Source: Shouchella clausii
GTDB lineage: Bacteria; Bacillota; Bacilli; Bacillales; Bacillaceae_D
NCBI RefSeq assembly: GCF_001598215.1
Contig: NZ_BCXJ01000001.1
Coordinates: forward strand, 1,054,001-1,118,000
Reading direction: 5' to 3'
Length of the DNA stretch: 64,000 nt
The notes under the pieces are model-generated. The model did not search any database, was not told where the DNA came from, and worked only from the letters and a program-made list of their open reading frames with translations. Shown here in pieces: positions 1-64,000 of the stretch. How positions within the stretch are numbered: position 1 is the first letter of the stretch; the number at the start of each line of letters is the position of its first letter. The position numbers and the translations under genes are program-made.

Positions 1-1287
1 GCGGGAATCGAAAATGCGTTAACAAAAGAAGAAATTGAAGCGGCAGACGGTGTGATCGTTGCTGCTGACAAGGATGTCAATACGGAACGCTTTCATGGCA
101 AACGGCTCGTTGATGTCCCCGTTGCGAAGGCATTGCGAGGCGCGGAAGAACTAATCCAACAAATTATTGATAAAAGTGCGCCGATTTATCGAACTAAAGG
201 CGGAGTGCTGCCAGAAGATGCGACTGGCGAAGACAATCAGCCAACTGGCAAAAAGAGCATTGGTCGTTCGCTTTATAAGTCACTGATGAATGGCGTTTCC
301 CACATGCTTCCATTTGTAGTTGGCGGCGGCGTATTGATCGCAATTTCCTTTTTGTTCGGCATTTATTCTGCTGATCCAAACCATGAGTCTTACAATGCAT
401 TTGCGGCATTTCTGAATAAGATTGGTGGCTTGAGTTTTAGTGTGATGGTACCGATTTTAGCCGCATTTATTGCCGAAGCGATCGGCAAACGTTCTGGCAT
501 GGTCGCCGGATTTATCGGTGGTTTGCTCGCGGTTGAATCGGGCGCTGGTTTTCTTGGCGGCATCATTGCCGGTTTTGCTGCTGGCTATTTAATTGTGCTG
601 TTGCAATACCTATTCAAAAAATTACCTCGTTCATTAGACGGGCTTAAAACAATTTTCCTTTTTCCGGTACTTGGCATCTTTCTAATTGGCGCGGTCATGT
701 ATCCATTGATGTCGCCAGTCGCCGCTCTAAACGAAGCAATGATGGCGTTTTTAGCTTCCGTTCAATCATCAAGTCCGCTGCTGCTCGGATTAATCGTAGG
801 AGCCATGTGCGCATTTGACATGGGCGGGCCTGTCAACAAAGCCGCATACGTAACAGGGACATTGTTGCTTTCTGAAGGAAATTTGTACTTCATGGCTGGC
901 GTGTCCGCTGCGTGTATAGCGCCACCGCTTATCACTGCATTTGCGGTCTTATTCTTTGGAAAGTACTTCAATAAAGAAGAGCGAAACTCAGGGATGGTGA
1001 ACTTTATTTTAGGATCCACCCATATTACAGAAGGGGCGATTCCGTTTGCTGCCAAAAACCCGATTGTCGTCTTGCCGATATTGATGATTGGTTCAGCCAT
1101 TGCAGCAATTATGACGTATATGTTTGGCGTGCAAGTACCAGCACCCCATGGAGGCTTTCTTGTGCTACCGGTTGTGACTGGCGCGATCAAATGGGTGATA
1201 GCGATTTTAACGGGATCGGTTATTGGCGGGGTACTGTTCGGGCTATACCGTAAAAAAATAGCTAATGGAAAACCAATCGAAGGGTAA
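1..1287 (+). CDS. PTS fructose-type transporter subunit IIBC (5' partial)
   Basis: Reading frame 1 is open from the first base, so the gene begins upstream of the window; 428 codons are visible. The first ~55 residues (GVIVAADKDV, then a KALRGAEELI helix) are the C-terminal end of a fructose-family EIIB domain; the phosphorylated Cys is outside the window. A linker leads into a hydrophobic EIIC domain with about nine membrane segments. Two EIIC signatures are visible: DMGGPVNKAAY and ITEGAIPFAA. The protein should carry and phosphorylate a fructose-like sugar at the membrane, taking phosphate from EIIA. EIIA follows 14 bp downstream and an aldolase gene follows that, so the three form an operon. 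The exact sugar cannot be read from sequence. Confidence 0.93.
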   Translation, partial: AGIENALTKEEIEAADGVIVAADKDVNTERFHGKRLVDVPVAKALRGAEELIQQIIDKSAPIYRTKGGVLPEDATGEDNQPTGKKSIGRSLYKSLMNGVSHMLPFVVGGGVLIAISFLFGIYSADPNHESYNAFAAFLNKIGGLSFSVMVPILAAFIAEAIGKRSGMVAGFIGGLLAVESGAGFLGGIIAGFAAGYLIVLLQYLFKKLPRSLDGLKTIFLFPVLGIFLIGAVMYPLMSPVAALNEAMMAFLASVQSSSPLLLGLIVGAMCAFDMGGPVNKAAYVTGTLLLSEGNLYFMAGVSAACIAPPLITAFAVLFFGKYFNKEERNSGMVNFILGSTHITEGAIPFAAKNPIVVLPILMIGSAIAAIMTYMFGVQVPAPHGGFLVLPVVTGAIKWVIAILTGSVIGGVLFGLYRKKIANGKPIEG

Positions 1288-1301
1288 AAGGGGAGACAGC
1301 G

Positions 1302-1754
1302 ATGATTACAGAGAAGCAAATTCAATTGCACTCAAGCGCTTCAACGCAGGAAGGCGTTTTTCAGACGATTGCAGATATTGCCGTGGAAAACGGCATAGCT
1401 GTAGACAACGCTAGTGTCGTTGCTGGATTAAAAGAGCGGGAGGCATTAAGTACGACTGGCTTCCAAGATGGTTTTGCAATTCCACATACACAGTCTGACT
1501 CGATTACAAAACCAGCGGTTATAATCGTCCGCACCGAAACAGGAATTGAGTGGGAATCATTTGATGGGAAGCCAGCATTCTTTTTTATTTCATTGCTCGT
1601 GCCTCAGGGAGAAGCGGGAACAACGCATTTACAAGCGTTAGCGGCTCTGTCTCGGGCATTAATGGACGATGAGTCGCGCCAAGCTTTCCTTACTGCGCAA
1701 TCTAGTGAACAACTTGCACATTTAATTAAAAACGCCATTCAAGGAGATGAGTAA
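1302..1754 (+). CDS. PTS fructose/mannitol-type EIIA component
   Basis: A 150-residue cytoplasmic EIIA protein of the PTS EIIA type 2 (fructose/mannitol) family. It passes phosphate from HPr to the EIIB domain of the upstream transporter. The phosphorylated histidine is His62 within GFAIPHTQS, the family's active-site context. Length is normal for a free-standing EIIA. The start is ATG behind a GGGGAG site. The stop overlaps the Shine-Dalgarno region of the aldolase gene, which implies translational coupling in one operon. Confidence 0.93.
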   Translation: MITEKQIQLHSSASTQEGVFQTIADIAVENGIAVDNASVVAGLKEREALSTTGFQDGFAIPHTQSDSITKPAVIIVRTETGIEWESFDGKPAFFFISLLVPQGEAGTTHLQALAALSRALMDDESRQAFLTAQSSEQLAHLIKNAIQGDE

Positions 1755-1755
1755 T

Positions 1756-2625
1756 TTGGGCATTGTATCGACTACACCAATGCTAAAAAGAGCAAAAGCA
1801 AATAAACATGGGGTGGTGGCATTTAACGTCCACTCGTTCGACAGCATTTTTTGGGTGCTCGAAGCTGCGGCAGACTTGAGATCACCGGTTATTTTGCAAA
1901 CAACAGTTGGTACTGTAAAAGCGCTTGGCGCCAAAAACATAGTGGAAGTTACTCAGGTCGCCTCTGAACATTTTCAAGTGCCAACAGGCCTTCATTTAGA
2001 CCACTGTACGGATTACCAAGTGATTAAAGAGGCGATCCGGGCAGGCTATTCCTCGGTTATGATCGATGCTTCCATGTACCCATTTGAAGAGAACGTGGCC
2101 CGTACGAAAGAGGTCATGGCTCTTGCCCAATCGTTAGAGGTAAATGTTGAAGCAGAACTCGGCAAAGTTGGCGGTGTGGAAGAGGATATTGTCGTTGCAG
2201 AAGAGGATGCCAAAAAGGCGGTGCCCGAGGAATGCAAAAGGTTTGTTGAGCTGACAGGCGTACCAACGCTTGCACCGGCAATCGGAACCGCCCATGGCAT
2301 CTACAAAGGCAAACCAAATATTGATTTTAAACGGATTGCCCGTATTGCTGAACTTGTTGACGTACCGTTAGTGCTCCATGGCGGTTCCGCTGTCCCTGAT
2401 GAGGATGTTCGCCGCTGCGTTTCGTTAGGAATGGCAAAAGTCAACGTTTCAACCGAATTAAAAAATGCTTACTCTGCTGCTATCCGTGATCATTTTTCCT
2501 CTAATCCAAATAGTCTTGACCCTCGCGCCTATTTGCAAAAAGCGAAAGAGGCCGCTATCGAAATAGCCAAAGCAAAAATCAGGTTAGTAGGAAGCGAGCA
2601 TACTGTATTCCCGGCGTTTGCTTAA
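1756..2625 (+). CDS. class II ketose-bisphosphate aldolase
   Basis: Class II (zinc) fructose/tagatose-bisphosphate-type aldolase, 289 residues. GLHLDHCTD near residue 80 carries the catalytic/metal-binding region, and the HGGSAVPDEDVRR segment near residue 205 is the phosphate-binding and metal-ligand loop of the family. It would split a ketose bisphosphate made from the sugar taken up by the preceding PTS; whether fructose or tagatose is not decided by sequence. I prefer the TTG at 1756: AAGGAG ends at 1746, nine bases upstream. The in-frame ATG at 1747 touches the Shine-Dalgarno directly and would overlap the EIIA stop. A terminator follows at once. Confidence 0.9.
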   Translation: MGIVSTTPMLKRAKANKHGVVAFNVHSFDSIFWVLEAAADLRSPVILQTTVGTVKALGAKNIVEVTQVASEHFQVPTGLHLDHCTDYQVIKEAIRAGYSSVMIDASMYPFEENVARTKEVMALAQSLEVNVEAELGKVGGVEEDIVVAEEDAKKAVPEECKRFVELTGVPTLAPAIGTAHGIYKGKPNIDFKRIARIAELVDVPLVLHGGSAVPDEDVRRCVSLGMAKVNVSTELKNAYSAAIRDHFSSNPNSLDPRAYLQKAKEAAIEIAKAKIRLVGSEHTVFPAFA

Positions 2626-2634
2626 AAAGCAATT

Positions 2635-2664
2635 TCCCTCTTTTATAGGAAGAGGGATTTTTTT
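2635..2664 (+). terminator. Rho-independent terminator of the PTS-aldolase operon
   Basis: An eight-base-pair stem (TCCCTCTT/AAGAGGGA) with a seven-base loop is followed by a run of seven T. It sits 10 bp after the aldolase stop codon. Confidence 0.88.
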
Positions 2665-2740
2665 GTAAAGAAAGAAAATGAATCCGTACGTGCCAAGCAT
2701 TAGGCGCATACACTGGTTTTGAATGAAAGGAGTGAAGGCA

Positions 2741-3355
2741 ATGAAGCCTACAAATGAAGACAGTCAACACCAATACGGGATAGACCAAAATGCCCAACCG
2801 AGCCAACCGCTCGAGGCGGATCCAGTCTACAGAAATAGTCATGGGGCGGCAAATCAGATGGGGAATATGGCTCAACAAGTGAACTGGCATCAGCCTGCCC
2901 CGCAATACGCAATGAACCAAAATGTGCAACACACTCTTCAATATGGGAGTAACACACAGCCATTAGTACAGGAATATGGGAGTAACACACAGCCATTAGC
3001 ACAGGAATACGGGAGTAACACACAGCCATTAGCACAGGCATACGGGAACAACACGCAGCCATTTGCACAGGCAGAGGTCAATCAGTCTTCACAAGAGGCA
3101 GTGAAAGAACAATGTCAAAAAATGAAAGACCATCATGTCGAAATCAAGATGGCAAACGGACAATCAATTGACGGGATTTTAACGGAAGTGAGAGATGATG
3201 GCATCATTGTCTTAGTCGGAGAAGATGTCTATCAAGAAGACTCCCGCCAATTTGGTTGGCGGTATCGCCGCTATCGTCGCCGCTTTTTTCCTTTCGGTGG
3301 ATTTTTTGGCCTCGGCTTTTTTCCATATTTCTTTCCACCCGTTTTCTTTTATTAA
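2741..3355 (+). CDS. uncharacterised Gln/Asn-rich repeat protein with aromatic-Arg tail
   Basis: I do not recognise a named family. The 204-residue protein has a Gln/Asn-rich low-complexity N-terminal half holding four tandem 11-residue repeats (YGSNTQPLAQE type, residues 68-111). A compact segment (residues ~118-155, HHVEIKMANGQSIDGIL) follows that looks Sm-like or small beta-barrel. The last 40 residues are rich in Arg, Phe, Tyr and Pro (WRYRRYRRRFF). No signal peptide is visible. Tails of this kind occur in Bacillus spore-coat-associated proteins, so a coat role is possible but only a guess. Start at 2741: AAAGGAG lies eight bases upstream, whereas the ATG at 2723 precedes that site. It stands alone between two terminators. 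Confidence 0.75.
   Translation: MKPTNEDSQHQYGIDQNAQPSQPLEADPVYRNSHGAANQMGNMAQQVNWHQPAPQYAMNQNVQHTLQYGSNTQPLVQEYGSNTQPLAQEYGSNTQPLAQAYGNNTQPFAQAEVNQSSQEAVKEQCQKMKDHHVEIKMANGQSIDGILTEVRDDGIIVLVGEDVYQEDSRQFGWRYRRYRRRFFPFGGFFGLGFFPYFFPPVFFY
2942..3073 (+). repeat. four tandem 33-bp coding repeats
   Basis: Four in-frame 33-bp units encode YGSNTQPLVQE, YGSNTQPLAQE, YGSNTQPLAQA and YGNNTQPFAQA. The first three are almost identical at DNA level and the last has diverged, as expected for array growth by slippage or unequal exchange. Confidence 0.95.
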
Positions 3356-3356
3356 A

Positions 3357-3399
3357 GCAAAAGAGTGTGTGTCGAGGGTTTAACGACACACTCTTTTGC
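3357..3399. terminator. bidirectional terminator between convergent genes
   Basis: A long inverted repeat (GCAAAAGAGTGTGT ... ACACTCTTTTGC, with a 2-base bulge in the left arm) lies right after the stop of the repeat protein and before the convergent yutG-type gene. Only weak T-runs flank it, so termination strength is uncertain. Confidence 0.7.
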
Positions 3400-3458
3400 T
3401 GTCTTCGCCTGTATCGATTAACGCGTTTATCCGTTGGAAGCGAATAGGTACCCGCTAA

Positions 3459-3956
3459 TCAATCTCTTACGCCTGCGCCTTCTCGGGAATGGGCAAGCCG
3501 GCTGGAAGCGGCGGCAGCGATCGCGCCGACAATATCATCAAGGAATGTATGACATTTCCCGCCTTTATGTTTGTTTAACTTACCGAGAATGCCAGGTTTG
3601 ATTTTATCAACATAGCCAAAATTGGTCAGCCCAATCGAGCCATAAATGTTAACGATCGAAAGGGCAACAATTTCATCAATGCCATAAAGGCCTTCATCTG
3701 ATTGGACAATTTCTTGAAGAGGGGAGCTGAGCTTGCCTTGTTCGGCGAGACGGTCAAGCTCGATTCCTGTTAATAAGGCATTTTGCACTTCTCGTTTAGC
3801 CAGCACTTTCATTACATGCGGCCGGCACATTTCCTTAGTCAAGTCTGGAACATAAGCGCTTTGTAATTCATAAACAAGGTCCGTAATTTCTTCAATGGTA
3901 ACCCCTCGTTCTTCTAATGCTTCCAACGCTAATTCAATCGTGATTTTATGTATCAT
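3459..3956 (-). CDS. yutG: YutG-type phosphatidylglycerophosphatase A family protein
   Basis: A 165-residue PgpA-domain protein close to Bacillus subtilis YutG. Recognisable blocks are EEITDLVYELQ, YVPDLTKEMC, REVQNALLTGIELD, LYGIDEIVALSIVNIYGS and CHTFLDDIVGAIAAAA; the acidic pair in TFLDDIVGA is the likely metal-binding/catalytic site of the family. PgpA enzymes dephosphorylate phosphatidylglycerophosphate; for the YutG branch that activity is inferred from the domain. The gene stands alone on the minus strand, and an AAAGGGGATTG site precedes the ATG. Confidence 0.85.
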   Translation of the reverse strand: MIHKITIELALEALEERGVTIEEITDLVYELQSAYVPDLTKEMCRPHVMKVLAKREVQNALLTGIELDRLAEQGKLSSPLQEIVQSDEGLYGIDEIVALSIVNIYGSIGLTNFGYVDKIKPGILGKLNKHKGGKCHTFLDDIVGAIAAAASSRLAHSREGAGVRD

Positions 3957-4328
3957 CGAACCAATCCCCTTTCAAAGCTATACCTATAAAGATACCCTAT
4001 TTTTCATTGAAATACACGTTTGCTTAAAGGAAAAGGACTCCGCCCTAGGAAACAGAAAGAGGAAGAAATGTGCTGCATCTGTTTGGATTGCTGCTTTATG
4101 GCTTTGTAAATAGGAAGGAAAAATAAAGGTTAAAAGAAGGTGGGGCTTATAGTAGGGGCTTTCGCAAAATAGAGGAGTCGTTGGATCAAAGCAGCAATCC
4201 AAGATGCAGTAATGAACGAGAAAAGTCCGAAAACAATGAAGCCAATTGGAAAAGCGAAAAAAAGTGAAGTTGAGAGACAGCTAGCCGTGATTAAAGATGG
4301 TTTTTCTTTAAGGAGAACACTTCTTGCT
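3957..4328. other. intergenic stretch with an imperfect inverted repeat
   Basis: No convincing gene is present. Short open frames on both strands lack ribosome-binding sites. The notable structure is an inverted repeat: GGATTGCTGCTTT (4084-4096) against AAAGCAGCAATCC (4188-4200), extended imperfectly by CTGCATCT/AGATGCAG on the outer sides. The arms are about 90 bp apart. It could be the remnant of a small mobile or repeat element. Confidence 0.5.
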
Positions 4329-4725
4329 CTAGTGAGACCATTTTGACATAAGAAAATCATGAACAGTATCTGCCCGCTTCTTGTCTTCTAACCGTTCGGC
4401 AGTGCTATGTTCAATTAGATAGCCGACTCCATCCAATCTTTTTTCCATTCGTTTAAGCCGGTTCTCTGTATTCTGTTGAAAAGCCGAATTTTTGGTTGAA
4501 TTTGGCTTGTTCGTTGTTAAACTTGCGCTGATTCTCATTGAAAGCAAGCTGCTTCTTTTGGAAATGACGCATTTCGTCATTAAAAGCGAGTTGATTTTGC
4601 TTGAAATGATCAAACTCGTCAAGTAGCTTTTCCTGTTGATTGTCTAGCTTTGTCAGTATCTTGAGGACTTGTTCAGTCACTTCATTCGCCTCCATTTTGT
4701 ATATTACAGCGCGTGTTCCTGGCAT
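4329..4725 (-). pseudogene. frameshifted coiled-coil protein gene
   Basis: Two overlapping frames together give one protein of about 131 residues. The first part (4725 to about 4487) starts at ATG behind a strong AAAGGAGGTGG site and encodes MPGTRAVIYKMEANEV, then a coiled coil with repeated QLAFN/KFN blocks. The frame is lost in an A5 run (T5 on the plus strand, about 4490-4494) after FNQK. Removing one A joins it to the second frame, which continues the helix (FQQNTENRLKRMEKRLDG) to a normal stop at 4329. As read, translation stops at 4453. This looks like a one-base insertion in a homopolymer: a real mutation, a sequencing error, or less likely programmed frameshifting. Function unknown. 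Confidence 0.7.
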
Positions 4726-4766
4726 AAACCACCTCCTTTTAATGGCATCATAAATAGGCATAATGT

Positions 4767-5013
4767 GATTTACACGAAAAATGATAAGGCGTTTCTACAT
4801 TAGGTTGGTATTATTTAACGAGGATAGCAAGTTGTGTCGTTCGAAGTAGTCCTATATGGAGGCACCATTGTAGCGAGTGTAGGCACTTTATGTCCGTTAA
4901 TTATTCCTTATATGGCCAATATTCTACATTAGGTTCATAATTCCTCCTTAAAAGTCATTTATTTTACGAAAAAACGGGCTTATCGATCGGAAGCCGTGGA
5001 TTTACACGAAAAA
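4767..5013 (+). repeat. two interleaved short direct repeats
   Basis: GATTTACACGAAAAA occurs at 4767-4781 and 4999-5013, and TTCTACATTAGGTT at 4793-4806 and 4922-4935. The copies flank the small open frame at 4834-4932 and the start region of tlp. They may be shared promoter sequences or traces of a duplication; I cannot assign a sigma factor. Confidence 0.6.
4834..4932 (+). CDS. possible 32-residue membrane micropeptide
   Basis: A GTG-started frame with GAGGA nine bases upstream encodes 32 residues, SFEVVLYGGTIVASVGTLC then PLIIPYMANILH. It is almost wholly hydrophobic with one Cys, as expected for a single membrane-spanning peptide. It lies between direct repeats and just upstream of the spore gene tlp. 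No family is recognised. The absence of charged residues and the decent ribosome-binding site argue for coding, but the frame is short enough to be chance. Confidence 0.3.
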   Translation: MSFEVVLYGGTIVASVGTLCPLIIPYMANILH

Positions 5014-5083
5014 ACACGGAATGCTGCATAATTTTTATTGTCGATGGCAAACTAACAGCAAAATAGGCAAGGAGGGAATGGAA

Positions 5084-5314
5084 ATGGCCAAAAGAGATGA
5101 CCGCTCCAATAATCCAGAAAGAATTGAAAATATAATTGGCAACACGCTGCAAAACATGGATGAAGCTAGAGATTATGCTAAGGCTCATTCAGAGGAACTA
5201 AGTGCAGAAGAAAAACAGGAGATCGAACAAAAAAATGAACGCCGCGAGCAAAGCATCGATGGCTTACGCGAAGAATTAAAAGACGAAGTCAACGACCAAA
5301 AGGACAACAGCTAA
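5084..5314 (+). CDS. tlp: small acid-soluble spore protein Tlp
   Basis: A 76-residue highly charged protein matching the Tlp (thioredoxin-like) small acid-soluble spore protein family: MAKRDDRSNNPERIEN, IGNTLQNMDEA, then EIEQKNERREQSIDGLREE. Tlp accumulates in the forespore and is broken down on germination; in B. subtilis it is made under sigma-G. I start at ATG 5084, seven bases after AAGGAGGG; the ATG at 5078 is too close to it. The name is historical and no CxxC motif is present. A terminator follows the stop. Confidence 0.92.
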   Translation: MAKRDDRSNNPERIENIIGNTLQNMDEARDYAKAHSEELSAEEKQEIEQKNERREQSIDGLREELKDEVNDQKDNS

Positions 5315-5322
5315 GAATCGTT

Positions 5323-5366
5323 AAAACTGGCATCTGGGAACTTCCCAAATGCCAGTTTTGTTTTTA
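5323..5366 (+). terminator. terminator of tlp
   Basis: Long stem AAAACTGGCATCTGGGA against TCCCAAATGCCAGTTTT with a 3-base loop and one mismatch, followed by a T-rich tail. Confidence 0.88.
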
Positions 5367-5386
5367 GCAGTCAACGAATTAAAGAG

Positions 5387-6268
5387 TTAATTGTTATTAT
5401 CTTTAAACCAATCTTTTTGCTCCCGCAATGCACGAATAAAGGCCTCTAACTTACGCGAAATCCATTTGTTTTTATGGCAAGCAGCGTAAATGCCTATGGA
5501 TTCTACGGGCGTTTTTGTCGGCATTTCTTTTAAAGTCCCTCCTTTAAGGGCATCGCGAACAGCGAATTGAGGCAAAAAAGATTGACCTAATCCACATTCG
5601 ACACATTTTTTGATTGCCTCGATGCTTGGAAATTCAATTTTCTTCATGTTCAATTGTGCTTCTTCAGATAAATACCGCTCAATGATCGGGCGCCAACTGC
5701 ATGCATATTCCGTGACAAGCATGGTTTCAGGGATGGTTCGGAACGCATGGTCAGCTGTTTCGACAAGTATTAATGTTTCACTAGCAATTTTTTCGACAGC
5801 AAGCTCTTTAGGTTGCCACTGATTTGATTCGACAAGAATGGCTGCTTCGATTTCGCCTTTTTTTAGTTGGGCAGTGAGGTGTTGGTAATCAATCAGTCTA
5901 AGCGTTAATTCAACTTTAGGATAGGTTTTTGTAAAGTTTGTAATAAAAGTCGGAAGCCAATATAACAGCAATGATTCACTTACGCCAATGGTCAACTCTC
6001 CCGCTAAATCATCTGTGTTAAAAACGACTTCTTTAGACTTGGCATAAAGCTCAATAATTTCAAGGGCGTACGGCAAAAAACGTTTACCCGCTTGTGTCAA
6101 CACCACTTGCTTGCCTAAGCGGTCGAAAAGCAAGTACCCAAGTTCATTCTCTAATTCCTTAATGTGGTTCGTAACAGACGATTGGGCATAACCGAGGGAA
6201 TCAGCAGCTTTTTTAAATCCACCGGTATCTACAATTGTTTTAAACGTGTTCAAGTGGCGCAGCTCCAT
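5387..6268 (-). CDS. LysR-family transcriptional regulator
   Basis: A 293-residue LysR regulator. The N-terminal winged helix-turn-helix (residues 1-60: MELRHLNTFKTIVDTGGF, AADSLGYAQSSVTNHIKELE) is followed by a linker helix and a periplasmic-binding-like effector domain starting near residue 90 (LTIGVSES). It is divergent from the flavodoxin-like reductase gene at 6383, the usual arrangement for a LysR regulator and its target. The 114-bp spacer would hold both promoters. The effector is unknown. Confidence 0.92.
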   Translation of the reverse strand: MELRHLNTFKTIVDTGGFKKAADSLGYAQSSVTNHIKELENELGYLLFDRLGKQVVLTQAGKRFLPYALEIIELYAKSKEVVFNTDDLAGELTIGVSESLLLYWLPTFITNFTKTYPKVELTLRLIDYQHLTAQLKKGEIEAAILVESNQWQPKELAVEKIASETLILVETADHAFRTIPETMLVTEYACSWRPIIERYLSEEAQLNMKKIEFPSIEAIKKCVECGLGQSFLPQFAVRDALKGGTLKEMPTKTPVESIGIYAACHKNKWISRKLEAFIRALREQKDWFKDNNN

Positions 6269-6382
6269 CTAATAAACTCCTATCAATATTAATGATCGTT
6301 TTTATTCGAAAGTTCAATTTTACAGAATCACATCTGTATTATAAACTTTTCAGTACACACAAGCAAAGAGGAGTGGGAGAGC

Positions 6383-6970
6383 ATGAAAGTAATGGCCTTG
6401 TTTGGAAGTGCCCGTATAGAAGGAAATACAGAACAACTTGCCGACGTCGCCTTAAGGGGAATCAATCACCGAAGAATTCATTTGCTGAAATGCGGTTTTG
6501 ACCCTATTGTTGATGAACGCCATGCGCCAAATGGATTTACTGCTGTGAACGATGGCTATAAAGAAGTTCTTGATGACTTTCTCAATCAAGACATTGTTCT
6601 GTTTGTGACGCCTTTATATTGGTTTGGCATGTCAGGGCAAATGAAAGGATTCTTTGACCGTTGGAGTCAATATATGCAAGACCAGAAATTCGGCTTCCAT
6701 GAGCGCATAAGGGGAAAGAAAGCGTATGTAATAGTTGTTGGTGAAAATCCTCATCCACGCATAGCCGCTTTGCCGTTAATCCAACAGTTTCATGCTATTT
6801 TTGAATACACAGGGATGGAGTTTAGTGATTATATCATTGGAAAAGGAAATCAGCCAGGTGCCATTAAACAAGATCAGTTGGCTTTGGAAAAAGCTGATTT
6901 TTGGAACAAAACGTTTCAACAAACTTTGTATGAAAGCGAAACAGGTCTCAAGGGTCCTTCTAAAGGATGA
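6383..6970 (+). CDS. flavodoxin-like NAD(P)H-dependent oxidoreductase
   Basis: A 195-residue protein with a flavodoxin fold of the NADPH-dependent FMN reductase/quinone reductase type. MALFGSARIEGNTEQLAD is the N-terminal FMN phosphate-binding loop, and TPLYWFGMSGQMKGFFDRW around residues 76-95 is the conserved flavin-contacting segment. It probably reduces quinones, azo or nitro compounds, or flavins in the cytoplasm. An AGGAG site precedes the ATG. Control by the divergent LysR gene is inferred from position. Confidence 0.88.
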   Translation: MKVMALFGSARIEGNTEQLADVALRGINHRRIHLLKCGFDPIVDERHAPNGFTAVNDGYKEVLDDFLNQDIVLFVTPLYWFGMSGQMKGFFDRWSQYMQDQKFGFHERIRGKKAYVIVVGENPHPRIAALPLIQQFHAIFEYTGMEFSDYIIGKGNQPGAIKQDQLALEKADFWNKTFQQTLYESETGLKGPSKG

Positions 6971-7267
6971 CTTCGATGAGAACAATTGGACTGGACTTTG
7001 CCATAAAAACACCCCAAATATAGATGATTATTCTACAAATGGGGTGGCGATCTATTGGTGGTTTTCTGCACGATAAGATGTATTGTATGTGTAGGTTGAG
7101 AAGCTCGTCATTCAAAATAAAGTTCCAGTGAAGTCCTAAATACAGAAATGCAAACAAACACTTGTACTAGCCTTCATGTTCCTTTGATCTACGAGGCATT
7201 AGATAATTCGAATAGATTTGCTTTGTGGATCAAACGGGACAATTCAGTTATTTCAGTGCATTTTTGT
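6971..7267. other. intergenic stretch, no gene supported
   Basis: About 300 bp between convergent genes. A weak CACCCC/GGGGTG hairpin at about 7007-7045 may end the reductase transcript, although no T-run follows. Open frames here have no ribosome-binding site. Confidence 0.4.
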
Positions 7268-8254
7268 TTAATACGTAAGTGATAAAGCACCGAGTGATAG
7301 CCCTGCCGAAGTACCAAATAAGAGGATGTTGTCGCCTCGGTCAATTTTTCGTGACGAAAGCAGGTCGTGAAAAAGCATAGGAATTGAAGCGGCGATGCAA
7401 TTGCCGTGCGTAGCAAGATGGTCACCAATTTGTTCTCGTTTAAAGCCGAATTTCTCAAATATTGTAATCCCTTTTTTGGATGTTTGATGTGGGATAATAA
7501 ATTTATACTCTTCTTTGCTAATCGAATTTAAAAAGAAATCTTCTAAAAATGAAGGAAGATATCTGACAGCAGCTTTGTAGACTTTTCTACCTTCCATCTG
7601 GAATCGATTATCATTTAGCGTCGTTTCCGGATCATTGGGGGGACGAAGCGTTCCGCCACCTTTGACACAAGTAAAATCTGCGCCACTGCTGTATGTTTTC
7701 AACAGAAATTTATTAATTCTTGAATCGCCATTAGAGGATGTAACGACAAACGCTGCCGCCCCATCACCAAAAATGGTACGCACTTCTTTTTCCGATTGGT
7801 CCAATGTTTTACTCGGGGTGTCTGAACTGATGATGAGGATATGTTTATAGACTGCGTTGTTGATTAAGTTTGAAGCAACAAACAAAGCAAGTGGAAAGCT
7901 GTAGCATGTAGTGTCGACGTCAAAGCATGGAATACCGGATTCTTCTAAGCCTAGTTCACGTTGGTATAAACTTGCAGCACATGGAATCGCTTGTAAAGGA
8001 GAGCCGTTTGCACCAATAATACAATCAATGTCCTCTAACGCAAGGCCACTTTCCTCAATGGCCTGTTTCGCGGCAGCTACCCCTAGCGTTAAGGCTGATT
8101 CATTTTTGTCAGGATCAATGTAATAACGAGATTGTACGCCTGAAGCTTTCTCCATCCACCCTTTTGGTAATGACATTTCCTTTTCAAGTTCGTCATTTTT
8201 CATTACGGTTGAACCGACAGCTTTGCCAGAACCTAGGATCTTGGCGTTTAACAT
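7268..8254 (-). CDS. 3-oxoacyl-ACP synthase III (FabH)-like protein
   Basis: A 328-residue thiolase-fold condensing enzyme of the ketoacyl synthase III family. The Cys-His-Asn triad is visible: Cys in DVDTTCYSF, His in IIPHQTSKKG and Asn in HGNCIAASIP. The C-terminal GLY-rich motif FGTSAGLSLGAL is also present. It would condense an acyl-CoA with an acyl donor; its location after an efflux operon, away from the fab genes, suggests a specialised lipid or secondary metabolite role rather than housekeeping fatty acid synthesis. AAAAAGGAG sits eight bases before the ATG at 8254; the in-frame GTG at 8263 overlaps that site. Confidence 0.88.
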   Translation of the reverse strand: MLNAKILGSGKAVGSTVMKNDELEKEMSLPKGWMEKASGVQSRYYIDPDKNESALTLGVAAAKQAIEESGLALEDIDCIIGANGSPLQAIPCAASLYQRELGLEESGIPCFDVDTTCYSFPLALFVASNLINNAVYKHILIISSDTPSKTLDQSEKEVRTIFGDGAAAFVVTSSNGDSRINKFLLKTYSSGADFTCVKGGGTLRPPNDPETTLNDNRFQMEGRKVYKAAVRYLPSFLEDFFLNSISKEEYKFIIPHQTSKKGITIFEKFGFKREQIGDHLATHGNCIAASIPMLFHDLLSSRKIDRGDNILLFGTSAGLSLGALSLTY

Positions 8255-8421
8255 CTTCTCCACTCCTTTTTGTCTTTGTTTTGTTCCGTTCTGATTAATA
8301 GCAGCGTTTATTTTCTTTTATCGCCCCCTTTTCAGACTAAAAGTGAGATTGTTATTGACTTCCTTTTTAATAGGGCAGAAAACGAGATGAAAATGTTTCT
8401 GGCCATGCTAAAAATCATCAT

Positions 8422-9108
8422 TCAGAATGACTTGTTGGTAGCGATCCCCTCCAAAATAATGTCAATCATTTTTTCAGGTTCATCCCCGTGTTCAGATTGA
8501 AGCCCTTCACCAAGAACTTGATGATAAAAAATATAGCCGAAGATGATATAAAAAAATAAGTTGGCAATAACAGACTCATCCATGTCTTTAAACTCACCTT
8601 GTTCTTGTTTTTGCCTGATAAATGATTTTGTCGATTCCATCGCAGGAGTAGTGATGTTCGTTACAATTGCTTTCTTAATCTCGTCCTGTGAATACGCTTC
8701 TCGAAAGAGGACTTTTATAATGGATTGGTTTTGGGCGAGCTGTTCCAGCCTGTCTTGAAAAGCCATTGTCAATGTTTCTTTCGCATTATTTGGTTCAGGT
8801 GCACGGAAAATCTCTTGAATCGTTTCCACATATTTTTTTGAACCAAGTTCGATAAAAACAGGCGCTAAAATATGGTACAACAGATTTGATTTTGACTTGA
8901 AGTTACGAAACAATGTTACTTCGGCAACGCCAGCTTGTTTAGCGATATCGGCTGTTGAACTAGCCTCATACCCTTTTTCGGCGAATAGCTTCGCAGCAGC
9001 TTGGATAATTTGTTCTTGTTTTGCTGTTTTTTTCTTCGATTCATTTAGCGAATCTAAGAAAAGCTGAAATGCTTCTGTTATTGATGGGCTATTGTCGTCG
9101 TTTTTCAT
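8422..9108 (-). CDS. TetR/AcrR-family repressor of the efflux operon
   Basis: A TetR-family regulator of 228 residues from ATG 9108 (AGGTG six bases upstream; the GTG at 9117 overlaps it). The helix-turn-helix lies around residues 30-75: IIQAAAKLFAEKGYEASSTA, then AGVAEVTLFRNFKSKSNL. The C-terminal helical domain would bind a ligand. It is the last gene of the HlyD-ATPase-permease operon, 13 bp after the permease stop. The palindrome in front of that operon (11828-11847) is its most likely operator, giving autoregulation; the inducer is unknown. Confidence 0.9.
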   Translation of the reverse strand: MKNDDNSPSITEAFQLFLDSLNESKKKTAKQEQIIQAAAKLFAEKGYEASSTADIAKQAGVAEVTLFRNFKSKSNLLYHILAPVFIELGSKKYVETIQEIFRAPEPNNAKETLTMAFQDRLEQLAQNQSIIKVLFREAYSQDEIKKAIVTNITTPAMESTKSFIRQKQEQGEFKDMDESVIANLFFYIIFGYIFYHQVLGEGLQSEHGDEPEKMIDIILEGIATNKSF

Positions 9109-9121
9109 TTTGATCACCTAT

Positions 9122-10270
9122 TTACTGCAGATGCTTTTTAAATTTTGCAATGGTCGCGATGGAAAGCAGAATCGTAAACCCGAGCAATACAAGACTTTGC
9201 GGCCATAGAAGCTGTAAAGAGTTCGCTTTTAAGAAAATGCCCCTTAAAATCTCCAAAAAATACGTTAAAGGGATCAAACCTCCCAATAGTTGAATCAGCA
9301 TTGGCATCGATTCTCTCGGAAAAACAAAACCAGAGAGGATAACGCTTGGGAGAATAACGGCAAAGGACATATACATGGCTTGGAGTTGGTTTTTTGCGAT
9401 GGTGGAAATGAAAATACCCATCGCTAAAGTCGCAACAAGAAAGAGCAAACTTAATAATACCAATAAGAAAGGGTCGCCGGCAATTGCTACGTCAAACCAA
9501 AACACGCCTGCTAAAAGAACAAAGGCAAAAGACATTGTCCCAATGACCGTATAAGGCACAATTTTTCCAATAATTAACTCTACTGGGCGAATGGGCGTAA
9601 CGATCAGCTGTTCAATCGTGCCTTGTTCTTTTTCACGGACTAGGGCAAAAGCAGTCAAAATTAATGTGACTTCTTGCATGATGAGACCAATTAAAGCCGG
9701 AATATTAAATTCCATGCTGTCCATGGAAGGATTATAAAACACCTGTGTTTCATGCTTTAATGGGCTATTAGGGACTTCTGCCCCACTCCGGACCAATTGT
9801 TCTGCCTGAACCGTATGTGCATAATTTAGCAAAAGCGACTCGCTTCGAAACAACGCCTCTTGCGCATAAGTCGGATCGGAACCGTCAATTAAAAATTGTA
9901 CAACCGCTGTATCCGTGGCAAGCTCTTTTGAATAATTCGCTGGAATAATGAGGCCTGCATGAATGTCGCCCTTATCCAAGAGATGTTCCAATTCACTGTC
10001 GTTATATTCATAACTAATAACGGTAAAGTCGCCTTGGCTTGTTAAACGGTCAATTAGTTCTCTGCTTTCTGCCGTATGCGACTGGTCTAGGATAGACAAG
10101 TGAACCGATTCGACATCGTCATTCATCGCATAGCCAAGCAAGACGAGCAGCAAAACAGGAAGGACAAGAGCAATGGCAAGGCTTGCTGGATCTTTTTTTA
10201 TTTGAATGAATTCCTTGCGAACGATTGCTTGCAGTCGTACGAAACGAAAACGCTTTTCTCGGTTATTCAA
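9122..10270 (-). CDS. ABC-2 type efflux permease
   Basis: An ABC-2 permease of about 382 residues with one N-terminal membrane segment (IALVLPVLLLVLLGYAM), a large extracytoplasmic domain (about residues 55-215) and a cluster of about five membrane helices at the C-terminus. The segment REKEQGTIEQLIVTPI is the conserved ABC-2/YhhJ-type motif. It would work with the ATPase encoded just upstream and the HlyD-like lipoprotein to export drugs or lipids. I start at TTG 10270, six bases after a GGTG site; GTG 10279 is an alternative. The gene overlaps the ATPase stop. Confidence 0.88.
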   Translation of the reverse strand: MNNREKRFRFVRLQAIVRKEFIQIKKDPASLAIALVLPVLLLVLLGYAMNDDVESVHLSILDQSHTAESRELIDRLTSQGDFTVISYEYNDSELEHLLDKGDIHAGLIIPANYSKELATDTAVVQFLIDGSDPTYAQEALFRSESLLLNYAHTVQAEQLVRSGAEVPNSPLKHETQVFYNPSMDSMEFNIPALIGLIMQEVTLILTAFALVREKEQGTIEQLIVTPIRPVELIIGKIVPYTVIGTMSFAFVLLAGVFWFDVAIAGDPFLLVLLSLLFLVATLAMGIFISTIAKNQLQAMYMSFAVILPSVILSGFVFPRESMPMLIQLLGGLIPLTYFLEILRGIFLKANSLQLLWPQSLVLLGFTILLSIATIAKFKKHLQ

Positions 10271-11036
10271 ATGAATCACCCTTTTTTAGATGGGAAGCAT
10301 GTTCTTGCTCTTGCTGTTCTACCAGCTTAACAAACAAATCATCTAAGTTTTTGACACCGTATTGGTCCATAATCTCTTTTGGCCCGCCGTTAACGAGCAA
10401 GTTTCCGGCATACATAAACCCGATGTTGTCACAAGTTAAGGCTTCGTCCATGTAATGGGTCGTGACGAGGACAGTGACGTCATCTTTTTTTAATTGATGG
10501 ATGATCTCCCAAAATATTTTGCGCGAGACAGGGTCTACGCCCGCAGTTGGCTCATCAAGTATGAGCAACTCCGGTTCATGGAGCATGGCACAACATAATG
10601 CAAGCCGCTGTTTCCAGCCGCCTGACAACGCTCCTGCCCGTTGGGAAATGCGGTCCTCTAACTTTGTTAATTGCAAAAGCGTTTGGATACGCGAAGCAAG
10701 TTCTTTCTTCTTTAGTCCATAAATAGCGCCATAAAACTGCAAATTTTCAAGTACCGTTAACTCTAAATACAAGCTGAATTTTTGCGACATATAGCCGATT
10801 CGTTGCTTAATCTGCTCTGGTTGTTCGGCAAGACTATAACCGAGCACAGTTCCACTACCAGAAGAGGGCGGAAGAACACCGCACAACATACGAATGACAG
10901 TCGATTTTCCAGCTCCATTGGAACCAAGAAAGCCGTAAATTGTATTTTTTTTCACGGAAAGGTCTAGGGGCTGAACAGCCATCTTAGAACCGAACTTTTT
11001 TGACAACGCGTTACAATGAATAGCATCCTCTGTCAT
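10263..11036 (-). CDS. ABC transporter ATP-binding protein, drug/lipid export type
   Basis: A 257-residue ATPase. Walker A is GSNGAGKST, the signature is LSGGWKQRLA, Walker B is LLILDEPTAGVD and the H-loop is VTTHYMDEA. It energises the adjacent ABC-2 permease. The signature has Trp where Gln is more common. AGGAGCG precedes the ATG, and the gene begins 24 bp after the HlyD stop, so it is cotranscribed. Confidence 0.93.
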   Translation of the reverse strand: MTEDAIHCNALSKKFGSKMAVQPLDLSVKKNTIYGFLGSNGAGKSTVIRMLCGVLPPSSGSGTVLGYSLAEQPEQIKQRIGYMSQKFSLYLELTVLENLQFYGAIYGLKKKELASRIQTLLQLTKLEDRISQRAGALSGGWKQRLALCCAMLHEPELLILDEPTAGVDPVSRKIFWEIIHQLKKDDVTVLVTTHYMDEALTCDNIGFMYAGNLLVNGGPKEIMDQYGVKNLDDLFVKLVEQQEQEHASHLKKGDSFE

Positions 11037-11060
11037 GTGATCAAATCGCTCCTGACCGTC

Positions 11061-11810
11061 CTATAATGAATCAATCCAAATTTCTACATCCATCCCGGCT
11101 CTTAATAGCTCGTCGTTGCTTTCAATGGTAATGTGCACAGGGAAAACTTGACTGGCTTTGTCTTCGTTGGTTTCAATGGTTTGCGAGCTGTATATCGCTT
11201 CATTTTCAATAAAGTGAACAGTCCCTTCGAATGTTTCTTCAGGAAAAGCAACAGCGCTTATTTGAACGGACATGCCTTCAGAAAACTCGGAAAGTTCACT
11301 TTGCGGCACATAAATCGTCGTTTCCAAAGGAGCGTCTGTTAAAATCGTTACAAGTGGAGTGCCAGTTTGAACAAAATCGCCTTCATCAATTAGCCATTCC
11401 AATACGGTGCCGTCTTTTGGTGAATGAATGCTTGCTTTTGATTGTTGGTATTGAGCCTGCTCTAGGCGGGCTTGTGCTTGGTCCCGTTGGCTGTTAAGTG
11501 CGTCTAGTTGCATATTAGAAGCAGCTTCATTTTCTGCTTGCTCAATTTCGGCATCGGCCAATCGTACCGCTGCTTCCGCTTCTGCCGTTTGTAGCTCCAA
11601 TAAATGCTCGTCTAAAGACACGAGCAAATCATCTTTCGTAACGGCTTCTCTCTCAGCAACATGGATGTTTTGGATTTCCCCTTGTAAAGGGCTGTAAATC
11701 GTTTGTGTTTTCGCTTCGATCGAACTAGTGTAAGCTGTTTCTTCGGTTTGCGAACAGCCAATTAATAAAAACAAAGAAAAGGAGAAGATTGCTGGTTTTG
11801 CAAAAGACAT
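11061..11810 (-). CDS. HlyD-family lipoprotein adaptor of ABC exporter
   Basis: A 249-residue membrane-fusion type protein. The N-terminus is a lipoprotein signal with lipobox LIGC, so it should be lipid-anchored on the outer face of the membrane. Then come a biotinyl-lipoyl-like half motif (SPLQGEIQNIHVAEREAVTK), an alpha-helical hairpin rich in Glu/Gln/Ala (residues ~75-125), the second lipoyl half (IHSPKDGTVLEWLIDEGDFV) and a beta-barrel domain. It is the first gene of the operon and has its own promoter and operator. Confidence 0.9.
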   Translation of the reverse strand: MSFAKPAIFSFSLFLLIGCSQTEETAYTSSIEAKTQTIYSPLQGEIQNIHVAEREAVTKDDLLVSLDEHLLELQTAEAEAAVRLADAEIEQAENEAASNMQLDALNSQRDQAQARLEQAQYQQSKASIHSPKDGTVLEWLIDEGDFVQTGTPLVTILTDAPLETTIYVPQSELSEFSEGMSVQISAVAFPEETFEGTVHFIENEAIYSSQTIETNEDKASQVFPVHITIESNDELLRAGMDVEIWIDSL

Positions 11811-11827
11811 AACAGCACCTCGTTATT

Positions 11828-11847
11828 GAATGTAAGTACTTACTTTC
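11828..11847. promoter_or_regulatory. probable TetR operator
   Basis: A 20-bp palindrome with core GTAAGTACTTAC and outer GAA/TTC; only one symmetric position pair fails. It lies directly downstream of the -10 box of the efflux operon, where a bound repressor would block transcription start. Confidence 0.75.
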
Positions 11848-11848
11848 A

Positions 11849-11877
11849 AATATAATGGAAGAAAAAGAGAAAATCAA
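11849..11877 (-). promoter_or_regulatory. sigma-A promoter of the efflux operon
   Basis: On the minus strand, -35 TTGATT (11872-11877) and -10 TATATT (11849-11854) are separated by exactly 17 bp. The operator begins at once downstream. The remaining sequence to 12119 shows no gene; it holds only an imperfect GAGC...GCTC hairpin near 11901-11937. Confidence 0.75.
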
Positions 11878-12119
11878 TGGAAAGTGAAAAATTTTTTTAG
11901 GAGCATGTCAGTGACAGAGTAGTCGTTGGCACGCTCATTTGCTTAAAAGTGCTGTTATTTCTCGATTTTCTTCTGGAGCTTTACCCTGTGCGAAAAAATG
12001 CTGCGGAGCCAAACGATGTGTATAAAGGAGATGAAAACACTTCCAAGAGTTTCCCTCAAAATCGTCAAATCGCTTTTTAGACTGTTTTCCTTTTTCGTGT
12101 CTGCTCTGGAAGGACTATC

Positions 12120-13247
12120 TTATTTTGCTATGTGTTCACTTGCCTTTGTTTCTGACCCACATAATGGGATGACGATCGTTTCTGTTTCACAGCGTCGGTA
12201 AACGTGAAAGGCGGCATAGGTAGCGGCGCTTGTAGGCTCCACATCAAAACCTTGCTTTGCCAGGGCTAAGCGTGCTTTCGCTATTTGTGCCTCGCTAACA
12301 GTTATAAAGGTACCGCCTGTATTGCGAACGGCCTCTAAAATTTGCGTTGCCCGAGCTGGTGCAGCGATTGCAATCCCTTCAGCAATCGTCGTTTGGCCTA
12401 GTGTAGGCGTTACAGATTGTTCTCTTCTTGCAAACGCATTAGCAAGAGGAGCACATTTATCAGCTTGCACGGCGACGATTTTCGGACATTTGCCAATTAG
12501 ACGATTGGCTAAAAGCTCAGAAAAGCCATGATAGGCACCGAGCAAAAGCGTGCCATTGCCGACTGGGACAATCACTGTGTCTGGTGCTTCGCCAAGCTGT
12601 TCATAAATTTCATATGCATACGTTTTTGTCCCTTCATAAAAGTAGGGATTGTAGACATGGCTTGCATAAAAACCACCTTTTTCTAAGTTGGCAGCTTTTC
12701 GCTGTGCGGCACGTGCGACATCTTCACGTGTACCAGCAATAGTATGAACCGTTGCATTGTATGCTGTCATTTGTGCTTGTTTTTTCGGAGAAACTGTATT
12801 GCTGCAAAACACTTCACAAGCGATGCCAGCCCTAGCCGCATAGGCCGAAATAGCAGTCCCTGCATTGCCGCTGCTATCGGCAATGACAGATGTGGCCCCA
12901 AGTTCCAGCGCTTTTGCGATGAGGACAGCGGCACCACGGTCTTTAAAAGAGAGCGTCGGCATTAAATAGTCGACTTTTACATAGATATTCGGTTTATCCG
13001 CAGAAACGGGTAGAAGGGGAGTATGGCCTTCGCCTAAAGTTACGGTTTGCCAACTCTTCGCGTTTTTTTCAAACGGCAATGCGTCTATAAATCGCCACAA
13101 TGTAGGGGGGCCTGATTTCCAAGCAAAAGGTTGGAGCAACGGCGTTTGCTTATCAAGGTCGAGCAGACCGCCACAAGGGCATTTCCAAAGGTTTCGCGAA
13201 ACAGCGTAGGTTGTATGGCAACTCCGGCAAACATAGGATTGCTTCAT
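12120..13247 (-). CDS. threonine synthase-like PLP enzyme
   Basis: A 375-residue PLP-dependent fold-type II enzyme of the threonine synthase group. An N-terminal zinc-ribbon-like stretch (CRSC ... CPCGG) precedes the catalytic domain. The PLP lysine is in SFKDRGAAV, and the phosphate-binding loop is VGNGTLLLG. The archaeal/class II threonine synthases share this N-terminal ribbon. It would convert O-phosphohomoserine to threonine, but it stands apart from hom/thrB, so a related ammonia-lyase role is possible. I start at ATG 13247 behind AAAAGGAGAG; the frame extends further upstream without another good site. Confidence 0.82.
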   Translation of the reverse strand: MKQSYVCRSCHTTYAVSRNLWKCPCGGLLDLDKQTPLLQPFAWKSGPPTLWRFIDALPFEKNAKSWQTVTLGEGHTPLLPVSADKPNIYVKVDYLMPTLSFKDRGAAVLIAKALELGATSVIADSSGNAGTAISAYAARAGIACEVFCSNTVSPKKQAQMTAYNATVHTIAGTREDVARAAQRKAANLEKGGFYASHVYNPYFYEGTKTYAYEIYEQLGEAPDTVIVPVGNGTLLLGAYHGFSELLANRLIGKCPKIVAVQADKCAPLANAFARREQSVTPTLGQTTIAEGIAIAAPARATQILEAVRNTGGTFITVSEAQIAKARLALAKQGFDVEPTSAATYAAFHVYRRCETETIVIPLCGSETKASEHIAK

Positions 13248-13414
13248 CAGACGATCTCTCCTTTTGTAACGTTCATAGAAAAAGGCAAGTTTGAGAAGAA
13301 CTTGCTCAGTATGCAAATTTTTAACTTCCTTATTGGGAAAATCGAAAAACTACTAGTTTTATAAATTATGTTAATAGATACTAGATTAGGACCCATTATA
13401 AGGAGGCATGATCA

Positions 13415-14206
13415 ATGAAACGCTATCACTTGTTTACTGGCTTTACGCTAGCAACCGTTGTTACGTTGGCAACTGCTCCGGCAGCTTCTGCTGCTAGTTT
13501 CCTGTCCCCATTACAAGCTTTGAAAGCATCATGGTCCTACGAGGGAGAGACGGGACCTGAATTTTGGGGAGACTTAGACGAAGCTTTTGCTGCATGTTCG
13601 CATGGAAAAGAGCAATCACCAATCAATTTGTTCTTTGAAAGGGAGCAAACACCAAAGTGGAATTGGGCCTTTTCATATAGCGAAGCTGCTTTTTCTGTTG
13701 AAAATAATGGTCATACGATTCAAGCTAATGTGGAAAACGATGATGCCGGTGGATTAGAAATTAATGGCGAAGCTTATCAGCTCACACAATTCCATTTCCA
13801 TACTCCGAGTGAACATACGATTGAAAAAACATCCTTCCCAATGGAACTCCATCTTGTTCATGCAAACCATGCGGGGGATTTAGCGGTGCTCGGCGTTTTG
13901 ATGGAAATTGGCACAGTTCATGAAGGCATTGAAGCCGTTTGGGAAGTCATGCCTGAAGAAGAAGGGACTGCTGAATATTCCATTTCTCTAGACCCGAGCC
14001 TATTCCTGCCTGAAAGTGTAACTGCTTACCAATACGACGGTTCATTGACAACCCCTCCTTGTAGCGAAGGGGTGAAATGGACGGTGCTTAATGACACCAT
14101 TTCGATTTCAGCAACGCAACTTCATGCATTTAGGGACATCTATCCGCAAAACTATCGTCCAGCCCAAGAGCTAGGTGACAGAGAAATCGGGTTCCATTAT
14201 CATTAA
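13415..14206 (+). CDS. secreted alpha-class carbonic anhydrase
   Basis: A 263-residue alpha carbonic anhydrase (CO2 + H2O to bicarbonate + proton). A clear signal peptide ends at APAASAAS (about residue 27), so it acts outside the membrane. The three zinc ligands are His127 and His129 (QFHFH) and His146 (ELHLVH). The Glu/Thr proton network region SLTTPPCSEGVKW is intact, and its Cys can pair with Cys61, as in other secreted forms. AAGGAGG precedes the ATG. The gene is monocistronic with its own terminator. Alpha forms are uncommon in bacilli. Confidence 0.95.
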   Translation: MKRYHLFTGFTLATVVTLATAPAASAASFLSPLQALKASWSYEGETGPEFWGDLDEAFAACSHGKEQSPINLFFEREQTPKWNWAFSYSEAAFSVENNGHTIQANVENDDAGGLEINGEAYQLTQFHFHTPSEHTIEKTSFPMELHLVHANHAGDLAVLGVLMEIGTVHEGIEAVWEVMPEEEGTAEYSISLDPSLFLPESVTAYQYDGSLTTPPCSEGVKWTVLNDTISISATQLHAFRDIYPQNYRPAQELGDREIGFHYH

Positions 14207-14213
14207 TAATAGG

Positions 14214-14241
14214 AAAGCGCCCATCCGGTAGTGGGCGCTTT
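14214..14241 (+). terminator. terminator of the carbonic anhydrase gene
   Basis: A perfect 10-bp stem AAAGCGCCCA/TGGGCGCTTT with an eight-base loop, ending in a short T-run, just after the stop codon. Confidence 0.85.
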
Positions 14242-14368
14242 AGATTGTAGCCAAACGCTTGCATCCTTCGTTGTCCGCCTCGGCCACATAATCATTGTAG
14301 CTGATCCTACATTTTACTCGCATCTTCCCCCTCATCTCACACGCGTCCATTATTCCGACGTGCCCACT

Positions 14369-15646
14369 CTAATGAAACAGGAGACGGTACCTTTTACGTG
14401 GCCTGCCACGAAGTTTTTCCTGCCTTACAGTTGTTTCTTCTGCGGCTTTTCCTTGCTCTAATTTCTTCAAAATGCGATTGGCGCTTCGCGTAGTGATGCC
14501 TAAATGGAGAGCGAGATCATTCGCACAGACATCATGACGCTTTGTTTTTGCAGGTATGGCCAAAATTTTTTGCAGTTGCAACACAGATACACCAGTTTGT
14601 TTGCTCCATTTTTGCAATTGAAGGGGATCTAGTTGTAGTTCGAGGCGTTTCCCATCGCCAAGAGGGCCGAGCAACGTGCTTTCAGTCAAGATATAAGGGC
14701 AGCCGATTTTCTTTTGTTGCTTGTTGGCCGTTTTTGCGTTTGTCCGTGCTTCATGGAGTGTTTTTCCTGCTCCCCAGCCTAATTGAAACATAATTTTTGG
14801 TTGTTTGCCTTTTAAATAGGCGGATAAAGCACATTGTTGGAAGCTGTTGGTGAGACGCTCTAAATCGCCAAACGAAGTCACCAATTCGAAACTTGTTTCA
14901 TTCGCATGAACTAAAAGTGGCTCACCTTCCTTCTCTGAGTAAGAAAGCAATGCATGGTGGAGTTTGATTTTTTCTATTTCTGTTTTTGCCTTAAAAGTCA
15001 AATAGCCAATTGCGATTTGTTTGTCAGCCAATTCTTGTGTTTCCAACTGGAGCAGCAACGTTTCTATTTGTTTATGGACGGAGCTAGTTGACGGCGCTAA
15101 AAATAGTGTCGGGATGCCGTCCTTTTGCAAAACCGGCAAAATGTTGCTGAACCTTGTAATCGATAATTGCGCCCCTTCCATATGAGCGTGTCGATGAAAG
15201 GCAATCAGTTTCTCGTACATTTGGTCGTTGACGTCTTGAAATAGCGAATCGCTATAATAAAGGGGGAAATCGTCTAAAGGCACAAACGACTTTAAATTCA
15301 TATAGTCATTCTCTTTGTTGAGAAAATCAATGACCGTTCGCTTCATTTCAAAGGATCGTTCAAATGTACAAGCGAGCAACGTTTTGTAAAAGTCTTTTTC
15401 GCTTAAATCGACAAACACAGATGGCTTAGGCAAAGGGCCGATATTTTGTTCAAAATAGAGCCTTGGTATAATGCCGCCAAAAACCCAGCCATCTATGTCA
15501 TGGCGGTTTTGCTGATAAATGGTTTTGATTTCACTTAAGCTTTTATATGGAAAATAAATAAAGCTAGCATTTGTTTGTAAACTCATTAATGCTTTCTTTA
15601 TATGGGGAGTGGTATGGAAGGCGGCCATAATGCCGATCGTTGCCAT
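14369..15646 (-). CDS. regulator-like protein divergent from the abg genes
   Basis: A 425-residue protein I cannot place in a named family. Residues 1-~200 are a mixed alpha/beta sensor-like region. Around residues 225-330 is a segment resembling a degenerate GGDEF/cyclase-like domain: IAIGYLTFKAK, then QLGWGAGKTLHEARTNAKTA; the GGDEF motif itself is absent. The last ~80 residues look like a winged helix-turn-helix: CANDLALHLGITTRSANRIL and a basic RGRPRKRYRLL end. GGAGG precedes the ATG. It is transcribed away from abgB across a 140-bp spacer, so it probably controls that operon in place of the LysR-type AbgR of enteric bacteria. That role is inferred from position. Confidence 0.7.
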   Translation of the reverse strand: MATIGIMAAFHTTPHIKKALMSLQTNASFIYFPYKSLSEIKTIYQQNRHDIDGWVFGGIIPRLYFEQNIGPLPKPSVFVDLSEKDFYKTLLACTFERSFEMKRTVIDFLNKENDYMNLKSFVPLDDFPLYYSDSLFQDVNDQMYEKLIAFHRHAHMEGAQLSITRFSNILPVLQKDGIPTLFLAPSTSSVHKQIETLLLQLETQELADKQIAIGYLTFKAKTEIEKIKLHHALLSYSEKEGEPLLVHANETSFELVTSFGDLERLTNSFQQCALSAYLKGKQPKIMFQLGWGAGKTLHEARTNAKTANKQQKKIGCPYILTESTLLGPLGDGKRLELQLDPLQLQKWSKQTGVSVLQLQKILAIPAKTKRHDVCANDLALHLGITTRSANRILKKLEQGKAAEETTVRQEKLRGRPRKRYRLLFH

Positions 15647-15705
15647 TGGTCATCCTCCAAATGTCTTATTTTTTTTAGTTTACCAGACTTTTTTAAAAAA
15701 AGTAT

Positions 15706-15729
15706 TGGCGATTATGGCGATTTTATAAT
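15706..15729 (+). promoter_or_regulatory. abgB promoter region with direct repeat
   Basis: TGGCGATT is repeated at 15706-15713 and 15715-15722 (9-bp period), followed at once by TATAAT (15724-15729). No good -35 hexamer is seen 17 bp upstream, which fits an activator-dependent promoter with the repeats as its site. Confidence 0.55.
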
Positions 15730-15786
15730 AAAGTAAGGAAAATACTTATGTCTAAAAACTGTCTTTTAATTGATAGGAGGGAGATT

Positions 15787-17232
15787 ATGGATCAACGACT
15801 TTTTCTAAAACGCTATATTGCCGAACATCAAGAAGCTTTTCAGCGAGCGGCGTTAGCCATTTGGAATTATGCGGAGTTGCGGTTTGAAGAGTGGGAATCT
15901 TCAAAACTACTTAGTCGTATCCTTGAGAAAGAAGGATTTGCAGTTGAACGAGGTATTGGCGAAATGAAGACAGCTTTTATTGCATCGTATGGAACAGGAA
16001 AACCTGTCCTTTCATTTTTAGGAGAATTTGATGCGTTGTCTGAACTAAGTCAAGCAGGCGGTACAGCCGAGCAACAACCGATTGTTCCGGGCGGGGCCGG
16101 GCATGGCTGCGGCCACCATTTACTCGGAACTGCGTCACTGGCAGCAGCGCTCGCGACGAAAGCCTACATGGAACAGCACGGATTAGTTGGTACAATCCGT
16201 TATTACGGCTGCCCAGGCGAAGAAGGAGGCTCCGGCAAAACGTTTATGGCAAAAGAGGGCGCATTTGCTGGCACTGACACCGCCATTAGTTGGCATCCTG
16301 GTACTTATACGAGCGTTTGGACAGCGGAAACGTTGGCGAATATCCAAGCCTCTTTTGCTTTTACAGGGAGAGCTTCCCATGCCGCTGCGGCTCCTCATTT
16401 AGGGAGAAGCGGACTTGACGCAGTGGAGTTAATGAATATAGGGAGCAATTATTTGCGGGAACATCTTATTGATGAGGCAAGGGTACATTATGCAATTACA
16501 AACGCAGGCGGCCTTTCGCCAAATGTCGTCCAGCCAAAAGCAGAAGTCCTGTATTTAATGCGGGCGCCGACGCTTGAGCAAACGCAAGCTATTTATGAAC
16601 GTGTGAAAAATATAGCAAAGGGCGCTGCACTAATGACAGACACAACGTTAGAGATCCGTTTTGAAAAAGCGTGCTCGAATTTTGTACGCAACTACGTGCT
16701 TGAGGATGTAATGAATGAGGAATTGATTGCGGCTGGCCCGCTTTCTTACACGGAAGAAGAGCGGCGTTTCGCTGAAACGATCCGCCAGACATTTTCGAAA
16801 GAAGACCGGGAACAAACGATGGTAGAGTTGGCAAATCTCGTAGAGAACCCGAAGCAGGAATGGCTTGGACAGTTGCGCGACAAAGCATTGATTGATGAAA
16901 TTGTACCTGTCTCAAGAAAGCGAACGCTTTTGTCCGGTTCGACTGATGTAGGCGATGTAAGCTGGATTGCGCCAACCGTTCAATGCTTAGTGACATGCTA
17001 TGCGTCAGGGACGGCGTTCCATACGTGGCAAATGGTTTCCCAAGGGGCGACAACGACTGCCTATAAGGGGATGAACCACGCTGCCTTCATAATGGCTGCG
17101 ACAGCAGTGCGCTTATTGCATGATCCAGACTTGGTTCGTCAAGCGAAAGAAGAATGGGAAGAGCGGTTTGCCAACCTGCACTATGTCTCCCCTATTCCAA
17201 ACGGCGTAAAGCCAGCACCTATTCAGCGCTAA
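15787..17232 (+). CDS. abgB: p-aminobenzoyl-glutamate hydrolase subunit B-like M20 peptidase
   Basis: A 481-residue M20-family metallopeptidase. Metal-binding blocks include PGGAGHGCGHHLLGT and CPGEEGGSG; the GRASHAAAAPHLGRS segment belongs to the dimerisation domain, and GSTDVGDVSWIAP is near the C-terminal ligand. This pattern matches AbgB, which with AbgA splits p-aminobenzoyl-glutamate, a folate breakdown product. Start at ATG 15787 behind ATAGGAGGGAG; the upstream in-frame ATG lacks a site. An abgT transporter and an abgA-like gene follow in the same direction. Confidence 0.88.
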   Translation: MDQRLFLKRYIAEHQEAFQRAALAIWNYAELRFEEWESSKLLSRILEKEGFAVERGIGEMKTAFIASYGTGKPVLSFLGEFDALSELSQAGGTAEQQPIVPGGAGHGCGHHLLGTASLAAALATKAYMEQHGLVGTIRYYGCPGEEGGSGKTFMAKEGAFAGTDTAISWHPGTYTSVWTAETLANIQASFAFTGRASHAAAAPHLGRSGLDAVELMNIGSNYLREHLIDEARVHYAITNAGGLSPNVVQPKAEVLYLMRAPTLEQTQAIYERVKNIAKGAALMTDTTLEIRFEKACSNFVRNYVLEDVMNEELIAAGPLSYTEEERRFAETIRQTFSKEDREQTMVELANLVENPKQEWLGQLRDKALIDEIVPVSRKRTLLSGSTDVGDVSWIAPTVQCLVTCYASGTAFHTWQMVSQGATTTAYKGMNHAAFIMAATAVRLLHDPDLVRQAKEEWEERFANLHYVSPIPNGVKPAPIQR

Positions 17233-17334
17233 TTGTTCGTGACAGGTTATCTGCCAGAAAAGGCATTTGCACGTTCAAAACGTGATAGACTGTTAGCGAA
17301 TTAAAGACATATTTAAGACATTGGAGGAACAACG

Positions 17335-18876
17335 ATGACAGAACAAACTGAAAAACGTTCATTTTTTACGAAAGTACTGGATGGAATTGAACGTATCGGA
17401 AACAAACTCCCTCATCCGTTCATGTTGTTTATTTACTTGGCCGTGTTTTTAATGGTCGTTTCAGCGGTTTTACATGCGTTCGACTTGACGGTGATAGATC
17501 CAGGCACCAATGAAACAGTAGCTGTAAGGAGTTTGCTATCTCAAGAAGGGTTTCTCTATATTCTCTCGTCGATGCTTAGCAATTTTACAGGATTCGCCCC
17601 TTTTGGACTTGTTATTACGATGATGCTTGGTATTGGCTTGGCCCAAAAAGTTGGGCTGTTTGAAACATTTATGAAAACAACGATTTTAAAAGCGCCAAAA
17701 TCGCTTGTAACGTACGCGGTTCTTTTTGCTGGGGTGCTTGGCAACATTGCTTCTGATGCGGCAATGATTATTATACCGCCGGTGGCGGCAATGGTGTTTC
17801 ATGCCATTGGTCGGCATCCTCTGGCTGGTTTAGCAACTGGATTTGCAGGTGTTGGGGCTGGCTTTACCGCTAATTTTATGGTTGCTGGAACTGATGCGCT
17901 ATTAGCTGGCATCTCGACCGAAGCGGCCCGCACGATTGATCCTGATTTTGTTGTGACGCCTGTTGACAACTGGTTTTTTATGTCAGCTTCTGTCATCATG
18001 CTCGTTTTTCTTGGTGTATGGGTCACGGAGAAAATCATTGAAAAGCGCCTTGGCACCTACAATCCAGCTTACGCAGACGAAGGCATCAACGACCAAAGCC
18101 TCGATTATCCAACAAAGCAGGAAATAAAAGCATTGCGCAATGCTGGGATCGCCCTCTTGCTTTATATTGGCGCGGTAGCTGTGCTTGTCGTCCCGGTAAA
18201 TGGTATCTTGCGTGGTGAAGAAGGGACAATTATCCCGTCGCCATTTATCGATAATATTATTCCGATTTTATTAGTCATGTTTGTAGTGATAGCGGTTGCC
18301 TATGGGATCACAGCCGGTACGGTAAAGTCGACAGCAGATGTACCAATCTTAATGGGAGAAGCAATGAAAGACATGGCCGGTTATATTGTGCTCGTGTTTG
18401 CCGCTGCCCAGTTTATTGCCTATTTTAACTGGACGAATATCGCGACATTGATAGCCGTTAGCATTTCTGATTTTTTGCAGCAAGTCGAATTTACCGGGTT
18501 AGGGTTGTTCGTTGTCTTTATCTTGCTTGTAACCGTGTTAAACTTGTTTATATCAAGTGGTTCCGCGCAATGGGCGCTTATGGCTCCTGTGTTTGTGCCG
18601 CTGTTCATGTTGCTTGACTACAATCCAGCATTCACTCAACTTGCTTACCGGATCGGCGATTCAGCGACCAATGTCATTACGCCTATGAATCCATATGTCG
18701 TGATGGTGCTTGGCTTTATGAAACGTTATGACAACAGAGCTGGTTTTGGCACGCTGATGTCGACGATGCTCCCGTATAGTTTGATCTTCCTTGGCGCTTG
18801 GATTGTCCTTTTTATCATTTGGAATGTGGCTGGTTTGCCGATCGGTCCAGGCAGTGGCATGTTGTTAACGAAGTAA
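17335..18876 (+). CDS. abgT: AbgT-family p-aminobenzoyl-glutamate transporter
   Basis: A 513-residue membrane protein of the AbgT family with about 12 hydrophobic segments. Conserved blocks include GNKLPHPFMLFIYLA, GNIASDAAMIIIPPVAA, SGSAQWALMAPVFVPL and GDSATNVITPMNPYV, which form the re-entrant substrate/sodium sites in this fold. It imports p-aminobenzoyl-glutamate, or in some members exports antifolates; the flanking hydrolase genes favour uptake. TTGGAGG precedes the ATG. Confidence 0.94.
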   Translation: MTEQTEKRSFFTKVLDGIERIGNKLPHPFMLFIYLAVFLMVVSAVLHAFDLTVIDPGTNETVAVRSLLSQEGFLYILSSMLSNFTGFAPFGLVITMMLGIGLAQKVGLFETFMKTTILKAPKSLVTYAVLFAGVLGNIASDAAMIIIPPVAAMVFHAIGRHPLAGLATGFAGVGAGFTANFMVAGTDALLAGISTEAARTIDPDFVVTPVDNWFFMSASVIMLVFLGVWVTEKIIEKRLGTYNPAYADEGINDQSLDYPTKQEIKALRNAGIALLLYIGAVAVLVVPVNGILRGEEGTIIPSPFIDNIIPILLVMFVVIAVAYGITAGTVKSTADVPILMGEAMKDMAGYIVLVFAAAQFIAYFNWTNIATLIAVSISDFLQQVEFTGLGLFVVFILLVTVLNLFISSGSAQWALMAPVFVPLFMLLDYNPAFTQLAYRIGDSATNVITPMNPYVVMVLGFMKRYDNRAGFGTLMSTMLPYSLIFLGAWIVLFIIWNVAGLPIGPGSGMLLTK

Positions 18877-18910
18877 CCCCTATAAAAGGAATGAATGGAC
18901 GGTGTATACA

Positions 18911-20188
18911 ATGGAAAAATTACAGAATCAACTAAAAACATGGCGCCGTGATTTGCATAAGCGTCCCGAATTAGGCTGGTGTGAATACGAAACAACCGCT
19001 TACATTTACAATGTTTTAAAGCCTCTATGTTTTACCCTTCATCTTGGCAATGAAGTAAGTAGCAAAGATAAAATGGGTGTCCCTTCTGCTGAAGTGGATC
19101 GCCTCCATTTCAAGCGGGCAGAGGAGGCAGGCATAGATGCTAAATTGCTCGAGAAAATGGTTGGCAATCAAACGGGGCTTGTGGCGACTTTTGACACAGG
19201 CAAATCAGGTAAACATATTGCTTATCGCTTTGACATTGACGCGCTGCCCATTTTTGAGTCAAACGACGCCTCCCATTTGCCGGCTAAAGAAGGATTTCGC
19301 TCGATCTACGATGGCCAAATGCATGCCTGCGGCCATGATGGCCATACAGCTATTGGGCTTGGACTGGCTCAACTCATCCATGAACATCGGAACGAGTTAA
19401 ACGGCGCATTTACACTGATTTTCCAACCAGCTGAAGAGGGAGTAAGAGGGGCAAAAGCGATCGTTGAAAAAGGCTGGCTTGATCATGCTGACTATTTCCT
19501 CGCTGGCCATATTATGGGTCAACCCCTTGGCACGGTCGTACCTGGCGTTGCTTCTGCATTGGCGACAACGAAGCTAAATGTCACGTTTACAGGAAAATCG
19601 GCCCATGCAGGAGGCAGCCCAGAAGAAGGCAGGAACGCATTGTTAGCCGCAGCACAGGCTACTGTTCAACTTCACAGCATTCCTCCACACTCACAAGGGG
19701 CAACACGTTTAAATGTTGGCACGTTTCACGCTGGCAGCGGTAGAAACATTATTGCTGACCGGGCAGAGCTTGAACTGGAAACAAGGGGCGAGACGACGGA
19801 ACTGAATGCGTATATGGCTGATAACGCCAAACGAATCATCCGCCATACCGCGCAAGCAAGTGGTGTCGACTATACGCTTGATCTAGTCGGAGAAGGGATT
19901 TCGGCCAAATCTGATCCCCAGTGGCTAGAAATTGTCAAGCGAGCGCTTGCGGCGAGCGATCTAGTTCAAAAAGTTAGTGACCGCTATGAAGCAATTGGAG
20001 GTTCCGAAGATGCGACGTTCATGATGGAGCGTGTCCAACAACAGGGAGGGCTTGCTACTTACTTGCTTTACGGCAGCACTCTAGCGGAAAAACACCACCA
20101 TCCATTATTTGATTACGACGAACGGGTGTTGGAAATCGCAGTTGATAGTTTATGGCGCCTAACCGTGTACCTACAACAAGCGTCCTAA
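18911..20188 (+). CDS. abgA: p-aminobenzoyl-glutamate hydrolase subunit A-like amidohydrolase
   Basis: An M20D-type amidohydrolase of 425 residues. HACGHDGHTAIGLG and FQPAEEGVRGAK carry the dinuclear metal ligands, SAHAGGSPEEGRNALLAAA is the dimerisation loop and HHHPLFDYDE the C-terminal ligand region. It is the partner of the upstream AbgB-like protein. ATG 18911 has a weak GGACGGTG six bases upstream; GTG 18902, 11 bases after AAAAGGA, is an alternative. It is the last gene of the abg operon, 34 bp after abgT. Confidence 0.87.
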   Translation: MEKLQNQLKTWRRDLHKRPELGWCEYETTAYIYNVLKPLCFTLHLGNEVSSKDKMGVPSAEVDRLHFKRAEEAGIDAKLLEKMVGNQTGLVATFDTGKSGKHIAYRFDIDALPIFESNDASHLPAKEGFRSIYDGQMHACGHDGHTAIGLGLAQLIHEHRNELNGAFTLIFQPAEEGVRGAKAIVEKGWLDHADYFLAGHIMGQPLGTVVPGVASALATTKLNVTFTGKSAHAGGSPEEGRNALLAAAQATVQLHSIPPHSQGATRLNVGTFHAGSGRNIIADRAELELETRGETTELNAYMADNAKRIIRHTAQASGVDYTLDLVGEGISAKSDPQWLEIVKRALAASDLVQKVSDRYEAIGGSEDATFMMERVQQQGGLATYLLYGSTLAEKHHHPLFDYDERVLEIAVDSLWRLTVYLQQAS

Positions 20189-20307
20189 CTAAGCGTCATT
20201 CGTAGATGAGGGAAAATCACCTAGACTGATGGGGAATACTGTCAATAAAAATTTATAATCATATAAAATGAGGCAAGCGTCGAGTATTCAGTAGGTTGTC
20301 TATATGT

Positions 20308-20334
20308 AAAGCGGAGCCTGTTAGGCTCCGCTTT
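20308..20334. terminator. bidirectional terminator between abgA and ferredoxin gene
   Basis: A perfect 11-bp stem AAAGCGGAGCC/GGCTCCGCTTT with a 5-base loop and short T-runs on both strands, between convergent genes. Confidence 0.85.
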
Positions 20335-20337
20335 TCG

Positions 20338-20577
20338 TTATTCTACCCCAAAAAACGCCTCTGCTTTTTTCAAGAACGGCTCGTCCTCTTTGCTCATTTC
20401 ATATTCCTCCACGATCGCATCCACAGGACAGACGCCTTGGCAGGCGCCGCAGTCGATGCAAATATCGGGATTGATAAAGTACTGGTCCTCGCCTTCTTCG
20501 ATGCAATCAACCGGGCAAACCTCAGCACATTCTCCCGCCTTTTCGCCAATGCAAGGACTTAAAATGACAAATGACAT
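20338..20577 (-). CDS. seven-iron (3Fe-4S/4Fe-4S) ferredoxin
   Basis: A 79-residue ferredoxin. Cysteines at 9, 17, 21 and 25 (C-x7-C-x3-CP...C) and at 40, 43, 46 and 50 (C-x2-C-x2-C-x3-CP) match the FdxA-type pattern binding one [3Fe-4S] and one [4Fe-4S] cluster. It is a cytoplasmic electron carrier. An AGGTGTAAC site precedes the ATG. It lies 18 bp downstream of the DUF1450 gene and is probably cotranscribed with it; both are near sodA and a SufR-like regulator. Confidence 0.92.
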   Translation of the reverse strand: MSFVILSPCIGEKAGECAEVCPVDCIEEGEDQYFINPDICIDCGACQGVCPVDAIVEEYEMSKEDEPFLKKAEAFFGVE

Positions 20578-20595
20578 TCTTGTTACACCTCCAAT

Positions 20596-20844
20596 CTAAA
20601 GCTTGTACAAGGCAAGCTCTAATTCAATGCGGTCTTTTATTTTTGAAAGGCACTCTTCAGCAGTTTGCCCAAAAATCTTTTTGCCGTTCACGATCGCGTA
20701 AGGACGCAAGGCGCACATGCCGCAAAAAGAGAGGCAGCTGTTTGTAATTACAGCCACTTCTGGGTATTCACTTTCTAATAGCCCCTCCACATCTACAGTA
20801 TGGATAAGGTTTGAATCACATAATTCTACAACAATAATGCCCAT
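20596..20844 (-). CDS. DUF1450 (YuzB-like) cysteine protein
   Basis: An 82-residue protein of the DUF1450/YuzB type: VVELCDSNLIH at the start, then NSCLSFCGMCALRPYAIVNG. The C...C-x3-C-x2-C arrangement resembles thioredoxin-like [2Fe-2S] ferredoxin folds, but the function of the family is not established. GGGAGGG precedes the ATG. Its position between ferredoxin and sodA suggests a redox or Fe-S role. Confidence 0.82.
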   Translation of the reverse strand: MGIIVVELCDSNLIHTVDVEGLLESEYPEVAVITNSCLSFCGMCALRPYAIVNGKKIFGQTAEECLSKIKDRIELELALYKL

Positions 20845-20880
20845 CGTTTTCCCTCCTTTCGCGGCCTGTGCCTGCCAAGC

Positions 20881-20914
20881 AAAAAAGAAAGGCGGAAAGC
20901 TTGAACCGCTTTCC
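20881..20914 (-). terminator. terminator of sodA
   Basis: On the minus strand, GGAAAGC/GCTTTCC with a 7-base loop is followed by a T-rich tract. It lies 15 bp beyond the sodA stop. Confidence 0.75.
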
Positions 20915-20928
20915 TCCCTTCTTAGTCT

Positions 20929-21549
20929 TTAACCGATCGCCTTTTCGTATGCTTTCGATACGGCCTCCCAATTAATGATGGAGAAAAAGTTCGCAATGTA
21001 CTCTGGCCGCTTGTTTTGGTAATTCAAATAGTGGGCATGCTCCCAAACGTCAAGACCGAGAATGGCTTGTTTTCCGTCCATAATCGGATTGTCTTGGTTT
21101 GCTGTACTGTAAACTTCCAACTCTTTGTTTTCATTAACGACAAGCCAAGCCCAGCCTGAGCCAAAACGTGTCGTCGCTGCTTTAGTAAATGTTTCTTTGA
21201 AGCTTTCAAAGCTGCCAAACGCTTTATCAATGGCTTCTTTTAAAGCAGCGCTCCTTTCATTTGCGCCTGTTGGCGGGGCAATTACTTGCCAGAACAATGA
21301 ATGGTTAAGATGGCCGCCGCCATTATTGCGGACTGGGGTTTGAACCGATGCTGGAAGTGACTCGATGTTAGCGAGCAATTGTTCAAGCGATTTGCTCTGC
21401 AACGATGGCTCGTTTTCCAATGCCGTATTCAAATTGGTAACGTATGTTTGATGATGCTTGCCGTGATGGATTTCCATTGTTTTTCTGTCAATCGTTGGCT
21501 CTAGCGCGTCAAAAGCAAAGCCAAGTTCTGGTAATGAATGGGTAGCCAT
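20929..21549 (-). CDS. sodA: superoxide dismutase [Mn]
   Basis: A 206-residue Fe/Mn superoxide dismutase converting superoxide to H2O2 and O2. Metal ligands lie in MEIHHGKHHQTYV, LNHSLFW and the DVWEHAHYLNY signature. Gly and Gln residues typical of the Mn enzyme are present (NNGGGHLNH, STANQDNPI). GGAGGGG precedes the ATG. It is divergent from a SufR-like regulator and has a palindrome in its leader. Confidence 0.95.
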   Translation of the reverse strand: MATHSLPELGFAFDALEPTIDRKTMEIHHGKHHQTYVTNLNTALENEPSLQSKSLEQLLANIESLPASVQTPVRNNGGGHLNHSLFWQVIAPPTGANERSAALKEAIDKAFGSFESFKETFTKAATTRFGSGWAWLVVNENKELEVYSTANQDNPIMDGKQAILGLDVWEHAHYLNYQNKRPEYIANFFSIINWEAVSKAYEKAIG

Positions 21550-21580
21550 AGAATCCCCTCCAACTTGTTTATGTACTTTG

Positions 21581-21596
21581 TATACTTGTTAGTATA
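21581..21596. promoter_or_regulatory. palindromic operator between sodA and SufR-like gene
   Basis: TATACTTGTTAGTATA is a perfect 6-4-6 inverted repeat in the leader of sodA. It lies downstream of a likely minus-strand promoter (-35 TTGATT at 21636-21641, -10 TATTAT at 21611-21616, 19-bp spacer). The divergent regulator is the obvious candidate to bind it. Confidence 0.55.
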
Positions 21597-21718
21597 AAAA
21601 GTATGTCTTTATAATACCGTGAAATCCTTTTAAAAATCAAGGGGATACGCATTACTTCTTTTCTGTTTTTATACGTTGTAGTAAACTAATGTGTAAGAGC
21701 AGCAGGAGGAGTGTAAAA

Positions 21719-22366
21719 ATGGAAAAACAAACAACGAAAGAGAAAATCCTCGAGTTGCTGAAAAAGCAAGTAGAGATGAGTGTCGGCGAATTAACAGAGG
21801 CGCTCGGGATCACCCATATGGCTGTCCGCAAGCACCTGAATGTTCTTTTAAAAGACGGCTTTATCCAATTTCGTGAAATCAAACAAGAAATAGGGCGTCC
21901 TCTGCAACTGTTTTCGATTTCAGAAAAAGGAGAGCGCCTTTTCCCGAAAAATTATGAAGGGTTGACAGTCGACTTTTTGCGCGACATTCAAGACCTTCAC
22001 GGCGACGAATCCATCCATTATTTGTTTAAAAAACGGGAACTGCGTTTAACTGATCGATATTTCAAGCGGATGGTCCACAAATCGCCTGAAGAAAAAATGG
22101 CCGAGCTAACAAAAATCCAAAACGAAAAAGGATACATGGCCGAAGTCACTCAGCATGATGCCCGGACATTTGAGCTTGTCGAGCATAACTGCCCTGTATT
22201 TGCAGTCGCCAAACAATTTAAAGCTGCTTGCCAATGCGAAACGTCCTTATTTAAAAATGTGCTTGAAACGGAATCAGTCAAACGAGTAGCATGTCAATCA
22301 GACGGCGACACTGAATGTCGGTTCGTGATGGCCTTTTCAGAAAATCGGCAAGTGGAGCACCGTTGA
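21719..22366 (+). CDS. SufR-like Fe-S-sensing transcriptional regulator
   Basis: A 215-residue regulator with an N-terminal winged helix-turn-helix (KILELLKKQVEMSVGELTEA, then MAVRKHLNVLLKDGFI) and a C-terminal cysteine cluster: EHNC-x12-C-x1-C-x18-C-x7-C. SufR-type repressors bind a [4Fe-4S] cluster through such a cluster and respond to oxidative stress or iron-sulfur status. Spacing differs somewhat from cyanobacterial SufR, so the assignment is to the wider family. Start at ATG 21719 after GGAGGAG; the upstream in-frame ATG has no site. It is divergent from sodA, so it may control sodA, ferredoxin and itself. Confidence 0.75.
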   Translation: MEKQTTKEKILELLKKQVEMSVGELTEALGITHMAVRKHLNVLLKDGFIQFREIKQEIGRPLQLFSISEKGERLFPKNYEGLTVDFLRDIQDLHGDESIHYLFKKRELRLTDRYFKRMVHKSPEEKMAELTKIQNEKGYMAEVTQHDARTFELVEHNCPVFAVAKQFKAACQCETSLFKNVLETESVKRVACQSDGDTECRFVMAFSENRQVEHR

Positions 22367-22427
22367 GCGTGAATGTGCGTATAAAAGCGATAGCAAGTTA
22401 AGATTGTGTAAAGGATGTTAAACGTTC

Positions 22428-22458
22428 GCGCCTTTTGTAAAGAAGGGCGCTTTTTTCT
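22428..22458 (+). terminator. terminator of the SufR-like gene
   Basis: GCGCCTT and AAGGGCGC form a stem with one bulge, followed by six T and a T-rich stretch. Confidence 0.8.
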
Positions 22459-22543
22459 TTTTGGCATGACTTTGCTACAATCATGCTGTCCATACTAGAT
22501 GATAGAAGGAAATGGACGGGAAGGAAAAAGGTTGTGGTAAAAC

Positions 22544-24001
22544 GTGCTTGCTAGACATGCATTTGCTTATCTCCTCTCACATGGGGTACCGGCATTGGTC
22601 GGGTTTCTCGGCATTGCCGTTTATTCACGGATGCTCTCACCAGAACAGTACGGGCGTTACGCTCTTGTGCTTGCAGTAAGTGCACTCGTCAACGCAATTG
22701 TGTTTGAATGGCTGAAAGTCAGTGTGCTTAGGCATTACAAAAGCAGCAAGCAAAGCGAAGCTTTCTATATGACGGTAAAAGCGGCTTTCATAGGGCTAAT
22801 GGCCGGAACGCTAGCGCTCGCAGCCATAACGTTGCTCGTTTCCGAGTGGCTGTCGCCGCCGCTTTTGTTTTTAGCATTGTTGCTGTGTTGGGCCCAGGCA
22901 TGGTACCAGTTGAATTTATCGCTTTTGCGGGCAGAGCTTTCCCCTGTAAGATATGGAAGGGTTGCGTTTGCCCGCTCATTGCTCGGGCTAATTTTAGGGG
23001 TCTTGTTCATTGCAGCAGGGTATGGGGAAATAGGCTTGGTCATTGGAATCGTTGTCGGTTTGGTGTTGCCGCTCCTCCCTTTATTTTGGCAACGGTGGGG
23101 ATGGCGTTTCCATCAAAAAGCAATGGACTACACGCTTTTACGGCAATTTGCAGCGTACGGATTGCCGCTTACGCTGACGTTGTTGCTTGGGATGGTGATT
23201 CACCAATCGGACCGGATTATTATTAGCGAAATGATCGGAATAGAAGCAACGGGTATGTATGCAGTGACATACGATTTGACGGAACAAACGATCTTCACAC
23301 TCATGTTGATTATCAATCTTGCTGCTTTTCCACTTGCCGTTAAGGCGCTTGAGGAAAAGGGGGAAGAAGCAGCGCGAGAGCAAGTAAAAGCCAATACCAG
23401 TCTATTACTTGCTATAGGTATTCCGGCACTTTGCGGCTTGGTCGTGCTTCGCGAAGGGGTGGCCGAGCTATTTTTAGGAGAAGCTTTCCGGGAGACGGCA
23501 GTGCTGCTCATGCCGTACATTGCCGTGGGCGCCTTGTTAAAAGGCTTTAAACTTTATGGCGTCGATATTATGTTCCACTTGTATAAGCAAACAAAGCTGC
23601 AAATGGTACCTGTCGCAGTAGCTGCCATCGCCAATGTGATACTGACGATTGCCCTCCTTCCTACTTATGGCTTGGAAGGGGCCGCTTTTGCGACCGTAGT
23701 TGCTTATGGTTTGGCGATTGCTCTTGCGTGGCTGTTTATTAATAAGCAAATGGGGCGGCTGCCATTTCCGGGTAAAGATTTTGTAAAAGTTTTGTGTGCA
23801 ACAGCTATCATGCTCCTTTGCATGTGGCCGTTTTTAGGCAGTGCCCACTGGGGGATGCTCATCCTTCAAGTGGGGATTGGAGGGCTTAGCTATGGTGTTG
23901 CCTGTTTGCTGCTTTTCCGAAAACAAGTTCAGCTTATGTACAAAAAGGTAAATCGAAAACGAAATCAAACAGTCATTGAAAAAAGGGGAGACGGACAATG
24001 A
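22544..24001 (+). CDS. polysaccharide flippase (TuaB/Wzx-like)
   Basis: A 485-residue membrane protein with about 12-14 hydrophobic helices and the polysaccharide transporter (MOP/Wzx) pattern: VYSRMLSPEQYGRYAL near residue 26 and IISEMIGIEATGMYAV in the middle. It would flip lipid-linked repeat units across the membrane. Length and neighbours match TuaB of the B. subtilis teichuronic acid operon (483 residues from memory). Start is GTG with only a weak AAGGTTG site. It overlaps the next gene by four bases (ATGA). Confidence 0.87.
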   Translation: MLARHAFAYLLSHGVPALVGFLGIAVYSRMLSPEQYGRYALVLAVSALVNAIVFEWLKVSVLRHYKSSKQSEAFYMTVKAAFIGLMAGTLALAAITLLVSEWLSPPLLFLALLLCWAQAWYQLNLSLLRAELSPVRYGRVAFARSLLGLILGVLFIAAGYGEIGLVIGIVVGLVLPLLPLFWQRWGWRFHQKAMDYTLLRQFAAYGLPLTLTLLLGMVIHQSDRIIISEMIGIEATGMYAVTYDLTEQTIFTLMLIINLAAFPLAVKALEEKGEEAAREQVKANTSLLLAIGIPALCGLVVLREGVAELFLGEAFRETAVLLMPYIAVGALLKGFKLYGVDIMFHLYKQTKLQMVPVAVAAIANVILTIALLPTYGLEGAAFATVVAYGLAIALAWLFINKQMGRLPFPGKDFVKVLCATAIMLLCMWPFLGSAHWGMLILQVGIGGLSYGVACLLLFRKQVQLMYKKVNRKRNQTVIEKRGDGQ

Positions 24002-24798
24002 TTACATTTGTCGTGCCAACGCTTGGTGAACGATGCAACGAATTTAAACGATTGCTTGTCAGTTTGGATAAGCAAACGGATAAACGGTTTGAGTTGATTG
24101 TCGTGTCTCAAGGCAATTACGACCAAGTAGAGGGATGGCTGAGCGCTTTCCAGTTGCGCTCGACCCATATTAAACTAGGGGAAAAGGGCTTATCTAGAGC
24201 GAGAAATGCAGCTTGGCCAGCGATGAAAGGCGACATTGTCTCTTTTTCCGATGACGATTGTTGGTACCCGCCTGATGCAGTCGAACGGGTACACAGCGCA
24301 TTTGCGCATGGGGGCGCTGATGCCTGCTGCTTTCAAATTTATGACCCGATCCAACAAAGCCCGTATAAACACTATGACACATCGCCTGGCACTGTCCGGG
24401 GACGACGCGTTTGGAAAAAGTCCTCAATTGAGCTGTTTTTCCGCCAGTCAGCGATTGAATCGCTGCGCTTTAATGAAGCATTCGGGCTTGGAGGAACGTA
24501 TCCAAGCGGAGAAGAAAACTTGTTTTTGCGGCAGTTTTTAGTGGCAGGCCATACACTGATGTACATACCTGAAACAATTGTATTCCATGAGAAACCGTCT
24601 CAAGCGTCACGGCTCCAGGAAGCGCAATTGGTCAGCAAAGGCCCGTTATTTAAAACAATGTACAACGGGCCGTTTGGCTTCGTCTTGCTTACAGCATTGT
24701 TTGCTAAAAAATTCAGGCACTTAAAGCACCCAGCTGCGAGCTATGCGAAAGCGGTACGGGCATTGCTGGACTATAAGCCGAAGGAGGCAAGGCCGTGA
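23998..24798 (+). CDS. family 2 glycosyltransferase
   Basis: A 266-residue GT-A fold glycosyltransferase. FVVPTLGERCNEFKRLLVSL is the N-terminal nucleotide-binding strand, GLSRARNAAW the conserved loop and SFSDDDCWYPP the DxD metal motif; GEENLFLRQFL holds the late acidic/catalytic-region motif. It adds one sugar to a growing lipid-linked polymer at the inner face of the membrane. Overlaps of 4 bp at both ends show tight operon coupling. Donor and acceptor unknown. Confidence 0.9.
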   Translation: MITFVVPTLGERCNEFKRLLVSLDKQTDKRFELIVVSQGNYDQVEGWLSAFQLRSTHIKLGEKGLSRARNAAWPAMKGDIVSFSDDDCWYPPDAVERVHSAFAHGGADACCFQIYDPIQQSPYKHYDTSPGTVRGRRVWKKSSIELFFRQSAIESLRFNEAFGLGGTYPSGEENLFLRQFLVAGHTLMYIPETIVFHEKPSQASRLQEAQLVSKGPLFKTMYNGPFGFVLLTALFAKKFRHLKHPAASYAKAVRALLDYKPKEARP

Positions 24799-25886
24799 AA
24801 ATCGCGTTTGTGCTCTATTCGTTTGCAGCGGGTGGGGTTGAGCGGATGACGCTTCATTTAGCAGAGGCGTTTTTACAAAAAGGCAAGCAAGTCGATTTGT
24901 TTGTTATACATCCTGAAGGCGAATACAAACAAGCCGTTCCAAAAGGCGTCAACCTTTTCACGTTTGGCAAAAGAACGGCAAAGGAGGCTTTGCCAGGGAT
25001 GATTTCTTATTTGCGCCGGGAGCAGCCAGACGTGGTTTGTTCCGCAAAAGACTACTTAAATGTACTTGTGATTGCCGCTAAGAAGCTGAGCTTTTCGAAA
25101 GCGCAGTTAATCGTCTCATGCCGTGTCCATTTGAGCGAGCAAGCAAGGAAACAGCCAGCCCAGTTTAGCCGCATTAAAACAGCAGTCCGTTACAGCTATC
25201 GCTTTGCCGATGATGTCGTTGGCGTCTCCAAAGGCGTAGCTGAAGACATAAAGGCGATTGCCCAATTGCCTGATGAAAAGGTTCATGTCATCTATAACCC
25301 GGTTGTGACGAAAACGTTAGAGGAAAAGATGGTACAGCCTGTTAGCCACCGCTTCTTTGAAGAAAGGAATGCCAAAGTCATTGTCACAGTTGGCCGCTTG
25401 CATGTGCAAAAAGACTATCCTACCCTATTGCGGGCATTTGCGAATCTACAACAAAACGAGTTGCCCGAAGCAAGGCTGCTGTTTATAGGCGATGGGGAAG
25501 AAAAAGAATCGTTGCAAAAGCTCGCCGCAGAATTAGAAGTTGGCCAAGCTATTGATTTTGCTGGTTTCCAACCGAACCCTTACGCCTATATGAAAAAAGC
25601 GCATTTATTTGCCCTTTCTTCTGCATGGGAAGGGTTTGGAAATGTCATTGTGGAAGCACTTGCGACTGGGACTCCTGTCGTAGCGACAGACTGTCCAAGT
25701 GGCCCAAGGGAAATTTTAGCGGACGGAGAATATGGCCAATTGGTTCCAGTGGGCGATACGGTGGCATTGGCACAGGCAATGAAAGAAGCTTTGCTTAGCC
25801 ACCATGACGAAGTGGAATTAATAAACCGTGCTCGTGAATTTACAGTAGAAGCTTGTGCTGCCGCCTATGAAACATTGTTTCGTTAG
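24795..25886 (+). CDS. family 4 glycosyltransferase (TuaC-like)
   Basis: A 363-residue GT-B glycosyltransferase. The N-terminal acceptor domain has the glycine-rich AGGVERMTLHLAEAF, and the C-terminal donor domain has VGRLHVQKDYPTLLRAF and the EGFGNVIVEALATGTPVV E-x7-E signature. GTG start overlaps the previous stop. The place in the cluster fits TuaC. Substrates are not known from sequence. Confidence 0.92.
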   Translation: MKIAFVLYSFAAGGVERMTLHLAEAFLQKGKQVDLFVIHPEGEYKQAVPKGVNLFTFGKRTAKEALPGMISYLRREQPDVVCSAKDYLNVLVIAAKKLSFSKAQLIVSCRVHLSEQARKQPAQFSRIKTAVRYSYRFADDVVGVSKGVAEDIKAIAQLPDEKVHVIYNPVVTKTLEEKMVQPVSHRFFEERNAKVIVTVGRLHVQKDYPTLLRAFANLQQNELPEARLLFIGDGEEKESLQKLAAELEVGQAIDFAGFQPNPYAYMKKAHLFALSSAWEGFGNVIVEALATGTPVVATDCPSGPREILADGEYGQLVPVGDTVALAQAMKEALLSHHDEVELINRAREFTVEACAAAYETLFR

Positions 25887-25937
25887 TAGGGGAATGTGGC
25901 TACCCTTCTAGATATAGGCGATTATCACCATTTTAAT

Positions 25938-25981
25938 AAAAAGAAAGAGGGGCTTCCTTTATGGGGCCCCTCTTTCTTTTA
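25938..25981. terminator. bidirectional terminator
   Basis: A stem of about 15 bp (AAAAGAAAGAGGGGC/GCCCCTCTTTCTTTT) with a 12-base loop, T-rich on both sides. It separates the first three polysaccharide genes from the convergent lipoprotein gene and overlaps the latter's stop codon. Confidence 0.85.
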
Positions 25982-26326
25982 TGGAAACGTAAGTGCGGCG
26001 ATTTTAAAGACGCCACTATCTTCTGCTTCTGCCCAGTCAGCAACGTAAAGCAACTCGCCTTCCGTATCGTAACGGTAAATCCGGTTTTCGGCCAGCATAT
26101 AGCGTGTGTGTTCATGTTCAGCCAGTAGTGTCTGAAGCTTTGTATAAGCGTCTTCCTCGATGGCGGCTTGTTGGGCGAGCAACGATTGGAATTGCTGCTC
26201 GGATAGTTCAGACGCATTGTTGCGCAAATAGCTGTCTCCTTCAAGGGCGCTGCGGATGACGAGCGTTTTCTCCCCACACCCCCCTAGGAAAAGCAGCAAC
26301 ATAACTGCAAAAGTCAGCTTTTTCAT
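25979..26326 (-). CDS. small lipoprotein of unknown function
   Basis: A 115-residue lipoprotein: MKKLTFAVMLLLFLGGCGEK has a typical signal and lipobox (LGGC). The mature part is mostly helical and Gln/Glu-rich (ELSEQQFQSLLAQQAAIEED), ending in a short beta-like segment. No family recognised. Start at ATG 26326 with AAGGAG 12 bases upstream; the frame extends further but without a signal peptide at its start. It is the only gene on the opposite strand inside the wall-polymer cluster. Confidence 0.75.
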   Translation of the reverse strand: MKKLTFAVMLLLFLGGCGEKTLVIRSALEGDSYLRNNASELSEQQFQSLLAQQAAIEEDAYTKLQTLLAEHEHTRYMLAENRIYRYDTEGELLYVADWAEAEDSGVFKIAALTFP

Positions 26327-26594
26327 GATGACATTCAGCTCCTTGCTCCATTGTGCCCTAAGTATAGCGTGGTTAGACGCAGAAGTGTAGCTGGCAGAAA
26401 ACGGATTGTAAAGGCGAAAAAAGGACATGCTAACAAGAGTTATCCTCTGTCAGAAGTGGGTTTACCGATTTTAAGGCTGGCCAAATTTTTTACAAAGGGC
26501 CAGAAACTTTAACCAATTCTTTACACCGCCTTTATAAATGCTCTTTGTTTGCGTGATACGATGGCGACAGTTCACGTTGAAAGGATCTTCATGT

Positions 26595-27989
26595 ATGCAA
26601 TCTTACCGATTTCCGTATGTCATTTCTGCGCATGTGCCTGCTTTTGCTTTTGCAGTGGTAGGTGTTTATGCAGCGCTGGCTCCAGTAGCCGTCTCCCACG
26701 TGTTCCAGCATGTTTTGTTTGTTCCCAGCTCAGTGTTATTGACTGGGTTAGCGATTTTTCTATTAGGACTAGCCTGGTTTTTGCGTGGTGAAGGAGTCTA
26801 CGTAAGGCAATTACAGCCAGTCGCGATTAGCATGCTTGCCGCTGTCGTTATTCCAGCACTTTTAGCGACTATCGCTGCCGGGTATGCTTTAACGGTTTTC
26901 CAATCAACCGAGTATACTGCCTACATACAGCAGGCGTTGCCGCGCCGGTTAATGAACCTCGGTTTATTTGCTTCTTTAACCATTCTGATTTTGCTGTTTT
27001 TAAAACAGGACCCTTTGCGGATGACCCGTTCTCTGCTTATTGGCTATTTGACGGGCGCAAGCATTCTTGTCGTAGGGGGGCTCTGGCAATTTCTCCATTT
27101 TTCGATCGGATATCCGATGCCGGGGTTCGAAACGCGTGCGTTTGTGCATAGTGTTAGTCAAGATGTGCTCATAAATTTTCGACTAACTTCCTTTACTGAC
27201 GAGCCAAGTTTTCTCGTTCCATTTTTAATTGATGGCCTGATTATTGGCGTGCTGCTTTTCACGAGAAAAAGCTACGCGTTGTATGGCATTTCTGCCGTGC
27301 TGGTCTTGTTGCTTTCTTTTTCCGTCAGTGGTTACGCCAATTTGGCGCTTGTTGGGGCGGCCGCCGTTGTGTTGCTGTTTTCTCGGGGATGGATATCGAA
27401 ACGAGTCGGCCTTTATGCCGCCTTAGCGTTGCTCCTAATTGCTGTTTTAGCAACGCTGGCTTTTCCGCAAGTCGTAATGGGTTTATTTATGCCGATTATC
27501 GGCCGTTTAGACAGCCTGTTTGATGTGATGCATCATAGCCGTTTGTATATGCTCGTGTTCCCATTTGTGTGGCTGTTTGATTATTCTTTCGTCAACGCTT
27601 TGTTTGGATACGGGCCAGGAGGATATGACTTTTTGGCACGGACGAAATTTTTAAGCCACCAAGGCGCTGTTAGCGGCACGTCAAACAATGTGTTTGTCGA
27701 TTTGCTATTTGAACATGGGATGATTGGCGGCATGACTTTTGCTGTCGTCTTTCTAGCTGTGTTTGTCTATTTGTGGAAAAAGCGAAGTGGCCATTTTTAC
27801 TATTCGGTTGCCTTGGTGTTGTGGCTCCATTTAGGAGTGACCTCCTTGTACCGGTCTGATTTTGTCTCACCGCGTTTTTGGATTCTAGTTGCCATTACTG
27901 CTGGTTTAGCCGAGATGGCGAGGAGAGGCTTGTTTTTTCAAGCACATCAGGATGACCATACATCAGAAAAGAAGGTGGAAACGTTATGA
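26595..27989 (+). CDS. O-antigen polymerase/ligase-like membrane protein (TuaE-like)
   Basis: A 464-residue protein with about 12 membrane segments and one larger extracytoplasmic loop (around residues 290-370, ending GYGPGGYDFLARTKFLSH), the pattern of Wzy polymerases and O-antigen ligases. In this position it corresponds to TuaE, the presumed teichuronic acid polymerase. AAAGGA lies nine bases before ATG 26595. It overlaps the UDP-glucose dehydrogenase gene by four bases. Confidence 0.8.
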   Translation: MQSYRFPYVISAHVPAFAFAVVGVYAALAPVAVSHVFQHVLFVPSSVLLTGLAIFLLGLAWFLRGEGVYVRQLQPVAISMLAAVVIPALLATIAAGYALTVFQSTEYTAYIQQALPRRLMNLGLFASLTILILLFLKQDPLRMTRSLLIGYLTGASILVVGGLWQFLHFSIGYPMPGFETRAFVHSVSQDVLINFRLTSFTDEPSFLVPFLIDGLIIGVLLFTRKSYALYGISAVLVLLLSFSVSGYANLALVGAAAVVLLFSRGWISKRVGLYAALALLLIAVLATLAFPQVVMGLFMPIIGRLDSLFDVMHHSRLYMLVFPFVWLFDYSFVNALFGYGPGGYDFLARTKFLSHQGAVSGTSNNVFVDLLFEHGMIGGMTFAVVFLAVFVYLWKKRSGHFYYSVALVLWLHLGVTSLYRSDFVSPRFWILVAITAGLAEMARRGLFFQAHQDDHTSEKKVETL

Positions 27990-29356
27990 AGCTCTGTGTG
28001 ATCGGAACGGGATATGTCGGGCTTGTATCGGGTGTCTGCTATAGCCACATTGGCCATGAAGTTGTTTGTGTTGACCGAGATCTAGAAAAGATCAAGCGTC
28101 TTAGCCAAGGGGAAGTGCCGATTTTTGAACCGGGCCTTGAAGATATGCTAGCAAGCAACATGGCGGCAGGACGGCTATCGTTTACGACCCGTTTGTCCGA
28201 AGGGCTGGCCGGGGCAGATGCGGCGATTATAGCCGTTGGTACGCCAGCTCGGGCAGATGGATCGGCAAATTTGGATTATGTGGAAGCAGTCGCCAAGGAA
28301 ATTGGCTCATGTATAAAAGCGGGGCTTGTCGTCATTACGAAAAGCACCGTTCCAGTCGGAACAAATCGGAAAGTGAAGAGCTGGATTGCTGAAACATGCG
28401 GGCACGAAGATTTCGAAGTTGCCTCCTGCCCAGAGTTTTTGCGAGAAGGCACTGCCATAGCCGACACGCTTGAAATGGAAAGAGCTGTCATTGGCGTAGA
28501 AAGCGTCAAAGCGGAGCGGCTCCTCCGAGATTTGCACAAACCGTTTCAGACAACGATTGTCGCATGCAATCTTGAAACGGCAGAAATGGCTAAGTACGCA
28601 GCCAATGCGTTTTTAGCAACAAAAATTAGCTTTATTAATGAAGTCGCCAACGTCTGTGAACAAGTTGGAGCCGATGTCACTTCTCTTGCCGAAGCGATTG
28701 GTTTGGATCGCCGGATTGGACGCCACTTTTTAAAAGCTGGCATTGGTTACGGTGGTTCTTGTTTCCCGAAAGACACGCAAGCGTTTATCCGTGTCGCCCA
28801 ACAAGCAGGCTACGACCTGCAAATTGTGCCTGCAGTAGAACGAGTCAATGCTGCCCAGCGCTTAACGGTTGTCAATAAACTGAAAACAGCACTCGGTGAT
28901 AATTTGGCGGGCAAACGGATTGCAATCCTAGGGCTAGCGTTTAAGCCAAATACAGACGACATGCGGGCTGCTCCCGCCCTTGATGTGTATCCAGCGCTAG
29001 AACGTGAACAGGCAAATATGGTTGCTTTTGATCCGATTGCCACCGAGCAAGCAAAAGCAGCGTTGCCTGGCATTCAACTAGCAAACACATGGCAACAAGC
29101 AGTCAGAGATGCTGATGCTGTTCTGCTACTGACGGATTGGGAGACATTTAAGGACATTTCCTTGCCAGAGTTGAAAAAGTTGACGAAGCAACCGATCGTC
29201 ATTGACGGCCGCAACATGTTCGACCCTAAAGAAATGGAAATGCACGGTTTTTATTACGATTCGGTCGGCAGGCCGGTCGTTGATGGGCGGCTTGAACGCA
29301 TCCGTGAATGGGAAGATCTTGTGTTGGGGATTTATGACCGCTTCGCCAATGGATAA
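27986..29356 (+). CDS. tuaD: UDP-glucose 6-dehydrogenase
   Basis: A 456-residue UDP-glucose dehydrogenase making UDP-glucuronate with two NAD. The Rossmann motif GTGYVGLVSGVCYS opens the protein, KSTVPVGTNRKV and CPEFLREGTAI follow, and the catalytic Cys is in GGSCFPKDTQAF. Glucuronate is a constituent of teichuronic acid, which ties the cluster to that polymer or a related acidic wall glycan, often important in alkaliphiles. Gene symbol follows the B. subtilis counterpart; other UDP-sugar dehydrogenase names are possible. Confidence 0.93.
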   Translation: MKLCVIGTGYVGLVSGVCYSHIGHEVVCVDRDLEKIKRLSQGEVPIFEPGLEDMLASNMAAGRLSFTTRLSEGLAGADAAIIAVGTPARADGSANLDYVEAVAKEIGSCIKAGLVVITKSTVPVGTNRKVKSWIAETCGHEDFEVASCPEFLREGTAIADTLEMERAVIGVESVKAERLLRDLHKPFQTTIVACNLETAEMAKYAANAFLATKISFINEVANVCEQVGADVTSLAEAIGLDRRIGRHFLKAGIGYGGSCFPKDTQAFIRVAQQAGYDLQIVPAVERVNAAQRLTVVNKLKTALGDNLAGKRIAILGLAFKPNTDDMRAAPALDVYPALEREQANMVAFDPIATEQAKAALPGIQLANTWQQAVRDADAVLLLTDWETFKDISLPELKKLTKQPIVIDGRNMFDPKEMEMHGFYYDSVGRPVVDGRLERIREWEDLVLGIYDRFANG

Positions 29357-29365
29357 ATGTTGAAC

Positions 29366-29404
29366 CTGAATGATGTTGCTGACTTTGTCGGCAACATCAT
29401 TCAG
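29366..29404. repeat. perfect 14-bp inverted repeat after tuaD
   Basis: CTGAATGATGTTGC and GCAACATCATTCAG are separated by 11 bases. It forms a strong hairpin but no T-run follows, so it may act as an mRNA-stabilising or attenuating element rather than a plain terminator. Confidence 0.75.
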
Positions 29405-29460
29405 ATTGTCTATTATCTGGAGCACGAATCTTTGTTTTAGGACAAGCAAAGGAGGAGAAC

Positions 29461-29868
29461 ATGCTAAAAAATTCCCTAGTTGCCTGTGGCATTTTGCTGT
29501 TTTTAAGTGGTTTCTTTTTTTTAGATGAGGGAGAAGCCAATCCATATAAAGAAGAAACCGCGACCATTGACCAGAAGGCTTTCATGGAATTAAAGCTTGC
29601 TCATGAAGCGGCAAAATATGTACTCGAGAATAACGAGCAGCAATGGTACAGCCATCATTTTACAAGAACACTTTCGGAAGAAGAACAAGCTGCTTTTCTT
29701 GCCATTTCGTTAGAAAAAGAGGCCGAAGTTGCAGAAGAAGGCGAAGAACAGGTGGCCCTTGCTTATAATGGCACGGTCGTCTCGTATGAAAAAGTGGACA
29801 ACGTTTGGAAAATAGCGCAAGTGGAGGAGGCGCATAGGCAGTGGAACAACAACCACTTGTATCAATAA
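29461..29868 (+). CDS. uncharacterised exported protein in polysaccharide cluster
   Basis: A 135-residue protein with a signal-peptide-like N-terminus (LVACGILLFLSGFFFLDEGEA) and an acidic, mostly helical exterior domain rich in Glu (SEEEQAAFLAISLEKEAEVA). No family recognised. AAAGGAGGAG precedes the ATG. Its end overlaps the next glycosyltransferase gene by 28 bp in another frame. It sits where TuaF is in B. subtilis but is shorter and I see no clear resemblance. Confidence 0.72.
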   Translation: MLKNSLVACGILLFLSGFFFLDEGEANPYKEETATIDQKAFMELKLAHEAAKYVLENNEQQWYSHHFTRTLSEEEQAAFLAISLEKEAEVAEEGEEQVALAYNGTVVSYEKVDNVWKIAQVEEAHRQWNNNHLYQ

Positions 29869-30593
29869 TTACTCCTGTTTATAATTGCGAGACCTTTTTA
29901 CATGAGACGATTGAATCGGTGTTAGCGCAAACATATGCCAATTGGGAGCTATGGCTGATCAATGATGCTTCTAGCGATGGCAGCAAGCACATTGCTGCCC
30001 AATTTGCCGAAGCAGACAGCCGAATCAAGCTCGTTGATTTAGAAAAAAACAGCGGAGCAGCAGTGGCGCGTAACAATGGCCTAGAAAGGGCAGAAGGCAA
30101 GTATGTTGCTTTTTTGGATGGCGATGACCTGTGGCGGCCTCAGAAATTAGAGAGGCAAGTCCGTTTTATGGAGGAGACTGGTCATTTGTTTTCGTTTACG
30201 AGTTACCGGATTATGAGAGAGGATGGTACGGAGCGAAGCAAAGTGGTTGAAGCGCCATCTGTCGTCACGTACGAGCAGTTGCTATCCAACACGATTATTG
30301 GGTGTTTGACTGTCATGTTAAATCAAGATGCATTAGGACCGCTGCAAATGCCTACAATAAGGACGAGACAGGATTTCATGCTGTGGCTTTCAATATTGAA
30401 GAAAGGCTACTCCGCTTACGGAATAAAGGAGGAGCTGGCGGTATACCGCAAAGTCGGCAACTCGATATCAAGCAACAAATGGCAAGCGGCGAAACGGAAT
30501 TGGGAAATTTACCGAAAACATGAGGAACTGCCCTGGCTGAAAGCGTGCCGTGTTTTTGTCGGTTACGCGTGGAATGGGATGAAGAAATTGTAA
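29841..30593 (+). CDS. tuaG: family 2 glycosyltransferase (TuaG-like)
   Basis: A 250-residue GT-A glycosyltransferase strongly reminiscent of TuaG: VSIITPVYNCETFLHETIES, LAQTYANWELWLINDASSDG, and the DxD region FLDGDDLWRPQKL. GTG start; GGAGGAGG lies ten bases upstream, inside the preceding gene. It should add a sugar to the lipid-linked wall polymer. Donor sugar unknown. Confidence 0.88.
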   Translation: MEQQPLVSIITPVYNCETFLHETIESVLAQTYANWELWLINDASSDGSKHIAAQFAEADSRIKLVDLEKNSGAAVARNNGLERAEGKYVAFLDGDDLWRPQKLERQVRFMEETGHLFSFTSYRIMREDGTERSKVVEAPSVVTYEQLLSNTIIGCLTVMLNQDALGPLQMPTIRTRQDFMLWLSILKKGYSAYGIKEELAVYRKVGNSISSNKWQAAKRNWEIYRKHEELPWLKACRVFVGYAWNGMKKL

Positions 30594-30655
30594 GGAATTT
30601 AAAGCGTTTTAAGGGTTCATGAAGAACATGTAAATTGTCCCTTTTATTCGATGGA

Positions 30656-30703
30656 TTTTGCTATTCTTGCTTAAGTAGCAACTTGATAAAAAGAATAGCA
30701 AAA
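30656..30703. repeat. inverted repeat in the tagO leader
   Basis: TTTTGCTATTCTT (30656-30668) and AAGAATAGCAAAA (30691-30703) are perfect complements 22 bp apart. The right arm ends 15 bp before the tagO start and just before its ribosome-binding site. It could be an operator or RNA hairpin affecting tagO. Confidence 0.7.
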
Positions 30704-30718
30704 GCGAGGGTGGCAAAC

Positions 30719-31813
30719 ATGGAAGCTTACATACTTGCAATCATTAGCAGCTTTGCGGCAGCCATCGCGGTCACACCCCTTGTGATCAAATGGGCACATC
30801 GCTTTGGCTTTGTCGATCAGCCAAACAAGCGAAAAGTACATCAAAAACCAATGCCTCGGATAGGCGGTTTAACATTTATTTTTGGGACAGGAATCGGATT
30901 GTTGGCAGTGGCAGACCAGTTGGCGGCTGATTGGCAAACAACAGTCGCGATTTTGGCAGGCGCCTTACCAATCATAGCCATTGGCTTACTTGATGATAAG
31001 TTTGCGCTCCGAGCAAGGACGAAGTTGTTGTTTCAACTTCTCTCCGCCTCGATCGTTGTCATTGGCTCAGGAGTGTCGATTGACTTTATTTCAATCCCGT
31101 TTGGAGAGCGGATTGACTTAGGCATTTTAAGCAGCATTGTAACAGTGATATGGCTGATCGCGATGATGAATGCCATTAATTTAATTGATGGCTTGGACGG
31201 GCTTGCCGCAGGCGTCGCCGTCATCGCGCTAAGCACAATGCTAGTCATTGCGGCAGGAAACCCAGCAGCTTATGGGCTTGTCTTCGCCTTTGGTTTCCCT
31301 TTAATTGGGAGTATTGGCGGTTTTTTGATATTTAACTTTCATCCAGCGAAGCTCTTCATGGGCGATACAGGCTCGCTGTTTCTCGGGTACATGATCGGGA
31401 TTTTATCAACAATGGGCTTTTTCAAAAGTGTAACGATTGTCAGCATCGTGGTGCCTCTGTTCATACTCGGCGTACCTATTCTTGATACCGTGTTTGCGAT
31501 TATCCGCCGCAAACTGAACCGACAAAAAATTGGTTCGCCGGATAAAGGCCATCTTCACCACTGCTTATTAAACAGAGGGTACGGCCACCGGCAGGCGGTG
31601 TTGACGATTTATGGCGTTAGCCTCCTGTTCGCGGCATGTGCGATTCTTTTGTCCATGTCGAGCTTATGGTTCTCACTGCTCGTGTTGATCGTTGTCGCTT
31701 TGCTGATCCAACTATGTGCAGAGTGTATAGGCTTAATTGGCGAAAAACGAAAACCGCTTTTAAATACGATCAGAAAATGGGCAGGCGCAGGAGCGCCATT
31801 AAGAAGCAAATAA
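30719..31813 (+). CDS. tagO: undecaprenyl-phosphate GlcNAc-1-phosphate transferase (TagO/WecA type)
   Basis: A 364-residue MraY/WecA-family membrane enzyme with about 11 helices. Conserved blocks: NLIDGLDGLAAGV (catalytic Asp region), FMGDTGSLFLGY and the histidine-rich loop GHLHHCLLNRGYGHRQAVL. It transfers GlcNAc-1-P to undecaprenyl phosphate, the first step of wall teichoic/teichuronic-type polymers. ATG 30719 follows GAGGGTGG; the frame reads further upstream without a site. Its presence at the end of the cluster supplies the initiating transferase. Confidence 0.9.
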   Translation: MEAYILAIISSFAAAIAVTPLVIKWAHRFGFVDQPNKRKVHQKPMPRIGGLTFIFGTGIGLLAVADQLAADWQTTVAILAGALPIIAIGLLDDKFALRARTKLLFQLLSASIVVIGSGVSIDFISIPFGERIDLGILSSIVTVIWLIAMMNAINLIDGLDGLAAGVAVIALSTMLVIAAGNPAAYGLVFAFGFPLIGSIGGFLIFNFHPAKLFMGDTGSLFLGYMIGILSTMGFFKSVTIVSIVVPLFILGVPILDTVFAIIRRKLNRQKIGSPDKGHLHHCLLNRGYGHRQAVLTIYGVSLLFAACAILLSMSSLWFSLLVLIVVALLIQLCAECIGLIGEKRKPLLNTIRKWAGAGAPLRSK

Positions 31814-31869
31814 CAAAGCTCTGGTGCATTCCGCTTGCACCGGGGCTTTGCCGTTTTCAAGCGGAATGC
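31814..31869 (+). terminator. two mutually exclusive hairpins after tagO
   Basis: Hairpin A pairs CAAAGC..GGTGC (from 31814) with GCACC..GCTTTG (to 31850). Hairpin B pairs GCATTCCGCTTG (31826-31837) with CAAGCGGAATGC (31858-31869). They share bases, so only one can form. The tail is weakly T-rich. At minimum it is a terminator-like end for tagO. Confidence 0.6.
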
Positions 31870-31927
31870 TGGCATATCGTGGCACAGATCAGGTACGATT
31901 AGGAAAAAACGCCTTGGAGGAGATAGC

Positions 31928-32893
31928 ATGACAACGATCAATTGGGCGATACTTGGCCCAGGAGCAATCGCCAGCGATTTTGCCCAAGCACTAAACAACA
32001 TCAACGGAACAATTTATGCAGTCGGTTCAAGGTCGATTGAAAAAGCGCAGGCGTTTGCAAGCAAATTTGGTGTCAAGCATGCGTTTGGAAGCTATGACTC
32101 CATGCTTCACGATGAAAACATCGACGCCGTTTATATTGCAACGCCCCATTCCAACCACTATGAATACATTAAAAAAAGTTTACAAAATGGAAAACATGTT
32201 TTATGCGAAAAGGCCATCACGGTAAACGGCCAACAGCTTGAAGAATTAATGGGTCTTGCAAAAGAAAAACAACTTGTGCTGATGGAAGCAATGACCCTTT
32301 TTCACATGCCGCTCTATGCCAAGTTGCAACAGTTGATTCATTCAAATGCGTTAGGGCCAGTCAAAATGATCAACGTCACATTTGGCAGTTTAAAGGAAGC
32401 GAACCCGCAAAATCGTTTTTTCAATAAAGAACTTGCCGGCGGGGCGATTTTAGACATTGGCACCTACGCGTTATCGTTTGCGCGCTTTTTTTTAGAAAGC
32501 CAGCCACATGAAGTGTTGACGACGGTCAAGCCGTTTGAAACAGGCGTTGATGAACAGTCGGGAATTGTCCTTAAAAACAAACAAGAACAGCTGGCGACGA
32601 TTGCACTAGCAATGCGCTCGAAAATGCCAAAACGAGGCATTGTCGCCTGTGAAGGGGGCTACATAACCGTCGATGACTTCCCACGGGCCCAAGCAGCGCT
32701 GCTCACTTATCCTGATGGCTCAACCGAGGAAGTCACAGCAGGCGATACAGAACATGCCCTCCAATACGAAATACAAGCGATGGAAGCAGCAATAGCCGGC
32801 CAAGGAGACACACATATAGCGCTTTCCCGCGATGTAATGGAGCTAATGGATACCGTTCGCCGCCAATGGGGCATTACGTATCCATTTGAGTAA
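31928..32893 (+). CDS. Gfo/Idh/MocA-family oxidoreductase
   Basis: A 321-residue NAD(P)-dependent sugar-type dehydrogenase. The Rossmann motif is GPGAIASDFAQAL, the family's E-K-x motif is CEKAITVN, and the C-terminal substrate domain has GGAILDIGTYALSFARFF. Substrate unknown. TTGGAGGAG precedes ATG 31928. It stands between the tagO hairpins and a stress gene. Confidence 0.9.
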   Translation: MTTINWAILGPGAIASDFAQALNNINGTIYAVGSRSIEKAQAFASKFGVKHAFGSYDSMLHDENIDAVYIATPHSNHYEYIKKSLQNGKHVLCEKAITVNGQQLEELMGLAKEKQLVLMEAMTLFHMPLYAKLQQLIHSNALGPVKMINVTFGSLKEANPQNRFFNKELAGGAILDIGTYALSFARFFLESQPHEVLTTVKPFETGVDEQSGIVLKNKQEQLATIALAMRSKMPKRGIVACEGGYITVDDFPRAQAALLTYPDGSTEEVTAGDTEHALQYEIQAMEAAIAGQGDTHIALSRDVMELMDTVRRQWGITYPFE

Positions 32894-32907
32894 CGGCAGA
32901 AAAAGAA

Positions 32908-32933
32908 GTTTAACATGGACCGATAGCGTCTAT
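32908..32933 (+). promoter_or_regulatory. sigma-B-like promoter of csbD
   Basis: GTTTAA (32908-32913), 14-bp spacer, GTCTAT (32928-32933). The -35 is the exact sigma-B consensus and the -10 matches GGGTAT at four of six positions; CsbD genes are sigma-B controlled in B. subtilis. Confidence 0.7.
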
Positions 32934-32968
32934 TTAGATAAATACACATCTAAAAGGAGGCGTTATCG

Positions 32969-33148
32969 ATGGCAAACGGAACAACCGACAAAATGAAAAG
33001 CGCAGCAAACAAAGCAAAAGGAGCAACCAAAGAAGCTGCCGGAAAAGCGGCAGACAATAAAAAAATGCAAGCAGACGGCAAGAAAGACAAACTAAAAGGC
33101 AAAGCCCAAGAGATGGAGGGCGACGTTAAGGAGAGGATGAAGGAGTAA
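32969..33148 (+). CDS. csbD: CsbD-family general stress protein
   Basis: A 59-residue Lys/Ala-rich hydrophilic protein of the CsbD type: MANGTTDKMKSAANKAKGA, TKEAAGKAADNKK, then KDKLKGKAQEMEGDVKER. Family members are small, abundant, helical stress proteins of unknown mechanism. AAAAGGAGG lies upstream of the ATG. A sigma-B-like promoter is in front and a terminator right behind, so it is monocistronic. Confidence 0.88.
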   Translation: MANGTTDKMKSAANKAKGATKEAAGKAADNKKMQADGKKDKLKGKAQEMEGDVKERMKE

Positions 33149-33180
33149 AAAAAACGGCCCGAGATCGGGTCGTTTTTTTA
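33149..33180 (+). terminator. terminator of csbD
   Basis: AAAACGGCCCGA/TCGGGTCGTTTT stem with a two-base loop and one mismatch, followed by a T-run. Confidence 0.9.
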
Positions 33181-33198
33181 CAGTACTCTCCAATTTTA

Positions 33199-33620
33199 TT
33201 ATTTTATTAAATACTTCTTTTCAAACTTATTAAACATCCATTTAGAGTAAATTATTTCTCCGTCCATCATCGCAAAGTGAAGTGCTTCTTTATATATGTG
33301 GTAATTATCGGTTGCCATGGCCCGATAAAATAAATTAAATTTGTTTTTTCCATTTTGTTGTTCGGCTAAATCCAATAAAGTTAATGCTTTATCAAACTGT
33401 TTACGAATAATGTATTGATGGGCTCGTTCTTCAATATCCATATCCTCATCTAAAGGAAAATATTTTTGGTGCACATTGTGAAGAAACGGTAAGTCATTGT
33501 TTTTTATCACGTCTGCTTGTGAAAACTTTAATTTCTGGTAAAGATTTATTGAAGTAAGTAGATGTTGTTTTGATTTCCTGAAATTTGAAAAATGAGTATT
33601 TGGCCGAGGATTTGATGGAC
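33199..33620 (-). pseudogene. C-terminal remnant of a TPR-type (AimR/Rap-like) protein
   Basis: The clearest coding part, 33199-33510, gives 103 residues (MDIEERAHQYIIRKQFDKAL, FNLFYRAMATDNYHIYKEAL, FNKFEKKYLIK). The same frame is open upstream to about 33620, continuing helices (LTSINLYQKLKFSQADVI), then hits a stop; there is no sensible start there. The helical-pair pattern and the short C-terminal end resemble the tail of AimR/Rap-like TPR peptide receptors. The N-terminal DNA-binding part is missing. Family assignment is by pattern memory only and tentative; an intact small unknown protein starting at GTG 33510 is the alternative. Confidence 0.45.
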
Positions 33621-33929
33621 ATTAGCAAGAATATACTCTTGGCTTGTATAGCCCATTCTGTGTGTGCGTTTACAACCGCTGCCGGCAACCTGTGCAGTAA
33701 TACCGAATTCAGCAAGCAGTTAGAGAATGTTAAGTCTTGTCGGAATAGGGGAAGCATAGTGTGTAAAACGCTTGTGAATATCTTCCCTGCTCGAAAGAGG
33801 GATATAGGCATTTGGCGCACATCACACTATGAACACCCAAATGAGCAGCCTGTATAAGGATTTAGTGAATGAGTATACCCAGGAAGAAAGCATGGTTTTC
33901 GGATTCTTATAGAACAATCCACTTTTCAT
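33610..33929 (-). pseudogene. degraded radical SAM protein gene
   Basis: Reading the minus strand with frame changes gives MKSGLFYKNPKTMLSS, a frameshift, GYTHSLNPYTGCSFGCS-stop-CDVRQMPISLF, a large deletion, REDIHKRFTHYASPIPTRL and, after another frameshift, LLAEFGITAQV. The Cys-x3-Cys-x2-Cys radical SAM cluster motif is recognisable, with the usual Tyr before the third Cys changed to a TAG stop. The downstream pieces match the later part of the SplB/Rv2578c-type radical SAM fold. Well over half of the expected ~300 residues is lost. It is a dead gene. Confidence 0.6.
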
Positions 33930-33965
33930 GAGGGAACCTACTTTCCAACCATTGTAAGGCAATAA

Positions 33966-34499
33966 TCACTCATTGCTAGCTGAGGCTTGTCTTTCCAAAT
34001 CCAAAAGCCGTGTCTTCATTTCTAATCCGCCACGGTAGCCAGTTAATGATCCATTCTTTCCTACTACACGATGACACGGTACGGTGATTAATACTGGATT
34101 CGCCCCAATCGCCGCTCCTACAGCTCGAACGGCTGCTGGTTTATTTATAGAATTGGCAATGTCGGAATAGGACCTAGTCTGTCCGTACGGAATGGCACAA
34201 AGTGCGTTCCAGACTGCAAGCTGGAATGCTGTTCCATCGTAATCAAATGGAACAGTGAATGTTTTCCGTTTTCCTTCCAAATACTCGGTAATTTCAACCG
34301 CATGAGGCTCAAGCTTTTCAGCAGCTTCCACTAAAGGACTTCCGCTAAAGCGCTTTTTAGCCCATTCGGATAATTCCTCAAATGGTTCGTTCGGTGAACC
34401 AACAAACACCAGTTCCTTAGAGGTTGAAGCGATATAAAAATTCAAATCTCTAAACGTTAGCAAAGACCAATATAAGGTTGGTTTGTTGTTTGATTCCAT
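33966..34499 (-). CDS. adaB: O6-methylguanine-DNA methyltransferase (AdaB/Ogt)
   Basis: A 177-residue suicide DNA repair protein. The acceptor Cys is in the PCHRVVG motif, preceded by the helix-turn-helix region QTRSYSDIANSINKPAAVRA. It moves the methyl group from O6-methylguanine to itself. It starts one base after the adaA stop, and alkA is divergent, the same arrangement as the B. subtilis adaptive response (adaA-adaB operon facing alkA). Confidence 0.94.
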   Translation of the reverse strand: MESNNKPTLYWSLLTFRDLNFYIASTSKELVFVGSPNEPFEELSEWAKKRFSGSPLVEAAEKLEPHAVEITEYLEGKRKTFTVPFDYDGTAFQLAVWNALCAIPYGQTRSYSDIANSINKPAAVRAVGAAIGANPVLITVPCHRVVGKNGSLTGYRGGLEMKTRLLDLERQASASNE

Positions 34500-34500
34500 T

Positions 34501-35115
34501 TTACAGTTCCTCCATTTTACTCATTTGACGAAATTGTGCTGGTGTATGTCCCATTTTCTTCTTAAATAAAGTAATAAAATAGGACGTGTTAGGTATACCT
34601 ACACTTATGGCGATATCCGCAATCGCTTTATTTGTGTGAATCAAATATTCTTTAGCAGCGTTTAATCTAACCTGATGGATATATTCAACGGGTGTGATGC
34701 CTTTTATTTTTTTAAACGTACGATGCAAATGATAGGGACTCCCGTGAGCCATATCTGCTAACGTTTCTAAAGTTAGCTTTTCGATGAAGTTTTTATCGAT
34801 GTATTCGGTTATAAGAGCCACCCATTCACGATCAGGCAAGCTCTCATTCGTAGGCTTGCAACGTTTACAAGGGCGGAAATTGGCATGGAGCGCTTGTTTT
34901 GCGTTTGAAAAAATACATACATTTTCTTTTTTAGGAACGCGAGATTTGCATGACGGTTTACAGAAGATCCTTGTGGTTTTTACGGCATAGAAAAATTGAT
35001 TATTGTACGAGGCATCATTGTCTATAATTGCTTGCCACTTTTCCTTTGTCATCAGGTTCTCGTCAGTCAAAACCCCATGACGATGTTGAAATGAATGATT
35101 GATACGATCCGGCAT
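34501..35115 (-). CDS. adaA: methylphosphotriester-DNA methyltransferase/transcriptional activator AdaA
   Basis: A 204-residue two-domain protein. The N-terminal Ada zinc domain has four Cys (IFCKPSC and FRPCKRCKP); one accepts a methyl from DNA phosphotriesters and switches the protein on. The C-terminal AraC-type helix-turn-helix domain has LETLADMAHGSPYHLHRTFK and IADIAISVGIPNTSYFITLF. It activates adaA-adaB and alkA after alkylation damage. Start at ATG 35115; the GTG at 35124 falls within the AGAGGTGGG site. Confidence 0.93.
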   Translation of the reverse strand: MPDRINHSFQHRHGVLTDENLMTKEKWQAIIDNDASYNNQFFYAVKTTRIFCKPSCKSRVPKKENVCIFSNAKQALHANFRPCKRCKPTNESLPDREWVALITEYIDKNFIEKLTLETLADMAHGSPYHLHRTFKKIKGITPVEYIHQVRLNAAKEYLIHTNKAIADIAISVGIPNTSYFITLFKKKMGHTPAQFRQMSKMEEL

Positions 35116-35461
35116 TACTCCCACCTCTTCTCACAATGATCCCCTTTAATGGCCGTTTTGTATGACTCTTCTTCACTATAAAGTTCTATGAAGGAGTCAC
35201 ATTCGTATTTTGTTACTGTAAGCTTTGCAAACCTAATTCGTTTTGAATGGAATCCTAGTTTAAGCATCTGACATTTATATCTTGAACGCTTTTTAGAACC
35301 TTTGATAACTAACACTATAACCTCATAAATAGAAAAATATAAGGTGTTTAGAATGTAATAGCAAGATAACAAAATTCGTACTAATTATTATGTGGTAAAG
35401 TGAAACGTCAATCAGTGTAAGTTTTCTTAGGAAAAAGTCATAAAGTGAGGAGCATGAAAAA
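35116..35461. other. divergent control region of adaA and alkA
   Basis: About 345 bp between divergent genes. An 85-codon minus-strand frame overlaps the adaA start region but has no ribosome-binding site and no family resemblance, so I leave it out. The region must hold both promoters and the AdaA site; I could not single out an Ada box by eye. Confidence 0.4.
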
Positions 35462-35599
35462 GTGAAATGGGATAAAATCAACGATGATATGATTATTGCA
35501 TTACCTGAAGAGTTTGACATGAATGTTAACCTAGGCTATCTAAAAAGGGAAAAAATGAATGTATGTATGAAATCGAGAACGATATCATTACAAGAATGA
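35462..35599 (+). pseudogene. alkA: detached 5' part of alkA
   Basis: GTG 35462, nine bases after AGGAG, opens a frame whose product (MKWDKINDDMIIALPEEFDM, NLGYLKREKMNVCM) matches the beginning of AlkA. It runs out of frame at the ATGTATGTATG tract (35555-35565) and stops at 35599. Adding one 4-bp ATGT unit would join it exactly to the main alkA frame. Confidence 0.72.
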
Positions 35600-36372
35600 T
35601 AGCCATTGGGGAAATTCGGTCCTTGATACAGATAAGCGTCATTGATAATAAACAGATGGTTGTCAAGTTTTTAAATGATTCTAGACCTACCGAAAAGTGG
35701 CAACGAGAAAAACTTGTAAAATATATTCATGAATGGTTTGATCTTGATAACGATTTAACCCCATTTTATAAAATGGCAAAAGCAGATCCATTACTTAAAA
35801 TGACGGTTGAAAAATTTTATGGATTGCGAGTCGTCGGCATTCCCGATTTATTTGAGGCTTTATGTTGGGGTGTTCTAGGGCAGCAAATTAACTTAGCGTT
35901 TGCGTACTCATTAAAAAAGCAATTTGTAGAAGGATTTGGCGATTCCATCGAATGGAATGGTAAAAAGTATTGGGTCTTCCCACCGTACGAACGAATTGCA
36001 CAGTTGACAACTACCGACCTAGCAGGAATTAAAATGACCGTAAAAAAAAGTGAACATATCATTGGAATTGCTAGGCTTATGGCAAGTGGAGAATTGTCGA
36101 AGGAAAAATTAATAAAAATGGACTTTAAAGATGCTGAAAAAAACTTAATTCAAATACGAGGCATTGGTCCTTGGACAGCCAATTACGTTCTAATGCGATG
36201 TTTACGATTTCCTGCTGCTTTTCCAATCGATGATGTCGGTTTGCATAATGTAATTAAGCTACTCACAGGATCCGAAACAAAACCAACAATAAAAGAAATC
36301 AAAGAGTATGCTGCGGCTTGGACAAATTGGGAAGCCTATGCAACGTTTTATTTATGGAGAACCTTATATTGA
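35563..36372 (+). CDS. alkA: DNA-3-methyladenine glycosylase II, main part, 5'-frameshifted
   Basis: The 269-residue frame is the bulk of AlkA, a helix-hairpin-helix glycosylase that removes 3-methyladenine and related bases. FEALCWGVLGQQINLAFAY and the HhH plus catalytic region IQIRGIGPWTANYVLM, ending at the Asp in FPIDDVGLHN, are intact. About 36 N-terminal residues lie in another frame (35462-35599) because of a 4-bp loss in an ATGT repeat. Translation could in principle restart at ATG 35563, since AAAAGGGA is 12 or more bases upstream. Divergent from adaA, so probably AdaA-activated. Confidence 0.85.
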   Translation: MYEIENDIITRMIAIGEIRSLIQISVIDNKQMVVKFLNDSRPTEKWQREKLVKYIHEWFDLDNDLTPFYKMAKADPLLKMTVEKFYGLRVVGIPDLFEALCWGVLGQQINLAFAYSLKKQFVEGFGDSIEWNGKKYWVFPPYERIAQLTTTDLAGIKMTVKKSEHIIGIARLMASGELSKEKLIKMDFKDAEKNLIQIRGIGPWTANYVLMRCLRFPAAFPIDDVGLHNVIKLLTGSETKPTIKEIKEYAAAWTNWEAYATFYLWRTLY

Positions 36373-36786
36373 TGTATTGTTAAAACGGAGAATCCATCAT
36401 AATTTACAAGGGAGGAGGCAAATACAAACAGTTTTTCTCTTAATGAAAAGTAGGAGAGAAAATGTGAGAACACTATTCAGGAATACACATTAGGTATTAG
36501 ACAGTATATGAAATGGTTTGAAGGTTGATACGATGGAAGATTAACAAATTTGTACAGATTACATTAGATAGTTAGCTAAACAGAGGAGTTTTATGGATTT
36601 CCTCTTTACCCAATTCACGGGAAGGCTAGCTGGATGGGAAATTTTTTAGAACCAGCACAACCGTTTCCCATCCAGCTGATGCCTGTCTGCCTTAATCGCA
36701 ATTAAATCTGAAATCAGTTGCTATTTTTCATTTACGAAATAGAATGAAAGCGCTATAATGTGGTGGACTGAAGGGAGAGTGTTGAC
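36373..36786. other. intergenic stretch with strong inverted repeat
   Basis: 414 bp with no gene I can support. The main structure is AGCTGGATGGGAAA (36628-36641) and TTTCCCATCCAGCT (36664-36677), a perfect 14-bp inverted repeat with a 22-base loop but no T-run. The end of the region carries the GAAGGGAG site of the next gene. Confidence 0.6.
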
Positions 36787-37884
36787 ATGAAAGCGTTAAA
36801 GGCTGGCATTGTCGGTTGCGGGAATATTAGTGACATTTATTTTCAAATGAATAACCTGTTTGATGCGATTGACATTATTGCCTGTACAGACTTGAATTTT
36901 GCGCAAGCAATGAAGCAGGCGGACCGCTACAGCGGCGTGGAAGCAATGGAAATGGATGATTTTTTCGCCAATGAAGATATTGACATTGTTATTAATTTAA
37001 CTACGCCGTCTGCCCACTATGTCGTCCATAAACGGGCGCTTGAAGCGGGCAAACATTCATATGGCGAAAAACCATTAGCGCTTACGCTTGAGGAAGCAGA
37101 TGAACTGCAAGCGCTTGCCGACGAAAAAGGGCTGCTGTTAGGGGCCGCTCCTGATACATTTCTTGGCGGTGGTTTGCAAACGTGTAAAAAACTAATTGAT
37201 GACGGCTGGATTGGAAAACCGGTTTCGGCAAACGGGTTTATGATGAGCCATGGCCCAGAAAGCTGGCACCCAAATCCGGACTTCTTTTATAAAGTCGGGG
37301 CTGGCCCAATGTTTGACATGGGCCCGTACTATTTAACTGCGCTGATCTCCTTGCTCGGCCCAATTAAGCGTCTGACGGCTTCGGCTGGCAAGGCATATAC
37401 AGAACGGATGATCACGTCTGCGCCAAAATTTGGCGAAACGATATCCGTGGAGACGCCAACCCATTTAGCCAGTGTGCTTGATTTTGAAAATGGGGCAATC
37501 GCCACGCTTGTTACAAGCTTTGATGTATGGGGCTCAAAAACGCCGAACTTAGAAGTGCACGGCACAACAGGGTCGCTGCTTTTGCCTGATCCGAATACAT
37601 TTGGCGGGCCTGTTTATGTGAAAAGGCAAGGAGAACAAGAGTTTCAAGAAGTTCCGCTCATTTATGGCTTCCAAGACAACAGCCGTGGCCTCGGCGTGCT
37701 TGATATGGTTCATGCCATTCAAGAACGCCGTCCGCACCGCGCAAATGCGCGCATGGCTTACCATGTCCTTGAAGCTATGCATGGCGTCCTTGCCTCATCT
37801 GAGAATGAGCGCTCTTATTATATGAAGAGCAGTTGTACACAGCCAGAGGCGTTGCCACTAACAATGACCACAAGAGGGTTTTAA
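36787..37884 (+). CDS. Gfo/Idh/MocA-family dehydrogenase
   Basis: A 365-residue NAD(P)-dependent dehydrogenase: Rossmann motif GIVGCGNISDIYF, catalytic Glu-Lys-Pro in YGEKPLALT, and PMFDMGPYYLTALISLLGP in the C-terminal domain. The substrate is probably a sugar or inositol derivative but cannot be read. GAAGGGAG precedes the ATG. Monocistronic with its own terminator. Confidence 0.92.
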   Translation: MKALKAGIVGCGNISDIYFQMNNLFDAIDIIACTDLNFAQAMKQADRYSGVEAMEMDDFFANEDIDIVINLTTPSAHYVVHKRALEAGKHSYGEKPLALTLEEADELQALADEKGLLLGAAPDTFLGGGLQTCKKLIDDGWIGKPVSANGFMMSHGPESWHPNPDFFYKVGAGPMFDMGPYYLTALISLLGPIKRLTASAGKAYTERMITSAPKFGETISVETPTHLASVLDFENGAIATLVTSFDVWGSKTPNLEVHGTTGSLLLPDPNTFGGPVYVKRQGEQEFQEVPLIYGFQDNSRGLGVLDMVHAIQERRPHRANARMAYHVLEAMHGVLASSENERSYYMKSSCTQPEALPLTMTTRGF

Positions 37885-37894
37885 GAAAACATAC

Positions 37895-37939
37895 CTGCCG
37901 AACGATCCTTTAAGTAAGGAGAAGTCGGCAGTTTTTTTC
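37895..37939 (+). terminator. Rho-independent terminator
   Basis: CTGCCGA/TCGGCAG stem with a 23-base loop that can fold further, followed by seven T. Confidence 0.85.
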
Positions 37940-38043
37940 GTTTGCTTGGTTTCAATGTAAATGGTTGCCGATGACGCCACGTTGTGCTTCGCAGCAAAGT
38001 AGGCTAAAATCGAATGTGAGAGACACATTGCGGAGGGATGCAT

Positions 38044-38997
38044 GTGGGTTATTCAATTGACAAAAAAAAGTTTAAGCTTTTTACGGTTCGCTCCAATCCA
38101 TTGCTGACAAATGAAATCGCTTCTTTGCTCGGTTGTGCAGTTGGAAAAAGTTCGGTCAAACGTTTTAGTGACGGCGAGGTGCAAATCAATATCGAGGAAA
38201 GTGTCCGTGGTTCTGAAGTGTTTGTCGTTCAATCCACATCACAGCCTGGCAATGAGCACGTAATGGAACTTTTGATTATGATCGATGCGCTAAAGCGGGC
38301 GTCTGCAAAAGAAATCAATGTGGTTATTCCCTATTTTGGCTATGCTCGCCAGGACCGCAAAGCTCGGGCACGTGAACCGATTGCAGCCAAACTGGTCGCT
38401 AATTTGCTGGAGACGGCAGGGGCAGACCGGATTTTAACTGTAGACTTGCATGCTCCGCAAATTCAAGGGTTCTTTAATATTCCTGTTGACCCTCTTCAAG
38501 GGCTGCCGCTTTTAGCGCGTTATTTCCAAAACAAAGCGCTTCAGCAACCTGTGATTGTGGCGCCAAATCATTCTGGGCTTGGCCGCGCTCGGCGGTTAGC
38601 GGAATATTTGGATGCGCCGATTGCCTTCATCGATAAACGCCACCCAGAACCAGGGTTTCCACAAGCTGTGAACGTCGTCGGCGACACAGAGGGAAGGGAA
38701 GCGATTATTGTTGACGACTTAATTGATACGGCGGCCACTGTGACATTAGCGGCCAATGCGTTGCAAGAAAAAAAAGCGAGTGTGATTTATGCGTGTTGTA
38801 CGCATCCTGTTTTGACAGGACCGGCGATTGAACGGTTGCAAATTGCGCCAATTAAAGAGATTGTCGTCACCAACACGATTGAATTAGACGAAGATAAAAA
38901 GGTCGGGAACTTGACTGTGCTTTCAATTGCTCCGCTGTTGGCGGAAGCAATTTACCGAGTTCATCGGGAGCAATCGGTGAGTACGCTGTTCCAGTAA
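38044..38997 (+). CDS. prs: ribose-phosphate pyrophosphokinase
   Basis: A 317-residue PRPP synthetase (ribose-5-phosphate + ATP to PRPP + AMP). [20 protein letters not shown] and [12 protein letters not shown] hold ATP and metal sites, and [13 protein letters not shown] is the PRPP-binding loop. The housekeeping prs of bacilli normally lies between gcaD and ctc, so this stand-alone copy is probably a paralog. GTG 38044 lies six bases after GGAGGG; the ATG at 38038 abuts that site. Confidence 0.92.
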
Positions 38998-39065
38998 CCC
39001 TCGCTTGGGAAAGGGAATCTCCCAAGGAGGCATATCGAAAAGAGAGAAGCGTAGGAGTGGAAAAT

Positions 39066-39884
39066 ATGTACAAATTGATTGCGATTGATATGGATGGGAC
39101 GTTGTTAAATGACCATCATGAAGTGACACTGGAAGTGAAAAAGGCGCTTTTAGAAGCGCGCCAAGCGGGGGCGACAATCGTTCTTTGTACTGGGCGCCCT
39201 TTAGGTGGCGTCACCCGCTATTTGCACGAGTTGGAATTGAACCAAAAAGGCGACTATGTGATCGCCTACAATGGGGCACTTGTACAAGATACACATACAA
39301 ATCAAGTCGTAGTTTCACACACACTTCGCTATAACGACTTAGTCGAGTTAGACGAACTAGCAAAAACGTTAAATACGCCTATGCATTATTTTGACGATAA
39401 GCGGCTTTACACTGGAAATCGGGACATTAGCCCTTATACCGTGTATGAATCGTTTCTGACAAAAGTTCCGTTGCGTTATTGTCCAGTAGAAGAAGCAGAT
39501 CCATCGATACTCGTGCCAAAAGTGATGTATATAGATGAACCTGAAAAATTGGATCAGGCGATTGCGGCAATTCCCGCTGCTTTAAAGGAACGTTATTCCA
39601 TGGTCAAGAGCGCGCCGTTTTTTTATGAAATTCTCCATCCACTCGTCAGCAAAGGCAATGCGGTCAAACATCTTGCTGAAAAGCTTGGTTTTAAGCGTGA
39701 AGAAGTGATGGGCATCGGCGACAATGGCAATGATTTGTCGATGATTGAATATGCTGGCTGCGGCATAGCGATGGAAAATAGTATACCAGAGCTAAAAGCC
39801 GCTGCCGATATCGTCACAACTTCCAATAATGACGACGGCGTCGCACACGCGATCCGTACGCAATTTTTGCAACATGCTCATTAA
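39066..39884 (+). CDS. HAD-superfamily Cof-type phosphatase
   Basis: A 272-residue HAD hydrolase of the Cof/YidA type IIB branch. The nucleophile Asp is in AIDMDGTLL; motif II is VLCTGRP, motif III Lys lies in KGNAVKHLAEKLG, and motif IV is GIGDNGNDLSMI. Such enzymes dephosphorylate sugar phosphates or cofactors. ATG 39066 is eight bases after AGGAG; GTG 39057 overlaps it. It lies 68 bp after prs and ends in a strong terminator. Confidence 0.92.
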   Translation: MYKLIAIDMDGTLLNDHHEVTLEVKKALLEARQAGATIVLCTGRPLGGVTRYLHELELNQKGDYVIAYNGALVQDTHTNQVVVSHTLRYNDLVELDELAKTLNTPMHYFDDKRLYTGNRDISPYTVYESFLTKVPLRYCPVEEADPSILVPKVMYIDEPEKLDQAIAAIPAALKERYSMVKSAPFFYEILHPLVSKGNAVKHLAEKLGFKREEVMGIGDNGNDLSMIEYAGCGIAMENSIPELKAAADIVTTSNNDDGVAHAIRTQFLQHAH

Positions 39885-39925
39885 GAAAAAAGGGTTGGCG
39901 GCGTTTTGCTGCCAGCCCTTTTTTG
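39885..39925 (+). terminator. terminator of the HAD gene
   Basis: AAAAAAGGGTTGGC/GCCAGCCCTTTTTT, a 14-bp stem with an 11-base loop, ending in a T-run; it may also serve the convergent DinB gene. Confidence 0.9.
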
Positions 39926-39928
39926 TGC

Positions 39929-40429
39929 CTAGCTTTGATACCAATACAAGGAGAAGTCGGTCATTGTCGAAGCATATCCTTGTTGCCTTAACATGGTTGT
40001 GATGTTTCCTCGATGATACGTGCCATGATTGGCAACATGGAGTAAAATTTCTGCGTAAGCCGTTTCTCTAGCGCCAGACCATGGATTATTGACTTGTATT
40101 TTTTGTTCTAAGTCTTTTTGGCGATTCATCCACTCGTCATACTGTGAAGCTAGTTGTTCAAAAGACTGAACAAATTCATCTATAGAATATCCATTTGTCT
40201 TTTCTACAAGGGCGATCGATTCTTCCAATGCTTCTTGCATATCGATTCCTTTTAGGACTGCGAGCCACATTACATCTACCACATAAATGTGGCTAAACGT
40301 TTGCGCAATCGTCGGATACGAACTACGCACCTCTTCATAGAGGACATTGCTTGGCAATTCCTTCATTTTTTCCAGTAATACTTGATTCGCCCAAACATGA
40401 TAGTGGTACATCTTTTTTGCATGGTTCAT
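39929..40429 (-). CDS. DinB-family protein
   Basis: A 166-residue four-helix-bundle protein of the DinB/YfiT type. The three metal-binding histidines probably lie in FSHIYVVDVMW, LLHVANHGTYHRGN (two). DinB members are metal-dependent thiol transferases or of unknown role, sometimes induced by DNA damage. The ATG lies 66 bp downstream of the WYL regulator stop, so the two may be cotranscribed. Confidence 0.85.
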   Translation of the reverse strand: MNHAKKMYHYHVWANQVLLEKMKELPSNVLYEEVRSSYPTIAQTFSHIYVVDVMWLAVLKGIDMQEALEESIALVEKTNGYSIDEFVQSFEQLASQYDEWMNRQKDLEQKIQVNNPWSGARETAYAEILLHVANHGTYHRGNITTMLRQQGYASTMTDFSLYWYQS

Positions 40430-40494
40430 TTTTCACATCGACTCCTTAACGGTTGATAGTTGTAGTATAAAAAAAGATGTATGACAACAGCCTG

Positions 40495-41409
40495 TCATAC
40501 ATCTTGATAAACATTTATTATTTTTTTTGCCTCATCTACTAAAACCGCTTGTAATTCCACAGGTTTTACAATTTTAACGCCACTGCCGAAGCTTAAAAGA
40601 ATCGTTTTTAACCATCGAGCATGTAAAGGTTGAAACACAGAAATAGTAAACGTCATACTTCCATCACTGTTCTTGACTTTTGAAGCATGCTGGAATTGGT
40701 CCAACACTTCTACTAAGGAATCGCGACTCACCCAAATGACAACATCCTCAAATCGTTCTAGATTTTTAGCTGAAAAAGAGGGGTCCCTTTTCATGTCGTG
40801 ATTTTTGGGAAATGTCTCTTCCGTCAGCGTAATATTCATCATGCGTGATACTCTAAATTCTCTATAGTTGCGCCGTTCTCTGCAATAGCCATATAAATAC
40901 CAGTTACGAAACTTATATTGAATGTGAATCGGTTCTATTTCCCGTGATGTCCATTCGTTTTTCGTACTTACATAATCAAAGCGAATGACCCTTTTTTCTT
41001 GTATCGCGTTTCGTAGATCGATTAATGAATTTGCTTCTGTTCGATGGCTTTCTAAGTCAACTGATAAAATTCCATTGTTTCCACTTGGATCGAGTGATTT
41101 TAGTCTTTCTATCGTATGGTCAATCGTTTTATCTTCAAAAATACCCGATAAACTACGAAGCACCGTAATGAGATTCGATAGGTCATGGGAACCGATTAAG
41201 CTTTTATCAAATTTATACCCTTTGATGATACCGAACCCGCCGTTCGTACCTTGGTATGAAACGACTGGTATCCCAGCCGCACAAATGGCTTCAATGTCTC
41301 TATAAATTGTTCGCGATGATACTTGAAATTCATCAGCTAAACGAGAAGCGGACAAAATTTCATTGTTTAGGAGCTTGAATATGATCGATATCAAACGTTC
41401 TAATTTCAA
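40495..41409 (-). CDS. HTH/WYL-domain transcriptional regulator (YafY type)
   Basis: A 304-residue regulator: N-terminal DeoR-like helix-turn-helix (LSASRLADEFQVSSRTIYRD), a central WYL domain (RVIRFDYVSTKNEWTSREIE, FRNWYLYGYCRERRNYREFR) and a C-terminal extension. WYL domains sense nucleic acids or nucleotides in known cases. It lies between the DinB and YdeI genes on the same strand, a common cluster in bacilli. Confidence 0.9.
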   Translation of the reverse strand: MKLERLISIIFKLLNNEILSASRLADEFQVSSRTIYRDIEAICAAGIPVVSYQGTNGGFGIIKGYKFDKSLIGSHDLSNLITVLRSLSGIFEDKTIDHTIERLKSLDPSGNNGILSVDLESHRTEANSLIDLRNAIQEKRVIRFDYVSTKNEWTSREIEPIHIQYKFRNWYLYGYCRERRNYREFRVSRMMNITLTEETFPKNHDMKRDPSFSAKNLERFEDVVIWVSRDSLVEVLDQFQHASKVKNSDGSMTFTISVFQPLHARWLKTILLSFGSGVKIVKPVELQAVLVDEAKKIINVYQDV

Positions 41410-41425
41410 TTGTAAGTTCCTTTCT

Positions 41426-41989
41426 TCAATAATCGATTAAGCGACCGTTGTCATTCCACTGACCATACATGTTATTTTCTCTTGTATGGTCAATAAACTT
41501 TTTCAACCTCTTATTGAAAATATCCGGTTCATTTCGATAACTTTGTATCGTATCGATTCGAATCCTTCTGTATAGTTCAGGAAAATGAATAAAGTTCTGA
41601 TATAATTGCTCATCTTCTTTCAAACGAGTTTCTATATCTTTATCAATTGTAAAAGATTCAGGTCGCATATCGGGTAGGGCTTTCATTCCTCCTTCTCTCA
41701 TCAAACCTAATTTGTCTAATCTCCGTACTCTTTCTTTGTTTAATTCTGTCCAATGGCTGTTCTTTTTTCTCGGGGAAAGCCTTTGGGCTAGTTCAGTATC
41801 TGATATTTTCTTTTTTATGCCATCAATCCAACCAACACATAATGCTTCTTCCACAGCATCTACATACTGGATAACATTTGGTTGTTCAGCCATGCTTACA
41901 ATGATCCAACAACATTTTTCTGTCGTTGAATGTTCCTCAAGCCAATCTCTTAATTCCTGCCTTGTCTTAACGCGAATGAAATTCTCCAT
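41426..41989 (-). CDS. YdeI/OmdA-like protein
   Basis: A 187-residue protein of the YdeI/OmpD-associated family: WLEEHSTTEKCCWIIVSM, ALCVGWIDGIKKKISDTELA, RLSPRKKNSHWTELNKERV. The family has been linked to bacteriocin or peptide resistance, but its biochemical role is unknown. It lies 16 bp upstream of the WYL regulator and is probably the first gene of a YdeI-WYL-DinB operon. Confidence 0.88.
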   Translation of the reverse strand: MENFIRVKTRQELRDWLEEHSTTEKCCWIIVSMAEQPNVIQYVDAVEEALCVGWIDGIKKKISDTELAQRLSPRKKNSHWTELNKERVRRLDKLGLMREGGMKALPDMRPESFTIDKDIETRLKEDEQLYQNFIHFPELYRRIRIDTIQSYRNEPDIFNKRLKKFIDHTRENNMYGQWNDNGRLIDY

Positions 41990-42124
41990 TTTTGAAATTA
42001 CCTTTCTTCAATCAGTATTTGTATTGAGTATCACTCACACAAAAGGTTTTAAAAATTATACCATTTATCCGATCACATCCAATAGGACTAAACCTTGATG
42101 AACCCCCTCTCCATACTCAGACTG

Positions 42125-42348
42125 ATAGAAAACGCTTGTAACCAAGGCGAACAAAAAAGGTTGAGCGTTTAGCTACAAAATGAACCGGAGGGATTCATTT
42201 GTTAGGACGTAAGCGAACCTGTTATTCATACACCAAAAGATGTATACGCGACAGAACGAAAGGTGGAACCACATTTACACCTGCCTGCTGAAGCAGGAAG
42301 AGGCTCGTTTTCTTAAGATGAGAGTATACATCTTAGGGAGGGATAGAA
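42125..42348 (+). promoter_or_regulatory. structured leader with T-box-like core
   Basis: The 224 bases before the SDR gene fold into several elements. AAACGCT (~42130) pairs with AGCGTTT; AAATGAA/TTCATTT encloses a loop with CCGGAGGGA. An 11-bp long-range stem AAGATGTATAC (42237-42247)/GTATACATCTT (42324-42334) closes a domain that holds GGTGGAACCAC (42262-42272) and the hairpin CCTGC/GCAGG. The GGTGGAACCAC core resembles the T-box antiterminator motif (TGGNACCGCG), but I cannot see a canonical specifier stem or terminator. The closing stem ends at the ribosome-binding site GGGAGGG, which suggests translational control. Confidence 0.5.
42199..42291 (+). CDS. possible 30-residue leader peptide
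   Basis: A TTG-started frame with GGAGGG six bases upstream encodes MLGRKRTCYSYTKRC then IRDRTKGGTTFTPAC: basic, with three Cys. It runs through the structured leader and ends inside its hairpin domain. It could be a leader peptide coupled to folding of the leader, or a chance frame. Confidence 0.2.
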   Translation: MLGRKRTCYSYTKRCIRDRTKGGTTFTPAC

Positions 42349-43065
42349 ATGACAACAATTGTAATGATTACGGGAGCGACAAAAGGGCTGGGCCGTGCTT
42401 TAGCTTGGCATTACGGAAGAAAGGGGTACGCTCTTGCGGTGACCGCACGGACGGAGGATGACTTAGTGCAGCTCGCCTCGGCGCTGCAGGCTGAAAATAT
42501 ACCGGTCGTTGCGGTAGCAGGTGATATGGCGAAAGCCGAAGATGCGGAGCGCTTTGCTGCCCTTACGCTGGCACGGTATAACAAAGTGGATGTGTTGATT
42601 AACAATGCGTCGATTTTCGGGCCTGGGCCAAGCTTGTTGCTTGATTATCCAGATGCCGCTTTTCAAGAGGTATTGTTAACAAATACACTGATTCCGTATT
42701 TCCTTACAAAGCAAATTTTGCCGACGATGCTTGCCCGTGATAATGGCATTGTCATTACGCTCACTTCAGAAGCAGGAAAGACAGGGTTTGCCGAGTGGGG
42801 CGCCTACGGCATTTCCAAGTTTGCAGTCGAGGGCATGGTACAAACGTGGGCCGATGAAGTCGCTGACAGCAATGTCCGATTCCATCTTGTCGATCCTGGC
42901 GAAATGGATACAGACATGCACGCCCAAGCGCTGCCTGATTGCGATTATCCCCTTGATCCGCCGCAAAAGCGTTTGGCTGTCTTTGACTATTTAATTGAGG
43001 AAGGAGCCGCAAACGGCAGCCGTGAAGAAGCGATCGTCCACCAACAGAAGGAGGGGGAGCGATGA
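42349..43065 (+). CDS. short-chain dehydrogenase/reductase
   Basis: A 238-residue SDR. The cofactor motif is TGATKGLGRAL, the structural motif is NNAS, and the catalytic Ser-Tyr-Lys is in TLTSEAGKTGF and AYGISKFAVEG. It reduces or oxidises an unknown alcohol/carbonyl in the cytoplasm. TTAGGGAGGGA precedes the ATG; its stop overlaps the QueA-like start (ATGA), showing tight coupling. Confidence 0.92.
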   Translation: MTTIVMITGATKGLGRALAWHYGRKGYALAVTARTEDDLVQLASALQAENIPVVAVAGDMAKAEDAERFAALTLARYNKVDVLINNASIFGPGPSLLLDYPDAAFQEVLLTNTLIPYFLTKQILPTMLARDNGIVITLTSEAGKTGFAEWGAYGISKFAVEGMVQTWADEVADSNVRFHLVDPGEMDTDMHAQALPDCDYPLDPPQKRLAVFDYLIEEGAANGSREEAIVHQQKEGER

Positions 43066-44063
43066 TGTTGATTCCGGCAGAAAAGCGACTAGATGCAGAC
43101 ACGCCTCCTGAGAAACGGGGGCAAAAGCGGGACGGTGTTCGTTTGCTAACATATTGGAGTGACAGTGGACGAATTGTACATGGGGAATTTTCCCAATTAG
43201 CTAACCAGTTGGAAGCTGGCGATGTGCTCGTATTTAATAATAGTCGCACGATCCCGGCTGAACTAAAAACGGTTGATGGCGTCCGTGTCCGTTTATCCCG
43301 TGAAGTTGAAGACGGCATTTGGGATGGGCTTATTCTAGGGGAAAGCAGCAAGAAGCTTGTGTTTATGCATGGGCTAAAGGCACTTGTAACAGGCCCTGGG
43401 ACAGAGCCGCCGTTAGTCAGGCTTGTTTTTTCCTGTAGTTCCGGCCGGCTCCTCCGTGAGCTTTATAGGCAAGGGGATGTGATTCGCTATGAGCATGTGG
43501 CCCGCTCTTGGCCATTGCAAGATTACCAAACGGTCTACGCTAGCATTCCTGGATCGGTCGAAATGCCTTCTGCAGGACGGGCATTTACATGGCGCATGCT
43601 TGCCAATTTACAAAAACAGGGCATTCGCCTTGCTTTTGTAACCCTTCATGCCGGTTTAAGCTATTATGGCGACGACAAATGGCCAAATCCAGCGCTTCAT
43701 CCGGAAGCATTCTCCATTGAAGACGAGCAGGCGACAATTATAAACGACGCCAAAGCGAATGGAGGGCGGGTGATCGCCGTCGGAACGACAGTCGTCCGTG
43801 CTCTAGAAACAGCAAGCGATGGCACGGCTATCATTCCACAAGCTGGGGTAACGTCACTCTATCTTTCCCGTACAAGCAAGCTGACCGCCGTCGATGGGTT
43901 GTTGACAGGTTTTCACGAACAGGAAGCGAGCCATATTGATCTGTTGCAAACTTTTGCCGAGGAAGCAGGGGTAAAAGCCATTTACAAGGAAGCGATTGCC
44001 CATCGTTATTTGTGGCATGAGTTCGGCGATATGAATTTAATAATGAAGCAGGCGCGGCCGTGA
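43062..44063 (+). CDS. QueA-like S-adenosylmethionine:tRNA ribosyltransferase-isomerase paralog
   Basis: A 333-residue protein of the QueA family: DVLVFNNSRTIPAELK near the N-terminus, FVTLHAGLSYYG and VIAVGTTVVRALETA in the barrel, ending LWHEFGDMNLIM. True QueA transfers and isomerises ribose from SAM onto preQ1-tRNA and normally lies next to tgt and ruvB. Here it is embedded between an SDR and a VOC gene, and the region is more divergent, so it may act on another substrate. ATGA overlaps on both sides. Confidence 0.85.
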   Translation: MMLIPAEKRLDADTPPEKRGQKRDGVRLLTYWSDSGRIVHGEFSQLANQLEAGDVLVFNNSRTIPAELKTVDGVRVRLSREVEDGIWDGLILGESSKKLVFMHGLKALVTGPGTEPPLVRLVFSCSSGRLLRELYRQGDVIRYEHVARSWPLQDYQTVYASIPGSVEMPSAGRAFTWRMLANLQKQGIRLAFVTLHAGLSYYGDDKWPNPALHPEAFSIEDEQATIINDAKANGGRVIAVGTTVVRALETASDGTAIIPQAGVTSLYLSRTSKLTAVDGLLTGFHEQEASHIDLLQTFAEEAGVKAIYKEAIAHRYLWHEFGDMNLIMKQARP

Positions 44064-44422
44064 AGGTCCATCATCTTGGCCTGGCTGTCGCTGATTTACA
44101 GGCAGCCTGGCCTTATTATGTAGCAACGCTTGGCTTCAGGTGGGAATGGTGTATAAGTACGGGCGAGGAGCGCTTTGCCTTTTTCCGAAAAGGGCCGTTC
44201 ACGCTGGAACTCGTGGAAACAGAACCAGGAGGGCAAACGCTCCATCTCGCTTTTTCATTAGCCGATCATGAAGCGTTTGCTGTGCTGGAAAATATCAAAA
44301 AACGCGGCTTTGTGCTTACCGATCGGTTTCTCCTTAACCGAGACGAAGAGTCGCTTTATTTTGTCCATCCAAATGGGGAAGAAGTAGAGTTCATTGTTCA
44401 TCCAAAAATGAAATGGGCTTAG
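44060..44422 (+). CDS. VOC-family (glyoxalase-like) protein
   Basis: A 120-residue vicinal-oxygen-chelate protein: VHHLGLAVADLQAAWPYYVA at the start and SLYFVHPNGEEVEFI at the end, the usual paired beta-alpha-beta modules with likely metal ligands His4 and Glu. It could be an isomerase, dioxygenase or lyase. GTG start overlaps the QueA-like stop. Its last 32 bp overlap the end of the convergent response regulator gene. Confidence 0.85.
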   Translation: MKVHHLGLAVADLQAAWPYYVATLGFRWEWCISTGEERFAFFRKGPFTLELVETEPGGQTLHLAFSLADHEAFAVLENIKKRGFVLTDRFLLNRDEESLYFVHPNGEEVEFIVHPKMKWA

Positions 44423-45050
44423 CAATCCCTGCTTGAATCGCAAACAACGCAGCTTGCGTCCGATCATGAAGCTCCAATTTGGCAAGAAGATTGGAAACAT
44501 GGGTCTTTACCGTTTTCTCGGAAATAAACAGTGCGCCTGCGATTTCTTTATTGCTCTTGCCAGTGCTGATTTCTTTCAGCACGTCGACTTCTCTTTCCGT
44601 CAAACGGTTCACTTTGTCGGCGACAGAATTGGCCGGGCGCGCCACATGGGTGAGTACATGCTTCATAATCCGCGGGTCAAGGGGAAGTTCCCCGCTATTA
44701 GCGGCCTGAATCGTGTGGATCAACACGTCAGGTTCCACATCTTTTAGCTGATAGCCACAGGCTCCCGCTTGCAGTGCTTGAATCACAAAGTCTTTTTCTC
44801 CATAGCCTGACAACATAAACACTTTTGCCTGTGGATAATCACGTAAAATCACTTGTGTCGCCTTAATACCATCCATGACTGGCATGTCAATGTCCATCAA
44901 TAATATGTCAGGGCGGTGGCGTTCATACAATGCAACCGCTTCTTCGCCATTGCTCGCTTCAGCGACAATCTCAATGTCGGGATGGGCTTCTAAAAAATAG
45001 GCGAGCCCTTTGCGGACAACATGGTGGTCGTCAGCTAGCAAAATTCTCAT
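44391..45050 (-). CDS. yhcZ: NarL/FixJ-type response regulator (YhcZ-like)
   Basis: A 219-residue response regulator. The receiver domain has the acidic pair LLADDHHVVRKG, phospho-Asp in LLMDIDMPVMDG and Lys in the later strand. The C-terminal LuxR helix-turn-helix has LTEREVDVLKEISTG and ISEKTVKTHVSNLLAKL. It overlaps the kinase gene by four bases. The pairing with a GAF-containing kinase resembles B. subtilis YhcY/YhcZ; symbol by similarity of architecture. Confidence 0.9.
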   Translation of the reverse strand: MRILLADDHHVVRKGLAYFLEAHPDIEIVAEASNGEEAVALYERHRPDILLMDIDMPVMDGIKATQVILRDYPQAKVFMLSGYGEKDFVIQALQAGACGYQLKDVEPDVLIHTIQAANSGELPLDPRIMKHVLTHVARPANSVADKVNRLTEREVDVLKEISTGKSNKEIAGALFISEKTVKTHVSNLLAKLELHDRTQAALFAIQAGIAKPISFLDEQ

Positions 45051-46159
45051 TCCATTTCCCCCCTTTTATCAGGAAAGCGAATTTCCCACGTCGTTCCCTT
45101 CCCTGGCGTTGAGGCCAATAACGCCTGCCCGCCTAGTTCTTTTGCCCGTTTGCGGATCGAATCAAGCCCTTGTCTGCGGCTCACGTGGTTTGTTTCAAAG
45201 CCATCGCCTTGATCAGAAATCGTTAAAAACCACTCCCCCTGTGCTTTTGTCAAAGAAATCATTGCTTCTTTCACGCCAGCGTGTTTTTTACAATTGTTTA
45301 ATGCTTCTTGGATGATTCGGTAAGTAGCTAACTCCATTTTTGCTGGCCAGTCAATCTCAGTAGGAAGGAGGAGGCGTACGGAAATGCCGATTAAGCGGCT
45401 GTACTGTTCAACTGCCTGTGCCAGTCCCGCCTCTAATTCCTCTCCTGAATGGCCTCGTATAATGGCCCGTAGTTCACCCAATGCTGCGCTTACCAATTTG
45501 GAAACGTCAGTCATTTTCTCTTTCATTTCTTCGTCTTTTGTCCGGATAGCCATCCCTTGCAACGTCATGTTTACGGAAAAAAGCAATTGGTTGACTGAAT
45601 CATGGAGATCCTGCGACAGCCGTTGCCGTTCATTTAATTCAGCCTGCTCTGCTTCAAAGGCAACAAGTTCAACACGTTTGATCGCTGTTCCGATTTGCAA
45701 AGCAATGAGTTCTAACAACTCCAGTTCATCTTGTGCATAATGGTGTTTTTGGGGATGGGCAACGTTTAAGATGCCAAGGGGCTCCTCACCTGCATAGATG
45801 GGAACCGTAGCATGATGGGTAATGCCATTTGTGTCGCCCCAGCTTCGTTCAATGGCCCGTTCTAAACGTTGGCATTCAATCATATTAACAGCCCGTTCCA
45901 ATGTCCCGTGTAGGAATTGGTTTTTGCACCAGCAACCGCCGTCTTTAAGCGGGGCGCAATTTTTTCGCGAGAGTCCAGGAGGAATGCCGCTTACAGCATA
46001 AAGGGTATGGTTTCCCCTTTGATCAATTAAAAAAATCCAGCCGCTCGAAAAATCGAGCTCCGCAAGCAATGTGCGCAACACGTTGTCAAGCATACGTTTC
46101 AAGTCATTCTCGGCATTTAACGTCTGGGAAATTTGCTTAAGCGTGTGGAGATGGCTCAT
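45047..46159 (-). CDS. yhcY: GAF-domain sensor histidine kinase (YhcY-like)
   Basis: A 370-residue cytoplasmic kinase without membrane segments. A GAF domain spans about residues 20-165 and contains a Cys cluster (NCAPLKDGGCWCKNQF) that might bind a cofactor. The HisKA_3 phospho-acceptor is in LSQDLHDSVNQLLF, and the ATPase domain ends with DQGDGFETNHV. It should phosphorylate the coupled NarL-type regulator. Start at ATG 46159 after AAAGGAG; 55 further upstream codons are open but lack a site. Confidence 0.88.
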   Translation of the reverse strand: MSHLHTLKQISQTLNAENDLKRMLDNVLRTLLAELDFSSGWIFLIDQRGNHTLYAVSGIPPGLSRKNCAPLKDGGCWCKNQFLHGTLERAVNMIECQRLERAIERSWGDTNGITHHATVPIYAGEEPLGILNVAHPQKHHYAQDELELLELIALQIGTAIKRVELVAFEAEQAELNERQRLSQDLHDSVNQLLFSVNMTLQGMAIRTKDEEMKEKMTDVSKLVSAALGELRAIIRGHSGEELEAGLAQAVEQYSRLIGISVRLLLPTEIDWPAKMELATYRIIQEALNNCKKHAGVKEAMISLTKAQGEWFLTISDQGDGFETNHVSRRQGLDSIRKRAKELGGQALLASTPGKGTTWEIRFPDKRGEME

Positions 46160-46308
46160 TATATAAACTCCTTTTGATGAAAAAGGTACAGTGTAAATTT
46201 CTCTTTCTAGTTTAGCATAGGAGTTCTTTGCCGTGCTTTTGTAATGTTTAAACAAACAGCAAACGTGAAATAGCAAAGTAACACCTTTAGTTAGGAAAGG
46301 AAACGAAC

Positions 46309-46548
46309 ATGAAACGACACACATTGTTGATTATTGCTGGATTTTTGCTTTTTGGCGCTCTTGTTGGAGGCGGAGCTGGCGCCGGTTTACGCTACCTTTT
46401 CCACTACTTTTGGGCCGATGGTCAGCTGCGAGGAGGCGATTTATGGGTAGCGGCAGCAATTGCTGCTGTGCCTGGAATGGTGGCCAGCGTCTATTGGGGC
46501 TATTTTTACCGCAAAAAAGAACGCAACGAAACCAAGCATTTGCATTAA
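46309..46548 (+). CDS. small two-helix membrane protein
   Basis: A 79-residue protein with two predicted membrane segments: LLIIAGFLLFGALVGGG(residues 5-25) and WVAAAIAAVPGMVASVYWGY (45-65), ending in a charged tail KKERNETKHLH. No family recognised. GGAAAGGAAACG precedes the ATG. It faces away from the two-component genes and may be their target, by position only. Confidence 0.7.
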   Translation: MKRHTLLIIAGFLLFGALVGGGAGAGLRYLFHYFWADGQLRGGDLWVAAAIAAVPGMVASVYWGYFYRKKERNETKHLH

Positions 46549-46609
46549 GTGGGACTCAACCCAAAACGTAAATGATTTGTAAAGACTTTGTGTGAAAGCA
46601 TGGATTCTA

Positions 46610-46638
46610 TTGCAGATAAAACAAGGATATCGTATAGT
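46610..46638 (+). promoter_or_regulatory. sigma-A promoter of the manganese riboswitch transcript
   Basis: -35 TTGCAG (46610-46615), 17-bp spacer, -10 TATAGT (46633-46638). Transcription should begin near 46645, just ahead of the riboswitch. Confidence 0.7.
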
Positions 46639-46662
46639 TAAACAAAATCAAATGGAAATTCC

Positions 46663-46761
46663 CAAAGGGGAGTAGCATAAAAGCAGCTGTCGTCATTACA
46701 GGAGCAATCCTCGGCACTGCTGGCAGCCCAGGCTTCATGAGCTGCTTGCGAGACCTTTGTC
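46663..46761 (+). promoter_or_regulatory. yybP-ykoY manganese riboswitch
   Basis: The sequence carries the hallmarks of the yybP-ykoY aptamer in order: CAAAGGGGAGTAGC, the GTCGTCATTACAGG segment, CTGCTGGCAGCC, AGGCTTCATGAGCTG and CTTGCGAGACCTTTG. The first and last blocks pair as P1. This RNA class binds Mn2+ and in bacilli turns genes on by preventing a terminator. The P1 3' strand (AGACCTTTG) is also the 5' strand of the terminator, giving the expected switch. Downstream genes are a tiny basic protein and a kinase, not the usual exporters. Confidence 0.9.
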
Positions 46762-46787
46762 CATACTGTGGGCAAAGGTCTTTTTTG
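46751..46787 (+). terminator. riboswitch-controlled terminator
   Basis: AGACCTTTG (46751-46759) and CAAAGGTCT (46773-46781) pair perfectly, extended by CC/GG, followed by six T. The 5' arm is shared with riboswitch P1, so metal-bound and terminated states exclude one another. Confidence 0.92.
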
Positions 46788-46836
46788 CGTGCTTTTGCCT
46801 GCGGCGGTTACCAGAAAACATAAGGGGAGATCGGAT

Positions 46837-46959
46837 ATGTCGAAAATAACAAAGCTACTAAAATCAAAAGCTGTGCGGGAAGGGGTCAAACAAGCACAAA
46901 AACACCTCTTGCCGGTTGTCAAAAAAGAGTTGGCAAAGCGAATGTCAAAAAAACGATGA
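46837..46959 (+). CDS. 40-residue basic protein under manganese riboswitch
   Basis: Encodes MSKITKLLKSKAVREGVKQA then QKHLLPVVKKELAKRMSKKR: 40 residues, strongly basic and amphipathic helical, with no Cys or obvious metal ligands except one His. AAGGGGAGATC precedes the ATG. It is the first gene behind the Mn riboswitch and its stop overlaps the kinase start (ATGA). No family recognised; its charge suggests contact with membrane, RNA or the kinase. Confidence 0.75.
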   Translation: MSKITKLLKSKAVREGVKQAQKHLLPVVKKELAKRMSKKR

Positions 46960-47588
46960 ATGCGGAGACGTCTACGATCTATAGAGATGAATTGGCCAAC
47001 ATTGTATTTGTAAAACAAGGCAGGAATATAGCGCTAAACAACACTCCTGAGAATTGGGAACTAATTGGCAAGGGCAGGAGTGCATACGTCTTTAAAATAA
47101 CAGGGGAACAGCGGGCGATCAAAGTGTTTTATCCGCCGTTCGAGCATTTGGCGATGGAAGAGGCACGCAACTATGAGAAAGTAGCGGGTATTTCGTTTTT
47201 CCCTCGCCTTTACGAAGCGGGTGAAGGATACTTAGTCATGGATTTCATTCGTGGGAAAACGTTTTTTGACTGCTTAGCAGAAGGCGTGGCAATTACGAGG
47301 GACCATGTTGCCCAAGTCGACAAAGCCCTTGAATTGGCAAGGAGCACCGGCTTAAATCCGTCTGACATCCACTTGCATAACTTGCTGCTGACAGAAACAG
47401 GCGCTGTCCGCTTAATTGATATTGCTCGTTTTTCCCAAAAAAAGCAATGCACACAATGGCAAGACTTAAAAAGAGGTTATGAGCGCCATTATGGACAACG
47501 TTATTTTCCGAAACGAGTGCCAAAGTGGTTGATGCGGATTGTCGCCTATTTCTATCAGTTGCGAAAACGTTTGAACGGCAAACAGTAA
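46956..47588 (+). CDS. small serine/threonine protein kinase-like protein (YrzF-like)
   Basis: A 210-residue kinase-fold protein. GKGRSAYVFKI is a glycine-rich loop, AIKVFYP has the ATP-binding Lys, DIHLHNLLL matches the catalytic loop (Asp, Asn) and RLIDIARF corresponds to the metal-binding DFG position (Asp). It resembles the YrzF-type short kinases of bacilli, which are shorter than Hanks kinases and lack extracellular domains. Cytoplasmic. Translationally coupled to the preceding tiny gene and under the Mn riboswitch. The substrate is unknown. Confidence 0.82.
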   Translation: MNAETSTIYRDELANIVFVKQGRNIALNNTPENWELIGKGRSAYVFKITGEQRAIKVFYPPFEHLAMEEARNYEKVAGISFFPRLYEAGEGYLVMDFIRGKTFFDCLAEGVAITRDHVAQVDKALELARSTGLNPSDIHLHNLLLTETGAVRLIDIARFSQKKQCTQWQDLKRGYERHYGQRYFPKRVPKWLMRIVAYFYQLRKRLNGKQ

Positions 47589-47620
47589 GCTAGCCCGAAA
47601 AAAGCAATGCCATTGTCCGT

Positions 47621-48130
47621 CTAGTGATTTCTCTGTTCTTTTAATTGGGCAATATCAGGAGAACCGAGGGCGCGGTTCCAGTCAACGAGCTCGATCTTTT
47701 CTCGGTTTAACGTCTGATGAATCGCTTCTGCCAATGTGGTTTTGGCCAAGCTAGCCATGTATTGTTCTTGCGCTTCCAGAAAAATGGCTTCAAGCCGTTT
47801 TGAACCGGCTTCTGCTGCAGGAGTCTCAGGGAAAACATATTGGATCAAGCCTTCTGTCTGGAAGAATGGGCTTGTTCCTTCAATGGCTTCAAGAATATCA
47901 AGCATGGTGATCGCTTCAGGCGATTTGGCGAGGGCGAAGCCACCGCTATTGCCAGGCACGCTCGTAATGAGCTTGCTGATGACAAGTTTGCGCATAATTT
48001 TCTTTAAATAAGAAGGAGAAACGCGGAGACGGGCGGAAATGGTATCGCTTTTGACGTGTTGCTGCCCTGTTTGCGTTGCTAAAATGACAAGGATACAAAC
48101 AGCTTGTTCAACCCCGCTTTTAATTTTCAT
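47621..48130 (-). CDS. Rrf2-family transcriptional regulator
   Basis: A 169-residue Rrf2 regulator: winged helix-turn-helix at residues ~10-70 (GVEQAVCILVILATQTG, DTISARLRVSPSYLKKIMRK, then GNSGGFALAKSPEAIT). The Cys ligands for an Fe-S cluster seen in IscR or NsrR are absent from the usual loop after residue 85, so it probably senses a ligand or redox state differently, as YwnA-type members do. ATG 48130 follows AAAGGTGTG. Confidence 0.88.
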   Translation of the reverse strand: MKIKSGVEQAVCILVILATQTGQQHVKSDTISARLRVSPSYLKKIMRKLVISKLITSVPGNSGGFALAKSPEAITMLDILEAIEGTSPFFQTEGLIQYVFPETPAAEAGSKRLEAIFLEAQEQYMASLAKTTLAEAIHQTLNREKIELVDWNRALGSPDIAQLKEQRNH

Positions 48131-48259
48131 TCGCTTGCACACCTTTCTACAAAAAGGTTGTTCGTTTTCCACTATACGGCTAGTTGGTGAGAAAATGCAA
48201 TCCTGTTTTTAGAGGGGCAAGTTATGGTATTTTTAATAGAAAGAAAGGAAGGTGCATTC

Positions 48260-48988
48260 GTGTTTACTTTTATTGGTTGTGGCAGTGCGTTTCATACAAA
48301 ACTAGGCAATAACGGCATCATGGCAAAAGAAAGTGGCCAGCTTTTTTTGATTGATTGCGGCAGCTCTACGTTTCATCGTTTGCAATCGTTTCATGTATTA
48401 GACGGGGTTAAGACGATACACGTCGCCATGACCCACACTCACCCTGACCATATAGGCTCCCTTGGCGATTTGATTTTTTACTCCTATTTTAAAATGGAAC
48501 CAGCATTTCAAGCAAAAGTAACAGTGCTAGCACCTAAAGCATTGCTGCCGGCGATAAAGGCAGTGTTGAAAGGAAATGGAGTAGACGATACCCATGTCTT
48601 TTGGCAAGAAATAAAAGATGCCTATATGTACGAAGGCTGCGGCGGGATCGAGCTTGTACCTGTACAAGTGCAGCATGCTGAAAATCTGCTTTGCTTTGGC
48701 TACGAAATTAACACGAAAGGCAACCACATTTACTATAGCGGCGATGCCAATGCAATCAGCGCCGACGTGTTGCAAAAATTAAAAGCAGGACAATATGACG
48801 TCTTTTACCAAGACACATGCACGGCCGATTATCCAGGAAATGTCCACTTGTCCTTACGTAAGCTGATCGAACTTGTCCCTGAAGAGAACCGGTCTGTTGT
48901 GTGCTGCATGCATGTAGATGAGGAATTCGATTTAGCCTACGCAAAAAAACAAGGATTTCAAACGGCAACCGATTATTTGATTTCGTGA
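48260..48988 (+). CDS. metallo-beta-lactamase-fold hydrolase
   Basis: A 242-residue MBL-fold protein of the RNase Z-like/AttM type. The metal motif is MTHTHPDHIGSLGDL (HxHxDH), with further ligands in YSGDANAIS (Asp) and CCMHVDEEF (His). Substrate unknown. I start at GTG 48260, five bases after GGAAGGTG, which gives the family-typical beginning MFTFIGCGSAF; the frame reads 12 codons further upstream. Confidence 0.88.
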   Translation: MFTFIGCGSAFHTKLGNNGIMAKESGQLFLIDCGSSTFHRLQSFHVLDGVKTIHVAMTHTHPDHIGSLGDLIFYSYFKMEPAFQAKVTVLAPKALLPAIKAVLKGNGVDDTHVFWQEIKDAYMYEGCGGIELVPVQVQHAENLLCFGYEINTKGNHIYYSGDANAISADVLQKLKAGQYDVFYQDTCTADYPGNVHLSLRKLIELVPEENRSVVCCMHVDEEFDLAYAKKQGFQTATDYLIS

Positions 48989-49003
48989 TCGCGTTTTTGT
49001 TGA

Positions 49004-49033
49004 TTGACAACGTTTGCAATAAGCTCCTATACT
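49004..49033 (+). promoter_or_regulatory. promoter with cre-like operator for eda
   Basis: -35 TTGACA (49004-49009), 18-bp spacer, -10 TATACT (49028-49033). TGACAACGTTTGCA (49005-49018), centred on CG, matches the catabolite-responsive/LacI-type consensus TGWNANCGNTNWCA except at one position and overlaps the -35, where binding would repress. Confidence 0.6.
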
Positions 49034-49075
49034 AATGAAGATCCAAGTACAAAGACAACTGTGGAGGGTTTCCCT

Positions 49076-49711
49076 ATGAGTTTAGACAAGCTTTTGTCTT
49101 CTGGGGTAGTGGCTGTTATGAGAAAGCTGCCTGTTGAAGACATTGAAAACATTGCCAGTGCGCTCATTGAGGGTGGCATTAGCGGTTTAGAAATTACGCT
49201 CGATTCAGACAATGCTTTAGGTGTGATCGAGCGCTTAAGCAAGCTCGTTGGCGAACGTGCTGTCGTCGGTGCCGGTACAGTGTTAAGTTCAGAACAAGCT
49301 GAAGCGGCCATTGACGCTGGGGCTAAGTTTGTATTTGCCCCTATTCTCGACAAAGGTACGATTGAAGTGGCGAAACGGCGGGAGACGATTGTCATTCCTG
49401 GCGTGTTTACGCCTACGGAAGCCTACCAGGCAGTAAAATGGGGCGCTGATGTCGTGAAAGTGTTTCCTGCTGATTGCGTTGGTCCTTCTTTTATCAAATC
49501 AGTGAAAGGGCCACTGCCGATGGTGCGGATGATGCCGACAGGGGGCGTTGATTTAACCAACTTAGCCTCGTTTATAAAAGCTGGCGCAGTTGCAGTCGGT
49601 GCAGGAGGCTCTTTGCTCGACAAAAACATCATCGCTGCCCGCGATTGGCCGCGTTTGACGGAACTCGCTAAGCAATATGTCGATTGTGCGCAAACGGCAA
49701 GGGGCAACTAA
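49076..49711 (+). CDS. eda: KDPG/KHG aldolase
   Basis: A 211-residue class I aldolase splitting 2-keto-3-deoxy-6-phosphogluconate (or 4-hydroxy-2-oxoglutarate). GAGTVLSSEQAEAAIDAGAK and the Schiff-base region WGADVVKVFPAD are visible, with the phosphate site at MPTGGVDLTN and GAVAVGAGGSLL. No KDG kinase or uronate gene is adjacent, so it acts with enzymes elsewhere. ATG 49076 follows GTGGAGGG. A cre-like site covers its promoter. Confidence 0.92.
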   Translation: MSLDKLLSSGVVAVMRKLPVEDIENIASALIEGGISGLEITLDSDNALGVIERLSKLVGERAVVGAGTVLSSEQAEAAIDAGAKFVFAPILDKGTIEVAKRRETIVIPGVFTPTEAYQAVKWGADVVKVFPADCVGPSFIKSVKGPLPMVRMMPTGGVDLTNLASFIKAGAVAVGAGGSLLDKNIIAARDWPRLTELAKQYVDCAQTARGN

Positions 49712-49813
49712 AACAGCGATTGTCCCCATTAAGCAACGAAGCTTAATATTGAAAACAAGAGCAATGATTCATAGATAAAGGAATTTGTCCAAGACTGGCG
49801 GGAACCAATGATT

Positions 49814-49844
49814 AAGAGCGTCTAAAAAGATGCTCTTTTTTTGT
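49814..49844 (+). terminator. terminator downstream of eda
   Basis: AAGAGCGTCT/AGATGCTCTT stem (one G-T pair) with a four-base loop, followed by a T-run. Confidence 0.85.
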
Positions 49845-49899
49845 TTTTTACTATTTCTCTCAATGCTTGCCTGTGTGGGGAAAAATTGTTCACAAATGT

Positions 49900-49961
49900 G
49901 TAAAGATATGTTTACATTTTTACGCAAACGGGCATATCATAATATGTAAAGATATATTTAC
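49900..49961. promoter_or_regulatory. twin palindromic operators of the XRE regulator
   Basis: GTAAAGATATGTTTAC (49900-49915) and GTAAAGATATATTTAC (49946-49961) are near-identical inverted repeats with centres 46 bp apart. The second lies 20 bp before the start codon of the XRE gene, the first in its -35 region. Confidence 0.75.
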
Positions 49962-49980
49962 TTTTTTGAGGTGATGGGTA

Positions 49981-50187
49981 ATGGCAGTGGAAAACAAAAT
50001 CCGAGCCATCCGAAAACAAAAAGGGATCACGCAGGTTCAAATGGCACAAGATTTACGTATCACCAGACAAACGATCAATGCGATTGAAAAACATAAATAC
50101 AATCCAAGTTTAGAACTTGCCCTTAAGTTGATCCATTATTTCGATGTCCCGATTGATGAGCTTTTTACATTAAAGGAGGATGAATAA
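49981..50187 (+). CDS. small XRE-family repressor
   Basis: A 68-residue Cro/C1-type helix-turn-helix protein: IRAIRKQKGITQVQMAQDLR, ITRQTINAIEKHKYNPSLEL, FDVPIDELFTLKEDE. This is the YozG-like type usually paired with a DUF2178-like membrane protein. GAGGTGATGGGTA precedes the ATG. The twin palindromes upstream imply autorepression. The next gene, its usual membrane partner, is frameshifted. Confidence 0.9.
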   Translation: MAVENKIRAIRKQKGITQVQMAQDLRITRQTINAIEKHKYNPSLELALKLIHYFDVPIDELFTLKEDE

Positions 50188-50188
50188 C

Positions 50189-50576
50189 ATGACACGGCAA
50201 AAAGGTTTGGCATGGTTGCTTATTTTCGTTTCTTCTTTAGTAGGCGGGTTTTTAGCAATTTACTTCCTGAATGACGGACATGAATATACGATGCTATTTG
50301 CCATCGCAGGCGGCGTTTTACTGGCGTTATCATTTACTTCATTAGTGTCCGTTCATGAAAAGACAAAAAAGTGCCAACATCCGATGAACGCTCTGAATTT
50401 CTAGCAGAACGTTTTTTAGCAATCGCATTCATAGCGGTCTTGTTTATCAGTGCCCTATTATTGATTGGGCTCATGATAATGGCTATACGTCCATTCAGGT
50501 GGGAACATTGTTAATTTATCTCATGCTCGTTTTCTTTGGATTAGGCATTGGTGTAGTTGTAGCCAAGAGGATCTAA
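50189..50576 (+). pseudogene. DUF2178-like membrane protein, broken by two frameshifts
   Basis: Starts at ATG 50189 after AAGGAGG and encodes MTRQKGLAWLLIFVSSLVGG with two membrane segments. The frame is lost in an A6 run near 50370; one extra A would restore VPTSDERSEFLAERFLAIAF and two more helices. A second shift near 50485 (one missing base, GG to G) separates the final YTSIQVGTLLIYLML ending in VVVAKRI. Rejoined, it makes a normal four-helix partner of the upstream XRE regulator. As it stands only the first ~70 residues would be made. Confidence 0.75.
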
Positions 50577-50720
50577 GGAAACATTAGTAAAAGAGAGGAT
50601 TTGTTATCAGTTTTTACAATCAAGGAACGTTTATCAAAAGGGGGAGAACGCGCCTTGTCAGGGAGAAAAAAGTAGACAGTTGAGAAATTGAATTTCCCAA
50701 CTGCCTAACGGTTTGTTGTG

Positions 50721-51917
50721 TTATAGCGGACCTTCGTAATAGACATCTAGCCAGTTAAATAAGACCGAGGTATCGCCCTTATTAACAAATTGCCCTTCGT
50801 ACACGGTTTCGCTGGAGCTTAAGTGAATGGCTTTAATGAATGCAAGTGTGTCTTGGTGTTGTAAATCTACGGCAAACACATACAACACCCCGTCTTTACA
50901 GGCAACACCAGCTACTTCTCCATCGATCTCAATGGTGGTTGCTTCAGGAAGCGTTCCATCAAGTTCTTCTAAATTAATAAGTTGATACGATAAGTAGCTT
51001 CCATCGTACTGTAAAATCATTAGTTCGTTCCCTACTTGAAAACGTTCATAGCCAATCATGTCATCTATAGCCAAAGCTCGTTGATCTTCCTCGCTTTTAT
51101 CATTGCTTTTAGATAAGACATCAAGTTCCTCGCTGTCATAGTTGTACGAATAAACTTGAACGATTTCCGTATTTCCTTCAGGCGATACGTGTTCAATTGC
51201 CCAAGTTAAATAGCCGTTCGGCGAATAAAAGCTAGAAGGGTATGAGTCTAAGTAAATATCGGCTTTGCTTATGGTGCTTACGTAATCTTCAGAGCTACTA
51301 AAATGGGCCAGTTCCTGGCGTTCTTCAATTTGTTTGCTTTGAGGATCAATTTTGTAAAGGGAAACCACTTCACTGCTGCCAACGGATTCGAGCAATGTCA
51401 TATACAAAAGCGAATCGCGAATCTGGATGTCAAGCAAGTCAACTTGCTTAGTCGGCGTGGTTTCTATCTGAAAGTCCAAAGATTGCCCTTCCGAACGATC
51501 GAGCCAGCTAATTTGCAATGACGATGGTTTTTCGATCGGATGAGACTGGTAGGGAACATCAATATGGACAATAAAGTCTTGATCTACATATAGAGAGTTC
51601 CATGTATCTTTTCCTCTAAAAAAGGAGCGGAACTGTTTTTGCAACTCATTGATCGCAGGATTTGGGGTAGCATCAAGGGATTCAAGAAAAGACGGCTTAT
51701 TTGCCTTGCCATATAAAGGAACATTATGGGTGTTGTCCCCTTGCCCTTGTACGCCAAAACCATCAATGACGTCCTCTGAGCCAGATACCGTTTTAAGTTC
51801 GATGCCATCAGCGATTTCCTTTATATCTTGCTGCTTAAGTGTGTAACTAATAGCCAACCAACTAAAGACAACAATACTAAACACAATCAATGTCATGCTA
51901 TACCAATATCGTTTCAT
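50721..51917 (-). CDS. membrane-anchored extracytoplasmic protein of the ABC operon (first copy)
   Basis: A 398-residue protein: one N-terminal membrane anchor (YSMTLIVFSIVVFSWLAIS), then an exported, acidic, beta-rich domain with repeated short strands, suggestive of a beta-propeller-like sensor. No known family recognised. It is a paralog in architecture of the protein at 53824, which likewise follows a permease gene. It is the last gene of the operon. AGGAGG lies close to two ATGs (51920, 51917); the second has better spacing. Confidence 0.75.
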   Translation of the reverse strand: MKRYWYSMTLIVFSIVVFSWLAISYTLKQQDIKEIADGIELKTVSGSEDVIDGFGVQGQGDNTHNVPLYGKANKPSFLESLDATPNPAINELQKQFRSFFRGKDTWNSLYVDQDFIVHIDVPYQSHPIEKPSSLQISWLDRSEGQSLDFQIETTPTKQVDLLDIQIRDSLLYMTLLESVGSSEVVSLYKIDPQSKQIEERQELAHFSSSEDYVSTISKADIYLDSYPSSFYSPNGYLTWAIEHVSPEGNTEIVQVYSYNYDSEELDVLSKSNDKSEEDQRALAIDDMIGYERFQVGNELMILQYDGSYLSYQLINLEELDGTLPEATTIEIDGEVAGVACKDGVLYVFAVDLQHQDTLAFIKAIHLSSSETVYEGQFVNKGDTSVLFNWLDVYYEGPL

Positions 51918-51928
51918 CATAAAGCCTC

Positions 51929-52747
51929 CTACACCGTCACATATTTGGCAATTAGCCGTCTGGACAGCAGAAGATTAATGGCGATTAACAGAGTGACTAA
52001 CGCAATCGCCACAAAGAAAAGCTCTGAATCATAAATTCGCCCTGACAGCATTCCGAGAGGGACGGTCGCCGCACATAGGACGACCCCACCATAAGAAAGC
52101 GCAAAGGCAATCCCGATTAAGCGAAAAGACCGCTCAATTAAAACCATTGTAAAAATCGTCGTTAATGCGAACAGGCCACAGCCGAACATCATAAACAGAT
52201 CAATCAAGTAGTTTTCGGTGTCAAACACATGAATAAAAACAAAATCAAGTGTTGTATCCAAACTGTCTGTCTGTAAAATTTCGTTTGGCAGCCGTAGCGA
52301 TAAAAACAAGTCCTGGAGTGGATACAGACACAATTGGAATGCATAAACGACGATCGCCATGAAAACGATGGCTGCTAGTTTAGCAAAATAAACGTGCATC
52401 CGGCTGTTTGGCAACATGAGTAGCCTGTGTATGAAAGGGTGGCTGCCGTACCACTCCCTATACCAAATCAACAACGCGTAACAAAAGAGGGCGCCAAATA
52501 GAAATAGCAACGGACCTACATAAAGGGAGCTGAATAAAAACGAGTTCATGGAAATAGGGCCGTTCTCCATTAAGAACTCAGCAGCGGTTCGCCCAGACGC
52601 CAAATGAGCGTTGTATTCCGTTAATGTACTTTGCGTGTAGATGAAAACGACAGCAAACTGCATGAGCGCAAACAAGCCAAGTGCTCCGAGAAACAAAGGC
52701 ATGACGCGCCTCAGTTCAAAATCAACCAACTTTAAATAGCTTTTCAT
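51929..52747 (-). CDS. ABC-2-like permease subunit (first copy)
   Basis: A 272-residue membrane protein with about six helices, N-terminus SYLKLVDFELRRVMPLFLGA, and the block LLIWYREWYGSHPFIHRLLM shared with the second permease of this operon (LLIWYRDWFSKNN). It overlaps the ATPase stop by four bases (ATGA) and would form the membrane part of that transporter, perhaps as a heterodimer with the 54984 protein. Confidence 0.85.
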   Translation of the reverse strand: MKSYLKLVDFELRRVMPLFLGALGLFALMQFAVVFIYTQSTLTEYNAHLASGRTAAEFLMENGPISMNSFLFSSLYVGPLLFLFGALFCYALLIWYREWYGSHPFIHRLLMLPNSRMHVYFAKLAAIVFMAIVVYAFQLCLYPLQDLFLSLRLPNEILQTDSLDTTLDFVFIHVFDTENYLIDLFMMFGCGLFALTTIFTMVLIERSFRLIGIAFALSYGGVVLCAATVPLGMLSGRIYDSELFFVAIALVTLLIAINLLLSRRLIAKYVTV

Positions 52748-53433
52748 GACTGGTATACCTCACGCATCACATCTTCAATCGATTTGCCTTCAGCTAGGCG
52801 CATTTCTTCTGTATCGAACTGTTTGAGGACACGCCCTTCATCAAGAAAGACGACTTTGTCTATTAAATGTTCAATATCATTGATTTCATGAGTCGTGATG
52901 ATGACGCCGCGATCTTCGAGAAAGCCGCTGGAAAACAAATCGGTGATTTGTTCGCGACTGAAAATGTCAATGCCTGAAAACGGCTCATCCATAAGCACGT
53001 AGTGTGTATCTAGCGATAGGCCAAGGAGGAGGTTCACTTTGGCTGTATTCCCCTTCGATAAATCAGCAATTTTCGCCGCACGATCAAGTTTAAAGAATTT
53101 AACGAGTTCATTGGCGCGCTCATCGTTCCAGCTTTTATAAAAGTCGCGCATAAAAACAATTGCTTTGTCAATCGTCATTGAGGGCGGCATCGGGATGACG
53201 TCAGGGATGAATGTCAACGTTTCATATCCATTTGGCGATAGCTTGCTGCCGTCAATCTTGATTTCCCCGCCACTTATAGGCGTTAAGTTCGCAATCATTT
53301 TGAGGACAGTCGTCTTGCCGACGCCATTAATGCCGATAAGCGAAGTAATTTCCCCGCGTTTGGCCGTAAACGAGACGTTATGCAGCACTGCTTTGCGGCC
53401 ATATTTTTTCGATACGTTTTTCACTTCAATCAT
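52744..53433 (-). CDS. ABC transporter ATPase (YtrB-like)
   Basis: A 229-residue ATPase: Walker A GINGVGKTTV, signature-like DLSKGNTAKVNLLLGLS (LSKGN instead of LSGGQ, as in YtrB/EcsA-type proteins), Walker B HYVLMDEPFSGID and H-loop TTHEINDIEHL. It is the only ATPase in an operon with two permeases. It overlaps the GntR gene by eight bases. Confidence 0.92.
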   Translation of the reverse strand: MIEVKNVSKKYGRKAVLHNVSFTAKRGEITSLIGINGVGKTTVLKMIANLTPISGGEIKIDGSKLSPNGYETLTFIPDVIPMPPSMTIDKAIVFMRDFYKSWNDERANELVKFFKLDRAAKIADLSKGNTAKVNLLLGLSLDTHYVLMDEPFSGIDIFSREQITDLFSSGFLEDRGVIITTHEINDIEHLIDKVVFLDEGRVLKQFDTEEMRLAEGKSIEDVMREVYQS

Positions 53434-53806
53434 GTTCCGTTTCCCCTTCCTTATAGCGAGCTTGGATCATGGCAATGACTTCGTCGAGCGGAACTTGGAT
53501 AGTGCGGATTGCTTGCAAAAATGTATCAACTGACTCCTGGATTAATTCATCACGGACTGAGTCAAGTACGTCTTGGTCATACGTAATCCGGCTAGGTTTG
53601 TTCCGTTCAGTATGAATCAACAATTGATCCTCCATTTCTTTATAGGCACGTTGTGCTGTGTTTGGATTGATTTTTAATGTCGCGCCAAGTTCTCGGCGCG
53701 AGGGGATTTCCTGCCCAGCAACAAGCTTCCCAGTAGCAATTTGCTCTTTAAAGTAGCGGACAACTTGTGCGTAAACGGGCTCGCGGGTGTTAAAATGAAT
53801 ATTCAT
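53426..53806 (-). CDS. GntR-family regulator (YtrA type)
   Basis: A 126-residue short GntR regulator: winged helix-turn-helix YAQVVRYFKEQIATGKLVAG, IPSRRELGATLKINPNTAQR, then a short dimerising helical tail, the YtrA subfamily layout with no effector domain. YtrA-type repressors sit in ABC-transporter operons and respond to cell-wall antibiotics in B. subtilis. ATG 53806 lies six bases after GGGAG; TTG 53809 is closer. It probably binds the palindrome at 55824-55847. Confidence 0.9.
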   Translation of the reverse strand: MNIHFNTREPVYAQVVRYFKEQIATGKLVAGQEIPSRRELGATLKINPNTAQRAYKEMEDQLLIHTERNKPSRITYDQDVLDSVRDELIQESVDTFLQAIRTIQVPLDEVIAMIQARYKEGETEHD

Positions 53807-53823
53807 CAAGCGCTCCCTTCTTT

Positions 53824-54984
53824 TTATGCACGTTTTAGTTTATGGAAATAAAGATACCCATTTTCAGTTCCATATTCGGTTTTCCCATGATAGAGGATTT
53901 GTCCATCTTCTAGTTTAACTGTGTAAAAACTATAGCTGGAAACAATCGGATTTTCTTCTGGCATCGTTTCGTTTACAAGCAAGTGAAGAAAGCCGTTTTC
54001 CTCGGTGAAACCAACTAAATAGTGTTCTTCACTCTCTGTTAGTTCCTTTGGCAGCTCACCGATTGGCGTGAGCGTTTCTGGGGAATCAGCTTCAAAGCGG
54101 TAGACGACTTGGTTGTCCGTCTCCCCTAACAGTGTGACACTGCCGTCATCTGCTTCTGAAGCATTTACAATGTTTTGTCCGTTGCTTGTGTCGATTTCTG
54201 ACAAGCGGTTCGCTTTGAAATCGTAAAAAGCGAGCGATCCATTGATATTCAAAATGACTGCTGGCTGCTGTTTAAGGCCAATCAATACGTAGGCACTGTC
54301 GCTGGCAACCGAATCGGTGGCCAAATCGGCAAGAGCGGCTTCTTGCACAATCGCTTGTTTCTCCAAATCAATTACATAAAACAATAAGCGATCGCCATTT
54401 GGCGTTGAAGTCATTGTTTCCATAATGACGGAAACGGTACTGCCTTCCACATAAGCATAAGAAATATAACCTGTTTCTTCGCCATGATAGCCGTCAAGAG
54501 AAACAGTTGCCTGTATGGAATTGCCTGTGTTGTTCTCAAGGACTGTAATCAACATTTCCTGTTGATCTTGTTTGAGGCTAATAGCAGCAACCTGGTTATT
54601 TTCGTCATTCACGTCCGTGTAGGTATGAAGATGATTAAGTGGGCGAAATAAAGACCTATGTTCAAATGCCATTCGGTCATAGTAAGGGTCATACCTTGCG
54701 TCATAGCGTTCAAGCCATGACAATGGTTCGCCAAAGGCGACAGTGTGCCCGTCTGTTTCAAATAAAAGCGAATTGCTTGCATAATCCTGCCATTTCTCCA
54801 ATGTGCCACTTAGCTGCACTCTTTCTAAATACGACTCATCGCCGGAAATGGTTTCCCATTCAAATGGGATCGGTTCAATGTCTAAACGGTCAGAAATGGC
54901 CACATAAAAATAGGTGATTGTTACTGACAAAAACGCAATAAATACGAACAACACCATGTAGCGTTTACTGCTAACATGTTTCAT
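53824..54984 (-). CDS. membrane-anchored extracytoplasmic protein of the ABC operon (second copy)
   Basis: A 386-residue protein with one N-terminal anchor (YMVLFVFIAFLSVTITYFYV) and a large exported beta-rich domain containing several strand repeats (NNQVAAISLKQD, GSTVSVIMETM, AYVLIGLKQQPAVILNI). Same layout as the 50721 protein. Its start overlaps the preceding permease stop (TAATG), so each permease is coupled to its own anchored partner. Confidence 0.75.
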   Translation of the reverse strand: MKHVSSKRYMVLFVFIAFLSVTITYFYVAISDRLDIEPIPFEWETISGDESYLERVQLSGTLEKWQDYASNSLLFETDGHTVAFGEPLSWLERYDARYDPYYDRMAFEHRSLFRPLNHLHTYTDVNDENNQVAAISLKQDQQEMLITVLENNTGNSIQATVSLDGYHGEETGYISYAYVEGSTVSVIMETMTSTPNGDRLLFYVIDLEKQAIVQEAALADLATDSVASDSAYVLIGLKQQPAVILNINGSLAFYDFKANRLSEIDTSNGQNIVNASEADDGSVTLLGETDNQVVYRFEADSPETLTPIGELPKELTESEEHYLVGFTEENGFLHLLVNETMPEENPIVSSYSFYTVKLEDGQILYHGKTEYGTENGYLYFHKLKRA

Positions 54985-55805
54985 TAGGCACTCACCTTCT
55001 TCCGGATTAAGTAAATGCTTAGCCAGGAAGACAACACGATTGTCGTCAGCCCCGTGGCTACGGCAATCAATAGTGCTTCCGACGGGAATACATAACTGTA
55101 GAAGTCACTTATAAAAAAGAAACTGTTCAACCAAAAGACAAAAGCCAGATAAAGCGCTCCTAACAATGCTCCTTTGACACGGAAACTACGTTCAAGGAGA
55201 ATGGCCGAAAACAAAGCCGTTAAAAAGGCAAAACCTAGGCCATAAGCAAGGACGAATACAAACGGGTCGAGGGGAATGAGCAAGCTAAATAACCTGTTCG
55301 TTTGCATGATTTGAGCCATTGATAACGGAGCGAGAAAAAGTTCGCTCGGCACGACCGCTTCAATGATTTTGTTGCCTATTGCGGCTAGTACAATTTGCAG
55401 CGCCACTAAACCAAGAACGAGCAAGAACAGTAAAAGCAGCTTAGCTGCAAATAACTGGGCACGGTTGATTGGCAACATCAGCAGCCGGGTAATGACATTG
55501 TTTTTACTGAACCAATCGCGGTACCAAATAAGCAACGAATAAGCGAGCATGATCGCAATGGCGATCATAATCGAACCAATAATAGGAAGACCACCGTACA
55601 AGGACTCCCAGCGAATCGAGTAGGACTCGGCAATTTGCTCAAGTGATACGTTTGTGATTAAAGCTTCGTTTGCGAAGTTGGCAGCCTTCGTTGAGGCCAA
55701 GATGTAAATGGCAATAAGCTGGATCGCGGAGACAAGGCCGAATAGGCAAAAATACACCTTGGACACACGCTTCCATTCAAAATGCAGCAATGATAGAAAT
55801 CGCAT
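54984..55805 (-). CDS. ABC-2-like permease subunit (second copy)
   Basis: A 273-residue membrane protein with about six helices, N-terminus MRFLSLLHFEWKRVSKVYFC, and the block SLLIWYRDWFSKNNVITRLLM shortened here to LLIWYRDWFS for comparison with the first permease. AGAGGTGA precedes the ATG. It is the first gene of the operon, right behind the promoter and palindrome. Confidence 0.85.
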   Translation of the reverse strand: MRFLSLLHFEWKRVSKVYFCLFGLVSAIQLIAIYILASTKAANFANEALITNVSLEQIAESYSIRWESLYGGLPIIGSIMIAIAIMLAYSLLIWYRDWFSKNNVITRLLMLPINRAQLFAAKLLLLFLLVLGLVALQIVLAAIGNKIIEAVVPSELFLAPLSMAQIMQTNRLFSLLIPLDPFVFVLAYGLGFAFLTALFSAILLERSFRVKGALLGALYLAFVFWLNSFFFISDFYSYVFPSEALLIAVATGLTTIVLSSWLSIYLIRKKVSA

Positions 55806-55823
55806 AAGTCACCTCTTTTTGTG

Positions 55824-55847
55824 TGTATGTATTAAATGATTCATACA
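55824..55847. promoter_or_regulatory. palindromic operator, probably for the YtrA-type regulator
   Basis: A 24-bp region with symmetric ends TGTATG/CATACA and inner AT pairs (16 of 24 positions symmetric). It lies between the promoter and the first start codon of the ABC operon. Confidence 0.6.
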
Positions 55848-55862
55848 TTAGCATCTATGTGT

Positions 55863-55892
55863 ACTATATGCTTGATACAGATAAACTGTCAA
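55863..55892 (-). promoter_or_regulatory. sigma-A promoter of the two-permease ABC operon
   Basis: On the minus strand, TTGACA (55887-55892), an 18-bp spacer and TATAGT (55863-55868). The rest of the spacer to 56151 holds a GTATG/CATAC repeat near 55907-55932 and a GCTGTC/GACAGC hairpin (56106-56124) in the leader of the NYN gene. Confidence 0.75.
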
Positions 55893-56151
55893 GCTTTTTT
55901 TTCAACGTATGAAACACGCTGTTTTCACATACATTGGAATAGTATTGTTTTGTTTTGACTGCCAGCTATGAAGACAATCGATTTGCCCAAGTGAAACAAG
56001 CCAGAATTTCATAGGCTTTTTCTGGATTTTATCGTACACTAGAGCTACAGACCATTCGTGGCAGCAGAACAAAACATAAGTCCTCATGGAATGAATAGGA
56101 GGGAGGCTGTCTTGGGAGGACAGCGAGAAATCGCGCAAGGCAGCTAGCGGA

Positions 56152-56994
56152 ATGAGCAAAGTACACACAGATGAAAGAGAAGATATGTTTAAAACAAAAG
56201 ACCATAACAATGTAGCGATTTTTATTGATTATGACAATGTGTATTGGACGCTAATGAACCGGTACAACCATAACCCTAACCACGAAGAGCCAGAAAAGAA
56301 CTTATTCAACTGTTTATGGGATCGGTACGGGCAAAACCAAGTCCGCACGTTTCGCGCTTATGCCGACTTCCAGCGAATCCGTTCAAGCTTGACTGATCTC
56401 CAAAAGCAGCGCGTCCAAATCCGCCACGTCTATTCAAACGATAAGGAAGGCGATTCCCGCAAAAATTCGTCGGACATTGAACTTTGTATAGACGCAATTG
56501 AAAGCACTTATAAAGATGAGAACATTTCCTGTTATGTGTTTGTCACTGCGGATAGTGACATGGTTCCGATTATGAGCAGGCTGATGTATAAAGGGAAACG
56601 TGTCGAACTTTATTATCTATCGGAGGCAGCGCCGAAACATACCGATATTACAAATTACTCCCATTATAGTGAAGACTTGCGTGACTTTTTGCAACTAGAA
56701 ATCAAAGAATACCATTTAGAATCATATAAACTGGATGCCCTTCGTTTTGTTGAGGAGTGGGAACAACGCTTTGGCTCGGAAAATGAATTGTATTTAGGGG
56801 CGCCGTGGTTGAGAAACCAATTCTCGGTCAAGTTTGGCATTCCTGCCAATTCAGCGAGTGAGTTGATTGATTTATTGAAAGTAGAAAAGCTGCTTGGCAC
56901 TGAAAACAAAGAATTGAAGAATGGGGATATTAAACCAAGTCTAGCGTTAACAGAACAAGGGCGCAGTTGGCTTGCACCCTTGTCGAAAGCGTAG
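56152..56994 (+). CDS. NYN-domain (PIN-like RNase) protein
   Basis: A 280-residue protein. The N-terminal NYN domain (residues ~20-165) has the acidic nuclease motifs AIFIDYDNVYW, SDIELCIDAI and FVTADSDMVPIMSRL, typical of LabA/NYN metal-dependent RNases. A C-terminal winged-helix-like domain (residues ~185-275, LGAPWLRNQFSVKFGIP) may bind RNA, as in OST-HTH/LOTUS proteins. ATG 56152 lacks a strong site; ATG 56185, after AAAGAGAAG, is a good alternative. An AGGAGGGAGG sequence lies ~40 bp upstream in a hairpin-bearing leader. Confidence 0.85.
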   Translation: MSKVHTDEREDMFKTKDHNNVAIFIDYDNVYWTLMNRYNHNPNHEEPEKNLFNCLWDRYGQNQVRTFRAYADFQRIRSSLTDLQKQRVQIRHVYSNDKEGDSRKNSSDIELCIDAIESTYKDENISCYVFVTADSDMVPIMSRLMYKGKRVELYYLSEAAPKHTDITNYSHYSEDLRDFLQLEIKEYHLESYKLDALRFVEEWEQRFGSENELYLGAPWLRNQFSVKFGIPANSASELIDLLKVEKLLGTENKELKNGDIKPSLALTEQGRSWLAPLSKA

Positions 56995-57232
56995 TTATGT
57001 TTTAGGTGGAGATTTGTCGAATCTTAAGGGTTGACTTGTAGATAAGTCTCAAATATTATAGGGATAGACAACAGATTCGTTATAATTCGCTAAAACATTA
57101 ATGCGTTAGACAAATTCGTTATGAGAGGCAAGGACATACCTTGTCTCTTTTTGTATGTTTTTGACCACTCCTTTTTGATAGGGATTCGTGTTGTTATATG
57201 CTTTGTTCCCCAAATTGTAAAATTGTAAACCT

Positions 57233-57598
57233 CTAAATGAACTTATTTTCATTTGGGCTGGCATATCGTCTGTTTTTTCGAATCTTTCTAAATAACTTCA
57301 ACTGCTCCTTTAAAAATTCCTGCTCTTCAACATCCAAATCTTTAAAATAATAGTGCTCCGTTTGTTCATTGACACGATAGAGGGAAACACTTTTTTCCTC
57401 CGTCTCTCCGGCAATATAAGCAATGGAAACGTGATAGATTTCAGCAAGCTGTTTTAGCTTGCTAAGAGAAGGTTCGTTCCGACCTTGCTCATAGAAGCCG
57501 TATGCACTTTCGGTAATGCCGAGAAAGGAAGCAACATCTTGTTGGGTCAACTGGTGGGCTTTTCGCAACTCGCGCAATCGTTTATTCAGCTCAACCAT
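57233..57598 (-). CDS. XRE-family regulator with C-terminal extension
   Basis: A 121-residue regulator: helix-turn-helix at residues 3-58 (LRELRKAHQLTQQDVASFLG, ITESAYGFYEQGRNEPSL) followed by a helical, charged tail (EEQEFLKEQLKLFRKIRKNR). It resembles SinR/Xre-type phage or stress regulators. ATG 57598 follows GGAAGGG. Divergent from a second XRE gene at 57760. Confidence 0.88.
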   Translation of the reverse strand: MVELNKRLRELRKAHQLTQQDVASFLGITESAYGFYEQGRNEPSLSKLKQLAEIYHVSIAYIAGETEEKSVSLYRVNEQTEHYYFKDLDVEEQEFLKEQLKLFRKIRKNRRYASPNENKFI

Positions 57599-57700
57599 AA
57601 GCATACCCTTCCTGCATGTTCGCAATAATTTACTCGACCGTTAACAATGAGCATGGAGTAGCGGATGGTCATTTTCACTCTTTTTTATTGTGTTGTTCTA

Positions 57701-57729
57701 TTGACTGACAATTATTTGTTGGGTAAACT
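57701..57729 (+). promoter_or_regulatory. promoter of the rightward XRE gene
   Basis: TTGACT (57701-57706), 17-bp spacer, TAAACT (57724-57729), about 30 bp before the TTG start. Confidence 0.6.
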
Positions 57730-57759
57730 GAAACTACAATATGTTGGGGAGTGATCACA

Positions 57760-57999
57760 TTGTGCAAAAGGGATCAATTAATTTCCTTACGAAAAAGCAG
57801 AAACTGGTCTCAACAAAAAGTAGTTAGTCTATTGAAGAGAAGATACGACATCATCATCACAGAAAGTTACTATGGAATGATTGAACAAGGGTCTAGGCTT
57901 CCAAGTTTGTATGTCGCCCTTGCCATTTCCGATTTGTTTAAGGCTGAGCCGTCTTCCCTGTTTGGTGCCCCTAAGCGCAAACGTGAAATCCATTCTTAG
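57760..57999 (+). CDS. small XRE-type helix-turn-helix protein
   Basis: A 79-residue protein: LISLRKSRNWSQQKVVSLLK, ITESYYGMIEQGSRLPSL, ALAISDLFKAEPSSLFG, a single helix-turn-helix domain with a basic tail. TTG start with GGAGTGAT upstream; GTG 57751 would overlap that site. It is divergent from another XRE gene; the pair may cross-regulate. Confidence 0.75.
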   Translation: MCKRDQLISLRKSRNWSQQKVVSLLKRRYDIIITESYYGMIEQGSRLPSLYVALAISDLFKAEPSSLFGAPKRKREIHS

Positions 58000-58299
58000 G
58001 GACAATGGGTTCGATAAAAGGATGCGATAATCCTCTAGATAAGCTGAAAATTATATAGGAGAGGCGGCCATGTTCCCAGTGAGGAGCATCGTTTGGGAGG
58101 CATAAAAGCATGTTTTCATTGATAGGATGATAGAAAGGGAACGAAAATCAGCAGTGGAAAAAGACGCTGTTAAACAAACTACAGGACGAAGCGCCGTTTG
58201 TTTTTGCCCATGGAGTGCTGGCATGGCTGGGAGCGACCATTCACTTGCAACATAAATGATTACCGCGATGTTAGAGAGCACATGCCCCATAGTCGCTGT

Positions 58300-58455
58300 A
58301 TGCAGGCACAAACGGCTGCTTTAATTAGCGAGACTGGCTCCATTGCTTTTGGCAAAGATGCAAAGGGAAAACGATGGCGTGCAGGAGGAGGGGCTATTTG
58401 CTTGGCTGGACGTTCCCCTGTCTATGGAGCGGTGCTTGCAGCAGAAAACAGCTAG
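58300..58455 (+). pseudogene. remnant of a BadF/BcrA-type N-acetylglucosamine kinase
   Basis: Residues ALISETGSIAFGKDAKGKRW followed by RAGGGAICLAGRSPVYG match the ATP-binding part of BadF-type sugar kinases (usual form SGTGSIAFG...RAGGWGHLLGDEGS). Only ~50 residues survive; no start, and the flanks are in broken frames. The rest of 58000-58517 has no other recognisable gene. In related clusters this kinase accompanies NagZ and amino-sugar transport, so the gene probably decayed in place. Confidence 0.55.
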
Positions 58456-58517
58456 GCAAGGACGAGGAATCGGCTTTTACAATCCATTTTTAGTGGCTTT
58501 AAGGGAGAGGGAAAGGC

Positions 58518-60086
58518 ATGGATGGAGAACAAAAAAGAAAGTTGGGGCAGTTGCTAGTCTTTGGTTTTCATGGAACGACAGCGACGCCGGAAATAAAGGC
58601 GCTGATCCGTGACCATTATGTCGGCAACATCCTTTTGTTTAGTCGTAACATTGAAACGCCTGAACAGTTGCTATCCTTAACGAGCGATTTACAAAAAGCA
58701 GCAAAGGAAGCTGGTCACGAGCGCCCGTTGGCGATTTGCGTCGACCAAGAAAACGGAACGGTACGCCGCTTAAGTACAGGCGTAACAGCGCTCCCAGGAG
58801 CGATGCTTCTAGGGGCAACGAACAAACGCCGCTATGCATCCGTTGTCGGACAGTTGACAGCGAAAGAGCTTCGCGCTGTGGGGGTTAACTGGAACTTAGC
58901 GCCAGTCGCTGATGTGAACAATAATCCGAACAACCCAGTGATCGGCGTCCGTTCATTTGGCGAGGACCCAGGCAAAGTCGGCGAATATGCGAAGGAAATG
59001 ATGAATGGCTTGCAGTCAGAGGGCGTCATCGCTACACTGAAGCATTTTCCAGGCCACGGCGATACGGTCGTTGACTCACACCATACAGTGCCGACCATTC
59101 CCCATGACTTAAAACGCCTTCAAGAAGTGGAACTTACGCCTTTTAAAGCGTGTATAGAAGCAGGTGCAGAAGCGATCATGAGCGCTCACATCCATTTCCC
59201 AGCGTTGGAGACGGAGTTCACGCCTGCGACAATCTCTTATCAAGTGTTGACGGAACTTTTACGTCACGAACTAGGCTATTCAGGCGTATTGATGACAGAC
59301 TGCTTAGAAATGGAGGCGATTGCCGGGACGATCGGCACCGCCCAGGGCGCTGTGGCCGCATTGCTCGCAGGTGCAGATATGCTTGTTGTCTCTCACAGCG
59401 AAAGCCGGCAACGCGCTACAATCGCTGCGTTGGAAGCCGCATTTGCTGAAGGGAGATTTGACCAAAAACGGCTGGACACGTCGTTTCAACGCATTGCTGC
59501 TTTAAAAGCAAACTACTTGTCTTGGGATAGGCTTCCTCGGCGAGAGGACTTGAAGAACGTCGGTTCAACATTTCGGCAAAGCAAGGCAAATGCCATTTAT
59601 GCTGACGGGGTGACGGTAGTTGGTAGGAGAAAGCTATCCCCTCATCAACCTTTGCTGCTGTTTTATGGGAACGTTCAGCATAGAACACCTGCAGAAGAAA
59701 GGCAGGATGAAGAGCATCCACTTGTAGAGGTGCTCTATAAAAAGGCGGCAATGGCAAAAGCAATCGCATTTGACGATGAAAGCCAAAATTGGGAGCGCTG
59801 TTTAGCCGAGGCAGTTCTTTATGAGCAAATCGTTGTCGCCACATCGAATATTGCCCAAGCGCCCTACCAGCAACGATTCATTCACGCATTAATGGCGAAA
59901 GGGCACAAGCCGGTTATTATGGCGACGCAAAACCCTTATGACTATCGCTTTGTTCCCAAATCGTTAACGTTTGTGGCCAGCTATGAGCCTACAGAGCCGG
60001 CGGTTGCAGCAGCTTTAGCATACTTATTTGGCCAAGGCGAGGCAAATGGCCGTTTTCCTGTATCGGTAAGCGAGGGCGGGAGGTGA
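58518..60086 (+). CDS. nagZ: beta-N-acetylglucosaminidase (NagZ, GH3)
   Basis: A 522-residue GH3 glycosidase. Substrate-binding block KHFPGHGDTVVDSHHT contains the Asp-His acid/base dyad of NagZ, and the nucleophile Asp is in VLMTDCLEMEAI. A C-terminal alpha/beta domain (residues ~350-520) follows as in B. subtilis NagZ, but without a signal peptide, so it is cytoplasmic. It would release GlcNAc from muropeptide or chitin fragments. GGAGAGGGAAAGG precedes the ATG. A sugar ABC transporter follows 47 bp downstream and probably supplies its substrate. Confidence 0.93.
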   Translation: MDGEQKRKLGQLLVFGFHGTTATPEIKALIRDHYVGNILLFSRNIETPEQLLSLTSDLQKAAKEAGHERPLAICVDQENGTVRRLSTGVTALPGAMLLGATNKRRYASVVGQLTAKELRAVGVNWNLAPVADVNNNPNNPVIGVRSFGEDPGKVGEYAKEMMNGLQSEGVIATLKHFPGHGDTVVDSHHTVPTIPHDLKRLQEVELTPFKACIEAGAEAIMSAHIHFPALETEFTPATISYQVLTELLRHELGYSGVLMTDCLEMEAIAGTIGTAQGAVAALLAGADMLVVSHSESRQRATIAALEAAFAEGRFDQKRLDTSFQRIAALKANYLSWDRLPRREDLKNVGSTFRQSKANAIYADGVTVVGRRKLSPHQPLLLFYGNVQHRTPAEERQDEEHPLVEVLYKKAAMAKAIAFDDESQNWERCLAEAVLYEQIVVATSNIAQAPYQQRFIHALMAKGHKPVIMATQNPYDYRFVPKSLTFVASYEPTEPAVAAALAYLFGQGEANGRFPVSVSEGGR

Positions 60087-60133
60087 TGGTTCGTCCTATA
60101 TAAATATCATTTCGGGTTTAAGGGGGAAAGCAT

Positions 60134-61477
60134 ATGAAAAAATCGCTGCTCTACACAGCGGCAACAAGTGTTTTACTTGTTCCGCTAGCCGCTTGCAACA
60201 GCGCAGGAATAGGAAATGAAGGGAACGCAGGCAATTCAACGGACACAGTCACAGTCTGGACATACCCAGTACATGAAGAGTATGAAAGCGAATTGAAAGA
60301 GTCAATAGCCGAATTTGAAGATGCCAATCCTGATATAAAGATCGAGTATGAGATCCTTTCCTGGGCGGAAGGAGAGCAGAAGTTTGATATTGCTTTAAAT
60401 ACAGGGAGTCCACCTGACTTGTATTTCGGCAAAGCACTTGGAAAATACAAAGAAACACAGCTTTTAGTGGAGCTGGACGATAAACTTAATATTGATTTAG
60501 CCGACTATGACGACGTTGCTCTCGACCATATGCGGATTGAAGGTTCTTTGTACGGCCTTCCTCTCTATCAGTACCTTCATGTATGGGGCGGGAATAAAGC
60601 GCTGTTAGAGGACTACGGAATCGATTATGAGAAGATTCAGAATGAAGGATGGACATGGGATGAATTTTATGAGCTTGCTAACATCGGCGAGCAAACGAAC
60701 GACAATGGCGACCGCCAATATGGATTTGTATTCCAAGGCGTGGATGAGGAACTTCTTGACCATCTCGCCCGCAACAATGGCCTTCCTTACAGGATGACGG
60801 AGCACGGAATTGCTTGGACAGATGAGCGGATTTTAGAAGCAATGGAGTTTATTGTCAAGCTTCGTGAGGAAGGCATCATGCCAAATGAAACAGCAGCAAT
60901 TGACGCGGCGAAACGGAATGAAATGTTTTACAATTACCAAGCGCTTTTTTATGGCAGAGCCATTCCTTATTTTGAACCAAGTGCAGAAAAGCGCAACGAA
61001 GATATACGAAACGGCGACATTGACGGCGAGGAAATCGAAGTTGTCTTGTTGCCTACACCGCATAATGAAGGACAGGAAGAAGTAGCCCGAGGCGGGGCAG
61101 AAGGCTATTTGTTGTTTACGCAAAAAGGGGCAACGGAAGAGCATATTGGAAACAGTGTGAAAGTGCTAGAACATTTAGCTGGAGCTGATGCCATTGGCAA
61201 AGCCTCTTCAGCGCTCGCTTTGCCGATCGTCCATAAACAAGCAGCCGCTGATTACGATTTGCCTCTTTCTGAAGTGAATGAACGGGCCGCCCAACGTCTA
61301 GCAGGCAAAGTCTTGCCACCTAACAACATCAACAGCGAGCTAGCGGCCAAAGACGATATGTTTAATACGCAAGTCGTTGTACCGACATTCCAAGCATTAA
61401 TAAATGGTGAAACAACGCCTGAACAAGCGCTGGAAAAATTTAAAGCAGAGGCCGAATCAGCCCCATTCAAACCTTAA
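60134..61477 (+). CDS. sugar ABC transporter substrate-binding lipoprotein
   Basis: A 447-residue family 1 extracellular binding protein. Signal and lipobox: LLVPLAACNS, with lipidation at the Cys. The mature protein starts DTVTVWTYPVHEEYESELKE and has the hinge-type segments PPDLYFGKALGKYKE and RIEGSLYGLPLYQYLH. It captures an oligosaccharide, probably GlcNAc- or MurNAc-containing given nagZ upstream. AAGGGGGAAAG precedes the ATG. Confidence 0.92.
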   Translation: MKKSLLYTAATSVLLVPLAACNSAGIGNEGNAGNSTDTVTVWTYPVHEEYESELKESIAEFEDANPDIKIEYEILSWAEGEQKFDIALNTGSPPDLYFGKALGKYKETQLLVELDDKLNIDLADYDDVALDHMRIEGSLYGLPLYQYLHVWGGNKALLEDYGIDYEKIQNEGWTWDEFYELANIGEQTNDNGDRQYGFVFQGVDEELLDHLARNNGLPYRMTEHGIAWTDERILEAMEFIVKLREEGIMPNETAAIDAAKRNEMFYNYQALFYGRAIPYFEPSAEKRNEDIRNGDIDGEEIEVVLLPTPHNEGQEEVARGGAEGYLLFTQKGATEEHIGNSVKVLEHLAGADAIGKASSALALPIVHKQAAADYDLPLSEVNERAAQRLAGKVLPPNNINSELAAKDDMFNTQVVVPTFQALINGETTPEQALEKFKAEAESAPFKP

Positions 61478-61489
61478 AGCATCAGGCTA

Positions 61490-61515
61490 AAAAGAGGGGG
61501 ACTTCCCCCTCTTTT
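61490..61515 (+). terminator. intercistronic hairpin after the binding-protein gene
   Basis: AAAAGAGGGGGA/TCCCCCTCTTTT, a 12-bp stem with a 2-base loop and no further T-run. Probably a partial terminator or 3' stabiliser that lets the binding protein be made in excess of the permeases. Confidence 0.8.
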
Positions 61516-61534
61516 AAGGAAAGGAGAAAAATGC

Positions 61535-62440
61535 ATGGCTACGACGATTCAGTCGCCTTCTAAGTGGCGTTTGTTTTTTCGTGATTACGGCTGGTGCTAT
61601 TTGTTTATTACTGTGCCGATTCTTGTATTTTTGCTGTTTACGCTCATTCCTGTTATTTATGCATTTATTATGAGTTTTCAACAATACCATGTAATGGGTT
61701 CTACCTTTATCGGGTTGGACAATTATAAAACGATGATCAATGACGACGTATTTTGGAGGTCGATGCGCAATACATTTATTTTTACAGTTACGACTGTGCC
61801 TGTTAGCGTCGCGATCACATTAGTGCTAGCCGTTTTGATTTTCCCACGCGGCAAAAAAATGCAAACCTTTTTTAAGGCGTCTCTTTACTTGCCGACAGTC
61901 GCTTCAGGCGTGACAATGGCGCTCGTATGGTTTTGGATTTATGACCCGACGAATATGGGCCTCGTAAATATGATACTCGGCCTCTTTGGGATTGATCCGC
62001 AGATGTGGCTTGGCAGTTCCAACACTGCTTTATTTTCCCTCATTTTAATGAGCTGGCTGACTGGGCATGGGGCCGGTGTGATTTTATATTTGGCTGCCCT
62101 CGGGGGTATCCCTAAATCGCTGTATGAGGCAGCCGACATTGACCATGCCAGTCCCTTATCCCAGTTTTTCAATATTACATTGCCTTTGCTCAAACCGACA
62201 ACGCTTTATTTGCTCGTAATGGGCATCATTACCTCGTTCCAAGTGTTCATGAGCATTTATTTAATGACACAAGGCGGTCCGAACTTTGCGACAACAACGA
62301 TTGCCTATTTAATTTATGTACATGCATTTGAATATTACCAATTTGGCCTTGCAGCTGCAGAGTCGTTCGCTTTAGGGATCGTGATTATTGTTGCCTCTGT
62401 ATTTCAATTCAAGTTAATGGCAAGCGACGTAGAATTTTGA
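61535..62440 (+). CDS. sugar ABC transporter permease (MalF type)
   Basis: A 301-residue permease with six membrane helices. The cytoplasmic EAA loop is visible as YEAADIDHASPLSQFFNITL, which docks on the ATPase. It pairs with the next gene's permease. GGAAAGGAG precedes the ATG. Confidence 0.93.
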   Translation: MATTIQSPSKWRLFFRDYGWCYLFITVPILVFLLFTLIPVIYAFIMSFQQYHVMGSTFIGLDNYKTMINDDVFWRSMRNTFIFTVTTVPVSVAITLVLAVLIFPRGKKMQTFFKASLYLPTVASGVTMALVWFWIYDPTNMGLVNMILGLFGIDPQMWLGSSNTALFSLILMSWLTGHGAGVILYLAALGGIPKSLYEAADIDHASPLSQFFNITLPLLKPTTLYLLVMGIITSFQVFMSIYLMTQGGPNFATTTIAYLIYVHAFEYYQFGLAAAESFALGIVIIVASVFQFKLMASDVEF

Positions 62441-62455
62441 CTGGAGGTGGTTGCC

Positions 62456-63331
62456 ATGAACCAACCAGCGGCAAGCACAAAGGTGCCTCTTAACCGCCCG
62501 CCTGAACGAAAGGCAATAGCCGCAAAAATGGTCAGTTACGCACTTTTGTTGTGTTGGATTGTTATTACGCTGATCCCGCTTTACTGGATGCTGGTCATGT
62601 CGTTTAAGGATACAGCAGTGGCGTCTTCCTTTACTCCTGAGTGGTTCCCAAAGAATCCATCGATTGCTACATACGTGCGTTTTTTCACGGAAACCGATGC
62701 CGTCCGTTGGCTGTTGAATAGCCTGTTTGTGTCATCTGTATTGACGCTAACCAATGTGTTGTTTTGCTCTTTGGCAGGCTATGCGTTTGCGAAGTTGCGA
62801 TTCCCAGGGCGGAACACGATCTTTTGGCTTCTCCTTGGAACGATGATGATCCCGGCGCAAGTGACATTGATTCCTGTTTATATTATTGTTGTCAACACGT
62901 TGCAGCTAGGCAATACATATACCGCAATCATGCTACCGATGTTTGCTACAGTTGGGAACATCTTTTTGATGAAACAATACATGTCGACTTTGCCGTCATC
63001 GCTCATTCAAGCGGCACGGATTGATGGTTGCAGCGAGTGGCATATTTTTTACAAAATCATTTTGCCGATTTCAAAACCAGGTTTAGCTGTGTTGGCTATT
63101 TTTACATTTGTGGCGACATGGAATGAATTTTTTTGGCCTTTTCTTGTCACACAAACGAGTTCGATGCGGACGATTCAAATTGGTTTGGCTAGTTTTAAAT
63201 TTGCCGATGCCACTGATTTCGGGGCAATGATGGCTGGTTCTGTGGTTGCAGCGCTGCCGATGTTTCTATTGTTTTTCTCGCTGCAAAAGTATTTTTTGCA
63301 AGGTATTACCATTGGTGCCGTGAAAGGATAG
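62456..63331 (+). CDS. sugar ABC transporter permease (MalG type)
   Basis: A 291-residue permease with six helices, starting MNQPAASTKVPLNRPPERKA. The EAA loop is QAARIDGCSEWHIFYKIIL and the end IGAVKG is typical of MalG-type subunits. ATG 62456 lies behind GGAGGTGG; GTG 62447 falls in that site. It begins 15 bp after the partner permease. Confidence 0.93.
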   Translation: MNQPAASTKVPLNRPPERKAIAAKMVSYALLLCWIVITLIPLYWMLVMSFKDTAVASSFTPEWFPKNPSIATYVRFFTETDAVRWLLNSLFVSSVLTLTNVLFCSLAGYAFAKLRFPGRNTIFWLLLGTMMIPAQVTLIPVYIIVVNTLQLGNTYTAIMLPMFATVGNIFLMKQYMSTLPSSLIQAARIDGCSEWHIFYKIILPISKPGLAVLAIFTFVATWNEFFWPFLVTQTSSMRTIQIGLASFKFADATDFGAMMAGSVVAALPMFLLFFSLQKYFLQGITIGAVKG

Positions 63332-63338
63332 GTGAAAA

Positions 63339-64000
63339 ATGGCGACGATTGTATTTGATCGCATTACCAAAACATTTGTTGACGAAAAGCGCGGAGGCAC
63401 CTTTACAGCCGTGAAAGACGCTACGTTTACGATCAACGAGAAAGAATTTCTTGTTTTTGTCGGCCCCTCAGGCTGTGGCAAGACGACATCGCTGCGGATG
63501 ATTGCTGGTCTTGAAAAGCAAACAGAGGGCAACATCTATATAGACGGCCAACTTGTTAACCACGTCCATCCAAAAGACCGCGACATTGCAATGGTGTTCC
63601 AAGATTATGCGCTTTATCCTCATATGACGATTAAAGAAAATTTAAGTTTTGGCTTAAAGAATATGAAAATCGACAAAAGCATCATTGACGAAAAGGTCCG
63701 TTATGCATCAAACATTTTAGGGCTGGATGACTTGCTTGAACGGAAGCCTAAAGAGTTATCTGGAGGGCAACGACAACGTGTCGCTCTTGGCCGTGCCATT
63801 GTCCGTGACCCAAAAGTATTTTTATTTGATGAACCCCTTTCCAACCTTGACGCGAAACTGCGTGTGCAAATGCGGATTGAATTGGCTGAGCTTCATCAAC
63901 GCCTTGGGGCGACAATTGTCTATGTCACCCATGACCAAGTAGAGGCGATGACATTAGGTGAACGGATTGTGGTTATGAATAAAGGCGAGATCCAACAAAT
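63339..64000 (+). CDS. sugar ABC transporter ATPase (UgpC/MsmX type), 3' partial
   Basis: From ATG 63339 the frame is open to the window end (220 residues visible). Walker [12 protein letters not shown]-loop [12 protein letters not shown], signature [14 protein letters not shown], Walker [13 protein letters not shown] and H-loop VTHDQVEAM are all present. It is the ATPase of the preceding sugar transporter; a dedicated copy is notable because many bacilli rely on one shared MsmX. The C-terminal regulatory OB domain is beyond the window. Confidence 0.93.

Follow-up and report, generated by a model that had tools for sequence, protein, structure and literature searches.

A leader RNA encoded in the genome of Shouchella clausii, within the 64,000-nucleotide stretch of contig NZ_BCXJ01000001.1 analysed here (the window), is probably a manganese riboswitch of the yybP-ykoY class that lacks the P2 hairpin and acts as an ON switch, at which high Mn2+ would prevent transcription termination and induce an operon of a small basic ORF and a YrzF-like kinase gene. 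Sequence, structure, conservation and linkage were observed in the analysis, whereas Mn2+ binding and the switching mechanism are carried over from published relatives. Table 1 lists the features of the locus and of its flanks.

Table 1. Features of the riboswitch-kinase locus and flanking genes, in positions of the window
Feature	Position	Strand	Basis or remark
Response-regulator-like gene (by eye) and GAF sensor histidine kinase gene	44391-46324	-	upstream of the riboswitch locus
Candidate sigma-A promoter, TTGCAG-17-TATAGT	46610-46638	+	read directly; weak
Predicted P2-less yybP-ykoY (Mn2+) riboswitch aptamer	46663-46759	+	RF00080 match; alignment and covariation of 38 relatives
Aptamer P1.1	46663-46668/46754-46759	+	
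Aptamer L1	46669-46674/46750-46753	+	GGAGTA with GAGA
Aptamer P1.2	46675-46677/46747-46749	+	
Aptamer P3	46682-46692/46712-46721	+	
Aptamer P3.2	46700-46703/46708-46711	+	hairpin on the P3 leg
Aptamer P4	46722-46727/46741-46746	+	
Intrinsic terminator	46750-46786	+	stem 46750-46782, 15 pairs; T run to 46786
Basic ORF, 40 aa	46837-46959	+	Shine-Dalgarno sequence AAGGGGAG at 46822-46829, 7 nt before ATG
YrzF-like minimal protein kinase, 210 aa	46956-47588	+	ATGA overlap with the small ORF
Rrf2-family regulator gene	47621-48172	-	convergent with the kinase gene; Pfam Rrf2, E = 6e-30
Metallo-beta-lactamase-fold protein	48224-48988	+	Pfam Anti-Pycsar Apyc1, 56.4 bits against a cut-off of 50

An earlier sequence-only reading of this DNA had assigned the leader to the yybP-ykoY type, and the assignment was borne out. 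Both of the aptamer strands, CAAAGGGGAGTAGC (46663-46676) and GCGAGACCTTTG (46748-46759), are present when the window sequence is read directly. The covariance-model search proposed in that reading as a check succeeded by E-value and returned nothing at the curated cut-off: the Rfam model RF00080 matches positions 46655-46812 with 26.0 bits, at E = 2.2e-5 in a permissive local scan and at E = 5.8e-5 when the whole genome is searched, which is significant though under the curated Rfam gathering cut-off of 45 bits, and a scan of the whole window at gathering cut-offs gave no Rfam match. One visible reason for the low score is that the P2 hairpin is missing; a TAAA linker (46678-46681) alone joins P1.2 to P3. 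The second RF00080 copy of this genome, on contig C3 before a TerC gene (L001), scores 41.5 bits and has a hairpin at the P2 position. Members of the class with a three-way junction have been described (PMC9495176, in the part available), and the missing P2 is therefore neither counted against class membership nor retained as a novelty. Alternative identities for the leader, as a CRISPR repeat, a PyrR site or an sRNA, were rejected, since all fell far under their cut-offs, with E values of 0.95 to 3.9 in the permissive scan. Judged by its sequence, the leader belongs to the yybP-ykoY class, in the three-way-junction form.

Thirty-eight aptamers located before kinase genes, including that of the window, were aligned over a consensus structure of 28 pairs, and the alignment was used to build a search model designated R1. 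The strands of L1 (GGGGAGUAGC and GCGAGAC) and of L3 form invariant columns across all 38 rows, and L1 and L3 of the window also align to the Rfam consensus of RF00080. Two-sided changes occur in 14 of the 28 consensus pairs and support P1.1, P1.2, P3 and P4. Standard pairs fill 97.8% of pair cells in these aptamers, and pairing falls to 30-49% when partners are slid out of register. These aptamers score 0.323 for covariation, where shuffles average 0.165 and none of 500 attains the observed value; for one of the five measures, further pair types, 19 of the 500 shuffles did attain it. Because the aligned rows are related, the shuffles overstate the significance of these figures.

The terminator, described in the sequence-only reading as sharing a strand with P1, has just that design. 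Its 5' arm includes the 3' strand of P1.1, and P1.1 and the terminator are therefore mutually exclusive. When arms as short as 6 bp are allowed, 44 of 49 kinase-linked sites have a hairpin built in this way. Upstream, a TTGACA/TATAAT-like pair lies just 5' of the aptamer in 38 of 49 related sites; the candidate promoter of the window was called neither by a consensus scan nor by the search for TTGACA/TATAAT-like patterns. Members of the class from L. lactis and X. oryzae are reported, in the available parts of PMC6754395 and PMC11087558, to dock L1 and L3 with Mn2+, which stabilises P1.1 and blocks the terminator. In Halalkalibacterium halodurans, suppressor selection yielded deletions that are expected to disrupt a terminator of this kind upstream of ykoY (PMC10898510, available part). 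By analogy with these published relatives, Mn2+ binding and the switch between P1.1 and terminator may be carried over to the window, as may, for kinase-linked sites that have no P2, the specificity for Mn2+ itself.

The window has the parts of these relatives in the same order, and Mn2+ turning the operon on is therefore the most likely mode of action. At high Mn2+ the aptamer would dock and keep P1.1 closed, its 3' strand would be unavailable to the terminator, and RNA polymerase would read into the operon of small ORF and kinase; at low Mn2+ the terminator would form. The small ORF, which has its own ribosome-binding site, would probably feed ribosomes to the kinase gene through the ATGA overlap, and the kinase, if active, would serve a response to Mn2+ excess beside TerC-type proteins under other copies of the riboswitch. 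Induction by Mn2+ in Shouchella clausii, translational coupling, and kinase activity with a role in Mn2+ excess are inferred. That the leader is instead a non-functional remnant, or responds to a divalent ion other than Mn2+, with the operon outside Mn2+ control in either case, seems very unlikely: such a reading would fit the RF00080 score under the gathering cut-off, the decayed-looking leaders upstream of relatives of the kinase gene (L110 and L130), and the report that a Streptococcus member binds Ca2+ too (PMC9495176, available part), but it sits poorly with L1 and L3 sequences that do not vary over 38 rows, the window included, with frequent compensatory changes, with a terminator that is intact in the window, and with the presence of the same aptamer type before TerC genes.

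Linkage of the riboswitch to the kinase gene is conserved in many related Bacilli. Full-length kinase-linked sites, many of them rows on which R1 was trained, receive 80-104 bits from this model, and the copy in this genome that has P2 and precedes TerC receives 41.8 bits. Within the family, 24 of 28 loci have an R1 aptamer upstream of the kinase gene on the same strand. L031 and L032, whose length and score suggested long proteins of the PrkC type, are not among the 28; L022 and L027, where the locus ends inside the aptamer, are. Across the order, 60 loci hand-picked among about 150 matches listed (L033-L092, about one per genus plus extras, with L081 and L090 repeating family loci) include 27 with an R1 aptamer upstream on the strand of the kinase and 33 without. 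A third sample, of named loci (L093-L172, the best 80 of 540), gave 54 linked loci and 26 without an upstream same-strand aptamer; 19 of these 80 repeat loci of the family or order sets, and 38 of the other 61 are linked. Hand-picked and best-match samples favour close relatives, so the linked fractions are not unbiased rates. By our own arithmetic, from about 3 sites per 4 Mb, about 0.1% of genes would by chance have a correctly oriented R1 site in the 3 kb upstream of them. The linked named loci, among the best 80 of 540, span 20 genus names besides Bacillus, including Shouchella, Oceanobacillus, Geomicrobium, Halalkalibacter, Evansella, Mesobacillus, Metabacillus, Sutcliffiella, Sporosarcina and Psychrobacillus, and this breadth supports the earlier proposal that a Mn2+ switch is wired to the operon. 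Strong R1 matches were found in 3 of 17 loci tested from other orders of the class, and weak ones in 2.

The 38 family genomes searched contain 21 kinase-linked sites. RF00080, which is independent of R1, recovers 20 of these at E <= 0.0013, missing the site in G028, and places none of the 21 over its gathering cut-off. Likewise, 15 named loci, 8 of them with strong R1 matches, gave no manganese-riboswitch match at the gathering cut-off. In a kinase tree of 85 rows (49 linked and 36 not, with L003, L018 and L030-L032 left out), the linkage label changes 16 times, against 27.5 when shuffled, and the 11-row clade that holds the window kinase is linked throughout. The survey of homologous loci proposed in the sequence-only reading thus found that the linkage recurs, together with many kinase genes that are unlinked and many loci that have no small ORF. 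Seven of the unlinked named loci, among the best 80 of 540, are of the B. subtilis-group type (L128, L134-L136, L140, L149 and L150). In records of Terribacillus and of Virgibacillus sp. 7505 (L132, L139, L141 and L144) the aptamer is on the opposite strand, some 1 kb before the kinase gene, and would therefore serve a divergent gene. The leaders of L110 (2840-2960) and L130 (2830-2935) look like decayed riboswitches, in which a 3' half or a P1 strand and a terminator-like repeat are left and strands of L1 or L3 are altered or lost; R1 gives them 22.8 and 21.2 bits, and they have no Rfam manganese match.

What lies between aptamer and kinase gene varies: nothing, the small ORF, the small ORF with a DUF6376 lipoprotein gene, an FbpB-like ORF, a Spo0M-like ORF, DUF1232, or TerC, which takes this position in some genomes. 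We also sampled 40 R1 sites (L173-L212) among the matches listed, chosen away from the listed kinase genes, with at most 5 ORFs kept per locus. TerC is among the downstream ORFs at 21 of these 40 sites, further support for the proposed Mn2+ switch; Spo0M is found at 18, FbpB at 10, DUF1232 at 9, EcsC at 3 and the kinase at none, each of these downstream families having been checked on one to three members. We read the kinase gene in terms of manganese physiology chiefly because it shares its switch with TerC and, in some genomes, its operon as well. Mn2+-type riboswitches also precede Spo0M, FbpB, DUF1232 and EcsC, alone or with TerC, at sites in the range L176-L212. FbpB belongs to a Fur-regulated family, and the presence of its gene behind a manganese switch suggests cross-talk between iron and manganese.

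The 40-residue basic ORF overlapping the kinase gene was confirmed as first described, its TGA overlapping the kinase ATG in the sequence ATGA. Searches of Pfam and NCBIfam gave nothing for it at E <= 1. Over 22 sequences, pN/pS is 0.26 in its own frame and at least 0.41 in the other five, and the ORF is under purifying selection; a chance frame was rejected on this ground and on the position of 28 of 30 homologues behind the riboswitch. Members of the family have 36-43 residues, with G16, A20, P26, E31, K34 and R35 invariant in 20 sequences and a net charge of +12 or +13 in three members. An amphipathic helix was considered and dropped, since the observed moment was reached by 12%, 9% and 66% of shuffles in three sequences. 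At the Oceanobacillus jeddahense locus L103 (2860-3600) the small ORF and the kinase gene form one frame of 247 aa, which may be a true gene fusion or the product of an indel in the database entry.

Of 299 genomes searched with a profile, 30 encode a homologue of the small protein. An R1 aptamer lies upstream on the same strand in 28 of the 30 loci, the exceptions being the two weakest matches, and the kinase gene is in the locus for 20. Eight of the 28 have the riboswitch and no kinase gene in about 1.5 kb downstream, and 5 of 6 such loci viewed show a DUF6376-like lipoprotein gene (by eye, and by Pfam for L236). With the riboswitch at 28 of 30 and the kinase at 20 of 30, the small protein is therefore a manganese-riboswitch protein first and a companion of the kinase second. 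The sequence-only reading had called it a small basic partner of the kinase, a description that agrees with the 20 loci near a kinase gene and is weakened by the tighter riboswitch linkage and by the many riboswitch-kinase operons that have no small ORF. These kinase-less loci, and the many kinase genes of the order and named samples that are unlinked to any aptamer, could mean that the riboswitch mainly serves the small protein and that in this lineage operon structure carries along a kinase with no part in the manganese response. We consider this unlikely, since in many other genomes the kinase gene is the first after the riboswitch, at a gap of about 85-140 nt with the small ORF absent, and the linked label is clustered on the kinase tree, some of which near relatives alone would cause. 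Our preferred reading remains one in which the kinase is itself a target of the switch.

At the start of the kinase gene the ribosome-binding-site score is 0, which together with the ATGA overlap suggests translational coupling to the small ORF. Against Pfam Pkinase (PF00069) the window kinase scores 23.9 bits (E = 3.3e-5), under the cut-off of 31.7 bits, and its homologue in L096 scores 20.1 bits. Residues K56, E69, D137, N142 and D155 are invariant in 59 kinase sequences; in view of known kinase motifs, we take them to be the canonical Lys, Glu, catalytic Asp, Asn and metal-binding Asp. An AlphaFold2 model (pLDDT 93.9, pTM 0.88) finds its best PDB folds in RIO2 (Foldseek E = 6.9e-8, TM-score 0.53) and PknA/PknB. 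Of 397 genomes of the order, 280 contain a match at E <= 1e-12, though some of these matches are not orthologues. The B. subtilis-group relatives in L134-L136, L140, L149 and L150 (among the best 80 of 540) are 47-49% identical to the window kinase; their putative identification as YrzF was made partly by genome position (PMC3297567, available part), and the window kinase probably belongs to the YrzF family. YrzF is named among four Hanks-type kinases of B. subtilis in the accessible part of PMC12747378, and MutL is listed as a contact of YrzF in that of PMC4205851.

It is possible, if doubtful, that the substrate of this kinase-like protein is a small molecule, or that the protein is a pseudokinase. 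Its Pkinase score under the Pfam cut-off would agree with that, as would weak similarity to KDO kinase, RfaY, RIO1 and ABC1 profiles, a catalytic loop of the form PSDIHLxN versus the usual HRD form, and a compact C-lobe. Speaking for a protein kinase are the invariance of the five presumed active-site residues, the RIO2 and PknA/PknB folds, and the count of YrzF as a Hanks-type kinase of B. subtilis (PMC12747378, same part).

The flanks of the locus hold genes of other kinds (Table 1). Beyond the kinase gene, the Rrf2-family regulator gene is followed by the Apyc1-like gene, which stands in a chromosomal, not a phage, context.

The RNA class and its three-way form are already known from the sources available to us. 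Compared with L. lactis yoaB and B. subtilis ykoY/meeY (RF00080), the window aptamer shares the L1 and L3 sequences, the layout of P1, P3 and P4, and a terminator that takes the 3' strand of P1.1, but it differs in having no P2 and a score under gathering; those riboswitches drive a transporter or a TerC protein, whereas the window switch drives a small protein and a kinase. Loci of presumed YrzF type in the B. subtilis group share the kinase family with the window and have no R1 match within 3 kb. Manganese riboswitches are known for exporters and TerC-type proteins. MntS of E. coli is a tiny protein tied to manganese regulation and repressed by Mn2+ through MntR; compared by description, it resembles the window small protein in size and in its tie to manganese, whereas the latter is expected to be induced by Mn2+. 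The three-way-junction member before mgtA in Streptococcus controls, again by description (PMC9495176, available part), a transporter gene, unlike the window aptamer. No kinase target of a yybP-ykoY riboswitch was found in the portion of the literature searched; the founding reports of 2015 lie outside that coverage, and the priority of a kinase target is therefore uncertain.

Among 397 genomes of the order, 369 have an R1 match at E <= 1e-6, whereas RF00080 matches exceed the cut-off of that model in 83 genomes and reach E <= 1e-3 in 217; these order-wide searches used stricter filters at which weak matches are lost, and the RF00080 run omitted the 26-bit site of the window itself. P2-less aptamers can fall under the Rfam cut-off, which misses much of this RNA in Bacillales, so regulon maps that use the cut-off miss targets.

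A kinase conserved as a target of the switch would connect metal status with protein phosphorylation, and would provide a little-studied kinase family with a testable signal. A family of small proteins tied to manganese is also indicated. As a tentative idea, held with low confidence, high Mn2+ might set a two-part post-translational brake, in which a cationic protein of 36-43 aa acts on manganese-handling membrane proteins and the YrzF-type kinase phosphorylates targets in the same response. If true, this would amount to a direct circuit from riboswitch to phosphorylation in many Bacilli, and would provide a physiological signal for an orphan kinase family of the B. subtilis type.
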